Shown: in pieces, positions 1 through 40,310 of the stretch | Numbering within the stretch: the first letter of the stretch is position 1 | Layout of the letters: every line of letters starts with the position of its first letter | DNA from: Xanthobacteraceae bacterium | Lineage (GTDB): Bacteria > Pseudomonadota > Alphaproteobacteria > Rhizobiales > Xanthobacteraceae | Reading direction: 5' to 3' | Assembly: GCA_030037645.1 (NCBI GenBank) | Contig: JASHQI010000110.1 | Span: forward strand, 1-40,310 | Length of the DNA: 40,310 nucleotides | Translations under genes and position numbers: made by a program | The notes under the pieces: generated by a model | Databases searched by the model: none | What the model saw: the letters and a program-made list of their open reading frames with translations, nothing else | What the model was told of the DNA's origin: nothing

Positions 1-132
1 GACGTGGTTCACAACGAACTCATCGAACCGCGTGGATATTTGAGTGCCCCCTGTTCTCGGCGGCGTTATGTACTCCTTGGTCCGCCCCTCTAGCGCGTTG
101 CGTAGCGCAATCACATAAGCCGGGCCGGCCAT
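1..132 (-). CDS. Hypothetical protein, 5' end only (cut by window edge)
   Basis: An open frame runs on the minus strand from an ATG at 132 to the window edge, 44 codons without a stop. It begins MAGPAYVIALRNALEG and continues with a mixed, soluble-looking composition. A GGAG-type ribosome binding site lies about 8 nt upstream of the ATG on the minus strand, which supports this start. Nothing in the visible part identifies a family. The call rests on the open frame and the binding site only, so it could be a chance ORF. Confidence 0.4.
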   Translation of the reverse strand, partial: MAGPAYVIALRNALEGRTKEYITPPRTGGTQISTRFDEFVVNHV

Positions 133-503
133 GGGATTGACTCTCCGTCCAGACATGCAGCAGCCTCGTACATTCCTAATGTAACCTAGTTTAGACTACA
201 ATATCAATCCTGAAACGAATGTCAAGCGCTGACCCGGCTCCATCATTTCGATGCGGCGACGGACTACTTGCAGGGGACCTGCAGCGTCTCCGAGTGGAAA
301 TTCGATGGACCGAGCTTAAGCGTAGTGCCAAATCGGAGAATGGCGGAGACGGCCTAATCTGATCGCGCCGTTGGACGTAAAATCATAGCGGCACGGCGAA
401 GCAATAGTGCCCATCTTTATCGACCGGGGCGCGCCAGTTAGATCAATGACTTGTCGCGCCCACACGTTTGGTGTCCGTCCAATAGACTTAACTCAACGAG
501 CGT
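133..503. other. Intergenic stretch without a recognised gene
   Basis: No convincing coding frame, RNA gene or repeat was seen in this 371-nt stretch. The promoter of the gene that leaves the window to the left should lie at its left end. Confidence 0.4.
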
Positions 504-740
504 CTAACTGTGCCCAAGAGTGATTAGTAAAGCCGTGCTAGGCGCAGGGTCTTTGGTTTCCCGCCGCGCTCCGGGATGACAGTCGAGCTTGCGTAGGTCG
601 ATGCTGGTCGTTGTCCGACAGGCCGGACAGTGCAGCCACAGAAACCAATGCCGTGCCGCGATGGCAGCGCCGATTCGCCGCCAACATCGCCAAGTTGCCC
701 GAGCTGCGGGAAGGTGGCACGAAGGCGTAGCGCGCGGAGT
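504..740 (-). pseudogene. Remnant of small zinc-ribbon protein (C-terminal part)
   Basis: On the minus strand one frame reads IGAAIAARHWFLWLHCPAC followed by RTTTSIDLRKLDCHPGA, and closes at 504. From memory, this matches the central part of a small zinc-ribbon protein common in Bradyrhizobium, with a CPxC knuckle, then S/AIDLRxLDxHP, then a second Cys pair. Here the second Cys pair is missing and no good start codon lies in frame. A different minus frame is open from 777 to 538 with an ATGA overlap to the gene before it, so a frameshift is possible. The matching N-terminus of the same family seems to lie at 1039-1149, so the two pieces may be halves of one broken gene. Left boundary is the stop codon; the right boundary is approximate. 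Confidence 0.35.
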
Positions 741-773
741 ACTGGCCCTTTTGAAAACTGAGGTGGTCCTTTT

Positions 774-1037
774 TCATCTAACGGATGGCCGATGGTGTAT
801 CAGCCACGCTAGAATTTCCGAAATTGGAGGAATGACGCCAATTGCGGACCCAAGGCAGGAAGCAGCTCCGAGCGCATATGTCCCCATCGTCGTCCAATAG
901 GCTCGCGGATTGTCTTTTCGCGCAAAAACTACCGTAGGCTTTCCGCGGTGGACTGAGTGCACATTGCCGGACCACAGCCCGAAAACCAGTGCGAGCCCAA
1001 ATGCTGCGCTCGCGACAATCAGGCTGAATGGATGCAT
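774..1037 (-). CDS. Small membrane protein, 87 aa, unknown function
   Basis: An 87-aa frame with a hydrophobic N-terminal segment at about residues 4-23, then a basic-polar stretch containing ARKDNPRAYW, then a second hydrophobic segment at about 52-80. The pattern of a polar loop with (K/R)xDNPxxYW before a transmembrane helix is typical of small bacterial inner-membrane proteins, so I think it is real, with both helices in the cytoplasmic membrane. Its ATG follows the stop of a 36-aa frame by one base, and its TGA overlaps the ATG of a further frame. This suggests translational coupling or an insertion into an older gene. No function can be assigned. Confidence 0.45.
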   Translation of the reverse strand: MHPFSLIVASAAFGLALVFGLWSGNVHSVHRGKPTVVFARKDNPRAYWTTMGTYALGAASCLGSAIGVIPPISEILAWLIHHRPSVR

Positions 1038-1038
1038 T

Positions 1039-1149
1039 TTATTTAGCGGGCTGCCTCAGTTGGTGGCTTCTTGTCGCGCGCCGCTCCGCCGCGGCCTTTT
1101 CGGCCGCGCGTCGGCGCCGGTCTTCCATCTTGCGGCGGTTGAAGCCCAT
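1039..1149 (-). pseudogene. N-terminal fragment of small zinc-ribbon protein
   Basis: A 36-aa minus-strand frame begins MGFNRRKMEDRRRRAAEKAA and ends at a TAA one base before the ATG of the 87-aa membrane protein. The MGFNRRKMEDxRRxAAEKEAAARRAT opening is one I associate with the N-terminus of a family of roughly 120-aa Bradyrhizobium zinc-ribbon proteins. The sequence diverges after RRAT and stops, and the zinc-ribbon half of the same family appears about 350 nt downstream at 504-740. I infer a gene split by insertion or rearrangement. It could instead be a short free-standing basic peptide gene. Confidence 0.4.
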
Positions 1150-1185
1150 GGCTGGGCAGTATGACCGAGCAGCAGACGGCCGCAG

Positions 1186-1953
1186 TTATTTTCTTAAGAG
1201 CGGCGGACTTGGAGGTGGAACAGGAGCGAAACTATAGTTCAGACCCACCGTGACCACATTGTCGGTCAACCGGCTGTTGATCGTCGTGGATATAAGGCCA
1301 TCACTCGAAACAACCGTATCGGTGAACGAGCCAAAATCAAGATACAGGTATTGAAGTTGCGCGCTCCAACGCGGGGAGAGTGCCGTCGCAATGCCGCCTC
1401 CTACAGTCCATCCGGCGCGAATGAGATCATGTGAGCCTGCCCCAATAAATGGGCTCGTCACTGTATTGCTCTCATCAATTCCACCATATGCCAAGCCGCC
1501 GGTTGCGTAGACACGCCAGTCGTTGGCCGGCGTGAAGCCGATGCTTCCCCTTGCCGTGCCAAACCACGGTAATTTCACGCTATGATCATCCGTGACGGTC
1601 GCTATGACTGGGTCTGCGACCACTGTAATCGGCACCCCGACGACCGCCTCGCTCGCCAAGCTTGAGACTTGAAAGTCGGTCGCCAAGCCATAGACCCAAT
1701 TGCCAACCTGCCAATTGTAACCGGCCTGAACACCACCGACGATGCCGCTCATGCTTTGTCTGCCGGAGGCTGAAGGGTCATTCAACAGCAAGGTGTCAAG
1801 GACATCGTAGTTGCTCTTCACCGATCCCCAGCCGCCGCCGGCATTGGCGCCGATGTAAAAGCCGCTCCAATCGTATGCGGGAGGTGCGGCGAGCGCGCTG
1901 TAAGAGACGAGCGACACCAGAGCAACAGTCGACAACAACAGCCTCTTCGTCAT
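1186..1953 (-). CDS. Outer-membrane beta-barrel protein (Omp25/Omp31-like porin family)
   Basis: The 255-aa product starts MTKRLLLSTVALVSLVSYSALA, a clear Sec signal peptide with cleavage near ALA-APP. The mature protein opens with YDWSGFYIGANAGGGWG, the signature of the alphaproteobacterial OmpA-like eight-stranded barrel family (Omp25, Omp31, RopB). Alternating strands follow, including GGVQAGYNWQVGNWVYGLATDFQ, WFGTARGSIGF and WSAQLQYLYLDFG. It should sit in the outer membrane and act structurally or as a small pore. The open frame extends 28 codons further upstream, but the ATG at 1953 places the signal peptide at the N-terminus. The C-terminus ends in a Pro-rich tail and Lys rather than the aromatic residue usual for BAM recognition; the last strand (VVTVGLNYSF) ends in Phe just before the tail. 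Confidence 0.88.
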   Translation of the reverse strand: MTKRLLLSTVALVSLVSYSALAAPPAYDWSGFYIGANAGGGWGSVKSNYDVLDTLLLNDPSASGRQSMSGIVGGVQAGYNWQVGNWVYGLATDFQVSSLASEAVVGVPITVVADPVIATVTDDHSVKLPWFGTARGSIGFTPANDWRVYATGGLAYGGIDESNTVTSPFIGAGSHDLIRAGWTVGGGIATALSPRWSAQLQYLYLDFGSFTDTVVSSDGLISTTINSRLTDNVVTVGLNYSFAPVPPPSPPLLRK

Positions 1954-2124
1954 GGCAACACCAAGTCGCGTTATAGTTACGTAAAAACGTACCACGGCCT
2001 CCAGCCGCTTGACTGTTGCGACGCGGCCACAATCCACATGATTAGTTTTGTGTCCAAAGGGCGTTGGGGCCGTTTCGGCGCCGACCTCCGGGCGACAACA
2101 GAACGCCTGTTCAAGCGGAGATGT

Positions 2125-2628
2125 TCAGGAGAACGGATCGTATGGATATCCGGCATAGACCAGATTGGCGCCACTGCCGGTCAGCAGCCGTTCCATCTTC
2201 ACGACCGTTTCGCCAATCACGCTGGCCGGATGGCCGGATTGAATCTGGTGCTTTAGCTCAATGAGTGTCTGATTTGCGCCGTCGAGACGCTGTGCCAGGA
2301 TCGTCGCCACGTAAAAGAGTGCGGCGGGGTCGTGCGTGAGCAGCGTCGCCGCATCGGCGGCATGAAACTCCGAGGTTTCCAAGGCACGCACGTCCGCCGT
2401 ATGCGGCTGATCCAGCAATGCGGACAGCTCGCCGAACACAGCACCAGGCTCCGTTACCGTCGCGATTTCGGTGGAGTCCTTGACGATCGCAACCGCACCT
2501 TTCTTCAGAATCAGCAGCCGTCCGGTCTTCGTGCCGGCGCCGAACACTGTCTCGCCGGCATGAAACGTGGCGACAGGAAGAGTGGTGAGCCGCCCTCTGA
2601 AATCGGCACTGTCGGGTATGACGGGCAT
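2125..2628 (-). CDS. Stand-alone cyclic-nucleotide-binding domain protein
   Basis: The 167-aa product is a single Crp/Fnr-type cNMP-binding domain. It has the beta-roll with FHAGETVFGAGTKTGRLLILKKGAVAIVK, then the phosphate-binding cassette region PGAVFGELSALLDQPHTADVRALE, where GE-L-AL and the following TAxVRA element correspond to the cyclic-nucleotide-contacting loop. A helix follows (about residues 110-160, LAQRLDGANQTLIELKHQ). There is no helix-turn-helix, so it is not a Crp-like transcription factor; such free domains usually act as sensors or partners of another protein. A GGAG ribosome binding site lies about 9 nt before the ATG. A palindrome lies 27-42 nt upstream of the start. It follows the barrel-protein gene region on the same strand but 171 nt away, so an operon is uncertain. 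Confidence 0.8.
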   Translation of the reverse strand: MPVIPDSADFRGRLTTLPVATFHAGETVFGAGTKTGRLLILKKGAVAIVKDSTEIATVTEPGAVFGELSALLDQPHTADVRALETSEFHAADAATLLTHDPAALFYVATILAQRLDGANQTLIELKHQIQSGHPASVIGETVVKMERLLTGSGANLVYAGYPYDPFS

Positions 2629-2654
2629 GTTGAGTGGCTCCGTTTCACGGCCTC

Positions 2655-2670
2655 AGTTACGACCGTAACT
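2655..2670. promoter_or_regulatory. Perfect 7-bp inverted repeat upstream of the cNMP-domain gene
   Basis: AGTTACG, a 2-nt spacer AC, and CGTAACT form a perfect palindrome. It lies between 27 and 42 nt upstream of the ATG at 2628, a plausible operator position. No regulator is identified and a chance occurrence cannot be excluded. Confidence 0.3.
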
Positions 2671-3037
2671 TAAGTCCCCTGACGGCCTTCGAAACATCAC
2701 AGTTTGCGCCTTTTTGACCGTCCCGCAAGGCAGTTGCAGCGGAGACGCACCGTCGCGCGCGGTCTCCGCACGTCAAAGCTTTCGCGACGACCATCGCTAC
2801 TCTCGCCGCTCATTGCTTTGTGACAGCACCGCCGGCCGTCAAGTTTGGAGTCAATGATCTTGGCTCGCGCGTCGCGCCAGCAGAATTGAAGCGCGCCGGG
2901 CGCCCGGACCCGTTTCATCGATAATGCTCGGAATTCGTGGAGGCTCCGGCCCGAGCTGCGGCCAGCGATAATATTGCCGCGCGACAATCCCGCCACTTTG
3001 TGACGTGGATCAATTTCCGCCGGACGGCATTGGTTTT
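2671..3037. other. Intergenic stretch without a recognised gene
   Basis: No convincing gene was seen. A 99-codon minus-strand frame here has an Arg-rich composition typical of a chance frame in high-GC DNA. The promoter of the candidate small RNA should lie at the right end, but I could not identify clear -35 and -10 boxes. Confidence 0.35.
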
Positions 3038-3162
3038 AACCTAGCGGAAGCTAGGTTGACTGGGCGGCTCCCCATCCCCCGACGGTCCCACCGCCCAGTC
3101 AGATAAGCCTAGATGAGGCAACAAACTTAGTAGCCCCGAGCGTATCCCGCTTGGGGTTTTTT
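3038..3162 (+). ncRNA. Candidate structured small RNA
   Basis: Three hairpins follow each other on the plus strand. The first has 8-bp arms at 3038-3045 and 3050-3057 closed by a GGAA (GNRA) tetraloop. The second has perfect 10-bp arms, GACTGGGCGG at 3058-3067 and CCGCCCAGTC at 3091-3100, around a C-rich 23-nt loop (3068-3090) that contains CTCCCC and CCCCCG. The third is a Rho-independent terminator at 3134-3162. Hairpins one and two are directly adjacent and could stack. A C-rich loop that can pair with purine-rich ribosome binding sites, plus an own terminator, is the layout of many trans-acting alphaproteobacterial small RNAs. There is no coding frame fitting this structure and no gene directly downstream, which argues against a riboswitch. 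The 5' end is only estimated. Confidence 0.6.
3134..3162 (+). terminator. Rho-independent terminator of the candidate small RNA
   Basis: CCCCGAGCG (3134-3142) pairs with CGCTTGGGG (3148-3156) through one G-T wobble around a 5-nt loop, followed by six T residues at 3157-3162. The T-tract is on the plus strand, which fixes the direction. Confidence 0.8.
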
Positions 3163-3312
3163 CTGTGGCGATCCTGTGTCCGGGCTCCAGATTTCCACAC
3201 TTTGTGCCCTTTCGGTCACAGCGGGCCACGGAGCGAACAACGGTAAGCGACCACCTGGGCAGGCAAGCAAAGATGGGCCTCGACGCATTTTGCCGCCGCC
3301 TGCACGAAGGAG

Positions 3313-3441
3313 ATGCGTTCAAAACCTCATGTCGAAACCGGCCGCGCCACGGCCGCCAAGACTTATCTGCGTCAAGAAGTCACGATGCACGATGATCCCT
3401 TGGAATGCAGTCGGATCGCGGCTGCACCATCGCCGAAATAA
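3313..3441 (+). CDS. Possible 42-aa small protein, unknown function
   Basis: An ATG at 3313 opens a 42-codon frame, MRSKPHVETGRATAAKTYLR and on to a C-terminal IAAAPSPK. The composition is balanced for a small cytoplasmic protein. GAAGGAG directly abuts the ATG, which is closer than normal, so the start is not well supported. The TAA at 3439-3441 runs straight into a 13-bp hairpin that could end the transcript. I do not recognise the family and coding status is uncertain. Confidence 0.35.
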   Translation: MRSKPHVETGRATAAKTYLRQEVTMHDDPLECSRIAAAPSPK

Positions 3442-3473
3442 TAGGAGGGGCGGTCGCAGTCGCCCCTTCTATT
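3440..3473. terminator. 13-bp hairpin, possible terminator without T-tract
   Basis: AATAGGAGGGGCG (3440-3452) pairs with CGCCCCTTCTATT (3461-3473) with one G-T wobble and an 8-nt loop. There is no run of T after it, so it may stabilise a transcript end or be a repeat rather than an intrinsic terminator. Confidence 0.4.
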
Positions 3474-3949
3474 CGCAGTACGATGCAAAACTTAGAAGCA
3501 AAATTCGAGCGCGGTAAACGCCGTGCATGGAAGACGATTTTACGACTTGATCTGATCGCCCGCGAACAGATCGTTTCATAGAGTGCGGTATTGCACTTTT
3601 TTCATCGCGGCGTTGGGCGTTGCTCTCCGGGCGAAGAACAAATCGGTCTGCACGACCCGGCCGCACCGCTCACCGGGAGCGCATTCGCCCTTCAACGAGG
3701 AGCCGAAATCGAACGCTGCCGGTCGGCCCCGACAACGACAAATCGGCAAGGGTCCAGCCTCCACCGCCGCGATCGACGGTGCGGCGGGGGACTTCGGCAG
3801 GACAGCAGGTTGCGGTTCCGCCAAAAATTCTTCGTTCGGTCCCGTCTCTGCACGCAATTTGTCTTGTGAATGCCACAGAGCGGACCTACGGTTGCATCCG
3901 GGCAAGCAAGTCGTTGGGGAGGAAGAGGGCTGGTTTTGGGAGGAGAGTT
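3474..3949. other. Intergenic stretch without a confident gene
   Basis: Several frames are open on both strands here, as is normal in high-GC DNA, but none has a signal peptide, motif, good ribosome binding site or recognisable family. I treat the 476 nt as non-coding or decayed. The promoter of the 70-aa zinc-ribbon gene should lie at its right end. Confidence 0.35.
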
Positions 3950-4162
3950 ATGGCTCTGCACACCGAGACAACGGCGCGCAGCCGACTGGCCACGTACAAT
4001 AAGAACAGTTGCCCGCAATGCAGCCAATGGCTGCTGGCGCCCACATGGTCGGAATATCTGAGCGAACGGTGTGTGCGGCACACGTGGTCGTGTGATGCAT
4101 GCGGTTACGAATTCGAGACCGCGGTCTTTTTTCCTGCGGTAGCGGCAGCAAAAGCTGCTTAG
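3950..4162 (+). CDS. Small zinc-ribbon protein, 70 aa
   Basis: The ATG at 3950 follows an AGGAGAG ribosome binding site at 3941-3947, which sets the start although the frame is open further upstream. The 70-aa product has two Cys pairs, SCPQCSQWLL at residues 20-29 and WSCDACGYEFETAVFF at 46-61, arranged as a CxxC-x22-24-CxxC zinc ribbon, with a conserved-looking APTWSEYLSERCVRHTW between them. Small proteins of this kind are common in Bradyrhizobium relatives and have no assigned role; nucleic-acid or protein binding is only a guess. It converges with epmB, whose stop is 21 nt away. Confidence 0.75.
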   Translation: MALHTETTARSRLATYNKNSCPQCSQWLLAPTWSEYLSERCVRHTWSCDACGYEFETAVFFPAVAAAKAA

Positions 4163-4183
4163 CGTAGGGACGGACTTTCGCTG

Positions 4184-5257
4184 TCATCGTTCGAGGCCCC
4201 CGTCGCGATGCGATCGCGGTGGATAGTGGTGTCGTCTGCCGTTGAAGTCTTCGATGGTCGCGCCGTTGCGACCGAGATAGCTCGGTCCAATTGGCGACTT
4301 GCCGTAACCGCCGGGAATGTCGAGCACATAGGCGGGCTGGCACAGCCCCGAATAGCGGCCGCGGAGTGCGCGCATCAGGGCTTGGCCGGTCGCGATAGTG
4401 GTCCGCAGGTGCGCCGTGCCGGGCGCGAGATCCGCATGATGCAGGTAATAGGGTTTGATGCGGCATTCGACCAATGACCGCAGCAAGGCGCCCAGCGTCT
4501 CGGCGTCGTCGTTCACTCCGCGCAGCAGCACCGATTGCGACAGCATCGGAATGCCGGCATCGACCAAGCGCGCGCAGGCAGCGCGCACCTTTGCGGTCAG
4601 CTCGCGTGGGTGATTGGCATGCAGCACCACGAAGGTCGCCTTGTCGGTCCGCAGCGCGCGCACCGTTGCCGCCGTCACCCGTTCCGGCGCCGCCACCGGA
4701 ACGCGGGTGTGCACGCGGATCACCTTGACATGGTCGATCGCTGACAGCCGGCTCACGACATCCTTGAGCCGGCGGGGCGAGAGCACGAGTGGATCGCCCC
4801 CCGTCAAGATGACTTCCCAGACTTGCGGACAATCCCGGATGTAGTCGAGAGCGGTCGCGAGCGCCGCGGGCGATAGCGCTCCCCTGCCCTTGCCCGCCCC
4901 GACCATCTCGCGCCGAAAGCAGAACCGGCAATAGACCGCACAGATATTGACGAGCTTGAGCAGCACGCGGTCGGGATAGCGATGCACGATGCCTTCGACC
5001 GGGCTTCGCACCGCGTCGCCGATCGGATCACGGCTCTCTTGCGGCTGGTGCCGAAGCTCACGGGCATCGGGCACGAACTGCCGGGCGATCGGATCGTGGG
5101 GATCGGTCGGATCGATCAAGTCGGCAATGGCCGGCGTTATCGCCACTGCGTAGCGGGCGGCGACCGCCTGCAGCGCGGCAATCGGCTCGCGGGCGACGAA
5201 CTGTGCATCGCCGAGCGCGGTCGGCGTGTGCAAGGATTTGTTGCTGACGGCACTCAT
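4184..5257 (-). CDS. epmB: EF-P beta-lysylation radical SAM enzyme EpmB (lysine 2,3-aminomutase family)
   Basis: The 357-aa product is a short lysine 2,3-aminomutase homologue. It has the radical-SAM cluster Cys residues C106, C110 and C113 in NICAVYCRFCFRRE, the GGDPL motif (LTGGDPLVLS), and the PLP-binding lysine K320 in DIPGGYGKSPIGPSY. EpmB converts (S)-alpha-lysine to (R)-beta-lysine, which EpmA then attaches to elongation factor P. Length agrees with EpmB (about 340) rather than with the longer catabolic aminomutases. The assignment is strengthened by epmA and efp within 4 kb. A GAGG ribosome binding site lies 6 nt before the ATG. It is divergent from the ThDP gene, with 133 nt between them that must hold both promoters. 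It is a catabolic lysine aminomutase only if the nearby genes are ignored. Confidence 0.93.
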   Translation of the reverse strand: MSAVSNKSLHTPTALGDAQFVAREPIAALQAVAARYAVAITPAIADLIDPTDPHDPIARQFVPDARELRHQPQESRDPIGDAVRSPVEGIVHRYPDRVLLKLVNICAVYCRFCFRREMVGAGKGRGALSPAALATALDYIRDCPQVWEVILTGGDPLVLSPRRLKDVVSRLSAIDHVKVIRVHTRVPVAAPERVTAATVRALRTDKATFVVLHANHPRELTAKVRAACARLVDAGIPMLSQSVLLRGVNDDAETLGALLRSLVECRIKPYYLHHADLAPGTAHLRTTIATGQALMRALRGRYSGLCQPAYVLDIPGGYGKSPIGPSYLGRNGATIEDFNGRRHHYPPRSHRDGGLER

Positions 5258-5390
5258 GGATGGCCTCGATTCATGGGATCATGGCCCTTATGCTCGAAGC
5301 GGTACTTGGCAAGCAAGCCGGGCATTGTTACGGAAAAGCCGAGTTCGGCATTCGTTCGAACGCGTGCGGCCGAGCAGTAAGGACAGCCAG

Positions 5391-7088
5391 ATGAAGAATT
5401 ATATGGACGGCGGAGAAGCGATCCTGGAGGCGTTCCGCAAGCTGAAGATCGACTACATCATGTCATCTCCGGGATCGGAATGGTCGCCGATCTGGGAAGC
5501 CCTGGTGAGACAAAAAGTCGGTAACCGGCAGGGCCCCACATACATCGACTCCTGGCACGAGACGCTCGCCGTCAATATGGCGACCGGCTACACCCTGATC
5601 ACCGGCCGCCCGCAAGCCGTCCTGGTTCACGCCGGCGTCGGGCTGTTGCAAGGCAGCATGGGCGTGCACGGCGCGCTCCAGTCCGAAGTCCCGATGATCG
5701 TCATGTCGGGTGAATCGCAGACGCTCGGCGAAAACCCCGATCTCGACATCGAGCAGCAATGGTACGGCGGCATCAGCGTCGGCGGCGCCGAGCGCTACGT
5801 CGAGAACATCACCAAATGGGCGCGGCAGGTGACCAGCCCCTACACGCTGTATGAGACCGTGATCCGTGCCGGCGAAATGGCGCAGCGCACGCCGAAAGGA
5901 CCGATCTATCTCAACGTCGCCCTCGAGCACATGCTGCACGACTGGACGCCGCCGGCCAACGAGCGCGACGTGCCGTTCGCACCGCACGTGCAACCGCATC
6001 CCAGCGAAGTGGAGAAAATCGCGTCACTCCTCTTGGCTGCAAAAAATCCCATCATTGTCGCCGAGCAGTCCGGCCGCGATCCCGCGGCCTTCAAGGCGCT
6101 GGTCGATCTGGCCGACCTGCTTGGGATTCCGGTGACCTGGGGCCGCGGCGCGAACTTTGCCAATTTCCCCACCAATCATCCGCTCTATCTCGGCGTCGCG
6201 AACTATAAACACCTCGCGGATGCCGATCTCATCCTTCTGGTTGGCGGACGCATCCCTTGGTATCCGCCGCACGTGCGCCCGAGCAAGGGCAAGATCGTTT
6301 CGATCAACGAAAATCAGTTCAAGGGCCACATGATCTATCAGCAGCTACATGCTGACGCTTATCTCGAAGGCGAGATTGCCGCCTCGCTGCAAATGCTGGC
6401 GCAGGCCGCGCGCGCCTCGAAGATCGACGCCGAAGCGGTCAAGCGGCGCCGCGAGAAATGGACACGCGAGCACGACGCCGTCGTTGCCGCCCTCAACGCC
6501 GAGAAGGCCAAGGCCCGCGGCAACGGCAAGGCGATCGATCCGCTCGAACTGATCGCCACGCTCGGCGAGACCATGCCGGCCGATACGATCTACGTCGACG
6601 AGACCATCCTGCATGGCCCGGTGCTGCGCCAGCATCTGCCCTTCACCACGCCGCAGAGCTTTTTCCGCGGCTTCGGCGGACTCGGCCAGGGCATCGGCAC
6701 CGCGCTCGGCGTCAAGCTCGCCGCGCCCGAGCGGCCGGTTGCACTGCTCATCGGCGACGGCGGCTTCCTCTACAATCCGGTGATACAGGCGCTCGGCGCC
6801 TCGAAGCAGCACAAGCTGCCGATCCTGATCGTGATCTTCAACAACAAGGGCTACATGGCGATGCAGAAAGGCCACGTCCATCACTATCCGGACGGTGCCG
6901 CCGTGAATGCCAAGATCCATCTCGGCTCGAAACTCAATGGTTTCGATTACGCCGAACTTGGTGCGCATTTCGATCTTCACGGTGAACGCGTGGAGCAGTC
7001 GGACAAGCTCAAAAGCGCGCTGCAGGCGGCGTTGAAGAAAGTGCAGGACGGCACGACGGCCATCCTCAATGTGGTCGTCAGCCGATAA
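5391..7088 (+). CDS. Thiamine-diphosphate-dependent enzyme (acetolactate synthase / 2-oxoacid decarboxylase superfamily)
   Basis: The 565-aa product has the three-domain layout of the ThDP superfamily. The N-terminal Pyr domain carries the cofactor-activating Glu57 in DSWHETLAVNMATGY. A central domain covers about residues 190-330. The C-terminal PP domain has the GDG...NN motif, G455-D456-G457 to N484-N485 in VIFNNKGYMAMQKGHVHH. The reaction should be decarboxylation or carboligation of a 2-oxoacid in the cytoplasm; the substrate cannot be read from the sequence. The ATG at 5391 is preceded by TAAGGA about 8 nt upstream, and the frame upstream of it has no family features. It sits inside the EF-P modification locus, convergent with epmA (19 nt apart), and shares no obvious role with its neighbours. 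A second, clearly divergent member lies at 13293-15101. Confidence 0.85.
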   Translation: MKNYMDGGEAILEAFRKLKIDYIMSSPGSEWSPIWEALVRQKVGNRQGPTYIDSWHETLAVNMATGYTLITGRPQAVLVHAGVGLLQGSMGVHGALQSEVPMIVMSGESQTLGENPDLDIEQQWYGGISVGGAERYVENITKWARQVTSPYTLYETVIRAGEMAQRTPKGPIYLNVALEHMLHDWTPPANERDVPFAPHVQPHPSEVEKIASLLLAAKNPIIVAEQSGRDPAAFKALVDLADLLGIPVTWGRGANFANFPTNHPLYLGVANYKHLADADLILLVGGRIPWYPPHVRPSKGKIVSINENQFKGHMIYQQLHADAYLEGEIAASLQMLAQAARASKIDAEAVKRRREKWTREHDAVVAALNAEKAKARGNGKAIDPLELIATLGETMPADTIYVDETILHGPVLRQHLPFTTPQSFFRGFGGLGQGIGTALGVKLAAPERPVALLIGDGGFLYNPVIQALGASKQHKLPILIVIFNNKGYMAMQKGHVHHYPDGAAVNAKIHLGSKLNGFDYAELGAHFDLHGERVEQSDKLKSALQAALKKVQDGTTAILNVVVSR

Positions 7089-7107
7089 GCGCTCCAAGTC
7101 GCGGGTT

Positions 7108-8157
7108 TTAGTCCGGGTGCGGCGTCCACAGCACCTGGTCAATCCGCGAGGCGCCCGTTACCAGCATGACCAAGCGGTCGAGGCCGAGCGCGATGCCACA
7201 GGCCTGAGGCATTTGCGCCAGCGCGGCCAAAAAATCTTCGTCGATCGGGTAGCGCTCGCCATACCGGCGTTGCTTCTCCGCCATCTCCGCTTCGAGGCGA
7301 CGGCGCTGCTCGGGAGCGTCGGTGAGCTCGCCAAAGCCGTTGGCGAGCTCGACGCCGCAAACATACAGCTCAAAGCGCTCGGCGACGCGCGGATCGCGCG
7401 CCGGACGCGCCAACGCAGCCTGCACCGCGGGATACTCATCGAGAATTGTCGGTCGACCGATGCCGAGTTTTTGCTCGATGCGCTCCACCAGCACGCGGCT
7501 GAAAATGTCGCCCCAGCGGTCGTCATCGGCGATGCGAATGCCGGACTGTTGTGCCGCACGGGCGAGCCGACCGCGGTCTGGTTTATTGTTCGGCAGCGTT
7601 GCCAACAAATCGATGCCGGCGAAGCGCGCAAATGCTTCCGCCACCGTGAGCCGCTCGGGCGCGGCGAAAGGATCGGCCGCGCGGCCACGAAAGCGCAGCT
7701 CTCGCGTCCCAACCGCCCGCGCCGCCTCGGCCAGGATCGCCGCGCAGTCGGTCATCAGCGTCTGGTACGGCTCGCCGGCGCGATACCATTCGACGAGAGT
7801 AAATTCCGGAGAATGAAGTGCGCCCCGTTCGCGGTTGCGAAACACTTTGGCGAATTCGACAATGCGCTGTTCGCCGGCCGCGAGAAGCTTTTTGCAGGCA
7901 AATTCCGGCGAAGTGCGCAGATAAAGCGGCGATGCCGTCCCAGCGGGCGCGACCAACGTGGTGGCGAAGGCATGCAAGTGAGCCTCGTTCCCGGGCGAAG
8001 CCTGCAAGGCCCCGGTCTCAACCTCCACGAAATCGCTATGGCCAAACCATGCGCGCAACGCCGCAACGATCCGCCCCCGCGCCAGCAGCGCCGGCCGGCG
8101 GTCGGCATGCACGTGGGGGGCCCAAAACGGCGAGGAACGAGGTGGAGAGTCCGGCAT
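7108..8157 (-). CDS. epmA: EF-P--(R)-beta-lysine ligase EpmA (truncated lysyl-tRNA synthetase homologue)
   Basis: The 349-aa product is a class II aminoacyl-tRNA synthetase catalytic core without the anticodon-binding domain, the hallmark of EpmA (GenX/PoxA/YjeA). Motif 2 is FRNRERGALHSPEFTLVEWY (residues about 122-141) and motif 3 is GIALGLDRLVML near the C-terminus. VELANGFGELTDAPEQ matches the lysine-pocket region of lysyl-tRNA synthetases. It activates beta-lysine with ATP and transfers it to the EF-P lysine. Efp is divergently transcribed 263 nt away, and epmB lies downstream on the same strand beyond the ThDP gene. Genuine LysRS proteins are about 500 aa, so that alternative is unlikely. 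Confidence 0.93.
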   Translation of the reverse strand: MPDSPPRSSPFWAPHVHADRRPALLARGRIVAALRAWFGHSDFVEVETGALQASPGNEAHLHAFATTLVAPAGTASPLYLRTSPEFACKKLLAAGEQRIVEFAKVFRNRERGALHSPEFTLVEWYRAGEPYQTLMTDCAAILAEAARAVGTRELRFRGRAADPFAAPERLTVAEAFARFAGIDLLATLPNNKPDRGRLARAAQQSGIRIADDDRWGDIFSRVLVERIEQKLGIGRPTILDEYPAVQAALARPARDPRVAERFELYVCGVELANGFGELTDAPEQRRRLEAEMAEKQRRYGERYPIDEDFLAALAQMPQACGIALGLDRLVMLVTGASRIDQVLWTPHPD

Positions 8158-8187
8158 GTCCTTGTACGGGCGCCAATAAGGAAATAA

Positions 8188-8266
8188 CTAGTGGAGTGGA
8201 TTTAACATTCGCGACCAACCCAGCCGTTGGCGGGTGAAGCGAATTTTAAATCCTAAACTCCACTAG
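8188..8266. repeat. Palindromic intergenic repeat, copy 1
   Basis: The left arm (8188-8212) begins CTAGTGGAGTGGATTTAACA and the right arm (8239-8266) is its imperfect inverse ending ACTCCACTAG, around a spacer of about 26 nt. It can fold into one long hairpin. Similar CTAGTGG-(T)CC-ATTC-AACATT(T/C)GC elements are, from memory, dispersed in Bradyrhizobium-type genomes. It lies between the divergent epmA and efp genes, next to a second copy. Confidence 0.7.
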
Positions 8267-8278
8267 CATCATGGAGTT

Positions 8279-8355
8279 GCTAGTGCTCCTTTGAATCCAA
8301 CATTCGCTCGCCGGGCGCCGAAACGAAAAGCAAATGTTGGAATCGGACCACTAGC
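8279..8355. repeat. Palindromic intergenic repeat, copy 2
   Basis: The left arm (8279-8307) starts GCTAGTGCTCC and contains AATCCAACATTCGC. The right arm (8330-8355) contains GCAAATGTTGG and ends GGACCACTAGC, its imperfect inverse. The arms resemble those of copy 1, 12 nt away, so this is a tandem pair of one mobile-like palindromic family. It lies 66 nt before the efp start and may carry or separate the promoters. Confidence 0.7.
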
Positions 8356-8420
8356 GATCGGGCTCAGGATCGGTATCTTGCGCCTCCGATCCAGGTCTTG
8401 ATACGTAAGGATTTCGCCCC

Positions 8421-8987
8421 GTGAAAGTCATCGCCAGCACGCTTCGAAAAGGCAATATCGTCGAGATCGACGGCAAGCTCGCCGTCATCGTCTCGGTCGA
8501 AAACATTCATCCCGGCAAGGGAACTCCGGTGACCCAAATGGACGTACGCCGGATCAGTGACGGCGTGAAGGTAGCGTTGCGCTTTAAGACGACCGATCAG
8601 GTAGAACGCGCCTTTGTCGAGGACCGCAAGCACCAATTCATGTATCAGGACGGCGAGGGCTTCCATTTCATGAACATGGAAAGCTACGACCAGGTCACGC
8701 TCTCCGCCGACATCATCGGCGATCAAGCCTCCTATCTGCAGTCGGAGATGGAAGTGACGATCAGCCTGCATGAGGGAGTCCCGGTCTCGATCGAGCTGCC
8801 GCCGAAGGCGGTGCTCGAAGTGGTCGAAACCGAGCCGACTGTGAAAGGCCAAACCGCAGCCTCGTCATACAAGCCCGCCCTGCTCTCGAACGGCGTGCGC
8901 ACCATGGTCCCTCCCTTTGTCACCGCCGGCACCAAGATCGTGGTGATGACCGCGGACGGCAGTTACGTCGAGCGGGCAAAAGACTAA
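8421..8987 (+). CDS. efp: Translation elongation factor P
   Basis: The 188-aa product has the usual EF-P length and three beta-barrel domains. The domain I loop reads [21 protein letters not shown], with Lys33 at the place of the beta-lysylated Lys34 of the E. coli protein. Domain III ends in a typical [49 protein letters not shown] motif set. EF-P relieves ribosome stalling at polyproline. A Lys rather than Arg at the tip fits modification by the EpmA and EpmB encoded here and not by the EarP rhamnosylation route. The start is GTG, with AAGGA 9 nt upstream. The gene is divergent from epmA, with two palindromic repeats in the gap. Confidence 0.97.
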
Positions 8988-9180
8988 GGGTCGGCGCCAC
9001 CGCAAACCTTCGCATCCTGAATATTTGTTCATCGAACACGCCCTTTCGCGCCAATCCTGTTGCATAAAAAGATCACAGCAAGCGGTTCGCGCATTCTGCG
9101 CAATGGCACCGCTTGGCAGAACGCGCGTTGGTGTTGATAGTACGACAATTGCGTTTCGGGATTGGGCTGTGTCGATTCTG

Positions 9181-10206
9181 ATGAGACGCTGCAGTGTTGC
9201 GAACGATCGGCCTCGGCCGGCCGCGGGGCGTGGCGCTGTTGCCGATCGCCGTCCATACACCAGCCTGATCGCGACGGGACTTGCAGGGATGATGCTGTGC
9301 GGTTCGGTCGCGGCTGCGCTTGGCGCGGCATGCAAGCCGCATCACTTCAGGCCGCCCTTTTTCATCAAGTCCATGGGCGTGTGTGCATTTGATCCGCAGA
9401 CATTGAGCTTTGCCGGCACGCCGGTTGAGCAAGCCATGTGTCTCATGCGCGGCATGGACGCCACACGCAACCTTGCTCCGCAATTGGCAAGCTTACCGCC
9501 CGCGCTCGCCAATCGCATCGGACAGAACACGGGCTTGCCATCCCGAGAAAGCCTCCACGCCTTCCTATCCAAACAGGATCTCGATTGGGATTTTGCGGAT
9601 TATCTTCACTACCCCGTATCGCGCGCCAACGACAACGATCCGGCCGCGCCCATGGCCCGATATTTCGTGATCCACGATACCAGCGGACCGAATTACGGGC
9701 ACAGAGCCTTTCCGAACGATGTCGACGTCAATCCCAAGATCAACAATCTGATCAACTTCTATTGCTGGGACGGCTGGGGCAAAGCTCACGTCATCGTCAG
9801 TCGCGACGGCGATATGCTGGTAAGCCACGACTTCGCAATTCCCTGGCGCGAGACGAAATTCGAGCAGGCGGCAAATTTCGCCGGCGCCTTGAAGGGTCTT
9901 TTCCTTCACATTGAACTCGTCCAGCCGCGACGCAGCGCCGCCGGCCACGGATCGCGCAACGACGCGCGGGCGCCCGATCCGGCCTTTACGACGGCACAAT
10001 ATGATCGCCTGGCGTTGCTCTATGTCATCGCCAGTGTGCGAGCGGGACAATGGCTCATTCCGGCTTTTCATGCGGCGATCGATGCGGACATCCGAAACGG
10101 CCACGATGATCCGATGAACTTCGATATCGCCAGCTTTGCCGATAGCCTCGACAAGGTCGTTGCAAAGCTTGAAGGGCCTGAGGTCGTTCAGGCTGCGCAT
10201 CCGTGA
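9181..10206 (+). CDS. Secreted protein with N-acetylmuramoyl-L-alanine amidase-like fold (putative)
   Basis: From the chosen ATG the product has 341 aa, with a basic N-region and a hydrophobic segment TSLIATGLAGMMLCGSVAAALGA, so it is exported or anchored. The frame is open to 9025 and no start has a good ribosome binding site, so the start is uncertain. Motifs occur in amidase_2 order: YFVIHDTSGPNYG, AHVIVSRDGDMLVSHD, FLHIELVQPR, then TTAQYDRLALLYVIAS and PAFHAAIDADIRNGHDDPMNFD. These resemble the HHT, HxxIxRDG, IEL and GHxDxxxxxDPG landmarks of zinc amidases that cut the glycan-peptide bond. I infer an amidase-like enzyme; this is weaker than for its neighbours. Its TGA overlaps the GTG start of the M23 gene, and the lytic transglycosylase follows, so the context supports a wall role. 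Confidence 0.55.
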   Translation: MRRCSVANDRPRPAAGRGAVADRRPYTSLIATGLAGMMLCGSVAAALGAACKPHHFRPPFFIKSMGVCAFDPQTLSFAGTPVEQAMCLMRGMDATRNLAPQLASLPPALANRIGQNTGLPSRESLHAFLSKQDLDWDFADYLHYPVSRANDNDPAAPMARYFVIHDTSGPNYGHRAFPNDVDVNPKINNLINFYCWDGWGKAHVIVSRDGDMLVSHDFAIPWRETKFEQAANFAGALKGLFLHIELVQPRRSAAGHGSRNDARAPDPAFTTAQYDRLALLYVIASVRAGQWLIPAFHAAIDADIRNGHDDPMNFDIASFADSLDKVVAKLEGPEVVQAAHP

Positions 10207-12224
10207 CAATGGCTCGCGGTTTCGAGCTTGCGGCTCGGTTTACGCTCGACGCGCTCAAAGCCTGCTCGTTTCTTGGCGTGATCGTCTTCTCGCCGGCGCT
10301 GGCTCAAGAGTCGCCGCAGAGTACCGAGCCCGCGTCGCAGATCGAGATGAAGGAGCCGCGTGTTGCCTTCGCCGCGGTGGACTGGAATGCGGCGCGCGCG
10401 ACGCTTGCCGACCTTGATGCCACGACGAGCAATGCGCCTGCCGGCGCGCCGCAGCCGGGCGCATTGGCGCAACTTAACGCTGCAACCGAAAAAGTCTTTC
10501 CGAACATCGCCGAGAGTGCCGTTCCGGTTCTGCTGCCTTTCGATACCGCGGCGTTTCTGCGCGCTCGGAGCCAAGGCGCGACCGGCGCCGCAGCCGAATA
10601 TTCTTCGGGCTTCGATCCGACGTTCTTCTTTCCCGTCCCGGCGGGCTACGACGCGATGCTGACGTTGCAGCCACGGGACAACCCGAATCTCGATTTGATC
10701 TACGTCAGGTCCGTCAACGTGCAAATCTCCGGCTCGACGCTCATCTATGACCTTGCCGGCCCATCCGTGCCGGACGGGGCCCCGGTGCCTGAGCTCGACA
10801 AGGCATTTCCCGGCATTCGCCGGGTCCAGCTCGAGAGCCATGTGCGTTACACCTTCGTGCGTTTTGGCATGCCGTATTTCGTGTCGATCGAATGTTTTGA
10901 CGGCGCCAACCGGGAACGGCGCCTATCGTGCCGCGAAGCCGACAAAGTTGCCCTGCGGTTGCTTGAGACGCTAAACATCGCCGGCGGCAAGCCGCAATCC
11001 GAGGCGGCAGCGACCATGCGGCATACGATCTCGCGTCCGCAACGGATTTCGCCGGACTTTGCCTATTACGCCCCCGGCGATCTTATTCCGGGTAGCGGCA
11101 TGAAGGGTCAGGGCGGCCGCGCCGACGCCACAGTCTATTCACGCATCCGCTTTCCGATAGCGCAAGCGCCGGATTACGTGAACTCTCAATCCTTCATGAA
11201 TTGGGGCAACTGCGATTTCACCGGCCGCGTCGGCCTCGGCGGCCACGGCCTGGATGCGGGCTATCGCTGCAAGGTGAACGATAAACCATTGGAGAAGGAC
11301 GAGTCGAAGAACTACGCCTATCCGTGGCACGATAACTTCTGCGAACACCGTTATTATTACGTCGTTCAATGTCCAGCCGGACTCGGTCATCAAGGCCAAG
11401 ATATCCGACCGAGCACGTGCCTGTTTCGTAGCCCCGGCATAGGGCGCTGCGAACCGTATCAGAATGACGTCGTCGCCGTGCACGACGGCGTTTTGATGCG
11501 CGCCCCCGGCGACGAGGCTCTTTATCTCATTGTCAATGAACCCGGCCAGCACCTCCGCTTCCGCTACCTGCATATGGATCCACATCAACTGGATGCGGCG
11601 GGAATGATCAACGGACGCCGGGTTTCCGAAGGCGAAGCGATCGGTGCGGTCGGCGACTACGGAAAACAACCTGGCGATACCACCTATCATCTGCATTTTG
11701 ACCTTCAGGTGCCGACGCGCCAGGGCTGGGTCTTTGTCAATCCTTACATGACACTGGTTGCGGCCTATGAGCGGCTGATCGGCGGGCGCGGTCAAGTCGT
11801 GCGCGATGCGCAGACTGTGACGGCCGGTCCCGCGCCCCCCGCCGCCAATAGGCATAGCTTCCCCAATTCTGCGCCGATGCCGGTGCCGAGACCTGACGAA
11901 GCGTCTAAGGTCGCGCCTATCGATGCTATGGTAGGAGCGGGTGTCCACGCGGAATCAACGATCGATAGCCTGCTGAGGATCGAGAGTGAACCCGCAAGTG
12001 AACGCAAGACCATCGCCGCCGAGCATTGCACGACGCACCTGCTTAAAGGTCACCGTCGGGGCTTTTGCCGGCCTGCTATTATCAGCACACGCGCGCGCGG
12101 ACAGGCGCATATCGTTCGATCAATGGATCGCCGCGTTTCGCACCAAGGCGCTGGGACGCGGCATCACGCCGGAGACCTACGCACGCGTCATGCGCGGCGT
12201 ACGACCAGACACGGCCGGGCTTGA
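10203..12224 (+). CDS. M23-family (LytM-type) metallopeptidase, exported
   Basis: The frame is 673 codons. The N-terminus carries a Sec-like signal ending FSPALAQES. A long unassigned region follows (about residues 40-370). The peptidase domain holds both zinc motifs: HxxxD at H396-D400 in GLGHQGQDIRP and HxH at H496-H498 in YHLHFDLQ, numbered from the GTG at 10203. An ATG two codons later is an equal start candidate. M23 enzymes cut peptide crosslinks of peptidoglycan in the periplasm. The GTG overlaps the stop of the amidase-like gene. The last 79 codons (from 11986) overlap the next gene in another frame and encode an Arg/His-rich tail unlike the rest, so the true protein may end near residue 595 or the stop may have been lost. 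Confidence 0.83.
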   Translation: MTMARGFELAARFTLDALKACSFLGVIVFSPALAQESPQSTEPASQIEMKEPRVAFAAVDWNAARATLADLDATTSNAPAGAPQPGALAQLNAATEKVFPNIAESAVPVLLPFDTAAFLRARSQGATGAAAEYSSGFDPTFFFPVPAGYDAMLTLQPRDNPNLDLIYVRSVNVQISGSTLIYDLAGPSVPDGAPVPELDKAFPGIRRVQLESHVRYTFVRFGMPYFVSIECFDGANRERRLSCREADKVALRLLETLNIAGGKPQSEAAATMRHTISRPQRISPDFAYYAPGDLIPGSGMKGQGGRADATVYSRIRFPIAQAPDYVNSQSFMNWGNCDFTGRVGLGGHGLDAGYRCKVNDKPLEKDESKNYAYPWHDNFCEHRYYYVVQCPAGLGHQGQDIRPSTCLFRSPGIGRCEPYQNDVVAVHDGVLMRAPGDEALYLIVNEPGQHLRFRYLHMDPHQLDAAGMINGRRVSEGEAIGAVGDYGKQPGDTTYHLHFDLQVPTRQGWVFVNPYMTLVAAYERLIGGRGQVVRDAQTVTAGPAPPAANRHSFPNSAPMPVPRPDEASKVAPIDAMVGAGVHAESTIDSLLRIESEPASERKTIAAEHCTTHLLKGHRRGFCRPAIISTRARGQAHIVRSMDRRVSHQGAGTRHHAGDLRTRHARRTTRHGRA

Positions 12225-13236
12225 GGCGATCCGCAACCAGCCCGAATTCCACGAACAGCTCTGGCAATATCTCAATCGCTGCGTCTCCGACTGGCGCATC
12301 ACCGCCGGCAGACAGAAGGCCAAAGATTACGCGCCGCTGTTCGCCCGCATCGAACGGGATTTCGGCGTCGACCGCTCGGTCATGCTCGGCGTCTGGGGCA
12401 TCGAGTCGGCATTCGGCGACCCGTTCGTGCAAAAGAATTATATGCGCCCGGTGATTCCCTCGCTAGCGACGCTCGCCTGGGCCGAACCGCGGCGCCGCGC
12501 CTATTGGACGAACGAACTCATCAACGCCTTGACGATCATCCAGCGCGGTTGGAGTACGCCGGAGCAGATGGTCGGCTCCTGGGCCGGCGCGATGGGCCAC
12601 ACCCAATGGATGCCGGAGGTCTGGCTGCATATCGGCATCGATTATAACGGCGACGGCAAGATTTCTCCGTTCGGGCCGCCGGACGACGCACTCGCCTCGA
12701 CCGCGCGTTATTTCGTCGAGCGCGGCAAATATCGGCGCGGCGAGCATTGGGGTTACGAAGTACGACAGCCGCATTCGATCGGCCGCAACGTCTGGCGCCC
12801 CTACGGCGAATGGAAGGCGCGCGGGGTCGTGCGGGCCGATGGCGAACCGTATCCGCAGCCGAACGCAACTGCACGGCCGTGGCTGCCGGTTCGGGGCGGT
12901 CCGGCGTTTCTGCTGGGCCCAAACTTCTTTGCTGTCCGCAGCTACAATCCATCGATGAATTACGCGCTGGCGCTCGTCTATCTGGGCAATCGCTGCGTCG
13001 GCGGCGCCCCGTTCGTGCAGAAATTTCCCGGCAGCGAACCGGCACCCACGCTCGCCGAGGTGCAGGAAATCCAGCGCCGGCTCACCGTGCTCGGCTATGA
13101 TACCGGCGGCACAGACGGCCGCATTGGCAATGTCACCATGATCGCGGTCCGCGACTATCAGCGTAAGGTCGGCATAAAACCGGCTGACGGCTATGCCGGG
13201 GTGGGGCTTCTCGCACGGTTGCGCGAAGGCTCATGA
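11986..13236 (+). CDS. MltB-type lytic murein transglycosylase with peptidoglycan-binding domain
   Basis: The 416-aa product has a twin-arginine-like signal (ARRTCLKVTVGAFAGLLLSA) and the GH103/SLT_2 domain FDQWIAAFRTKALGRGITPE onward. Catalytic Glu140 lies in GVWGIESAFG. Further family landmarks are YAPLFARIERDFGVDR, WAGAMGHTQWMP and YNGDGKISPFGPPDDALAST. A C-terminal PG_binding_1 domain (about 350-413) reads LAEVQEIQRRLTVLGYDTGG. It cleaves the MurNAc-GlcNAc bond, leaving 1,6-anhydro ends, in the periplasm. GTG at 11986 follows GAGGA with a 6-nt spacer, and an in-frame TGA at 11974 excludes much earlier starts, so the 239-nt overlap with the M23 frame is firm on this side. The stop overlaps an ATG in the next frame (ATGA). 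Confidence 0.92.
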   Translation: MNPQVNARPSPPSIARRTCLKVTVGAFAGLLLSAHARADRRISFDQWIAAFRTKALGRGITPETYARVMRGVRPDTAGLEAIRNQPEFHEQLWQYLNRCVSDWRITAGRQKAKDYAPLFARIERDFGVDRSVMLGVWGIESAFGDPFVQKNYMRPVIPSLATLAWAEPRRRAYWTNELINALTIIQRGWSTPEQMVGSWAGAMGHTQWMPEVWLHIGIDYNGDGKISPFGPPDDALASTARYFVERGKYRRGEHWGYEVRQPHSIGRNVWRPYGEWKARGVVRADGEPYPQPNATARPWLPVRGGPAFLLGPNFFAVRSYNPSMNYALALVYLGNRCVGGAPFVQKFPGSEPAPTLAEVQEIQRRLTVLGYDTGGTDGRIGNVTMIAVRDYQRKVGIKPADGYAGVGLLARLREGS

Positions 13237-13292
13237 TCCGGTTGGATGTGGCTACCAACCCCATTCAGCCCCAACAGCGAGGATCGCCCGCC

Positions 13293-15101
13293 ATGACGCC
13301 GTCTCAATTAGCGACTGCACGCGCCAAACCGACGACCGCCGACCCGGCGGTCGCCGGGCTCGAACGTCCCACCCCTGCCGGCGCCAACGCACCCGGTTTC
13401 GGTAGTGACGTGATCGCCGAAGCGCTGCGCTCGCTCGACATCCCCTATATCGCCCTGACCCCGGGCGCGAGCTATCGCGGCCTGCACGACAGCATCGTCA
13501 ATTATCTCGGCAATTCCACGCCACAGATGCTGTTATGCCTGCACGAAGAAGCGGCCGTCGCCATTGCGCAGGGCTATGCCAAGGTCACCGGCAAGGCGAT
13601 GGCCGCGGCCGTGCATTCCAACGTTGGACTGCTCCACGCCTCCATGGCCATGTTCAATGCCTGGTGCGACCGCATGCCGGTGCTGGTGCTTGGCGCCACC
13701 GGCCCGGTCGACGCCGTCAAGCGCCGGCCGTGGATCGATTGGATTCACACCGCGCGCGATCAAGGTGCGCTGGTTCGCGAATACACCAAATGGGACGACC
13801 AGCCGGCCTCGCCCGGCGCCGCGCGCGAAGCGATCCTCCGCGGCACCTGGATCGCCAACACCGTGCCGCAAGGCCCGGTCTACATCAATTTCGACGCTGA
13901 GCTGCAGGAGTCGAAGGTTGCCGAGCAATTGCCGCCGATCGACGTTGCGCGCTACATGCCGCAAATTTCGACCGCCTCTCCCGCCGAACTGGTGCGCCAG
14001 GCCGCGGCCATGCTCAAAGGCGCCAAGCAAGTCTTGATTCTGGCGGGCCGCGCCTCGCGCAGCGAGGACGCCTGGAACGCCCGCGTCGCCCTCGCCGAAG
14101 CGCTCAATGCGCGGGTGGTGAGCGACCTCAAAATCGGCGCCAGCTTCCCGACCGATCACCCCCTGTATATCGGAGCGCCGCGCGCGCCGACGCCGGACAC
14201 CGTCGAAGGACTGAAGAACGTCGATGTCGTGCTCAGCCTCGATTGGGTCGATCTCGCCGGCGCCATGCGCTACGCCGGCCCGAATCCGTCGGCCAAGGTG
14301 ATCCAGGTTTCGCTCGATCATCGCATCCACAACGGCTGGAGCATGGACCACCAAGGCCTGCCACCGGTCGATCTGCTGTTGTCCGCCGATCCGGATCTCG
14401 TGGTGCCGGAACTGGTCAAGGAAATCGGCAAGAGCGGCAAGCCGCACGCGCTGCCGAGCGCTCGCAAAATCTCCGAAAAGGAACCGACCGGCTTCACCAA
14501 CGAGCACATCGCCCGCAATCTGCGGAAGCTGCTTAGAGACCGGCCGGTCACCTACACCCACCTGCCGCTGTCGTGGGACGACACCTGGGCGACGTTCCGC
14601 CATCCGCTGGACTATCTCGGCGCGGACGGTGGCGGCGGCGTTGGCGGCGGCCCGGGCATTTCGGTCGGCGCGGCGCTGGCGCTCAAGGGCACGGGCCGGC
14701 TGCCCATCGCGATCTGCGGCGATGGCGATTTCCTGATGGGCGTCACCGCGGTGTGGACCGCGGTGCACTATAAGATTCCGCTGCTGTTTGTGATCGCCAA
14801 CAACCGCTCGTTCTACAATGACGAGTTGCACCAGGAACGGATGGCGCGCATGCGCAATCGTCCGATCGAGAACAAATGGATCGGCCAGCGTATGTCTGAA
14901 CCCGAGGTCGATGTTGCAGCCATGGGTCGCGCTCAGGGTGCAGTCGGTTTCGGCCCGATCACCAAGCCGGCCGATCTGGCGCCGGCGCTGGAAAAAGCGA
15001 TCGCCGCAGTCGATGCCGGCCAAGTCGCCGTGGTCGATGTGCGCGTCGAGCCGGGTTACACCGCCGTCATGACTCAGGCGATGACGCGCGCCGGCAACTG
15101 A
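13293..15101 (+). CDS. Thiamine-diphosphate-dependent enzyme (benzoylformate decarboxylase / acetolactate synthase type)
   Basis: The 602-aa product carries Glu85 of the Pyr domain in LCLHEEAAVAIAQGYAK and the PP-domain motif G476-D477-G478 to NN in CGDGDFLMG...FVIANNRSFYND. A Gly-rich GGGGVGGGPGISVGAALALKG segment precedes the PP motif, as in benzoylformate-decarboxylase-like proteins. The next gene is an aldehyde dehydrogenase, so I infer decarboxylation of a 2-oxoacid to an aldehyde that is then oxidised; the substrate is unknown. ATG at 13293 has GAGGA 9 nt upstream. An alternative ATG at 13233 overlaps the transglycosylase stop, and would add 20 unremarkable residues. Either start links it closely to the wall-hydrolase genes. 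It differs widely from the ThDP enzyme at 5391-7088, so the two are not a recent duplication. Confidence 0.87.
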   Translation: MTPSQLATARAKPTTADPAVAGLERPTPAGANAPGFGSDVIAEALRSLDIPYIALTPGASYRGLHDSIVNYLGNSTPQMLLCLHEEAAVAIAQGYAKVTGKAMAAAVHSNVGLLHASMAMFNAWCDRMPVLVLGATGPVDAVKRRPWIDWIHTARDQGALVREYTKWDDQPASPGAAREAILRGTWIANTVPQGPVYINFDAELQESKVAEQLPPIDVARYMPQISTASPAELVRQAAAMLKGAKQVLILAGRASRSEDAWNARVALAEALNARVVSDLKIGASFPTDHPLYIGAPRAPTPDTVEGLKNVDVVLSLDWVDLAGAMRYAGPNPSAKVIQVSLDHRIHNGWSMDHQGLPPVDLLLSADPDLVVPELVKEIGKSGKPHALPSARKISEKEPTGFTNEHIARNLRKLLRDRPVTYTHLPLSWDDTWATFRHPLDYLGADGGGGVGGGPGISVGAALALKGTGRLPIAICGDGDFLMGVTAVWTAVHYKIPLLFVIANNRSFYNDELHQERMARMRNRPIENKWIGQRMSEPEVDVAAMGRAQGAVGFGPITKPADLAPALEKAIAAVDAGQVAVVDVRVEPGYTAVMTQAMTRAGN

Positions 15102-15134
15102 AATGACCGATCTCGAAGCCGTCAGATACGCGTG

Positions 15135-15156
15135 AGGGAGCGATAACGCGCTCCCT
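15135..15156 (+). promoter_or_regulatory. Perfect 8-bp hairpin before the aldehyde dehydrogenase
   Basis: AGGGAGCG (15135-15142) and CGCTCCCT (15149-15156) form a perfect stem around ATAACG. There is no T-tract, so it is not an intrinsic terminator. It ends 12 nt before the ATG and just before the GGGAGGA ribosome binding site, so it could affect translation or mRNA processing between the two genes. A role is inferred from position only. Confidence 0.45.
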
Positions 15157-15168
15157 TGCGGGGAGGAC

Positions 15169-16671
15169 ATGATGAACACCGCAGTCCCGCTCAAGACCAC
15201 GAAGGCGCAGCCGCTCAATCTGCCCAGCCATCTCGACGCGTTCTATGGCGGCAAATGGCACAAGCCGAAATCGGGCCGCACCGCCGACGCCATCAATCCC
15301 GGCACCGGTGAATCGCTCGGCGCCGTCGCCGATTGCGGCGCGCCCGACATCGACGCTGCGGTCAATGCCGCCAAGGCGGCATTCCCCGCCTGGCGCGACA
15401 CGCCGCCGCTCGAACGCGCCCGGCTGCTCAAGCGCATCGCCAATGTGCTACGCGAGCACGCCGAGGAGCTGGCGATGATCGACGCCGCCGATTGCGGCAA
15501 TCCGTTTCATGAAATGGTCAAAGATGCGACCGTTGCCGCGGCGCAGATCGAGTATTACGCCGGTCTCGTCACCGAAATGAAAGGCTCTTCGATTCCGATG
15601 GGGCCGGACGCGGTCAATTTCTCGGTGCGCGAGCCGCGCGGCGTGGTCGGCCGTATCATTCCGTTCAATCATCCGTTCATGTTCTGCGCCGGCAAATCCG
15701 GCGCGCCACTGGCGACCGGCAATACGGTGGTGATGAAACCGCCGGAACAGGCACCGCTCTCCTCGCTGCGGCTTGCCGAACTGATCGGCGGCATCCTGCC
15801 ACCCGGCGTGTTCAACGTGGTGCCGGGCGGGCGCGAAGCGGGCTCCGCCCTCGCCTCGCATCCCGGTGTCGCCATGATCGCGCTGATCGGCTCGGTCCCG
15901 ACCGGCCGCGCGGTGATGAAGGCGGCCTCCGACACACTCAAAGCCGTGATGCTCGAACTCGGCGGCAAGAACGCGTTGATCGCCTACGCCGACGCCGATC
16001 CCGACGCCGTCGCCGACGGCGTGATCGGCGGCATGAATTTCACCTGGTGCGGGCAATCCTGCGGCTCGACCAGCCGCGCCTTCATCCACGAGAAAATCTA
16101 CGACGCCGTTCTGGCCAAGGTGAAGGCGAAGATCACGCACTATAAGCCCGGCATCGCCACCGATCCCGCCACCACCATGGGCTCGATCATTTCCAAGACG
16201 CAGTACGAGCGTATTCTCGGGTTCATCGACTCTGCAAAAAAAGAGGGCGCGCGGCTGCTGACGGGCGGCGGCAAGCCGTCAGACCCGGCACTGGCGAAAG
16301 GCTTCTTCATCGAGCCGACCGTGTTCGCCGATGTGCAGCCGAACATGCGCATCGCGCGTGAAGAGATTTTCGGTCCCGTGCTCTCGGTGTTCAAATGGAG
16401 CGACGAGGCGACGATGATCGAACAGGTGAATGCCGTCGAATACGGACTGACCGCCTCGATCTGGACCAACGATATCTCGACCGCGCATCGCACGGCCGCT
16501 GCGGTGCAGTCTGGCTTCGTCTGGATCAACGAGGTCTCGAAGCATTTTCTCGGCGCGCCGTTTGGCGGCTACAAGCAATCCGGCATCGGCCGCGAGGAAT
16601 GTTTTGAGGAGATGCTCGCCTACACACAGGAGAAGAACATTCACGTACGGCTCAAGCCGGTGAAGGCCTGA
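15169..16671 (+). CDS. NAD(P)-dependent aldehyde dehydrogenase
   Basis: The 500-aa product is a full-length member of the classical aldehyde dehydrogenase superfamily. Catalytic Cys298 lies in WCGQSCGSTSRAF and the general-base Glu263 in VMLELGGKNALIAYADADPD. The nucleotide-binding GSVPTGRAVMKAAS and the C-terminal PFGGYKQSGIGRE motif are present. It oxidises an aldehyde to the acid in the cytoplasm. The closest type seems to be the betaine / aromatic aldehyde dehydrogenase branch, but substrate cannot be fixed. It lies 67 nt after the ThDP enzyme, on the same strand, and a terminator follows its stop, so the pair probably forms the end of an operon. GGGAGGA at 15161-15167 fits the second Met codon (15172) better than the first. 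Confidence 0.93.
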   Translation: MMNTAVPLKTTKAQPLNLPSHLDAFYGGKWHKPKSGRTADAINPGTGESLGAVADCGAPDIDAAVNAAKAAFPAWRDTPPLERARLLKRIANVLREHAEELAMIDAADCGNPFHEMVKDATVAAAQIEYYAGLVTEMKGSSIPMGPDAVNFSVREPRGVVGRIIPFNHPFMFCAGKSGAPLATGNTVVMKPPEQAPLSSLRLAELIGGILPPGVFNVVPGGREAGSALASHPGVAMIALIGSVPTGRAVMKAASDTLKAVMLELGGKNALIAYADADPDAVADGVIGGMNFTWCGQSCGSTSRAFIHEKIYDAVLAKVKAKITHYKPGIATDPATTMGSIISKTQYERILGFIDSAKKEGARLLTGGGKPSDPALAKGFFIEPTVFADVQPNMRIAREEIFGPVLSVFKWSDEATMIEQVNAVEYGLTASIWTNDISTAHRTAAAVQSGFVWINEVSKHFLGAPFGGYKQSGIGREECFEEMLAYTQEKNIHVRLKPVKA

Positions 16672-16695
16672 AAGCCTGGAACTCCTGGCTTTTTT
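16671..16695 (+). terminator. Rho-independent terminator after the aldehyde dehydrogenase
   Basis: AAAGCCTGG and CCTGGCTTT form a stem with one T-T mismatch around AACT, followed by further T residues to 16695. It starts at the last base of the stop codon and separates the metabolic operon from the binding-protein array. Confidence 0.65.
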
Positions 16696-16800
16696 GCCGC
16701 ACGCGAAGTGTGCGTTGCGTCAGAGATTCGGCGCGCGCGTCGTGCAATGTTGCACGCCGCGGACTAAAGGCCACAGGAAAAACCGCATTGGGGGGCATTG

Positions 16801-17784
16801 GTGCGACGACGCGAATTCATGGCGCTCATCGGCGGCGTGGCAGCGTCTTGGCCGCTCGCAGCGCGCGCACAGCAGACGCCGATCCCCGTGGTTGGATTCC
16901 TCGGCAGCGAGTCCGCCGACAAATGGGCGGACCGGGTGCATGCGTTCCGCCAGGGACTGGCCGAATCCGGCTATGTCGAAGGCCGCAACGTCACAATCGA
17001 CTACCGCTGGGCGGAGGCGCAGTATGACCGCCTGCCGGCCCTGGTGACCGAACTGGTTCGCCTGCCCGCGGCCGTGATTGCCGTCGGTGGCGTGCCCGAA
17101 GTACGGGCGGCAAAGGCCGCGACCAGCACGACGCCCATTGTGTTCCAAATCGGCGTCGACCCGGTTGCAGCCGGACTTGTCGGTAGCCTCAGTCATCCAG
17201 GCGGCAACCTCACCGGCGCGAGCAACCTCAGCATCGCGCTTGGGCAAAAACGCCTGGAACTGCTGCACGAAGCGGTTCCGTCGGCCCGCATCGTGGCCTT
17301 GCTGGTCGACCCCACCAACGGTTCGGTCAGCGAAATCGAAAGCCGCAGCACGCAAGTGGCCGCGCAGCAGCTCGGGCTCGAACTCCATGTGCTGCACGCG
17401 ACTTCGGAGCGAGACTTCGATGCAGTCTTCGCCGCTCTCGACAAACTGAAAGCCGCCGGGCTCGTCATCGGCAATACCGGCATATTCAATGCCCGCGCCG
17501 CACAACTCGGCGCGCTGTCGCTTCGTCACGCGATCCCGGCAATCTTTCAGTCTCGCGGGTTCGCTGCTAGCGGCGGCTTAATGAGCTATGGAACGAGCAT
17601 TCCGTCAGGCTTCCGGATTATCGGTGTCTATGCCGGCCGCATCCTAAGGGGCGAGCATCCGGCCGACCTGCCGGTGCAAGAATCGACTGAAGTAGAGCTG
17701 ATCATCAACCTGAAGACAGCCAAGGCACTCGGAATCACCGTCCCGCTGCCACTGCTCGGCCGCGCCGACGAGGTGATCGAATGA
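16801..17784 (+). CDS. ABC transporter substrate-binding protein, PF04392 type, array copy 1
   Basis: The 327-aa product begins with a twin-arginine-like export signal, RRREFMALIGGVAASWPLAARAQQ, with cleavage expected after ARA. The mature protein starts PIPVVGFLGSES and has the family blocks RQGLAESGYVEGRNVTIDYRWAE, PIVFQIGVDPVAAGLVGSLSHPGGNLTG and the C-terminal INLKTAKALGITVPLPLLGRADEVIE. Proteins of this group (TrpX / YnzE-like) bind small ligands in the periplasm for an ABC importer. Ligand is unknown. GTG at 16801 is chosen because it puts RRREF at residue 2, as in array copy 5; a TTG lies one codon earlier. It is the first of six tandem paralogues and its stop overlaps the next ATG. 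Confidence 0.9.
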   Translation: MRRREFMALIGGVAASWPLAARAQQTPIPVVGFLGSESADKWADRVHAFRQGLAESGYVEGRNVTIDYRWAEAQYDRLPALVTELVRLPAAVIAVGGVPEVRAAKAATSTTPIVFQIGVDPVAAGLVGSLSHPGGNLTGASNLSIALGQKRLELLHEAVPSARIVALLVDPTNGSVSEIESRSTQVAAQQLGLELHVLHATSERDFDAVFAALDKLKAAGLVIGNTGIFNARAAQLGALSLRHAIPAIFQSRGFAASGGLMSYGTSIPSGFRIIGVYAGRILRGEHPADLPVQESTEVELIINLKTAKALGITVPLPLLGRADEVIE

Positions 17785-18818
17785 GACGGTGGGAAACAAA
17801 CTTCACCTCTCCCCCCCGGGGAGCGGAAATCGTTCGCCGCGAACTCATCGCGCTCGTCGGCGGCGCCGCGACGTCACCGCTGCTGTATGCGCTCCCCGCC
17901 CGGGCGCAGCCGAATGGCAAGACGATGCGGATCGGCAGTCTCAGCGGCGGATCGCGCGAAGGAACGCAAGAGAGAGACGCCTGCTTCCAGGACGCGCTGC
18001 GCCGGCTCGGCTGGGTCGAGGGACAGAACATCCTCATTGAACGCCGCTGGGCCGGAGGCAACACGGCCCTGCTACCTGGGCTTGCGGCAGAACTGGTGCG
18101 GCTCAAGCCCGATCTGATTATGGTCTCGGGGACGCCGGCCGCGAAAGCAATGCAGCAAGCAACGCAGGACATTCCGATCGTGTTCAACATGGTCAGCGAC
18201 CCAGTCGCGAGCGGGATCGTTGCAAGCCTCGCGCGTCCGAACGGAAACATCACGGGCGTGTCCAATTTTTTTCCGGCCATGGTCGGCAAGCTTTTGGAGC
18301 TGATCGAGACCGTCTCCGGAGCGAACCGTTTTGCGGTGCTGTACGACCCGAGCAATCCGGGCAAGCAACTCGATGTTCGCGGGCTGCAGGACAGCGGCCG
18401 CGCCATGCGCGTCGACATCGAGCCGATGCCGCTTCGCGGCGCAGCCAGCGTTGATGTCGCATTCGCGACCATGGCGAAAACCCCACCGGGCGCGCTGATC
18501 GTACTGGTCGACAGCATCACGCTCAGCAACAGGCAGAGCATCGTCGAGCAGGCGGCACGACTTCGGCGGCCGGCCATCTACCAAGAGCGCGCCTTCGTTG
18601 AAGCCGGGGGGCTGATGTCCTACGCACTGAATTATTGCGCGCACTTTGGCCGTGCGGCGGCCTATGTCGACAAGCTTCTCAAGGGAGCGAAGCCGACGGA
18701 CCTTCCGGTCGAGCAACCGACCACGTTCGAGTTTGTCATCAATCTCAAGACCGCGAAAGCGCTCGGCCTGACGATCCCGCCCACCATGCTCGCATTGGCC
18801 GATAAGGTGATCGAATGA
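17781..18818 (+). CDS. ABC transporter substrate-binding protein, PF04392 type, array copy 2
   Basis: The 345-aa product starts at an ATG overlapping the previous stop (ATGA). Its first 17 residues, MRRWETNFTSPPRGAEI, precede the usual signal VRRELIALVGGAATSPLLYA with the ARAQ cleavage site. No ATG, GTG or TTG occurs at the place where the other paralogues begin, so the extension appears to be needed for translation. The mature part has RIGSLSGGSREG, ALRRLGWVEGQNILIERRWAGG, PIVFNMVSDPVASGIVASLARPNGNITGV and NLKTAKALGLTIPPTMLALADKVIE. A periplasmic ligand-binding role is expected. The stop region and first codons are almost the same as those of copy 3. Confidence 0.9.
   Translation: MRRWETNFTSPPRGAEIVRRELIALVGGAATSPLLYALPARAQPNGKTMRIGSLSGGSREGTQERDACFQDALRRLGWVEGQNILIERRWAGGNTALLPGLAAELVRLKPDLIMVSGTPAAKAMQQATQDIPIVFNMVSDPVASGIVASLARPNGNITGVSNFFPAMVGKLLELIETVSGANRFAVLYDPSNPGKQLDVRGLQDSGRAMRVDIEPMPLRGAASVDVAFATMAKTPPGALIVLVDSITLSNRQSIVEQAARLRRPAIYQERAFVEAGGLMSYALNYCAHFGRAAAYVDKLLKGAKPTDLPVEQPTTFEFVINLKTAKALGLTIPPTMLALADKVIE
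17784..17832 (+). repeat. Repeated junction segment between array genes
   Basis: After each GA(G)GTGATCGAATGA stop region, a related segment recurs: AGACGGTGGGAAACAAACTT, then CACCTCTCCCC and a G-rich inverse. Copies follow the stops at 17784, 18818, 19954 and 21974. The CTCCCC...GGGGAG part is also seen at 25092-25113 between unrelated genes, so it looks like a dispersed palindrome trapped at an ancestral gene boundary and multiplied with the genes. In copies 2, 3 and 4 it is read as protein; before copy 6 it is out of frame. Confidence 0.6.
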
Positions 18819-19954
18819 GACGGTGGGAAACAAACTTCACCTGTCCCCAAGGGGGAGTGGTCGACGCGCGGGCCCCGCGGGCACGTCGGGTGAGAGGACA
18901 CATACGTGGAGGCTCTATCCCCCTTACCCGGCTCGCGACAAGTTGCTCGCCGATCTCTTCGCAGCGGGGCGAACTGCAAATTGATCGTCGCACTCTCATT
19001 GCCCTCGTGAGCGGCACTGCTCTTGCAAGGCCCTTCGCCGCGCGCGCCCAGCAGCCGATGCCGATAATTGGCGTGCTCAGCGGAACGCACCTCAACCAGT
19101 TCGAAGTCGACGGTGTCAAAGCCGGCCTAGCCGCGGCCGGCTTCAAAGAAGGCGAAAATATCAAGATAGAGTACCGATCGGCGGAAGGCCGGTATGACCG
19201 CCTGCCCGCGCTTGCGCGTGATCTCGCCGAGCGTCGCGTCGCCGTCATCGTGACGATTGGCGGAGCCGCGTCCGCGCCACCGGCCAAGGCAGCGACAACG
19301 AGCATTCCGATTGTCTTTGCCAACGGCGCTGATCCCGTGAAGCTCGGCCTCGTGACCAGCCTCAATCATCCCGGTGGTAACGTGACGGGTGCAAGCTTTT
19401 TGGTCAATTCTCTGGCGGCGAAGCGGATGGAATTGCTGCATCAGCTTCTTCCGTCAGCGGGTTCGATCGGCTTCATCGTCAATAGCAAAAATCCGAGCTA
19501 TGCTGCCGAAACCGGGGAAGTCGAAGCTGCGACGACGGCATTCGGGCAGCAACTTGTGGTCCAAGAGACCGCCGATGAAGCCGGAATTGACATCGCTTTC
19601 AAAATATTCGCCGCGCGCAAAGTCGCCGCATTCGCCGTTGCGGCCGACGCTTTCTTCTTAAGCCGCCACGAGCAAATCGTTGCCTTGGCTGCGAGAGACG
19701 GCTTGCCCGGAATGTATCCACGCGAGGAATATGTCCTGGCCGGCGGACTCGTGAGCTATGCCCCCCACCCTATCGAAGCTTACCGGCTGGCAGGCAGCTA
19801 CGTCGCCAGAATCCTCAAGGGCGAGAAACCGGAAGATCTTCCGGTCCAGCAAGCCGTGAAGGTATATCTCTCCATCAATCTTAAGACCGCAAAGGCGCTC
19901 GGAATAGCGGTGCCGCCCACCCTGCTCGCGCTCGCCAACGAGGTGATCGAATGA
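18815..19954 (+). CDS. ABC transporter substrate-binding protein, PF04392 type, array copy 3 with long N-terminal extension
   Basis: The 379-aa frame begins MRRWETNFTCPQGGVV, copying the junction segment, and runs through 53 residues of unrelated sequence before QIDRRTLIALVSGTALARPF, the export signal with ARAQQ. Leu54 (CTG at 18974) stands where copy 6 has its ATG in the shared GCAAATTGATCG context, so the ancestral start has become a Leu codon and the upstream gap is now read through. The mature part has VIVTIGGAASAPPAKAATTS, PIVFANGADPVKLGLVTSLNHPGGNVTGAS and INLKTAKALGIAVPPTLLALANEVIE. Whether a signal 54 residues inside still works is open; an unrecognised internal start is the alternative. 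Confidence 0.82.
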   Translation: MRRWETNFTCPQGGVVDARAPRARRVRGHIRGGSIPLTRLATSCSPISSQRGELQIDRRTLIALVSGTALARPFAARAQQPMPIIGVLSGTHLNQFEVDGVKAGLAAAGFKEGENIKIEYRSAEGRYDRLPALARDLAERRVAVIVTIGGAASAPPAKAATTSIPIVFANGADPVKLGLVTSLNHPGGNVTGASFLVNSLAAKRMELLHQLLPSAGSIGFIVNSKNPSYAAETGEVEAATTAFGQQLVVQETADEAGIDIAFKIFAARKVAAFAVAADAFFLSRHEQIVALAARDGLPGMYPREEYVLAGGLVSYAPHPIEAYRLAGSYVARILKGEKPEDLPVQQAVKVYLSINLKTAKALGIAVPPTLLALANEVIE

Positions 19955-20991
19955 GTCGCCGGCGCAAAAATTTCACTTCTCTCCGGCGGGGAAACGTCGA
20001 GATTGGACGGCGCGAAGTCATTGCCGCGCTCGGTGCCGCGGCAATCTCATGGCCCGTCGTGGCGCGTGGACAAGAGTCCGATCGAATACGCCTGGTCGCC
20101 GTGGAGATGGCGCTCGCCGAAGGCGACAGTAATGGCCAGCGCCTCGCCGCAGCATTTGAACAATCGCTCCGGCAGCTAGGTTGGGTGCCAGGTCAAAACG
20201 TAAGGATCGAGTATCGCTGGAACGCGACCAACGCTGAACGCGCCCAGACGCAAGCGGCCGAATTGTTGAAGCTCAATCCCGATGTGATCGTCGCTCACGC
20301 CACGATTGTCACCAGGGCGTTCTTCCAAAGTTCGACAAAAATCCCGATTGTGTTCGTGAACGTCTCCGATCCGATCGGCGAGCATTTCGTCGAGAGCTTC
20401 GCCCGTCCCGGCCGCAATTTTACCGGCTTTACCAATATCGAGCCGTCAATCGGAGGCAAATATCTCGAGTTTCTCAAAAAGATCGCACCAAACGTGACGC
20501 GTGCCGCGATGATCTTCAATCCGAATTCGACGCCGGGCGGCGGATCGTATTTCTCAGGTTCGTTTGATAGTGCAGCCGCAATCCTTTCCATCCGGCCGAT
20601 CAAAGCGCCTGTTCAAAATGTTGCCGATATCGAACCGGCCATTGCGGCGCTCGCGGCCAACGGTGGCCTCGTCGTGATCGGTGAACCCTTTACCAATCTT
20701 CATCGTGCCGAAATACTTCGATTATCCGCGCAATATCGATTGCCCACGATTTGTCCCTACCGCTTGTATGCGCAGGACGGCTGCCTGATGTCTTACGGCG
20801 TTGACTTTGCCGATCAATTCGCGCGCGCGGCCACTTATGTCGATCGCATCCTCAAAGGCGCGACTCCGCAGAGCCTTCCCGTGCAATCGCCCGTGAAGTT
20901 CGAGCTTGTCATCAATCTCAAAACCGCCAAGGCGCTCGGCATCACCGTGCCGCCGACTCTGCTTGCGACCGCCGACGAGGTCATTGAATGA
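19951..20991 (+). CDS. ABC transporter substrate-binding protein, PF04392 type, array copy 4
   Basis: The 346-aa product starts at an ATGA overlap with copy 3. It has a 17-residue extension, MSRRRKNFTSLRRGNVE, before IGRREVIAALGAAAISWPVV and an ARGQE cleavage site. Family blocks are LRQLGWVPGQNVRIEYRWNATN, PIVFVNVSDPIGEHFVESFARPGRNFTGF, TICPYRLYAQDGCLMSYGVD and INLKTAKALGITVPPTLLATADEVIE. Together with copy 5 it belongs to a branch with DPIG rather than DPV in the central motif, so the array holds at least two sub-branches and is not one fresh expansion. Expected role is periplasmic ligand binding; ligand unknown. Confidence 0.9.
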   Translation: MSRRRKNFTSLRRGNVEIGRREVIAALGAAAISWPVVARGQESDRIRLVAVEMALAEGDSNGQRLAAAFEQSLRQLGWVPGQNVRIEYRWNATNAERAQTQAAELLKLNPDVIVAHATIVTRAFFQSSTKIPIVFVNVSDPIGEHFVESFARPGRNFTGFTNIEPSIGGKYLEFLKKIAPNVTRAAMIFNPNSTPGGGSYFSGSFDSAAAILSIRPIKAPVQNVADIEPAIAALAANGGLVVIGEPFTNLHRAEILRLSAQYRLPTICPYRLYAQDGCLMSYGVDFADQFARAATYVDRILKGATPQSLPVQSPVKFELVINLKTAKALGITVPPTLLATADEVIE

Positions 20992-21974
20992 GGCGGCGCG
21001 AGTTCATTACGATGCTCGGCGGCGCGGCGGCGGTGCGGCCGCTTGCGGCGCGCGCGCAGCAGCTAGACCGGATGCGGGTGATCGGCGTCCTGATCAACTC
21101 CGTCGAGGGCGATCCGGCGGGGGAAGCGTGGCTGGCGGCGTTGCGCGACGGGCTCGTCAAGCTCGGCTGGACGTCAAGCAATCTGCACATGGAGATTCGC
21201 TGGGGCTCCGATGCTGCGCTCATCGCGCGCCAAGCGGCTGAACTGGTCGCGCTCAATGCCGAAGTTCTGGTCGGCGAATCGACCGCGGCGCTTGAGGCGT
21301 TCCAACGGCTGACAAAGACGATTCCGATTGTGTTCCTCGGAGTCGCCGACCCGATCGGCCAGGGCTTTGTCGCCAGCCTGGCGCATCCCGGCGGCAATAT
21401 CACCGGATTTAGTGTTTTTGACGCGCCAATGGCGGGCAAATGGCTCGGAATGTTGGCGCAGATCACACCGCCTGTGACCCGCGTTGCGGTGTTGTTCAAT
21501 CCCGCGTCAGCGCCTTATTCCGGTCTGATGATTCAGGCCAGCGGGGAAGCGGCCCGATCGATGGCGATAGCGGTGCGAGCGGCGCCGGTGAATAGCGATT
21601 CCGAGATCGAACCTTTGATGGCGGACGTCGCGCGAGAAGAGCACGGTGGCGTGCTGGTGCTGGCGAGCGCCTTCACCGTGGGGCATCATGACGTGATCGT
21701 CGCTGCCGCCGCCAAATACCGCGTTCCAGCGGTCTATGGCGTTGCGATGTTTGCCGATAGTGGCGGACTGATGTCTTATGGACCCGACCTCATCGACGCG
21801 TTCCGCCACGCGGCTGATTATGTCGATCAGATCCTCAAAGGCGCCAAGCCCGCGGACCTGCCGGTCCAGGACCCGACCAAGTTCGAGCTCGTGATCAATC
21901 TCAAGACGGCGAAGGCGCTCGGCGTCACTATCTCACCGACATTACTCGGCATCGCCGACGAGGTCATTGAATGA
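20988..21974 (+). CDS. ABC transporter substrate-binding protein, PF04392 type, array copy 5
   Basis: The 328-aa product starts MRRREFITMLGGAAAVRPLA with the ARAQQ cleavage site. This is the canonical short form without an extension, and its ATG overlaps the stop of copy 4. Blocks are LRDGLVKLGWTSSNLHMEIRWG, PIVFLGVADPIGQGFVASLAHPGGNITGFSVFD, VPAVYGVAMFADSGGLMSYGPD and INLKTAKALGVTISPTLLGIADEVIE. The junction with copy 4 has lost the CTCCCC segment, which explains the missing extension. Function as for the other copies; ligand unknown. Confidence 0.9.
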   Translation: MRRREFITMLGGAAAVRPLAARAQQLDRMRVIGVLINSVEGDPAGEAWLAALRDGLVKLGWTSSNLHMEIRWGSDAALIARQAAELVALNAEVLVGESTAALEAFQRLTKTIPIVFLGVADPIGQGFVASLAHPGGNITGFSVFDAPMAGKWLGMLAQITPPVTRVAVLFNPASAPYSGLMIQASGEAARSMAIAVRAAPVNSDSEIEPLMADVAREEHGGVLVLASAFTVGHHDVIVAAAAKYRVPAVYGVAMFADSGGLMSYGPDLIDAFRHAADYVDQILKGAKPADLPVQDPTKFELVINLKTAKALGVTISPTLLGIADEVIE

Positions 21975-22016
21975 GGCGGCACGAGATGAATTGCATTTCT
22001 CCCCCTCGGGGCAGAG

Positions 22017-23003
22017 ATGCAAATTGATCGGCGCACGTTCGTCGCGTTTCTCGCCGGCGCGGCAGCGGCGTGGCCGCTCGCGGCGCGCGCGCAGGCGCCA
22101 ATGCCGGTCATTGGGTTCCTCGATAAAGGCGAATCCGCAGGCATGGCGGACAATCTGGCCGGTTTTCGCAGGGGCCTCGCCGAAACGGGGTACAGCGAGG
22201 GCAAAAATCTCAAGATCGAATACCGCTGGGCCGAGAACCACAACGACAGGCTGCCAGCACTCGCGGCCGAGCTCGTGCACATGCCCGTTGCGGTAATCGC
22301 AGCCACCCGTAGCTCGGCGCCCGCGCTTGCCGCCAAGGCGGCAACTTCGACCATCCCGATCGTGTTCCAGACCGGCAGCGATCCGGTCAAGGACGGCCTG
22401 GTCGCCAGCATGAACCGGCCTGGCGGCAACGTCACCGGCGCCAGCCGATTGACCACAGCGCTGGTGACGAAGCGGCTCGACATGATCCTGGAGCTATTGC
22501 CGAAGGCAACCTCGATCGGCTTCTTGGTCAATCCGAATGGTGTCCAGACCGCGATCCAGGTGCAGGAAATGCAAAAGGCCACCCGTTCGCGCGGCCTGGC
22601 GCTGCATCTCGTGAGGGCTGACAGCGTTGGTGAAATCGACACGGCTTTCGCCGCACTGGCACAATCCGGAATTGCCGCGCTGGTCGAAGGCAGCGATCCT
22701 TTGTTCATTGACGATCGCAAGCACATTGTGGCGCTGACGATCCGCTACAAAATTCCGACCATCTTCTTCGAGCGCGACTCGGTTGTTGCCGGCGGCCTGA
22801 TGACCTATGCGGCGAGCTTTTCGGATTCCTTCCGCCAGGTCGGAGCCTACGTCGGCCGAATCCTCAAAGGCGCGAGGCCGGCCGACCTGCCGGTGCTGCA
22901 GCCGACCAAGTTCGATCTCATCATCAACATGAAGACCGCCAAAGCGATTGGGCTTACCGTACCGCCGACCTTGCTCGCGCTCGCCGACGAGGTGATCGAG
23001 TAA
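22017..23003 (+). CDS. ABC transporter substrate-binding protein, PF04392 type, array copy 6
   Basis: The 328-aa product starts MQIDRRTFVAFLAGAAAAWP with LAARAQ as cleavage site. An ATGA overlap with copy 5 exists at 21971 but is out of frame, so the gene uses its own ATG at 22017, 43 nt after the previous stop, with GGGGCAG upstream. Blocks are FRRGLAETGYSEGKNLKIEYRWAEN, PIVFQTGSDPVKDGLVASMNRPGGNVTGASR, IPTIFFERDSVVAGGLMTYA and INMKTAKAIGLTVPPTLLALADEVIE. It resembles copies 1 and 3 most by these motifs. No permease or ATPase follows; the next gene, soxC, is 227 nt away. Confidence 0.9.
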   Translation: MQIDRRTFVAFLAGAAAAWPLAARAQAPMPVIGFLDKGESAGMADNLAGFRRGLAETGYSEGKNLKIEYRWAENHNDRLPALAAELVHMPVAVIAATRSSAPALAAKAATSTIPIVFQTGSDPVKDGLVASMNRPGGNVTGASRLTTALVTKRLDMILELLPKATSIGFLVNPNGVQTAIQVQEMQKATRSRGLALHLVRADSVGEIDTAFAALAQSGIAALVEGSDPLFIDDRKHIVALTIRYKIPTIFFERDSVVAGGLMTYAASFSDSFRQVGAYVGRILKGARPADLPVLQPTKFDLIINMKTAKAIGLTVPPTLLALADEVIE

Positions 23004-23230
23004 AGGCGCCTCCGCAAAGGCGGGGACATAACCGAGGCACCGCGACCCGCCGCTTTGTGTCCGGGTCAAGCCAAGTCCGATCATGGTCTCGGCGCGGAAA
23101 AGACGCAAAAAATACCGTTCACAACAGCCGACAAAGCGGGCAACATGACCGCGGGAGGAGTCCCATTCTCTTGCCTACGACACGCCAAGTCCAATCGACG
23201 CCGTAAGCGCCGATCCGTCAGGAGGGAATC

Positions 23231-24550
23231 ATGAATAGACGCAAAGGGAGCGGCTACACGCCGCCATTCGAGCAGGTCGCCGGCAACGGCCTTCTTCACC
23301 GCCGCGCGCTTCTAGGCGGCGGCCTCATGCTCGCGGGAGCCGTGTCGAGCGGCGCCTCGCTCACCAGCGCCGATGCCGAGCCGCTGACAATTCCTGAATG
23401 GACGCTCGAGCCCGGCGAAGTTACCCCGGTGCTGCAGACGCCATCGCCCTATGAAAAGAACGTCGTGCGCATCCTCTCCAATCCCAAGGGCGATCCGCGC
23501 ACACAGCATGCACGGGCGCCGTTGCAGATGCTCAATGGCACGATCACGCCGAACCCGCTGCACTTTACGATTCTGCATTCCGGCATTCCGGACATCGACC
23601 CCGCGCAGCACCGCTTCATCATCCACGGCATGGTGCGGCAGGCGCTGGAATACACAGTCGACGACCTGCTGCGTTACCCGATGGTCACGCGCAAGCACTT
23701 CGTCGAATGCGGCGGCAACAGCGCGCCGATGTTCTCCGATGTGCCGATCCAGGCGACGGTACAGCAGATTCACGGCCTCTCCTCTTGCGCCGAATGGACC
23801 GGCGTGCCGGTGTCGACCATTCTCGACGAAGCCGGCATCGACCCGCGCGCCAAGTGGATGGTGGCCGAAGGCGCCGACTCGCTGTTGGTCAGCCGAAGCT
23901 GTCCGCTGAAGAAGGGTTACGAGGACGCGATGATCGCGCTCTACCAGAACGGCGAGCGGCTGATGCCCGGCAACGGCTATCCGATGCGGCTATTGCTGCC
24001 CGGCTACGAAGGCAACATGAACACCAAATTCCTGCGCCGGCTCTATATCACCGACCAGCCGGCCATGACCTTCTACGAGACGCGCAACTACTCGCCGCTG
24101 TTGCCCGACGGCAAGGCGTATCGGTTCTACTTCATCAACGAGGTGAAGTCCTTCATCACCCAGCCTTCGTTCGGCTCGACGCTCAAGAAGCCGGGTTATT
24201 ATGAGATTTCCGGCTTGGCCTATTCAGGCACCGGCCGGATCGAGCGGGTACGGGTCACCGCCGACGGCGGCAAGAGCTGGGCCGACGCGGCGCTCGAAGG
24301 GCCGATCAGTCCGAAAGCGTTCACCCGCTTCGTCATGCCGTGGCGCTGGGACGGTCAGCCGGCGGTGATTTCCAGTCGCGCGTGGGACGATTCCGGCGAG
24401 GTACAGCCGCTGCGCGCCGATTTCGTCGCCGTGCGCGGCCAAACCAAGCGCCCGGTCACCAACTCCAATGCGTTTCCCAATAACCATTACAACAGCCTCA
24501 CCGCTTGGGGCATCGAGAGCTCAGGGGAGATCAAACATGTCTATATGTAA
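23231..24550 (+). CDS. soxC: Sulfane/sulfite dehydrogenase molybdoprotein SoxC
   Basis: The 439-aa product has a twin-arginine signal (LLHRRALLGGGLMLAGA), as expected for a folded molybdenum enzyme exported to the periplasm. The sulfite-oxidase-fold core includes HFTILHSGIPDIDPAQHRFI and the molybdenum-ligand Cys160 in HFVECGGNSAPMF, then LPGYEGNMNTKFLRRL. A C-terminal Mo-co dimerisation domain follows (about 300-415), with RVRVTADGGKSWADAAL. SoxCD removes electrons from the sulfane sulfur bound to SoxY in thiosulfate oxidation. AGGAGG 5 nt before the ATG is a strong ribosome binding site. The gene overlaps the cytochrome gene by 14 nt. SorA sulfite dehydrogenase is the alternative, but the sequence and the nearby soxYZ favour SoxC. 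Confidence 0.93.
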   Translation: MNRRKGSGYTPPFEQVAGNGLLHRRALLGGGLMLAGAVSSGASLTSADAEPLTIPEWTLEPGEVTPVLQTPSPYEKNVVRILSNPKGDPRTQHARAPLQMLNGTITPNPLHFTILHSGIPDIDPAQHRFIIHGMVRQALEYTVDDLLRYPMVTRKHFVECGGNSAPMFSDVPIQATVQQIHGLSSCAEWTGVPVSTILDEAGIDPRAKWMVAEGADSLLVSRSCPLKKGYEDAMIALYQNGERLMPGNGYPMRLLLPGYEGNMNTKFLRRLYITDQPAMTFYETRNYSPLLPDGKAYRFYFINEVKSFITQPSFGSTLKKPGYYEISGLAYSGTGRIERVRVTADGGKSWADAALEGPISPKAFTRFVMPWRWDGQPAVISSRAWDDSGEVQPLRADFVAVRGQTKRPVTNSNAFPNNHYNSLTAWGIESSGEIKHVYM

Positions 24551-25076
24551 ACCTCTGGCCGCCGCTCTTTTCGTCGGTTTTGCATTTGGCTCGGCGGCCT
24601 ACGCCGCCAACACGCCGGGGCTCGGCAAGCCGGTCACGGAATCCGACATCAAGGCGTGGGATATCACCGTCCTGCCGGACGGCACCGGCCTGCCACCCGG
24701 CAGCGGCACGGCCGAACAAGGCGCCAAGCTGTTCGTCGCCAAAGGCTGCAATCAATGCCATGGCGACGGCGCCAAGGGCGGCAGGGCCAATATGCTCATT
24801 GGCAGCCCATCGTTGACCGAGCCCGGTATCTCGGCCAACAAGACCATCGCCAATTTCTGGGGCCAGCCGACCACGCTGTTCGACTATATCCGCCGCGCCA
24901 TGCCGTGGCCCACGCCGGAAACGCTCTCGAACGACGAAGTCTACGCGCTCTGCGCTTATCTATTCGCCGGCAACAATCTCATTCCCAAGGATGAGGTGAT
25001 GGACGCACAGACGCTGCCCAAGATCAAAATGCCGAACCGGCACAATTTCATCATCAAGTTCCCGGATCGGATTTAA
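24537..25076 (+). CDS. soxD: c-type cytochrome, SoxD-like subunit
   Basis: The 179-aa product has a Sec signal (MSICKPLAAALFVGFAFGSA, cleavage at AYA-AN) and one haem-binding motif, C71-N-Q-C74-H75 in AKGCNQCHGDGAKGG. Candidate axial Met lies in IRRAMPWPTPE. It should accept electrons from SoxC in the periplasm and pass them to the respiratory chain. The ATG at 24537 follows AGGGGAGA and overlaps the end of soxC by 14 nt, so the two are co-translated. It is about half the length of the di-haem SoxD of Paracoccus and represents the short mono-haem form. Confidence 0.88.
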   Translation: MSICKPLAAALFVGFAFGSAAYAANTPGLGKPVTESDIKAWDITVLPDGTGLPPGSGTAEQGAKLFVAKGCNQCHGDGAKGGRANMLIGSPSLTEPGISANKTIANFWGQPTTLFDYIRRAMPWPTPETLSNDEVYALCAYLFAGNNLIPKDEVMDAQTLPKIKMPNRHNFIIKFPDRI

Positions 25077-25080
25077 TTCC

Positions 25081-25113
25081 AAAAAAAGCACCTCTCCCCG
25101 CTGTGCGGGGAGA
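25081..25113 (-). terminator. Hairpin with minus-strand T-tract between convergent genes
   Basis: TCTCCCCGC (25093-25101) and GCGGGGAGA (25105-25113) form a perfect 9-bp stem with a 3-nt loop. Seven A residues at 25081-25087 give a T-tract on the minus strand, 5 nt after the stem. It would terminate the minus-strand gene ending at 25123, and may also block read-through from soxD. The same palindrome type appears in the array junctions. Confidence 0.6.
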
Positions 25114-25122
25114 AGGAGCAAC

Positions 25123-26112
25123 TTACAGCTTGAACGTCTCGTAGGTCGACGGGTGAAACAGTTCGTCGACCGAAAGACGGCGCGTCGAAAGGCCTTCGGC
25201 GTGATGCTGCGCGAGAAAATAGTCCAGTACCTTGCGGTTCGGCGCCACGCCGTATGACCAGAAATCGTAGCCCATCAGCTCACGCGCTTCGGCAAGACGC
25301 TCCTCGACGAACGGCAGCGTCACCTTGGTCGCCGACGTATCGGACAATTTCCTCAAGCCGGCTTCTTTCGCCTGTTCGAACGCCTTGAGCACCGCGCCGG
25401 GCAGCCACGGATGGCGCTCGGCGAGTTCACGGCGCACGCCGACGACATGCATGATCGGAAACAAGCCGGTGCGCTTGAAATAATCCCTGGCCACGGCGGT
25501 CGGATCGCGAAACAGCCAACCGATATGCGGGTGACCCCGCTCGACCAAGGTCGGCGGCCGCGGCGCGATGAAGCCGTCGATTTCGCCGGCTTCGAGCAGC
25601 GCCGAAATCGTCATTCCCTCCGGTGCATTGTCGAGACGAACGCCGGGCGGCAATTTGACGGTGATCTTCTCCGGCCGCCCCGCCTCCTCGATGCCGCCGC
25701 GGATCCAATGAATATCGCTGCGCTTGACGCCATAATCGTCTTCAAGGAACGCGCGCGCCCACACATTGGCGGTGAGCTGGTATTCGGGCACGCCGACTTT
25801 GCGGCCCTTGAGGTCCGCGGGCTTTTTCACCCGATCGGTGCGAACATAGACCGAGGTGTGGCGGAAGGCGCGCGAGACAAAAGCTGGCACGGCGATATAC
25901 GGGCAACGGCCCTGCGCCGTCTTGACAGTATAGCTCGACAACGACAATTCGCAGATGTCGAATTCAACGGCGCGGAACGCACGAAAGAAGATTTCCTCCG
26001 GAACGAGCGTCATGTAGACCGGATCGACGCCGTCGATCTGCACGGTGCCGTCGAGCAGCGCGCGGGTACGGTCGTAGTCGCCGACGGCAACGGAGAGATT
26101 GAGCTTGGCCAT
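25123..26112 (-). CDS. 4,5-dihydroxyphthalate decarboxylase-like / periplasmic-binding-fold protein
   Basis: The 329-aa product begins MAKLNLSVAVGDYDRTRALL and has no signal peptide. It shows the pattern of the family annotated as 4,5-dihydroxyphthalate decarboxylase: DGVDPVYMTLVPEEIFFRAFRAVEFDICELSLSSY, then PAFVSRAFRHTSVYVR, then KPADLKGRKVGVPEYQLTANVWARAFLEDDYGV. This is a type II binding-protein fold related to NMT1/SsuA-like proteins. Lack of a signal fits a cytoplasmic enzyme over a transporter component. AGAGGA lies 5-6 nt before the ATG at 26112; an ATG two codons earlier is too close to it. It lies between soxCD and soxYZ on the minus strand. A link to sulfur oxidation is not shown, and decarboxylase activity is only by family name. 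Confidence 0.75.
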   Translation of the reverse strand: MAKLNLSVAVGDYDRTRALLDGTVQIDGVDPVYMTLVPEEIFFRAFRAVEFDICELSLSSYTVKTAQGRCPYIAVPAFVSRAFRHTSVYVRTDRVKKPADLKGRKVGVPEYQLTANVWARAFLEDDYGVKRSDIHWIRGGIEEAGRPEKITVKLPPGVRLDNAPEGMTISALLEAGEIDGFIAPRPPTLVERGHPHIGWLFRDPTAVARDYFKRTGLFPIMHVVGVRRELAERHPWLPGAVLKAFEQAKEAGLRKLSDTSATKVTLPFVEERLAEARELMGYDFWSYGVAPNRKVLDYFLAQHHAEGLSTRRLSVDELFHPSTYETFKL

Positions 26113-26220
26113 GGACATCCTCTGCGGGTCGCACCAAATAGCCGCACGCGCCGGCCCCTGCCAAGGTGGTATCTTGCGCCGCGCCTTTCTGGCGCCCCCA
26201 CGCGACCAGGGTCCGACCGT

Positions 26221-26910
26221 ATGCGCTACTGCATCCTGCTCACGGCTTTAGCCGTCCTGTTGCCTTGTGCCGCTCCGGCGGCTGCGCAAGCCCCGCACGT
26301 CTACAGCGATGCCGGAAATATCTTCATCGACAATAACGGCACCAAGACCCAGCTCACGACATCCGAGCAGGATGTCGCGCCCGTGCTCTCGCCCAACGGC
26401 GCCTATGTCGTATTCACCCGCCAAGGCCGCAGCCCCACCGCGCGGGGCTACCATCTTGGTCAGGCTTGCACCAGTTCGCCGAAGCCCGACGAGTTGCGCC
26501 GGGTCAACGTCGACGGCAGCAACGACACGCTTCTCTTGTACGGCCGCAAAGGCGATGGCGAAGAACAGCTCTGTGATTTCCGCAGCAAGCAATTCAGTTC
26601 GGACGGGCAGCATCTGTTTTTCCTGTCGCCGGGATGGGCGACATCGGGGGCGCTGCACGTCTACGATATGCGCACGCGCAACGAGCGCTTTGTCGTGCCG
26701 GCCAACGATTTCATGGTGCTGAGCTTCTGTGCCAACAAATACAAGGACGACCTGGTCGTTCAGTCCCGCCGCTACTTCGTGTTCGGCGGCAGCTACGATT
26801 GGTATTGGCTCTATGACCCGACCGGCCGGAAAGAGCTTGGCCCGGTGGGGGCGTTCAATAATCCCGAAGCGATGGTCAAACAGGCGCACCAGGAGTGGTG
26901 CAAGCCGTAA
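26221..26910 (+). CDS. Exported protein with TolB-like beta-propeller repeats
   Basis: The 229-aa product has a Sec signal (MRYCILLTALAVLLPCAAPA, cleavage near AAA-QA or AQA-PH). The mature part resembles TolB/WD40-like propeller blades: VYSDAGNIFIDNNGTKTQLT, DVAPVLSPNGAYVVFTR, LRRVNVDGSNDTLLL, FSSDGQHLFFLSPGWATSGALHVYD and WLYDPTGRKELGPVG. At least three blades are visible, too few for a closed propeller alone. It probably binds a partner in the periplasm. The frame is open far upstream over the divergent gene, but the signal peptide fixes the start. It converges with soxZ, 38 nt apart. No specific function is known to me. Confidence 0.75.
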   Translation: MRYCILLTALAVLLPCAAPAAAQAPHVYSDAGNIFIDNNGTKTQLTTSEQDVAPVLSPNGAYVVFTRQGRSPTARGYHLGQACTSSPKPDELRRVNVDGSNDTLLLYGRKGDGEEQLCDFRSKQFSSDGQHLFFLSPGWATSGALHVYDMRTRNERFVVPANDFMVLSFCANKYKDDLVVQSRRYFVFGGSYDWYWLYDPTGRKELGPVGAFNNPEAMVKQAHQEWCKP

Positions 26911-26948
26911 AACGCCCGCACAACCGTCACAATTACGCGGAGCAGTCG

Positions 26949-27272
26949 TCAGCTCACGGTGATGCTCTGCTCCGCGGTCGTGACAGTGCCGTTGTCGTCG
27001 GTCCACGCAAAGGCGAAAGTGCCGCTCTCCTCCACCTTGACCGTGAATTCGAAGTAGGGATTGGCGGCGATGGCCGGCTGCAGGTCCACCCGCAGGACTT
27101 CCTTGTCATTGAACGTGCAGACGAAGGTGTTGATGATCTCGCGCGGAATGATCTTGCCGTTCTGGTCCTTGCGAAATCCGGTTTCCATAGGATGCGAAAC
27201 CAGCGTCTTGATCTGGATGATGTCGCCCTTCTTCGCCTCTGAGGGCACGCGCAAGCGCGGTTTATCGATCAT
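26949..27272 (-). CDS. soxZ: Thiosulfate oxidation carrier protein SoxZ
   Basis: The 107-aa product matches SoxZ in length and sequence: RLRVPSEAKKGDIIQIKTLV near the N-terminus, SHPMETGFRKDQNGKIIPRE, IINTFVCTFNDKEVLRVDLQPAIAANPYFEF and a final FAWTDDNG. It is an immunoglobulin-like beta sandwich. It has no signal peptide of its own and is exported together with SoxY, which carries the Tat signal. SoxYZ carries sulfur intermediates in the periplasm. It starts 21 nt after the soxY stop, so the two form one operon. Confidence 0.95.
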   Translation of the reverse strand: MIDKPRLRVPSEAKKGDIIQIKTLVSHPMETGFRKDQNGKIIPREIINTFVCTFNDKEVLRVDLQPAIAANPYFEFTVKVEESGTFAFAWTDDNGTVTTAEQSITVS

Positions 27273-27293
27273 GATTTTTTCCGCTCTCTTGCC

Positions 27294-27743
27294 TCAGCCA
27301 CCGCAACCGCCAACCGTGACCTTGACCACTTTTTGCTCCCTGTAGAGCTTGCCGGTCGAAGTCTTGGCGATCACGATGACGTGCTCGGTCGTTTGCAGGC
27401 GGATGCGGGTCGCCACTTCGGCGCGGCCGGACATCGGCGTGAGATGAAACTCGACGATGCCGGGATTGGGATTGCCGTCGCCGACAACAAGGATTTGGCT
27501 GACGTAATCGTCGACATTCATCGGGCTGTCGACCGCGATCGAGAGCGGCACGGTGTTGCCGTTCTCGGCGATCTCGGGAAGGTCGATGGCGATCTTGCCA
27601 TTCTGCGCCGCTTTTCCGCCGGTGAATTTTGCGATTGCGGCATCCGCTTCCGCAGGCGTTGCCGCGCTATTGTCGACGGCGATCAGCGTGGCGGTCAGTC
27701 CAGCGCCAAGCAGCAATGTGCTGCGGCGGGTTATCAACGACAT
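27294..27743 (-). CDS. soxY: Sulfur-carrier protein SoxY
   Basis: The 149-aa product has a twin-arginine-type signal (LITRRSTLLLGAGLTATLIA) and ends in GGCGG, with Cys147 the residue that carries sulfur intermediates. The middle has NGNTVPLSIAVDSPMNVDDYV and FHLTPMSGRAEVATRIRLQ, both typical of SoxY. AGGAG lies 9 nt before the ATG at 27743; the frame extends 9 codons further upstream but without a better start. SoxY with SoxZ forms the swinging-arm carrier onto which SoxAX loads thiosulfate. Here soxYZ lies 86 nt downstream of recJ, facing soxCD, and soxX, soxA and soxB are not in the window. Confidence 0.96.
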   Translation of the reverse strand: MSLITRRSTLLLGAGLTATLIAVDNSAATPAEADAAIAKFTGGKAAQNGKIAIDLPEIAENGNTVPLSIAVDSPMNVDDYVSQILVVGDGNPNPGIVEFHLTPMSGRAEVATRIRLQTTEHVIVIAKTSTGKLYREQKVVKVTVGGCGG

Positions 27744-27829
27744 TGCAAGTGACTCCTGCACCGCAGGCACTTACCATATCGCCTTGTTAATTCAAGTAAA
27801 AACCGCGACTTCGTAAATGCCGGTCGCCG

Positions 27830-29662
27830 TCACCGCCCGGCCAACGGCTCAGCCGGCGCGATATCGGTGAGCCTGAACTGCACGCGTTCCTCGCCTTGCC
27901 AGCGATCGAGGGCGAACGAGCCCGCGGCATGAATTTGCCGACCGCGATTGTTGCGCAAGGCGGCACCGAGCTTCTCATTCGCGGCACGGAAGGCGATGGC
28001 ATTGACGTAAGATCCGTCGCCGGATTTGAGCCGCGCCCGCATATGCGCTTGGCCGACCTCATCGGCATAGCTCAATGTATGGGCCGGCAACGCGATCACG
28101 GGCTCGGGATTGCCTGAACCGAACGGCCCGGCGCGGCTGATCATGGCGACGAGATCGATATTCGCTGCAGCCGCGCTCACCGCGCCGTCGATCAAGAGAC
28201 CGTTTGCGCGGCGGGCGATCCCGACGTCATGATCTAGTGCAGATTCGAGAAACGCGCGCAGCTCCGCCAGCGCGCCCTTGCGTACAGTGAGCCCCGCCGC
28301 CATGGCGTGACCGCCGCCCTTGAGCAAGAGACCTTCCGACACGGCGCGCCGCACCGCACGGCCGATGTCGACGCCGACGATCGATCGCCCCGAGCCGGTG
28401 CCGATGTCGCCGGGTTCGAGCGCGATGGCGAAAGCGGGACGGCCGAATTTCTCCTTCAGGCGCGCCGCGACAAGGCCGACCACACCGGGATGCCAGCCTT
28501 CGGCGGCCGTGATCACCACCGCGCCTTTCTCCTCGATGCCAAGCGCAGCCATGGCTTCAGCTTCAGCCTGCGCCAAAGTCTCCAGTTCGATCGCTTGCCG
28601 CTCGCGGTTGAGCCGATCGAGTTCCGCAGCCATTGTCGCGGCCTCGGTCGGATCGTCTTCCATGAGCAGGCGCACGCCAAGGTCGGCTCGACCGATGCGG
28701 CCGCCGGCATTGATGCGCGGCCCGAGCAGAAAGCCCAAGTGCCACGCCTCGGGCGGACCGGACAGCCGGGCCACGTCCATCAGGCTCGTATGACCGGCGC
28801 GCGCCCGGCGGCGCAGCGCGATGAGGCCTTTGGTGACGAAGGCACGGTTGAGCCCAATCAGGGGCACCACATCGGCGACGGTGCCGAGCGCGACATCGTC
28901 GAGCAGGTCGCGCAGATCGGGCTCTGGTCGCTCGGATGACCAGAAACCGCGTTGCCGCAGCAGGCGGTTCACCGCGACGACGGTCATGAAAGTGAGTCCG
29001 ACGGCCGCCAGATAACCAAGGCCGGACAGATCGTCGCGCCGATTCGGATTGACGATGGCGACCGCCGGCGGCAACGCCTCGTCGGCCTGGTGGTGATCGA
29101 TGACGACAACATCGACGCCGAGCGTGCGGGCCTCCCGCAACGGCTCGATGCTGGTGGTGCCGCAATCGACGGTGACCAACAGCGTCGCCCCCCGCGCCGC
29201 CAGTGCGCGCACCGCCTCGACATTGGGCCCATAACCCTCGAACAGGCGATCGGGAATATGGATGATCGGCTTCAAGCCGCCAAAGCGCAGGAAGCGCGCC
29301 AGCAGCGCCGACGAGGTCGCGCCATCCACATCGTAATCGCCAAAAATGGCGACGGTCTCGCCGCGCTCGACCGCCTCGGCAAGACGCGCGGCCGCCTCCG
29401 GCATCGCCGTGAGCACGTTCGGATCGGGCATCGTCCGTTTGATCGTCGGATCGAGGAACGCGTCGACCGCATCGACCTCCACATTGCGGCCGGCGAGGAT
29501 ACGCGCCAGCAGCTCCGGCAGATCGTGGCGTTGCGCAATGGCAAGCGCCCGCGCCGATCCGCGCTGGTCGAGCCGATCGCGCCACGCGCGTCCAGTCGCC
29601 GAATTTTCGACGCCGAGAAAGAGCCCGTCGGTCGCAGAGAAATCACGCGATTCGAAACCCAT
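27830..29662 (-). CDS. recJ: Single-stranded-DNA-specific exonuclease RecJ
   Basis: The 610-aa product has the DHH phosphoesterase motifs in order: VAIFGDYDVDGATSSALLAR, LVTVDCGTTS, VVVIDHHQAD, and the DHHA1-domain GGHAMAAGLTVRKG. A C-terminal OB-like region follows, with GSGNPEPVI and QFRLTDIAP. RecJ degrades 5'-ended single-stranded DNA in recombination and mismatch repair, using metal ions. Length is usual for alphaproteobacteria. No good ribosome binding site precedes the ATG at 29662, so the start may be slightly off. It is followed by soxYZ on the same strand. Confidence 0.96.
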   Translation of the reverse strand: MGFESRDFSATDGLFLGVENSATGRAWRDRLDQRGSARALAIAQRHDLPELLARILAGRNVEVDAVDAFLDPTIKRTMPDPNVLTAMPEAAARLAEAVERGETVAIFGDYDVDGATSSALLARFLRFGGLKPIIHIPDRLFEGYGPNVEAVRALAARGATLLVTVDCGTTSIEPLREARTLGVDVVVIDHHQADEALPPAVAIVNPNRRDDLSGLGYLAAVGLTFMTVVAVNRLLRQRGFWSSERPEPDLRDLLDDVALGTVADVVPLIGLNRAFVTKGLIALRRRARAGHTSLMDVARLSGPPEAWHLGFLLGPRINAGGRIGRADLGVRLLMEDDPTEAATMAAELDRLNRERQAIELETLAQAEAEAMAALGIEEKGAVVITAAEGWHPGVVGLVAARLKEKFGRPAFAIALEPGDIGTGSGRSIVGVDIGRAVRRAVSEGLLLKGGGHAMAAGLTVRKGALAELRAFLESALDHDVGIARRANGLLIDGAVSAAAANIDLVAMISRAGPFGSGNPEPVIALPAHTLSYADEVGQAHMRARLKSGDGSYVNAIAFRAANEKLGAALRNNRGRQIHAAGSFALDRWQGEERVQFRLTDIAPAEPLAGR

Positions 29663-29751
29663 CGAGAAAATCTAGCGCATTTGCGGACGCCTGGCTCGAT
29701 TGTCGGTGGCCGGATTCACAGATGAAAATGCGATCTCTCGGCGAAACAAAC

Positions 29752-29803
29752 GTTCACCCTCGGAATCAAGTCCGAGGGCGGGCTCTTCCAGATCATGCTC
29801 TAT
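29752..29803. repeat. Dispersed palindromic repeat, copy A
   Basis: CCCTCGGA and its inverse TCCGAGGG flank ATCAAG at 29757-29778, and GATCATGCTCTA follows at 29791. The same two parts occur together at 30539-30608. It lies just after the hydrolase stop region and overlaps the last codons of that gene. Confidence 0.65.
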
Positions 29804-30501
29804 CCAGGCAAAACCCTCCCGAGCACATGCATCAGTTCGACCGGAGCGGTGACATTTGGGCTGTGGCTGGCGTCAAGGTCATGACATGGCCAGCCATCGC
29901 GCTGAGCCCGGGTTGCAAATTGAGCGAACGGTTTTTTGTCGGCGTAGCGTGTGCAATGAATGTAAGCGCGGCGCACGCTGAGCGCCGCCTGCAAGCGCAA
30001 CGGCTGCTCGAAGCATTTGACCGACTGCGACATCCGGAATTTGGCGATCCAGGCCAAATCCTCCGGCGACGTATCGGGAGGCGTCGGGTTCGGGGTGACG
30101 CGCCAGCCGTCGCCGGCCTTCACGCTGCCCAACAGACGGTCACGCTCGGCGGCCGGCAGCAAATCAACGACCGCCTGGTCGTCGGTGGGCACGAAGGCGT
30201 CGAGATAGATCAGTTGCGCAATGCGATCCCGCGCCCGATCCGCCACGCCGGTCGCCACCATGCCGCCGTAGCTGTGACCCATCAGCACCACGTCGTGCAG
30301 GTTTTCATACTCGATCACACCCAGCACATCCTGAATGTGGGTTTCCAGATCGTTTGCAGGGCTTGCCAGATGCGCCCGCTCGCCGAGGCCGGTGTAGCTT
30401 GGCGTGAAAAACTGATGCCCGGCCGCCGCCATCAAGGGGCGTAATTTCTTCCAGGCCCATGCTGATGACCAAGCCCCGTGAGCGAGCACAATAACAGCCA
30501 A
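29800..30501 (-). CDS. Alpha/beta-fold hydrolase (esterase-like)
   Basis: The 233-aa product is a compact alpha/beta hydrolase. The oxyanion-region motif is VLAHGAWSSAWAW, the nucleophile Ser is in LMGHSYGGMVATG, an acid candidate is in IYLDAFVPTD, and the catalytic His is in LDASHSPNVTAPVEL. This matches the family of plant salicylate esterase / hydroxynitrile-lyase-like bacterial hydrolases. The cellular substrate is unknown; it should be cytoplasmic. The start is TTG at 30501 with AAGGGAG 6-7 nt upstream, and no ATG fits better. It is flanked on both sides by copies of one palindromic repeat, so it may have been inserted as a unit between recJ and glpX. Confidence 0.85.
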   Translation of the reverse strand: MAVIVLAHGAWSSAWAWKKLRPLMAAAGHQFFTPSYTGLGERAHLASPANDLETHIQDVLGVIEYENLHDVVLMGHSYGGMVATGVADRARDRIAQLIYLDAFVPTDDQAVVDLLPAAERDRLLGSVKAGDGWRVTPNPTPPDTSPEDLAWIAKFRMSQSVKCFEQPLRLQAALSVRRAYIHCTRYADKKPFAQFATRAQRDGWPCHDLDASHSPNVTAPVELMHVLGRVLPG

Positions 30502-30538
30502 GACTTGCTCCCTTATTCTCTGCTCGGATACCCAGGGT

Positions 30539-30608
30539 ATGATCCCGAAAAGGCCGCCCTCGGACTTGATCCGAGGGTGAACCGGTTTTCCGAAAAGATC
30601 ATGCTCTA
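30539..30608. repeat. Dispersed palindromic repeat, copy B
   Basis: The segment has TATGATCCCGAAAA, then CCCTCGGACTTGATCCGAGGG, then ACCGGTTTTCCGAAAAGATC and ATGCTCTA. Its ends are inverted relatives (ATGATCCCGAAAA and the later TTTTCCGAAAAGATCAT), so it can fold into a hairpin. From memory, this AGCATGATC-CGGAAAACCGGT type of repeat is abundant in Bradyrhizobium and relatives. It touches the 3' end of glpX. Confidence 0.75.
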
Positions 30609-31589
30609 AAACTTATCGAGCTGGCGGTGCTCGGCCCTGATCCAGCGCACCGTGCCGGTGGTGGATCGCATCACCACGGTCTCGGTCCAGATCGTGTCCT
30701 TATGAAACTCGACGCCGTGCAGCATCCTGCCGTCGGTGACGCCGGTCGCGGCAAACAAACAATCGCCGCGCACCATGTCCTCGATCTGATATTTCTTGCG
30801 CGGGTCCTTGATGCCCATCTTGGTGGCGCGCTCGCGCTTCTCGTCGGTATCGATGACGAGACGGGCCTGCATCTGGCCGCCGATGCACCGCAGCGCCGCC
30901 GCCGACAGCACGCCCTCGGGCGCGCCACCGATGCCGAGATAGATATCGATGCCGGTCCGATCGGGGTCGCCGGTGTGGATGACGCCGGCAACGTCGCCAT
31001 CGGTGATCAGGCTCACCGCTGCACCGGCCTTGCGCACCGCCGCGATGAGATCGGCATGGCGCGGACGATCGAGGATCATCGCGGTGATGGCTTCCGGCTT
31101 CACGCCCTTGGCCTTGGCGAGGGCGAGAATATTTTTGTCTGCCGGCGCATCGAGATCGACTAAGTTCCTTGGATAGCCCGGGCCGATCGCGATCTTATCC
31201 ATGTAGATATCGGGCGCGTGCAGCAGCGCGCCTTCGTCGGCCATGGCCAGCGTGGCGATGGCGCCCGGCATATTCTTGGCGCACAGCGTCGTGCCTTCGA
31301 GCGGATCGACGGCGATATCGACGTTCGGCCCGAATTTGGTGCCGACCTTCTCACCGATGAACAGCATCGGTGCTTCGTCCATTTCGCCCTCACCGATCAC
31401 GACGGTGCCGTCGATCGGCAACCTGGCCAGCTCGCGCCGCATGGCGTCGACCGCGGCCTGGTCAGATTTCTTTTCCACGCCGCGCCCGCGCAATCGCGCC
31501 GCGGCGACCGCGGCCCGCTCAGTCACGCGCACGATCTCGATGGCGAGAACGCGGTCAATCGAGCTCGGTCGAATTGTCACCGGCGCCAT
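30606..31589 (-). CDS. glpX: Fructose-1,6-bisphosphatase class II GlpX
   Basis: The 327-aa product has the GlpX signatures GTVVIGEGEMDEAPMLFIGE, DIAVDPLEGTTLCAKNMPGA and IGGAPEGVLSAAALRCIGG, all within the lithium-sensitive metal phosphatase fold. It removes the 1-phosphate from fructose-1,6-bisphosphate in gluconeogenesis and, in some relatives, the Calvin cycle. It follows hom by 42 nt on the same strand, and the aminotransferase-hom-glpX order is common in this group, so an operon is likely. Confidence 0.96.
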   Translation of the reverse strand: MAPVTIRPSSIDRVLAIEIVRVTERAAVAAARLRGRGVEKKSDQAAVDAMRRELARLPIDGTVVIGEGEMDEAPMLFIGEKVGTKFGPNVDIAVDPLEGTTLCAKNMPGAIATLAMADEGALLHAPDIYMDKIAIGPGYPRNLVDLDAPADKNILALAKAKGVKPEAITAMILDRPRHADLIAAVRKAGAAVSLITDGDVAGVIHTGDPDRTGIDIYLGIGGAPEGVLSAAALRCIGGQMQARLVIDTDEKRERATKMGIKDPRKKYQIEDMVRGDCLFAATGVTDGRMLHGVEFHKDTIWTETVVMRSTTGTVRWIRAEHRQLDKF

Positions 31590-31631
31590 CTTTTGTTTCC
31601 CGCACTTTGCCGTCCCGCCGGCGATTGATGC

Positions 31632-32948
31632 CTAATTTTTCTCGATCCGGATCACCTGCGGCCGCCCCGAGATTACACGGTCGCGGCGCACGGCGACGAG
31701 GGCCTTGCGCACCGCATCCTCGCTGGTGGCGTAGGTGATCATGATCACGGGGACCGGTTCGCCGGAGCGACCGGAGCTCGGCGAACTGCCGGCATCGTGG
31801 CGCTGCACGATCGACTCCAGCGAAATCTTCTGTTGCGCCAAACGCCGCGCGATGGTGGCCGCCGTGCCCGGCCGGTCGCGCGCCAGCAGCCGGATATAGT
31901 AGCCACCCTCGTGATGCTGCATCGGCGCTTTGCGGCTCGCAGTCATGCCGGCGGCCGGACGCCCGAACGGTGCGGTGCAAACCCCGCATGCGATATCGGC
32001 CAGATCGGACACGACAGCAGACGCCGTCGCCATGCCGCCGGCACCCGGACCGACCAGCGTGATGGGGGCGAGCCCGTCGACATCCACGGTGAGCGCGTTG
32101 GTCACGCCCATGACCTGCGCGATGGCGGAGTCCTTGGGCACCATGGTCGGATGGACCCGCTGCTCGATACCGGCCTCCGTTTTCACCGCGACGCCCAAAA
32201 GCTTCACGCGGTAGCCAAGCTCGGCCGCGGCGTCGAGGTCGGCAAGCGTGATGGACGAAATGCCCTCGACATAGATCGCGTCGGGATCGACTTTGGTTCC
32301 AAACGCGAGGCAAGCCAAAATCGAGAGCTTTTGCGCGGTGTCGTGACCCTCGACATCGAACGACGGATCGGCCTCTGCATAACCGAGCCGTTGCGCATCG
32401 CGCAGGCAGTCTTCGAATGAAATTCGATCCTGCTCCATCCGCGACAGGATGTAATTGCAGGTACCGTTGAGGATGCCATAGATGCGCGCGAAGGAGTCCC
32501 CGTTAAGCCCCTCGCGCAGCGTCTTCACGATCGGAATGCCGCCGCCGACCGAGGCTTCAAAATTGAGTGCAACACCATGCCTTTCCGCCAGCACCGCGAG
32601 TTTTTGGCCATGCCGCGCGAGCAGCGCCTTGTTGGCGGTCACCACCGGCTTGCCCGACGCAAGCGCACTCTCGACGGCGCGCTTTGCCGGGTCACCCGCG
32701 CCGCCGATAACCTCAACAAGCACGTCGATCGACGGATCCCGCGCCAGCGCCACCGGGTCGGCAAACCAGCGATATTTCTTCACATCGACGCCGCGCTTCT
32801 TGGCGCGCGAGCGCGCGGACAACGCCACCACCTCGATCGGGCGACCGCAACGGGCAATAAGCTTGTCGCGGCCACGCTCCAAGAGGTGGGCTACGGCCGT
32901 TCCGACGGTTCCCAATCCGGCAAGACCGACTTTCAGCGGCTCGGCCAT
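31632..32948 (-). CDS. hom: Homoserine dehydrogenase
   Basis: The 438-aa product has the N-terminal NAD(P)-binding motif VGLAGLGTVGTAVAHLL, the substrate-binding centre with GILNGTCNYILSRM and AQRLGYAEADPSFDVEGHDTAQKL, and a C-terminal ACT domain (about 355-435) with RDRPGTAATIARRLAQQKIS. It reduces aspartate semialdehyde to homoserine for threonine and methionine. The ACT domain implies feedback control, probably by threonine. It lies 36 nt after the aminotransferase gene. Confidence 0.97.
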   Translation of the reverse strand: MAEPLKVGLAGLGTVGTAVAHLLERGRDKLIARCGRPIEVVALSARSRAKKRGVDVKKYRWFADPVALARDPSIDVLVEVIGGAGDPAKRAVESALASGKPVVTANKALLARHGQKLAVLAERHGVALNFEASVGGGIPIVKTLREGLNGDSFARIYGILNGTCNYILSRMEQDRISFEDCLRDAQRLGYAEADPSFDVEGHDTAQKLSILACLAFGTKVDPDAIYVEGISSITLADLDAAAELGYRVKLLGVAVKTEAGIEQRVHPTMVPKDSAIAQVMGVTNALTVDVDGLAPITLVGPGAGGMATASAVVSDLADIACGVCTAPFGRPAAGMTASRKAPMQHHEGGYYIRLLARDRPGTAATIARRLAQQKISLESIVQRHDAGSSPSSGRSGEPVPVIMITYATSEDAVRKALVAVRRDRVISGRPQVIRIEKN

Positions 32949-32984
32949 GAAACGTCGCCAAGATAATGGTAAAGCGACGCCGGG

Positions 32985-34202
32985 CTAACGCCGTGTCGCA
33001 AGCGGCACGACGTTGTGAAGCATTTCCGGCCCGGTTTCAAGAAAGCGTCGGATGTTGCGAGCCGCCTGGCGAATGCGCTGTTCGTTTTCCACCAGCGCGA
33101 TGCGAACGTGACCCTCGCCATACTCGCCAAAACCGGCACCTGGGGACACGGCGACGGCTGCCTTTTCGACAAGCAGCGTTGAGAATTCCACGCTGCCAAG
33201 CGACTGGAACGGTTCGGGAACCGGCGCCCATGCAAACATCGACGCCCGCGGTGCCGGCACGTGCCAACCGGCGCGGCCAAACGAATCGAGAAGCGTATCG
33301 CGCCGACGCCGGTAAGTGGCGCGCATCTCGTGGATGCAATCGTCAGGGCCGTTCAGCGCCGCCGTTGCCGCCACCTGGATCGGGGTAAACGCGCCATAAT
33401 CGAGATAAGACTTCACGCGTGCCAGAGCCGCGATGATACGTTCATTGCCGACTGCAAAGCCGATCCGCCAGCCCGGCATCGAATAGGTCTTCGACATCGA
33501 AGTGAATTCCACCGCGAGATCGACAGCGCCGGGAACCTGCAACAGCGAGGGCGGCGGCTCGCCCTCGAAATAGACCTCCGCGTAGGCAAGATCGGAGAGC
33601 AGTAGCAGCCCGTGCTTCTTCGCGAAGGCGACAAGGTCGCGGTAAAAGTCGAGGTTGGCGACGCAGGCCGTTGGATTGGACGGATAGCAAACGACGACTG
33701 CAATCGGCTTCGGAATGGAATGCAGCACGGCGCGTTCGAGCGCGGCGAAGAAGTTCGCGTCCACGGCAACCGGCACCGAGCGGATGGCGCCGCCCGCCAA
33801 AAGGAAGCCGAACACGTGGATGGGATAGGTGGGATTGGGGACGATGATGATATCGCCCGGCGCGGTGATCGCCTGCGCGACGTTGGCAAAGCCCTCTTTC
33901 GAGCCGAGCGTCGTGACGATCTGCGTCTCGGGGTTGAGCTTCACGCCAAAGCGCCGGGCATAATAAGCGGCCTGGGCGCGACGCAGACCCGGTATTCCCT
34001 TGGACGCCGAGTAGCGATCCGTATGTGCTTTGCCGACAGTCTCCTTCAGCTTCTCGACGACATGCGCCGGCGCCGGCAGGTCGGGATTGCCCATGCCGAG
34101 ATCGATGATGTCGGCGCCGCCGTTGCGGGCGGCAGCTTTGGCGCGATTGACCTGTTCAAACACGTATGGCGGCAACCGGCGAATGCGATGAAATTCTTCC
34201 AT
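32985..34202 (-). CDS. alaC: Class I aminotransferase, AlaC / LL-diaminopimelate aminotransferase-like
   Basis: The 405-aa product is a fold-type I PLP aminotransferase. The opening FHRIRRLPPYVFEQVNRAKA and DIIDLGMGNPDLPAPAHVVEKL align closely with E. coli AlaC. The PLP lysine lies in FTSMSKTYSMPGWRIGFAVGN and the phosphate-binding Ser/Arg region in the same stretch. AlaC makes alanine from pyruvate and glutamate. In this bacterial group the gene is often labelled LL-diaminopimelate or aspartate aminotransferase. Its position before hom suggests a role in aspartate-family or alanine metabolism. Substrate is not fixed by sequence alone. Confidence 0.9.
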   Translation of the reverse strand: MEEFHRIRRLPPYVFEQVNRAKAAARNGGADIIDLGMGNPDLPAPAHVVEKLKETVGKAHTDRYSASKGIPGLRRAQAAYYARRFGVKLNPETQIVTTLGSKEGFANVAQAITAPGDIIIVPNPTYPIHVFGFLLAGGAIRSVPVAVDANFFAALERAVLHSIPKPIAVVVCYPSNPTACVANLDFYRDLVAFAKKHGLLLLSDLAYAEVYFEGEPPPSLLQVPGAVDLAVEFTSMSKTYSMPGWRIGFAVGNERIIAALARVKSYLDYGAFTPIQVAATAALNGPDDCIHEMRATYRRRRDTLLDSFGRAGWHVPAPRASMFAWAPVPEPFQSLGSVEFSTLLVEKAAVAVSPGAGFGEYGEGHVRIALVENEQRIRQAARNIRRFLETGPEMLHNVVPLATRR

Positions 34203-34220
34203 AGCTGCTCCAGAGCGTCG

Positions 34221-34333
34221 ACTAGAGCCTGTTCGATTTTGATGGAAATGGAATCAAAACCGGGCTCTAGCATTTTGATTGAGCGTGATCTTTTCCGAAG
34301 ACCGGTTTCGACTTTTCGGGATCATGCTCTAGA
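34221..34333. repeat. Dispersed palindromic repeat, copy C (composite)
   Basis: Two inverted repeats lie side by side. One has CTAGAGCC and GATTTTGAT against ATCAAAAC and GGGCTCTAG (about 34221-34269). The other has GAGCGTGATCTTTTCCGAAG against CTTTTCGGGATCATGCTC (34280-34329). The second is the same type as copies A and B. It lies just upstream of the aminotransferase ATG, so that operon's promoter must be inside or beyond it. Confidence 0.72.
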
Positions 34334-34378
34334 CGTTACCTCCAAGGACCTCGACGATAGCTTAACAAGACAGTCTTA

Positions 34379-34657
34379 TCACGGCTTGGCGGCAGCGCCA
34401 GTGGCGGGTGCTGTCGAGCCGGTGACGTTTGCCGAGCCATCGGCCGGCGCTTGTGCATTCAATTGATTGCGGTCGGAAATAAGATCGTCCGTCGCCTGTT
34501 TGACCTGGGCGGGCGTCATCGGATCATCGGCGCGCGGCGTGACGGGATCGAGCACGCCCGGATAACCGGGCGCCGAACAGCCGGCTGCCAGCGCGGCCAG
34601 CGCGGCGATTGCAAGGGCGGCAACGACGCGCCTCGTCAATCTCGCAGGGTTGTGCAC
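34379..34657 (-). CDS. Small lipoprotein, unknown function
   Basis: The chosen GTG start gives 92 aa: a short basic n-region (HNPARLTRRV), the hydrophobic AALAIAALAALAAG and a lipobox LAAGC, so it should be lipidated and held in the inner or outer membrane. The mature part is short, polar and Ala/Pro-rich, with DPMTPAQVKQATDDLISDRN and NAQAPADGSANVTG. An ATG at 34723 would add 22 residues before the signal, which is unusual for a lipoprotein. Small lipoproteins of this type are common near the hom block in relatives, but I know no function. Confidence 0.7.
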   Translation of the reverse strand: MHNPARLTRRVVAALAIAALAALAAGCSAPGYPGVLDPVTPRADDPMTPAQVKQATDDLISDRNQLNAQAPADGSANVTGSTAPATGAAAKP

Positions 34658-34980
34658 CCTTGATCCCCCAAAGCTTCGGCCAGATTCCGCATTCGGCTGC
34701 TCTGACCACGCCCCGACCCACACCGGGCCTCCCTCAAAGAAAACTTCTCAGCACAATATCTTATTAAGAGTCCCTAACACCCCAGATAAACGTGAAGATA
34801 GTGTGCTAATATGTCGAAACCAGGACCATTGGCGGAGCTTAGCGCGGCCAGCGCGAGGCATCTTGCACTGCGGACAGTCTCCGACAGCCCCGCAGGCTGC
34901 TTGCGCGCCCGCCAGTGGCAAGCCATTTCTGCAGCAACGGCCGGTCAGCTCGTTCTCGCGGCCATGATTGAGGAACGCCT
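34658..34980. other. Divergent intergenic region before phaC
   Basis: No gene was seen in this 323-nt stretch apart from the possible upstream start of the lipoprotein. The AT-richer part at about 34739-34810 (AATATCTTATTAAGAG and GATAGTGTGCTAATATG) is the likely promoter region for phaC and the lipoprotein; boxes are not clear enough to mark. Confidence 0.4.
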
Positions 34981-36786
34981 GTGCGGGCTCCATCGCAAGA
35001 GCCGATGAAGATCGGCACCGTCGACGTCGAGGAGTTTTCGCGCAATCTGGCGCGCCTGGTCGAAGAAGGCGGTCGGGCTTTGGCGGCCTATCTCAAGCCC
35101 CGCGAGGAAGGCCGCAATAGCGATCAATTTACCGAAGAGGTCACTGAAGTCGTCAAGACGCTCGGGCAAGTCGCGGAGTATTGGCTCGCCGATCCGGAGC
35201 GCACCGTCGAACTGCAAACCAGGCTCGGCAAGGCCTATCTCGATCTATGGGCCGCCTCGGCCAAGCGGCTCGCCGGCGAACCGGCGGCACCGGTCGCCGC
35301 GCCCGACCCCGGCGACAAGCGCTTTGCCGACCCCGAATGGTCGTCGAACCAGTTCTACGATTTTCTCAAGCAGGCGTATCTCCTCAGCACGCGCTGGGCC
35401 AACCAGATGGTCAGCGATACGCCGAACCTCGATCCGCACACCAAGCAGAAAGCGGCGTTCTACGTGCGCCAGATCGGCAACGCACTGTCGCCGTCGAACT
35501 TCGTGCTGACCAATCCCGAACTGCTCCGCGAGACGCTTACCACCAATGCCGACAATCTCGTTCGCGGCATGCGCATGCTTGCGGAAGACATCGAATCCGG
35601 CGGCGGCGACCTGAAAATCCGCCAGTCCGATTCGTCGATGTTCGCCGTCGGCCGCAATCTCGCGACGACGCCCGGCAAGGTGATTTTTCAGAACGACTTG
35701 ATGCAGCTCATCCAGTATGCGCCGTCGACCGCGATGGTGCTCAAGCGCCCGCTGCTGATCGTGCCGCCCTGGATCAACAAATATTACGTGCTCGATCTGA
35801 CGCCGGAAAAGTCCTTCATCAAATGGTGCGTCGATCGAGGCCTTACCGTTTTCTGCATCTCCTGGGTCAATCCGGATGCACACCTCGCGCAAAAGACCTT
35901 CGAAGATTACGTGCGCGAGGGACCGCTCGCGGCGCTGGATGCGATCAAGCAGGCCACCGGCGAGGACAAGGTGCACGCCGTGGGCTATTGCGTCGGCGGC
36001 ACCATGCTCGCGGTCACGCTCGCCGCCATGGCGGTCTGGGGCGACCAGCGCATCGTTTCGGCGACGTTGTTCGCGTCCCAGGTCGACTTCACCCACGCCG
36101 GCGACCTGAAGGTTTTCGTCGACGAAGAGCAGGTCCGTATGCTCGAACAGCGCATGGCCGAACGCGGCTATCTCGAAGGCAAGGCCATGGCGACGGTCTT
36201 CAACTTGTTGCGCTCCAACGAGCTGGTCTGGCCTTACGTCATCAACAACTACTTGAAAGGCAAGGCGCCGTTCCCGTTCGATTTGTTGTACTGGAATTCG
36301 GACGCCACGCGATTGCCGGCCGCCAATCATTCGTTTTATCTGCGTAATTGCTATCTCGAAAACGCGCTGTCCAAACGCAAGATGACGATCGGCAACACTC
36401 CGATCGATCTCCAATCGATCAAAGTGCCGATCTACAATCTGGCGACGCGCGAAGATCATATCGCTCCGGCGAAGTCGGTCCTGCTCGGCAGCAAATTCTT
36501 CGGCGGCCCGGTGCGTTTCGTGCTGTCGGGCTCCGGCCACATCGCCGGCGTCGTCAACCCGCCGGACAAGCACAAATATCAATTCTGGACCGGGCCGCGG
36601 CCGCGCAATGCCGATCTCGATGGCTGGCTCGCCAAAGCCAAGGAGCACCCCGGTTCGTGGTGGCCGGACTGGCTGGTCTGGCTCATCCGGCAGGGTCCAA
36701 CCGAGGTCCCCGCACGCATCCCCGGCGACCGCGCGCTGAAAGCCGTCGAAGACGCGCCGGGACGCTACGTCAAGGTGCGGGACTGA
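34981..36786 (+). CDS. phaC: Class I poly(3-hydroxyalkanoate) synthase PhaC
   Basis: The 601-aa product has the PHA synthase N-terminal domain (about 85-255) and the alpha/beta catalytic core. Nucleophile Cys337 sits in the lipase-like box [12 protein letters not shown]; the catalytic Asp lies in [13 protein letters not shown] and the His in [14 protein letters not shown]. Length and single-gene layout fit class I, which uses short-chain 3-hydroxyacyl-CoA to make storage granules. GTG at 34981 has GAGGAA 5 nt upstream; ATG at 35005 is a less supported alternative. No phasin, phaR, phaA or phaB lies in the window. It is followed after 8 nt by an acyltransferase-like gene, an unusual partner. 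Confidence 0.97.
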
Positions 36787-36794
36787 AAGCAGCC

Positions 36795-37868
36795 ATGTTG
36801 ATTCGAAGCCAGGCGACTGAAGCAACGGGTAAGCGACAAGCCGCCTCTGACCTCGTTGTCGAAATTATTCATCGTGACGTGGAGCCAACCGATCGCAAAA
36901 GCTTTACGCTTGATGATGCATTCTTCATTCTTGAGTGGCCGATACTCAGGTTGGCGGCGACGGCGCTGAGGGAAGATCGCTGGGCCGATGTCGCCGCATA
37001 CATCGAGCGGATCAAGGCGCGGTTGGGGCGGTCCTCGCCGGCAAGATTGGCACCGGCCATCCAGCAGATTTTGGCGCTTGCCGACCCGAAGAAGGCAGAA
37101 TCGATCGCGTGGCGCGCTGCCGCGGGCCGCACCGAACACTACATTCAAATCATGAAAGTGATATCGGCTGCGGGTTGGGCGCCCGCGATCCGTGTCGAAG
37201 GTGAAGAGCATCTTAAAGAGGCGCTGGCTGGTGGCAAAGGCGCAATCTTGTGGGTCGCGCATTTCTGCTTCAACACGCAAGTAACGAAGATGGCGCTAAA
37301 GCAGCGAGGTTACCGTGTCTCGCACATCAGCCGCCCGGAGCACGGATTTTCCAAGTCGCAGTTTGGGATTCGCTATCTCAATCCGATGCGGTGGACCGCC
37401 GAGACCAAGTACCTTGATAAACGCATCATTATCGACCGTGCCCGGTCAGGTCATTCGCTGCGTGAAGCAAACGCCGTGCTGGAGGACAACCGGATCGTGT
37501 CGATCACGGCGGGAGCATGGGAGGGACGTCGCGTAGCGCGGGGCCCCTTGCTCGGCGGCCACTTTACACTTGCGACCGGTGCGCCCGACCTCGCATTCCG
37601 CACCGGCGCAACGCTGCTTCCGGTCATCACCACTCGCGTCCATGATGCTTTGGTCTTTCGGACAAGGATCGGTGAACCGCTCGCTCCCGGCTGCAAAGAC
37701 CGAGACGAAAAAATTTGCGCGGCTACTGCCGGATTTCTTACCGAGCTCGAAGCGGCGGTTCGGGAGTTTCCTGATCAATGGCGCGGATGGAAGTATCTCG
37801 AACTTGCACGAACCCCGAGGCGGGGGATATCGGCGCTGAGCGAAGGAAGCGCCATATCTACACAATAG
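36795..37868 (+). CDS. LpxL/HtrB-like acyltransferase homologue lacking the HX4D/E acid
   Basis: The 357-aa product resembles the lysophospholipid / lipid A late acyltransferase fold. HYIQIMKVISAAGWAPAIRVEGEEHLKEAL is followed by GKGAILWVAHFCFNTQVTKMAL, then a C-terminal part with VSITAGAWEGRRVARGPLLG and GHFTLATGAPDLAFRTGATLLPV. The His of the usual HX4(D/E) dyad is H156, but the fifth residue after it is Thr161, so the normal catalytic acid is absent. It may be a different transferase or an inactive member. No signal peptide is seen. It starts 8 nt after phaC and ends 11 nt before the glycosyltransferase start, so the three are probably co-transcribed. Gene order suggests a surface-glycan or lipid role for the last two. 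Confidence 0.68.
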   Translation: MLIRSQATEATGKRQAASDLVVEIIHRDVEPTDRKSFTLDDAFFILEWPILRLAATALREDRWADVAAYIERIKARLGRSSPARLAPAIQQILALADPKKAESIAWRAAAGRTEHYIQIMKVISAAGWAPAIRVEGEEHLKEALAGGKGAILWVAHFCFNTQVTKMALKQRGYRVSHISRPEHGFSKSQFGIRYLNPMRWTAETKYLDKRIIIDRARSGHSLREANAVLEDNRIVSITAGAWEGRRVARGPLLGGHFTLATGAPDLAFRTGATLLPVITTRVHDALVFRTRIGEPLAPGCKDRDEKICAATAGFLTELEAAVREFPDQWRGWKYLELARTPRRGISALSEGSAISTQ

Positions 37869-37879
37869 CGAGGGTCTGC

Positions 37880-38773
37880 TTGAGCATTTTTCGGTTCCGC
37901 AAACGGTTGCGCAATTACATTCTACGATTGATCGACAGTGAGTTAAAGTCGATCGATCGGAAGTTAAAGCAGATCGGCGACGAGTTAAAGCTAACCGACA
38001 GCGAGTTCAAGAAGGAAACAGCGCTTCAAAAGGAGCGCCTTAATAGATTTGAGCTGGTATTTACCGAGCATCCATACATCGCGTCCAGTAGCCTTCGGCA
38101 AGATTCGTTTCCGTCACCCGCTGTCAGCGTCATTATGCCAACATGGAACCGCGCGCCGGTTATTGGGGCTGCCATTCAAAGCGTCATAGCGCAAGACTTT
38201 TCCGACTGGGAATTAATTGTAGTGGATGACGGAAGTACCGATGACACGGCAACCGTTCTCGCCTCGTTTTCGAACGATTCGCGCGTCCGCTACATCCGAT
38301 TACCACACGCAGGACAATGCAAAGCTCGCAATCACGCGCAAAGCGTAGCCAGGGGCTCTCTCATTGCGTACCTTGACAGCGACAATCTTTGGTACCCCGC
38401 ATTTCTTGCGGGCACAGTTGCGTTGTTTGCTGCTCGAAGCGATCTGGACTGTGCTTACGGCGCCCTGGTTACGGATGCCCATTGGGGGAGAATATTATTC
38501 GAACCATTTAATCGTGAACGCCTGATTGCGGGAAACTACATTGCAATAAGCACGTTTGTTCATCGGCGCTCGATGATCGACCGGTTTGGCGGTTTCGACG
38601 AAGAGCTATCGTGTCTTGAAGATTGGGACCTGATCCTGCGATATACGGCTCACGCGTCCGCCTACGCTCTCCCCATTCCGGCCGCGCGCTATCGTGTCGT
38701 CGATGACAAACGGGTTACGGTCACTCAATCTTTGGAGGCGGGATTCGAGAGAATACGCCGCAAGTGGGCTTAG
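37880..38773 (+). CDS. Family 2 glycosyltransferase with N-terminal coiled coil
   Basis: From a TTG start with GAGGG 5 nt upstream the product has 297 aa; the frame is open further to an ATG at 37778 inside the previous gene. A basic segment FRFRKRLRNYILR is followed by four exact heptads (residues 18-45) with Ile/Thr and Leu/Phe at the a and d positions, a short coiled coil. The GT-A domain starts near residue 82: VSVIMPTWNRAPVIGAAIQS, LIVVDDGSTDDT and the metal-binding DSD in YLDSDNLWYPAF. EELSCLEDWDLILRYTA holds the usual catalytic-base ED. It transfers a sugar from a nucleotide donor, probably to a surface glycan. The domain lacks membrane helices. Confidence 0.88.
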   Translation: MSIFRFRKRLRNYILRLIDSELKSIDRKLKQIGDELKLTDSEFKKETALQKERLNRFELVFTEHPYIASSSLRQDSFPSPAVSVIMPTWNRAPVIGAAIQSVIAQDFSDWELIVVDDGSTDDTATVLASFSNDSRVRYIRLPHAGQCKARNHAQSVARGSLIAYLDSDNLWYPAFLAGTVALFAARSDLDCAYGALVTDAHWGRILFEPFNRERLIAGNYIAISTFVHRRSMIDRFGGFDEELSCLEDWDLILRYTAHASAYALPIPAARYRVVDDKRVTVTQSLEAGFERIRRKWA

Positions 38774-38856
38774 CGGGCTTCGGTTGGCACGTCGGCCACG
38801 CCCGTGCCACGCCCCGGTCGCGCATGAAATGCCGCGCGCCGCCGGTTTCTGAGACG

Positions 38857-39208
38857 CTACATAGCGCCCGCAAATGCCTTCATTGCCGCCAGAGCTGCGG
38901 CGGTCTGCTGCAAATTTGCGACGAAGACGGTCGGATTGCCTGTCGGCGAGTTTGTTGCGGTGATCGACAGCGTCTGGGCGGACGCTAGAATGGGCTGCGG
39001 GTCAGTGAGATTCGCGGGCGGAGAACCGGAAACATTGCTGACTTGGCCGGTCCGCGATATTGATCCGGAATGCCGTCGGGCTGCCGCCCATGGCCGGCGG
39101 GATGACGGTCAGCGCATAACCGTCAGCAGCCAGCGATCTGGTGCTGCCAATGGCGGCGAGGCTCAAAGTCATCGCAGTCAAGATTGCCAATCGGGATAAG
39201 AAGCGCAT
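38857..39208 (-). pseudogene. Frameshifted small exported protein gene
   Basis: The ATG at 39208 has GAGGAG 8 nt upstream and opens a Sec signal (MRFLSRLAILTAMTLSLAA, cleavage near SLA-AD), then ADGYALTVIPPAMGGSPTAF and RINIA. The annotated frame then breaks off at 68 codons with DRPSQQCFRFSARESH. Removing one G from the GCGGACC stretch (about 39050) restores a long, sensible continuation, TGQVSNVSGSPPANLTDPQP, then ILASAQTLSITATNSPTG, NPTVFVANLQQTAAAL and AAMKAFAGAM, ending at a TAG at 38857-38859. The total span is 352 nt, one more than a multiple of three. It is either a real +1 frameshift or a base-call error. It follows argC by 33 nt. Confidence 0.72.
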
Positions 39209-39241
39209 GGCTAAGTCTCCTCAGATGCTATTGTTGCCGGG

Positions 39242-40300
39242 TTACGGAAACAGCGCCACCTGCTCGAGGCCGGTCGTCTCCGGAAAGCCGAGCATCACGT
39301 TCATGTTCTGCACCGCCTGACCCGACGCGCCTTTGGTCAGGTTATCGAGCGCGGCGACAATGATGGCGCGGCCGGCGATGCGGTCGGCCGCCACGCCGAT
39401 GAGGGTCATGTTGGAGCCGCGCACATGCCGGGTCTGCGGCACGATCCCAAACGGCAGCACGTGGACGAACGGCTCGTTGCCGTAAGCCTTGAGCAGCAGC
39501 GAATGAAGATCCTCCGGCAAGGCCTTGAGGCCACGCACATAAATCGTTGACAGGATGCCCCGATTCATGGGCACCAGATGTGGCGTGAAGCTGACGACGA
39601 CGTCGCGGCCGGCGGCCAGCGAAAACTCCTGGTCGAGCTCGGCCATGTGGCGGTGATGGGCGACGCCATAGGCGTGAATGCCCTCGGACACTTCGGCGAA
39701 CAGCATGTCTTCTCGCGTTGCCCTGCCCGCGCCGGTCATGCCGGATTTGGCATCGATGACGATCTCGTCCGGATCGATCGCCTTCGATTTCAAGAGCGGG
39801 ATCAGCGCAAGCTGGGCGCAGGTCGTATAGCAGCCGGGATTGGCGACGAGCCGCGCCGCCTTGACCTTGTCGCGATAGAACTCGGTCAAGCCATACACCG
39901 CCTGCTTTTGCAGCTCGGGCGCCGCATGCGCGTGACCGTACCAATGCGCATAAGCAGTCGGATCGGCGAGACGGAAATCGGCCGACAGATCGACGACTTT
40001 GGTTTGCCGCGTGCGCGCCATCAGGTCCGCAATGACGGTCTGCGTGGTGCCGTGCGGCAGCGCGCAGAACGCGAGATCGAGGCCAAACGCCCGCCAATCG
40101 GCGCCGTCGATCGAGGTCAACCTCGGCAGCTCATACGGCGCGAACTGCGGAAACACCTCCGCGATCGGTTTGCCGGCGCGGCGATCCGCGGTGAGCACAG
40201 CGATCTCGACATGCGGATGGCGAATGAGCAGCCGCAGCAATTCCGCGCCGGTGTAGCCGGAGGCGCCGAGCACGCCGATTTTTGCTGTTTTGGCAGGCAT
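39242..40300 (-). CDS. argC: N-acetyl-gamma-glutamyl-phosphate reductase ArgC
   Basis: The 352-aa product has the NADP-binding IGVLGASGYTGAELLRLLIR, the catalytic Cys in VANPGCYTTCAQLALIPLLK, and the family blocks SGMTGAGRATREDMLFAEV, HRHMAELDQEFS, FTPHLVPMNRGILSTIYVRG and NEPFVHVLP. It reduces N-acetylglutamyl phosphate in arginine synthesis. The whole gene fits in the window; its promoter lies beyond the right edge. Confidence 0.97.
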   Translation of the reverse strand: MPAKTAKIGVLGASGYTGAELLRLLIRHPHVEIAVLTADRRAGKPIAEVFPQFAPYELPRLTSIDGADWRAFGLDLAFCALPHGTTQTVIADLMARTRQTKVVDLSADFRLADPTAYAHWYGHAHAAPELQKQAVYGLTEFYRDKVKAARLVANPGCYTTCAQLALIPLLKSKAIDPDEIVIDAKSGMTGAGRATREDMLFAEVSEGIHAYGVAHHRHMAELDQEFSLAAGRDVVVSFTPHLVPMNRGILSTIYVRGLKALPEDLHSLLLKAYGNEPFVHVLPFGIVPQTRHVRGSNMTLIGVAADRIAGRAIIVAALDNLTKGASGQAVQNMNVMLGFPETTGLEQVALFP

Positions 40301-40310
40301 GAGTTCTTCA

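Follow-up and report, generated by a model that had tools for sequence, protein, structure and literature searches.

The window, by which we mean the whole 40,310-base stretch of DNA that was analyzed, contains one copy of a genus-wide family of small RNA (sRNA) genes, and the C-rich hairpin loop of this family recurs in tailed-phage contigs on stems that look unrelated to one another. We hold with high confidence that this is a real sRNA gene family. As an account of all the observations together, we consider it moderately probable that the RNA acts in trans by base pairing, that it had an ancestral role in stress, and that phages mimic its loop. The analysis yields a covariance-backed hairpin family spanning several genera of one bacterial family, together with a promoter difference in one of those genera.

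The sRNA gene in the window

The window corresponds to contig C185 of a 4.57-Mb draft genome, which holds a second copy of the gene on contig C173. The features of the window copy and its surroundings are as follows.

3050..3164, forward strand: sRNA gene of about 115 nt, with approximate limits; a diverged paralog within the genus-wide family
3037..3042, forward strand: putative -10 box TAACCT, at the position homologous to TATTTT/TATCTA/TATGTA of other copies; no good -35 in the window copy
3038..3057, no strand assigned: 8-bp inverted repeat with a GGAA loop (arms 3038-3045 with 3050-3057, loop 3046-3049)
3051-3055 CTAGG with 3108-3112 CCTAG, forward strand: alternative long-range helix, sharing the left arm of the GCCT..AGGC hairpin
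3057..3101, forward strand: C-rich-loop hairpin, 11-bp stem (3057-3067 with 3091-3101) and 23-nt loop (3068-3090), from fold and covariation
3074..3083, forward strand: loop core ATCCCCCGAC, from the alignment of copies
3107..3119, forward strand: small hairpin GCCT-AGATG-AGGC followed by a conserved AAC, local form
3132..3162, forward strand: Rho-independent terminator, 11-bp stem and six T, from a terminator scan
2125..2628, reverse strand: neighboring gene for a cyclic-nucleotide-binding domain protein, 167 aa (Pfam PF00027, E = 8.1e-14)
3950..4162, forward strand: neighboring gene for a small cysteine-rich (zinc-ribbon-like) protein, 70 aa (sub-cutoff Pfam matches only)
4184..5257, reverse strand: neighboring gene for a lysine 2,3-aminomutase-type radical SAM protein (PF04055, E = 2.7e-10; LAM_C, E = 1.8e-5, just under cutoff)

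A covariance model, R1, built from 23 copies of the genus, matches positions 3048-3164 of the window with 95.3 bits (E = 1.9e-22), the window sequence being itself one of the 23 rows; the window copy is also matched by DNA to same-genus copies. The region 3038-3168 folds at -59.6 kcal/mol, compared with a shuffle mean of -39.8 (z -4.95), and none of 200 shuffles is as low. The terminator consists of AGCCCCGAGCG-TATCC-CGCTTGGGGTT followed by T up to 3162, in a region where the scan found 4 terminator-like sites in 1,401 bases and shuffles expect 1.6.

A preliminary description of this DNA had proposed an sRNA made of three consecutive hairpins and ending in its own terminator with six T. All three hairpins are present in the sequence, the terminator scan identifies 3132-3162 as a strong intrinsic terminator, and the proposed gene is borne out by the genus-wide family, with its compensatory changes and terminator. 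The C-rich loop is indeed 23 nt long; the stem around it, given as a perfect 10 bp, measures 11 bp. The small GCCT..AGGC hairpin and the possible long-range helix come in addition to the hairpins described there. That the RNA belongs to no named Rfam family was likewise confirmed: across all 40,310 bases of the window nothing reached a gathering threshold, which rules out a known Rfam family, and a search of 2900-3400 returned three chance-level matches (best E = 1.5).

One element of the preliminary description is moved out of the transcript. The hairpin with a GGAA (GNRA) loop had been counted as part of the RNA. This repeat is absent from all 22 other genus copies and overlaps the putative -10 box, standing where the homologs have their TTGCAT-N15..17-TATNT promoter, and we therefore reject it as part of the transcript. 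It is probably a DNA dyad over the promoter, outside the RNA. With the -10 box at 3037-3042, the RNA would start at about 3048-3052, as judged from the position of the promoter in the homologs, and this start would split the GGAA repeat.

A sigma-70 consensus scan of 2600-4000 gave no promoter-like site. In the alignment of copies, the window loop reads GGTCCCA after its core where the usual loop reads ACACCCC, and the draft genome contains only two CCCNTCCCCCGAC sites, which are the two family copies. Loop and promoter have both drifted in the window copy, and this diverged paralog may be weakly expressed or decaying. A stronger version makes the window copy a pseudogene, a dying duplicate whose active counterpart is the copy next to the NAD-glutamate dehydrogenase (NAD-GDH) gene; this version is compatible with our preferred explanation of the family, and we think it somewhat unlikely. 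It would account for the lack of any -35 resemblance, for the alteration of the loop after GAC, and for the absence of a CACTAA..CGTGA box that is found in 17 of the 22 copies other than the window's; in addition, none of five other genus copies checked adjoins the window's neighbor genes. However, the window copy keeps an intact stem, in which an exchange of C-G for T-A is compensated, as well as an intact terminator and loop core.

Elsewhere in the window, the radical SAM aminomutase-type protein and a class II tRNA-synthetase-like protein flank a thiamine-diphosphate enzyme (4184-5257, 5391-7088 and 7108-8157); the two flanking proteins resemble EpmB and EpmA of EF-P modification. A small frame containing AANIAKLPEL lies at 677-737, about 2.4 kb from the RNA, and small frames with the same string adjoin RNA copies in L072 (4631, 4918) and L127 (6940, 7604).

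A genus-wide family with covarying helices

All 20 same-genus genomes examined contain at least one family match, 19 of them by DNA search and the twentieth (G018) by R1. The R1 list at E <= 0.01 comprises 19 genomes of the genus, each with between one and four matches, some of them weak; G015, which is matched by DNA, is missing from that list. The exact 18-base loop occurs in 37 contigs of GTDB r220: in 22 it sits on a stem, and these correspond to genus genomes, while the other 15 come from other organisms and none has a stem. The C173 copy sits between the NAD-GDH gene, which is convergent to it, and a TauE-type gene; the NAD-GDH gene also adjoins the copies in L081 and L082. Five further copies (L066, L069, L070, L073, and L074) lie beside none of the nine neighbor genes tested, which were drawn from the window and C173.

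Across the 23 copies, the hairpin, terminator, and long-range helix together show changes on both sides in 11 of 26 pairs, a result given by none of 500 shuffles. The terminator helix contributes both-side changes in 3 of 9 pairs, with 98.5% of cells paired, and the long-range helix in 3 of 6 pairs, with 89.1% of cells paired. This long-range helix, UUAGGC/GCCUAA, competes with the local GCCU..AGGC hairpin, which is nearly invariant. When the C-rich hairpin is compared across genera, 8 of its 10 pairs have changed on both sides, and again no shuffle out of 500 reaches that number. Compensatory changes, the support to which the preliminary description had pointed, are thus found in both the C-rich hairpin and the terminator. 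In the alignment of host copies, about 20 nt of the loop are invariant, on a stem that varies.

Upstream of most copies, TTGCATC-like and TATNT-like hexamers stand 15-17 nt apart and are followed by ATTAGGCC, as judged by eye. The host copies combine a promoter, a terminator, and covarying helices as one unit, and for this reason we do not favor a REP-like or integrated DNA element as the sole account.

The promoter regions also contain other symmetric sequences. In L010, L012, L021, and L024 a palindrome, AATGCG-TGATC-CGCATT, overlaps the -35 region; near forms occur in other copies and none in the window copy. This palindrome is probably the operator for some regulator. Dyads of other sequence surround the -10 region in L006, L008, L016, and L029 (by eye). 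Two arrangements depart from the usual one: in L074, one copy of genome G019, a tandem pair of C-rich-loop hairpins precedes a single terminator (about 5050-5150, by eye), and in L075 of genome G017 the same loop tops a long, phage-like hairpin without the sRNA architecture (about 5000-5060). Near the L075 hairpin lies a gene for a C25 peptidase with a ricin-type lectin domain, and the three proteins scanned there match no phage family. The titles, abstract openings, and passages of the open-licence PMC literature that were covered contain no description of the RNA or of its phage loops.

A related hairpin and EcfG promoters in sister genera

A second model, R2, describes the hairpin alone and was built from 15 host sequences of several genera, with no viral sequences. 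It matches 55 of 248 genomes of the bacterial family at E <= 0.05, of which 36 lie outside the genus; seven of those 36 gave R2 rows. The 36 genomes include those with matches in g30 (L319, L320) and g22 (L323), which look unlike the family, and with one unfetched match in g9; none of these is relied on, and the three fetched ones are also counted within the 20 loci described below. Among 385 genomes of the class, R2 gave two matches, one being the window's own genome and the other weak, and a class-wide family at the sequence level is thus unsupported.

Twenty loci from 18 of the 36 R2-matched genomes outside the genus made up the set for a promoter test. The EcfG consensus, GAAC-N16,17-C/GGTT as given in passages of PMC4814048, is present within 130 nt upstream in 14 of these 20 loci, compared with 349 of 20,000 random stretches from the same loci (1.7%); GGAACC had been noticed upstream before the test was run. 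The same promoter is found in none of ten copies comprising eight from the genus, the window's included, and two from g8. PhyR is encoded in the fetched flanks of three of the 20 other-genus loci, all of genus g11: 0.8 kb away in L310 (Pfam PhyR), about 4 kb away in L306, and about 5 kb away in L313, where the match covers 47 residues at the end of the stretch. NepR stands beside PhyR in L310 (Pfam NepR, E = 3.5e-10), and L306 has a similar frame. No match to PhyR was obtained in the 40-kb window or in L080-L082. The loops of the sister genera differ outside the C runs.

From these sequence comparisons, a homologous hairpin appears to stand behind a sigma-EcfG (general stress response) promoter in sister genera, and for that reason the RNA probably had an ancestral role in the general stress response. 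The genus of the window would then have changed the promoter and duplicated the gene, the window copy being one diverged duplicate.

Likeness to known sRNAs and proposed base pairing

Passages of PMC5869019 describe GsrN as a sigma-T/EcfG-dependent Caulobacter sRNA in which a C-rich 5' loop pairs with G-rich mRNA. The target sites printed there include GUCGGGGGUG, GGGUCGGGGG, and similar sequences; the C. crescentus gsrN gene is distal to the phyR-nepR-ecfG locus; and GsrN-like RNAs outside the Caulobacteraceae are proposed from published expression data, promoter, and position (PMC5869019). The present family shares with GsrN an exposed C-rich loop, and the pulled-down GsrN targets in those passages are GUCGGGGG-type sites, the complement of CCCCCGAC. 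In addition, the sister genera have the EcfG promoter, and phyR lies near the three g11 loci. The g11 copies combine the promoter, position, and C-rich loop by which, alongside evidence of transcription, GsrN-like RNAs are recognized in the same passages (PMC5869019). The window copy has a C-rich loop complementary to the G-rich sites quoted there, at 3074-3083 (ATCCCCCGAC), a likeness of complementarity only; it has no EcfG promoter, and no PhyR match marks a phyR-nepR-ecfG locus within the 40 kb of the window. Unlike GsrN, the RNA of the window's genus lacks an EcfG promoter in the copies tested, is present in several copies per genome, holds a long invariant loop on a variable stem, and shares that loop with phages. 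The likeness is one of logic and may or may not reflect homology.

We propose that the gene encodes a trans-acting sRNA of about 115 nt, transcribed from a sigma-70-type promoter that is degenerate in the window copy, with the C-rich-loop hairpin followed by a short hairpin or linker and the intrinsic terminator. The stem would hold the loop core CCCCCGAC single-stranded, and CCCCCGAC would most likely seed pairing with G-rich, GUCGGGGG-like mRNA sites near ribosome-binding sites or in leaders, a choice that follows the complementarity of GsrN targets to CCCCCGAC. Such pairing would change the translation or stability of the mRNAs, as Caulobacter GsrN does. By this analogy, it is plausible that the C-rich loop pairs with G-rich sequences or with ribosome-binding sites, the latter as the preliminary description had suggested.

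The seed GTCGGGGGAT has 75 sites in the 20 genomes, of which 50 lie outside the RNA loci (all 50 were fetched); some of these are directly followed by possible start codons, as in L360, L370, and L352. With this single seed no genus-wide target was found, there being only two orthologous pairs among the 50 sites. The reversed GTCGGGGGAT pattern gave 15 sites against the 75, a comparison of limited use in coding DNA, for which the reversed pattern, with its TAG, is a poor control.

C-rich hairpin loops are also a feature of the CcsR or cuckoo RNAs of Rhodobacter and other Alphaproteobacteria, which the window RNA resembles in this respect. Their loop motif, CCUCCUCCC, is absent from the window loop. 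The latter reads CTCCCCATCCCCCGACGGTCCCA and contains no CCTCCTCCC, and context and taxon differ as well. The Bradyrhizobium sRNAs BjsR and BjrC come from a related genus and some of them are multicopy, according to passages of PMC5082802 and PMC4842269; neither R1 nor R2 matched any genome of g24, taken as Bradyrhizobium.

The loop on hairpins in tailed-phage contigs

The exact loop occurs nine times in eight IMG/VR contigs. A relaxed loop pattern finds 67 contigs with 61 distinct sites, and a flanking stem is present at z <= -3 in 9 of these and at z <= -2 in 13 (L164, near z -3, is counted within the 13). When the full loop, CCC[AG]TCCCCCGACACCCC, is required, hairpins at z <= -2 are found at 10 of 13 sites in tailed-phage contigs; as for the other three, L125 (near-copy L130) and one L127 site have interrupted stems and L133 has none. 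As controls, the reversed relaxed pattern gave stems at none of 35 sites at z <= -3 and at one of 35 at z <= -2, and the loops of g11/g38 and g34 gave none at 25 sites at z <= -2, near-duplicates included. A like-for-like Fisher test of the relaxed pattern (9/61 against 0/35 at z <= -3) gives p = 0.024, weaker than the full-loop contrast. A further scan added L225, L232, L273 and, more weakly, L222. Two contigs with some stem, L240 (z -5.2 at only -11.2 kcal/mol) and L243 (z -2.5), have loops further from the family and were left uncounted.

Each of the 17 viral contigs searched with R2 gives a match, at E < 0.05 in 15 cases and at 0.067 and 0.077 in L186 and L126; these contigs were chosen for the loop, so only the stem part of each match is independent. 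Between most contigs the stems look unrelated by eye. L123, L186, and L225 are related to one another, and L125 and L130 share 92% identity. Terminase large subunits of at least three kinds are encoded on the hairpin contigs, as are portal, integrase, and recombination genes.

We consider it very improbable that the gene is an ordinary lineage-specific sRNA and the phage hairpins are unrelated to it, for instance as chance C-rich-loop structures of high-GC phages. It is true that C-rich loops favor single strands in GC-rich DNA and that, under the relaxed pattern, 52 of the 61 sites lie above z -3 and 48 above z -2. The contrast between the full-loop sites and both controls speaks against chance, however, as do the stemless GTDB loop matches outside the genus and the match of a host-only model to every one of the viral contigs, though these were chosen for the loop.

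An origin in phages, in which the genus captured a phage regulatory hairpin, gave it a promoter and a terminator, and then duplicated it, is also improbable, if less so. Within the scanned collections, a stem under the exact 18-base loop was found only in the genus and in viral contigs; two of the latter, L127 and L156, contain sRNA-like copies (by eye); and the genus genomes have one to four matches each at scattered sites. Yet a homologous hairpin with an EcfG promoter occurs in several sister genera, so that the RNA of the hosts seems to predate the genus-specific loop, and prophage regions of other genera with kin of the L123 terminase lack the hairpin. This terminase has no relative in the 20 genus genomes at E <= 1e-10 and has relatives in 5 of the 248 family genomes at E <= 1e-40, all in other genera (g8, g13, g26, g34, and g37). 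R2 gave no match with E < 1 in the 8- to 20-kb regions around these five; the g8 region covered only 8 kb, and g8 has a related hairpin in two genomes. Within this terminase lineage, the hairpin is close by in L123, L186, and L225 and absent from the five prophage-like regions, a pattern that fits host-specific mimicry and is no proof of it.

The loop is conserved over some 20 nt, more than a seed usually spans, which argues against pairing and would also fit a protein-binding loop. The loop might then be a binding site for a host protein, such as an RNA chaperone, a nuclease, or a polymerase-associated factor; the sRNA would be a carrier or sponge, and the phage hairpins would either compete as decoys or recruit the protein in cis to phage transcripts. 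In keeping with this, some 20 nt are fixed while the stems are unrelated, and of 18 viral sites only two, L129 and the one on the L127 minus strand, have a terminator by a strict pattern after the hairpin, so that many may act in cis; the strict pattern also failed to detect terminators in L069 and in the plus-strand copy of L127. We nevertheless judge protein binding unlikely, given that the sister-genus loops differ outside the C runs and that pairing of a C-rich loop with GUCGGGGG-type targets has a precedent in passages of PMC5869019.

Under the preferred reading, base pairing with mRNA, the phage loops would most simply be mimics acting on the same targets as the sRNA. Such mimicry, which the sequence controls support, is the surprising part of the analysis. 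More tentatively, and short of an even chance, we suggest that unrelated tailed phages each built the genus-specific loop of a stress-type sRNA on stems of their own, thereby entering the host's post-transcriptional stress network, and that the host genus took the RNA out of EcfG control and increased its copy number. Should the phage loops share the targets of the sRNA, they would be natural, independent replicates of the recognition element, and the features kept by all of them would define the functional loop; phages would then copy the recognition sequence of a host sRNA, beyond merely carrying prophage sRNAs. A related case is AgvB, described in passages of PMC12197685 as a prophage sRNA that counters the host sRNA GcvB by target mimicry. 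In both, a phage RNA would enter a host sRNA circuit through mimicry; whereas AgvB, as described in those passages, mimics targets of the host sRNA, the present phages carry the host sRNA's own loop. Searches for named phages and plasmids similar to the RNA gave chance-level matches only (best E = 1 and 0.09).

Several of the viral contigs have further features. In L124, the reading frame of a DNA methyltransferase gene contains the hairpin. In L123, L225, and L186, the 5' arm of the loop hairpin can pair just upstream instead, making switch-like alternatives possible (by eye). The hairpin-bearing phage contig L273 encodes, at 5475-6182, a HisKA_2-type histidine kinase, a class that includes sensors of the alphaproteobacterial general stress response. 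Finally, the 120-kb hairpin phage contig L169 encodes, at 2598-3080, a protein with a sub-cutoff match to GcrA, which hints at an alphaproteobacterial host.
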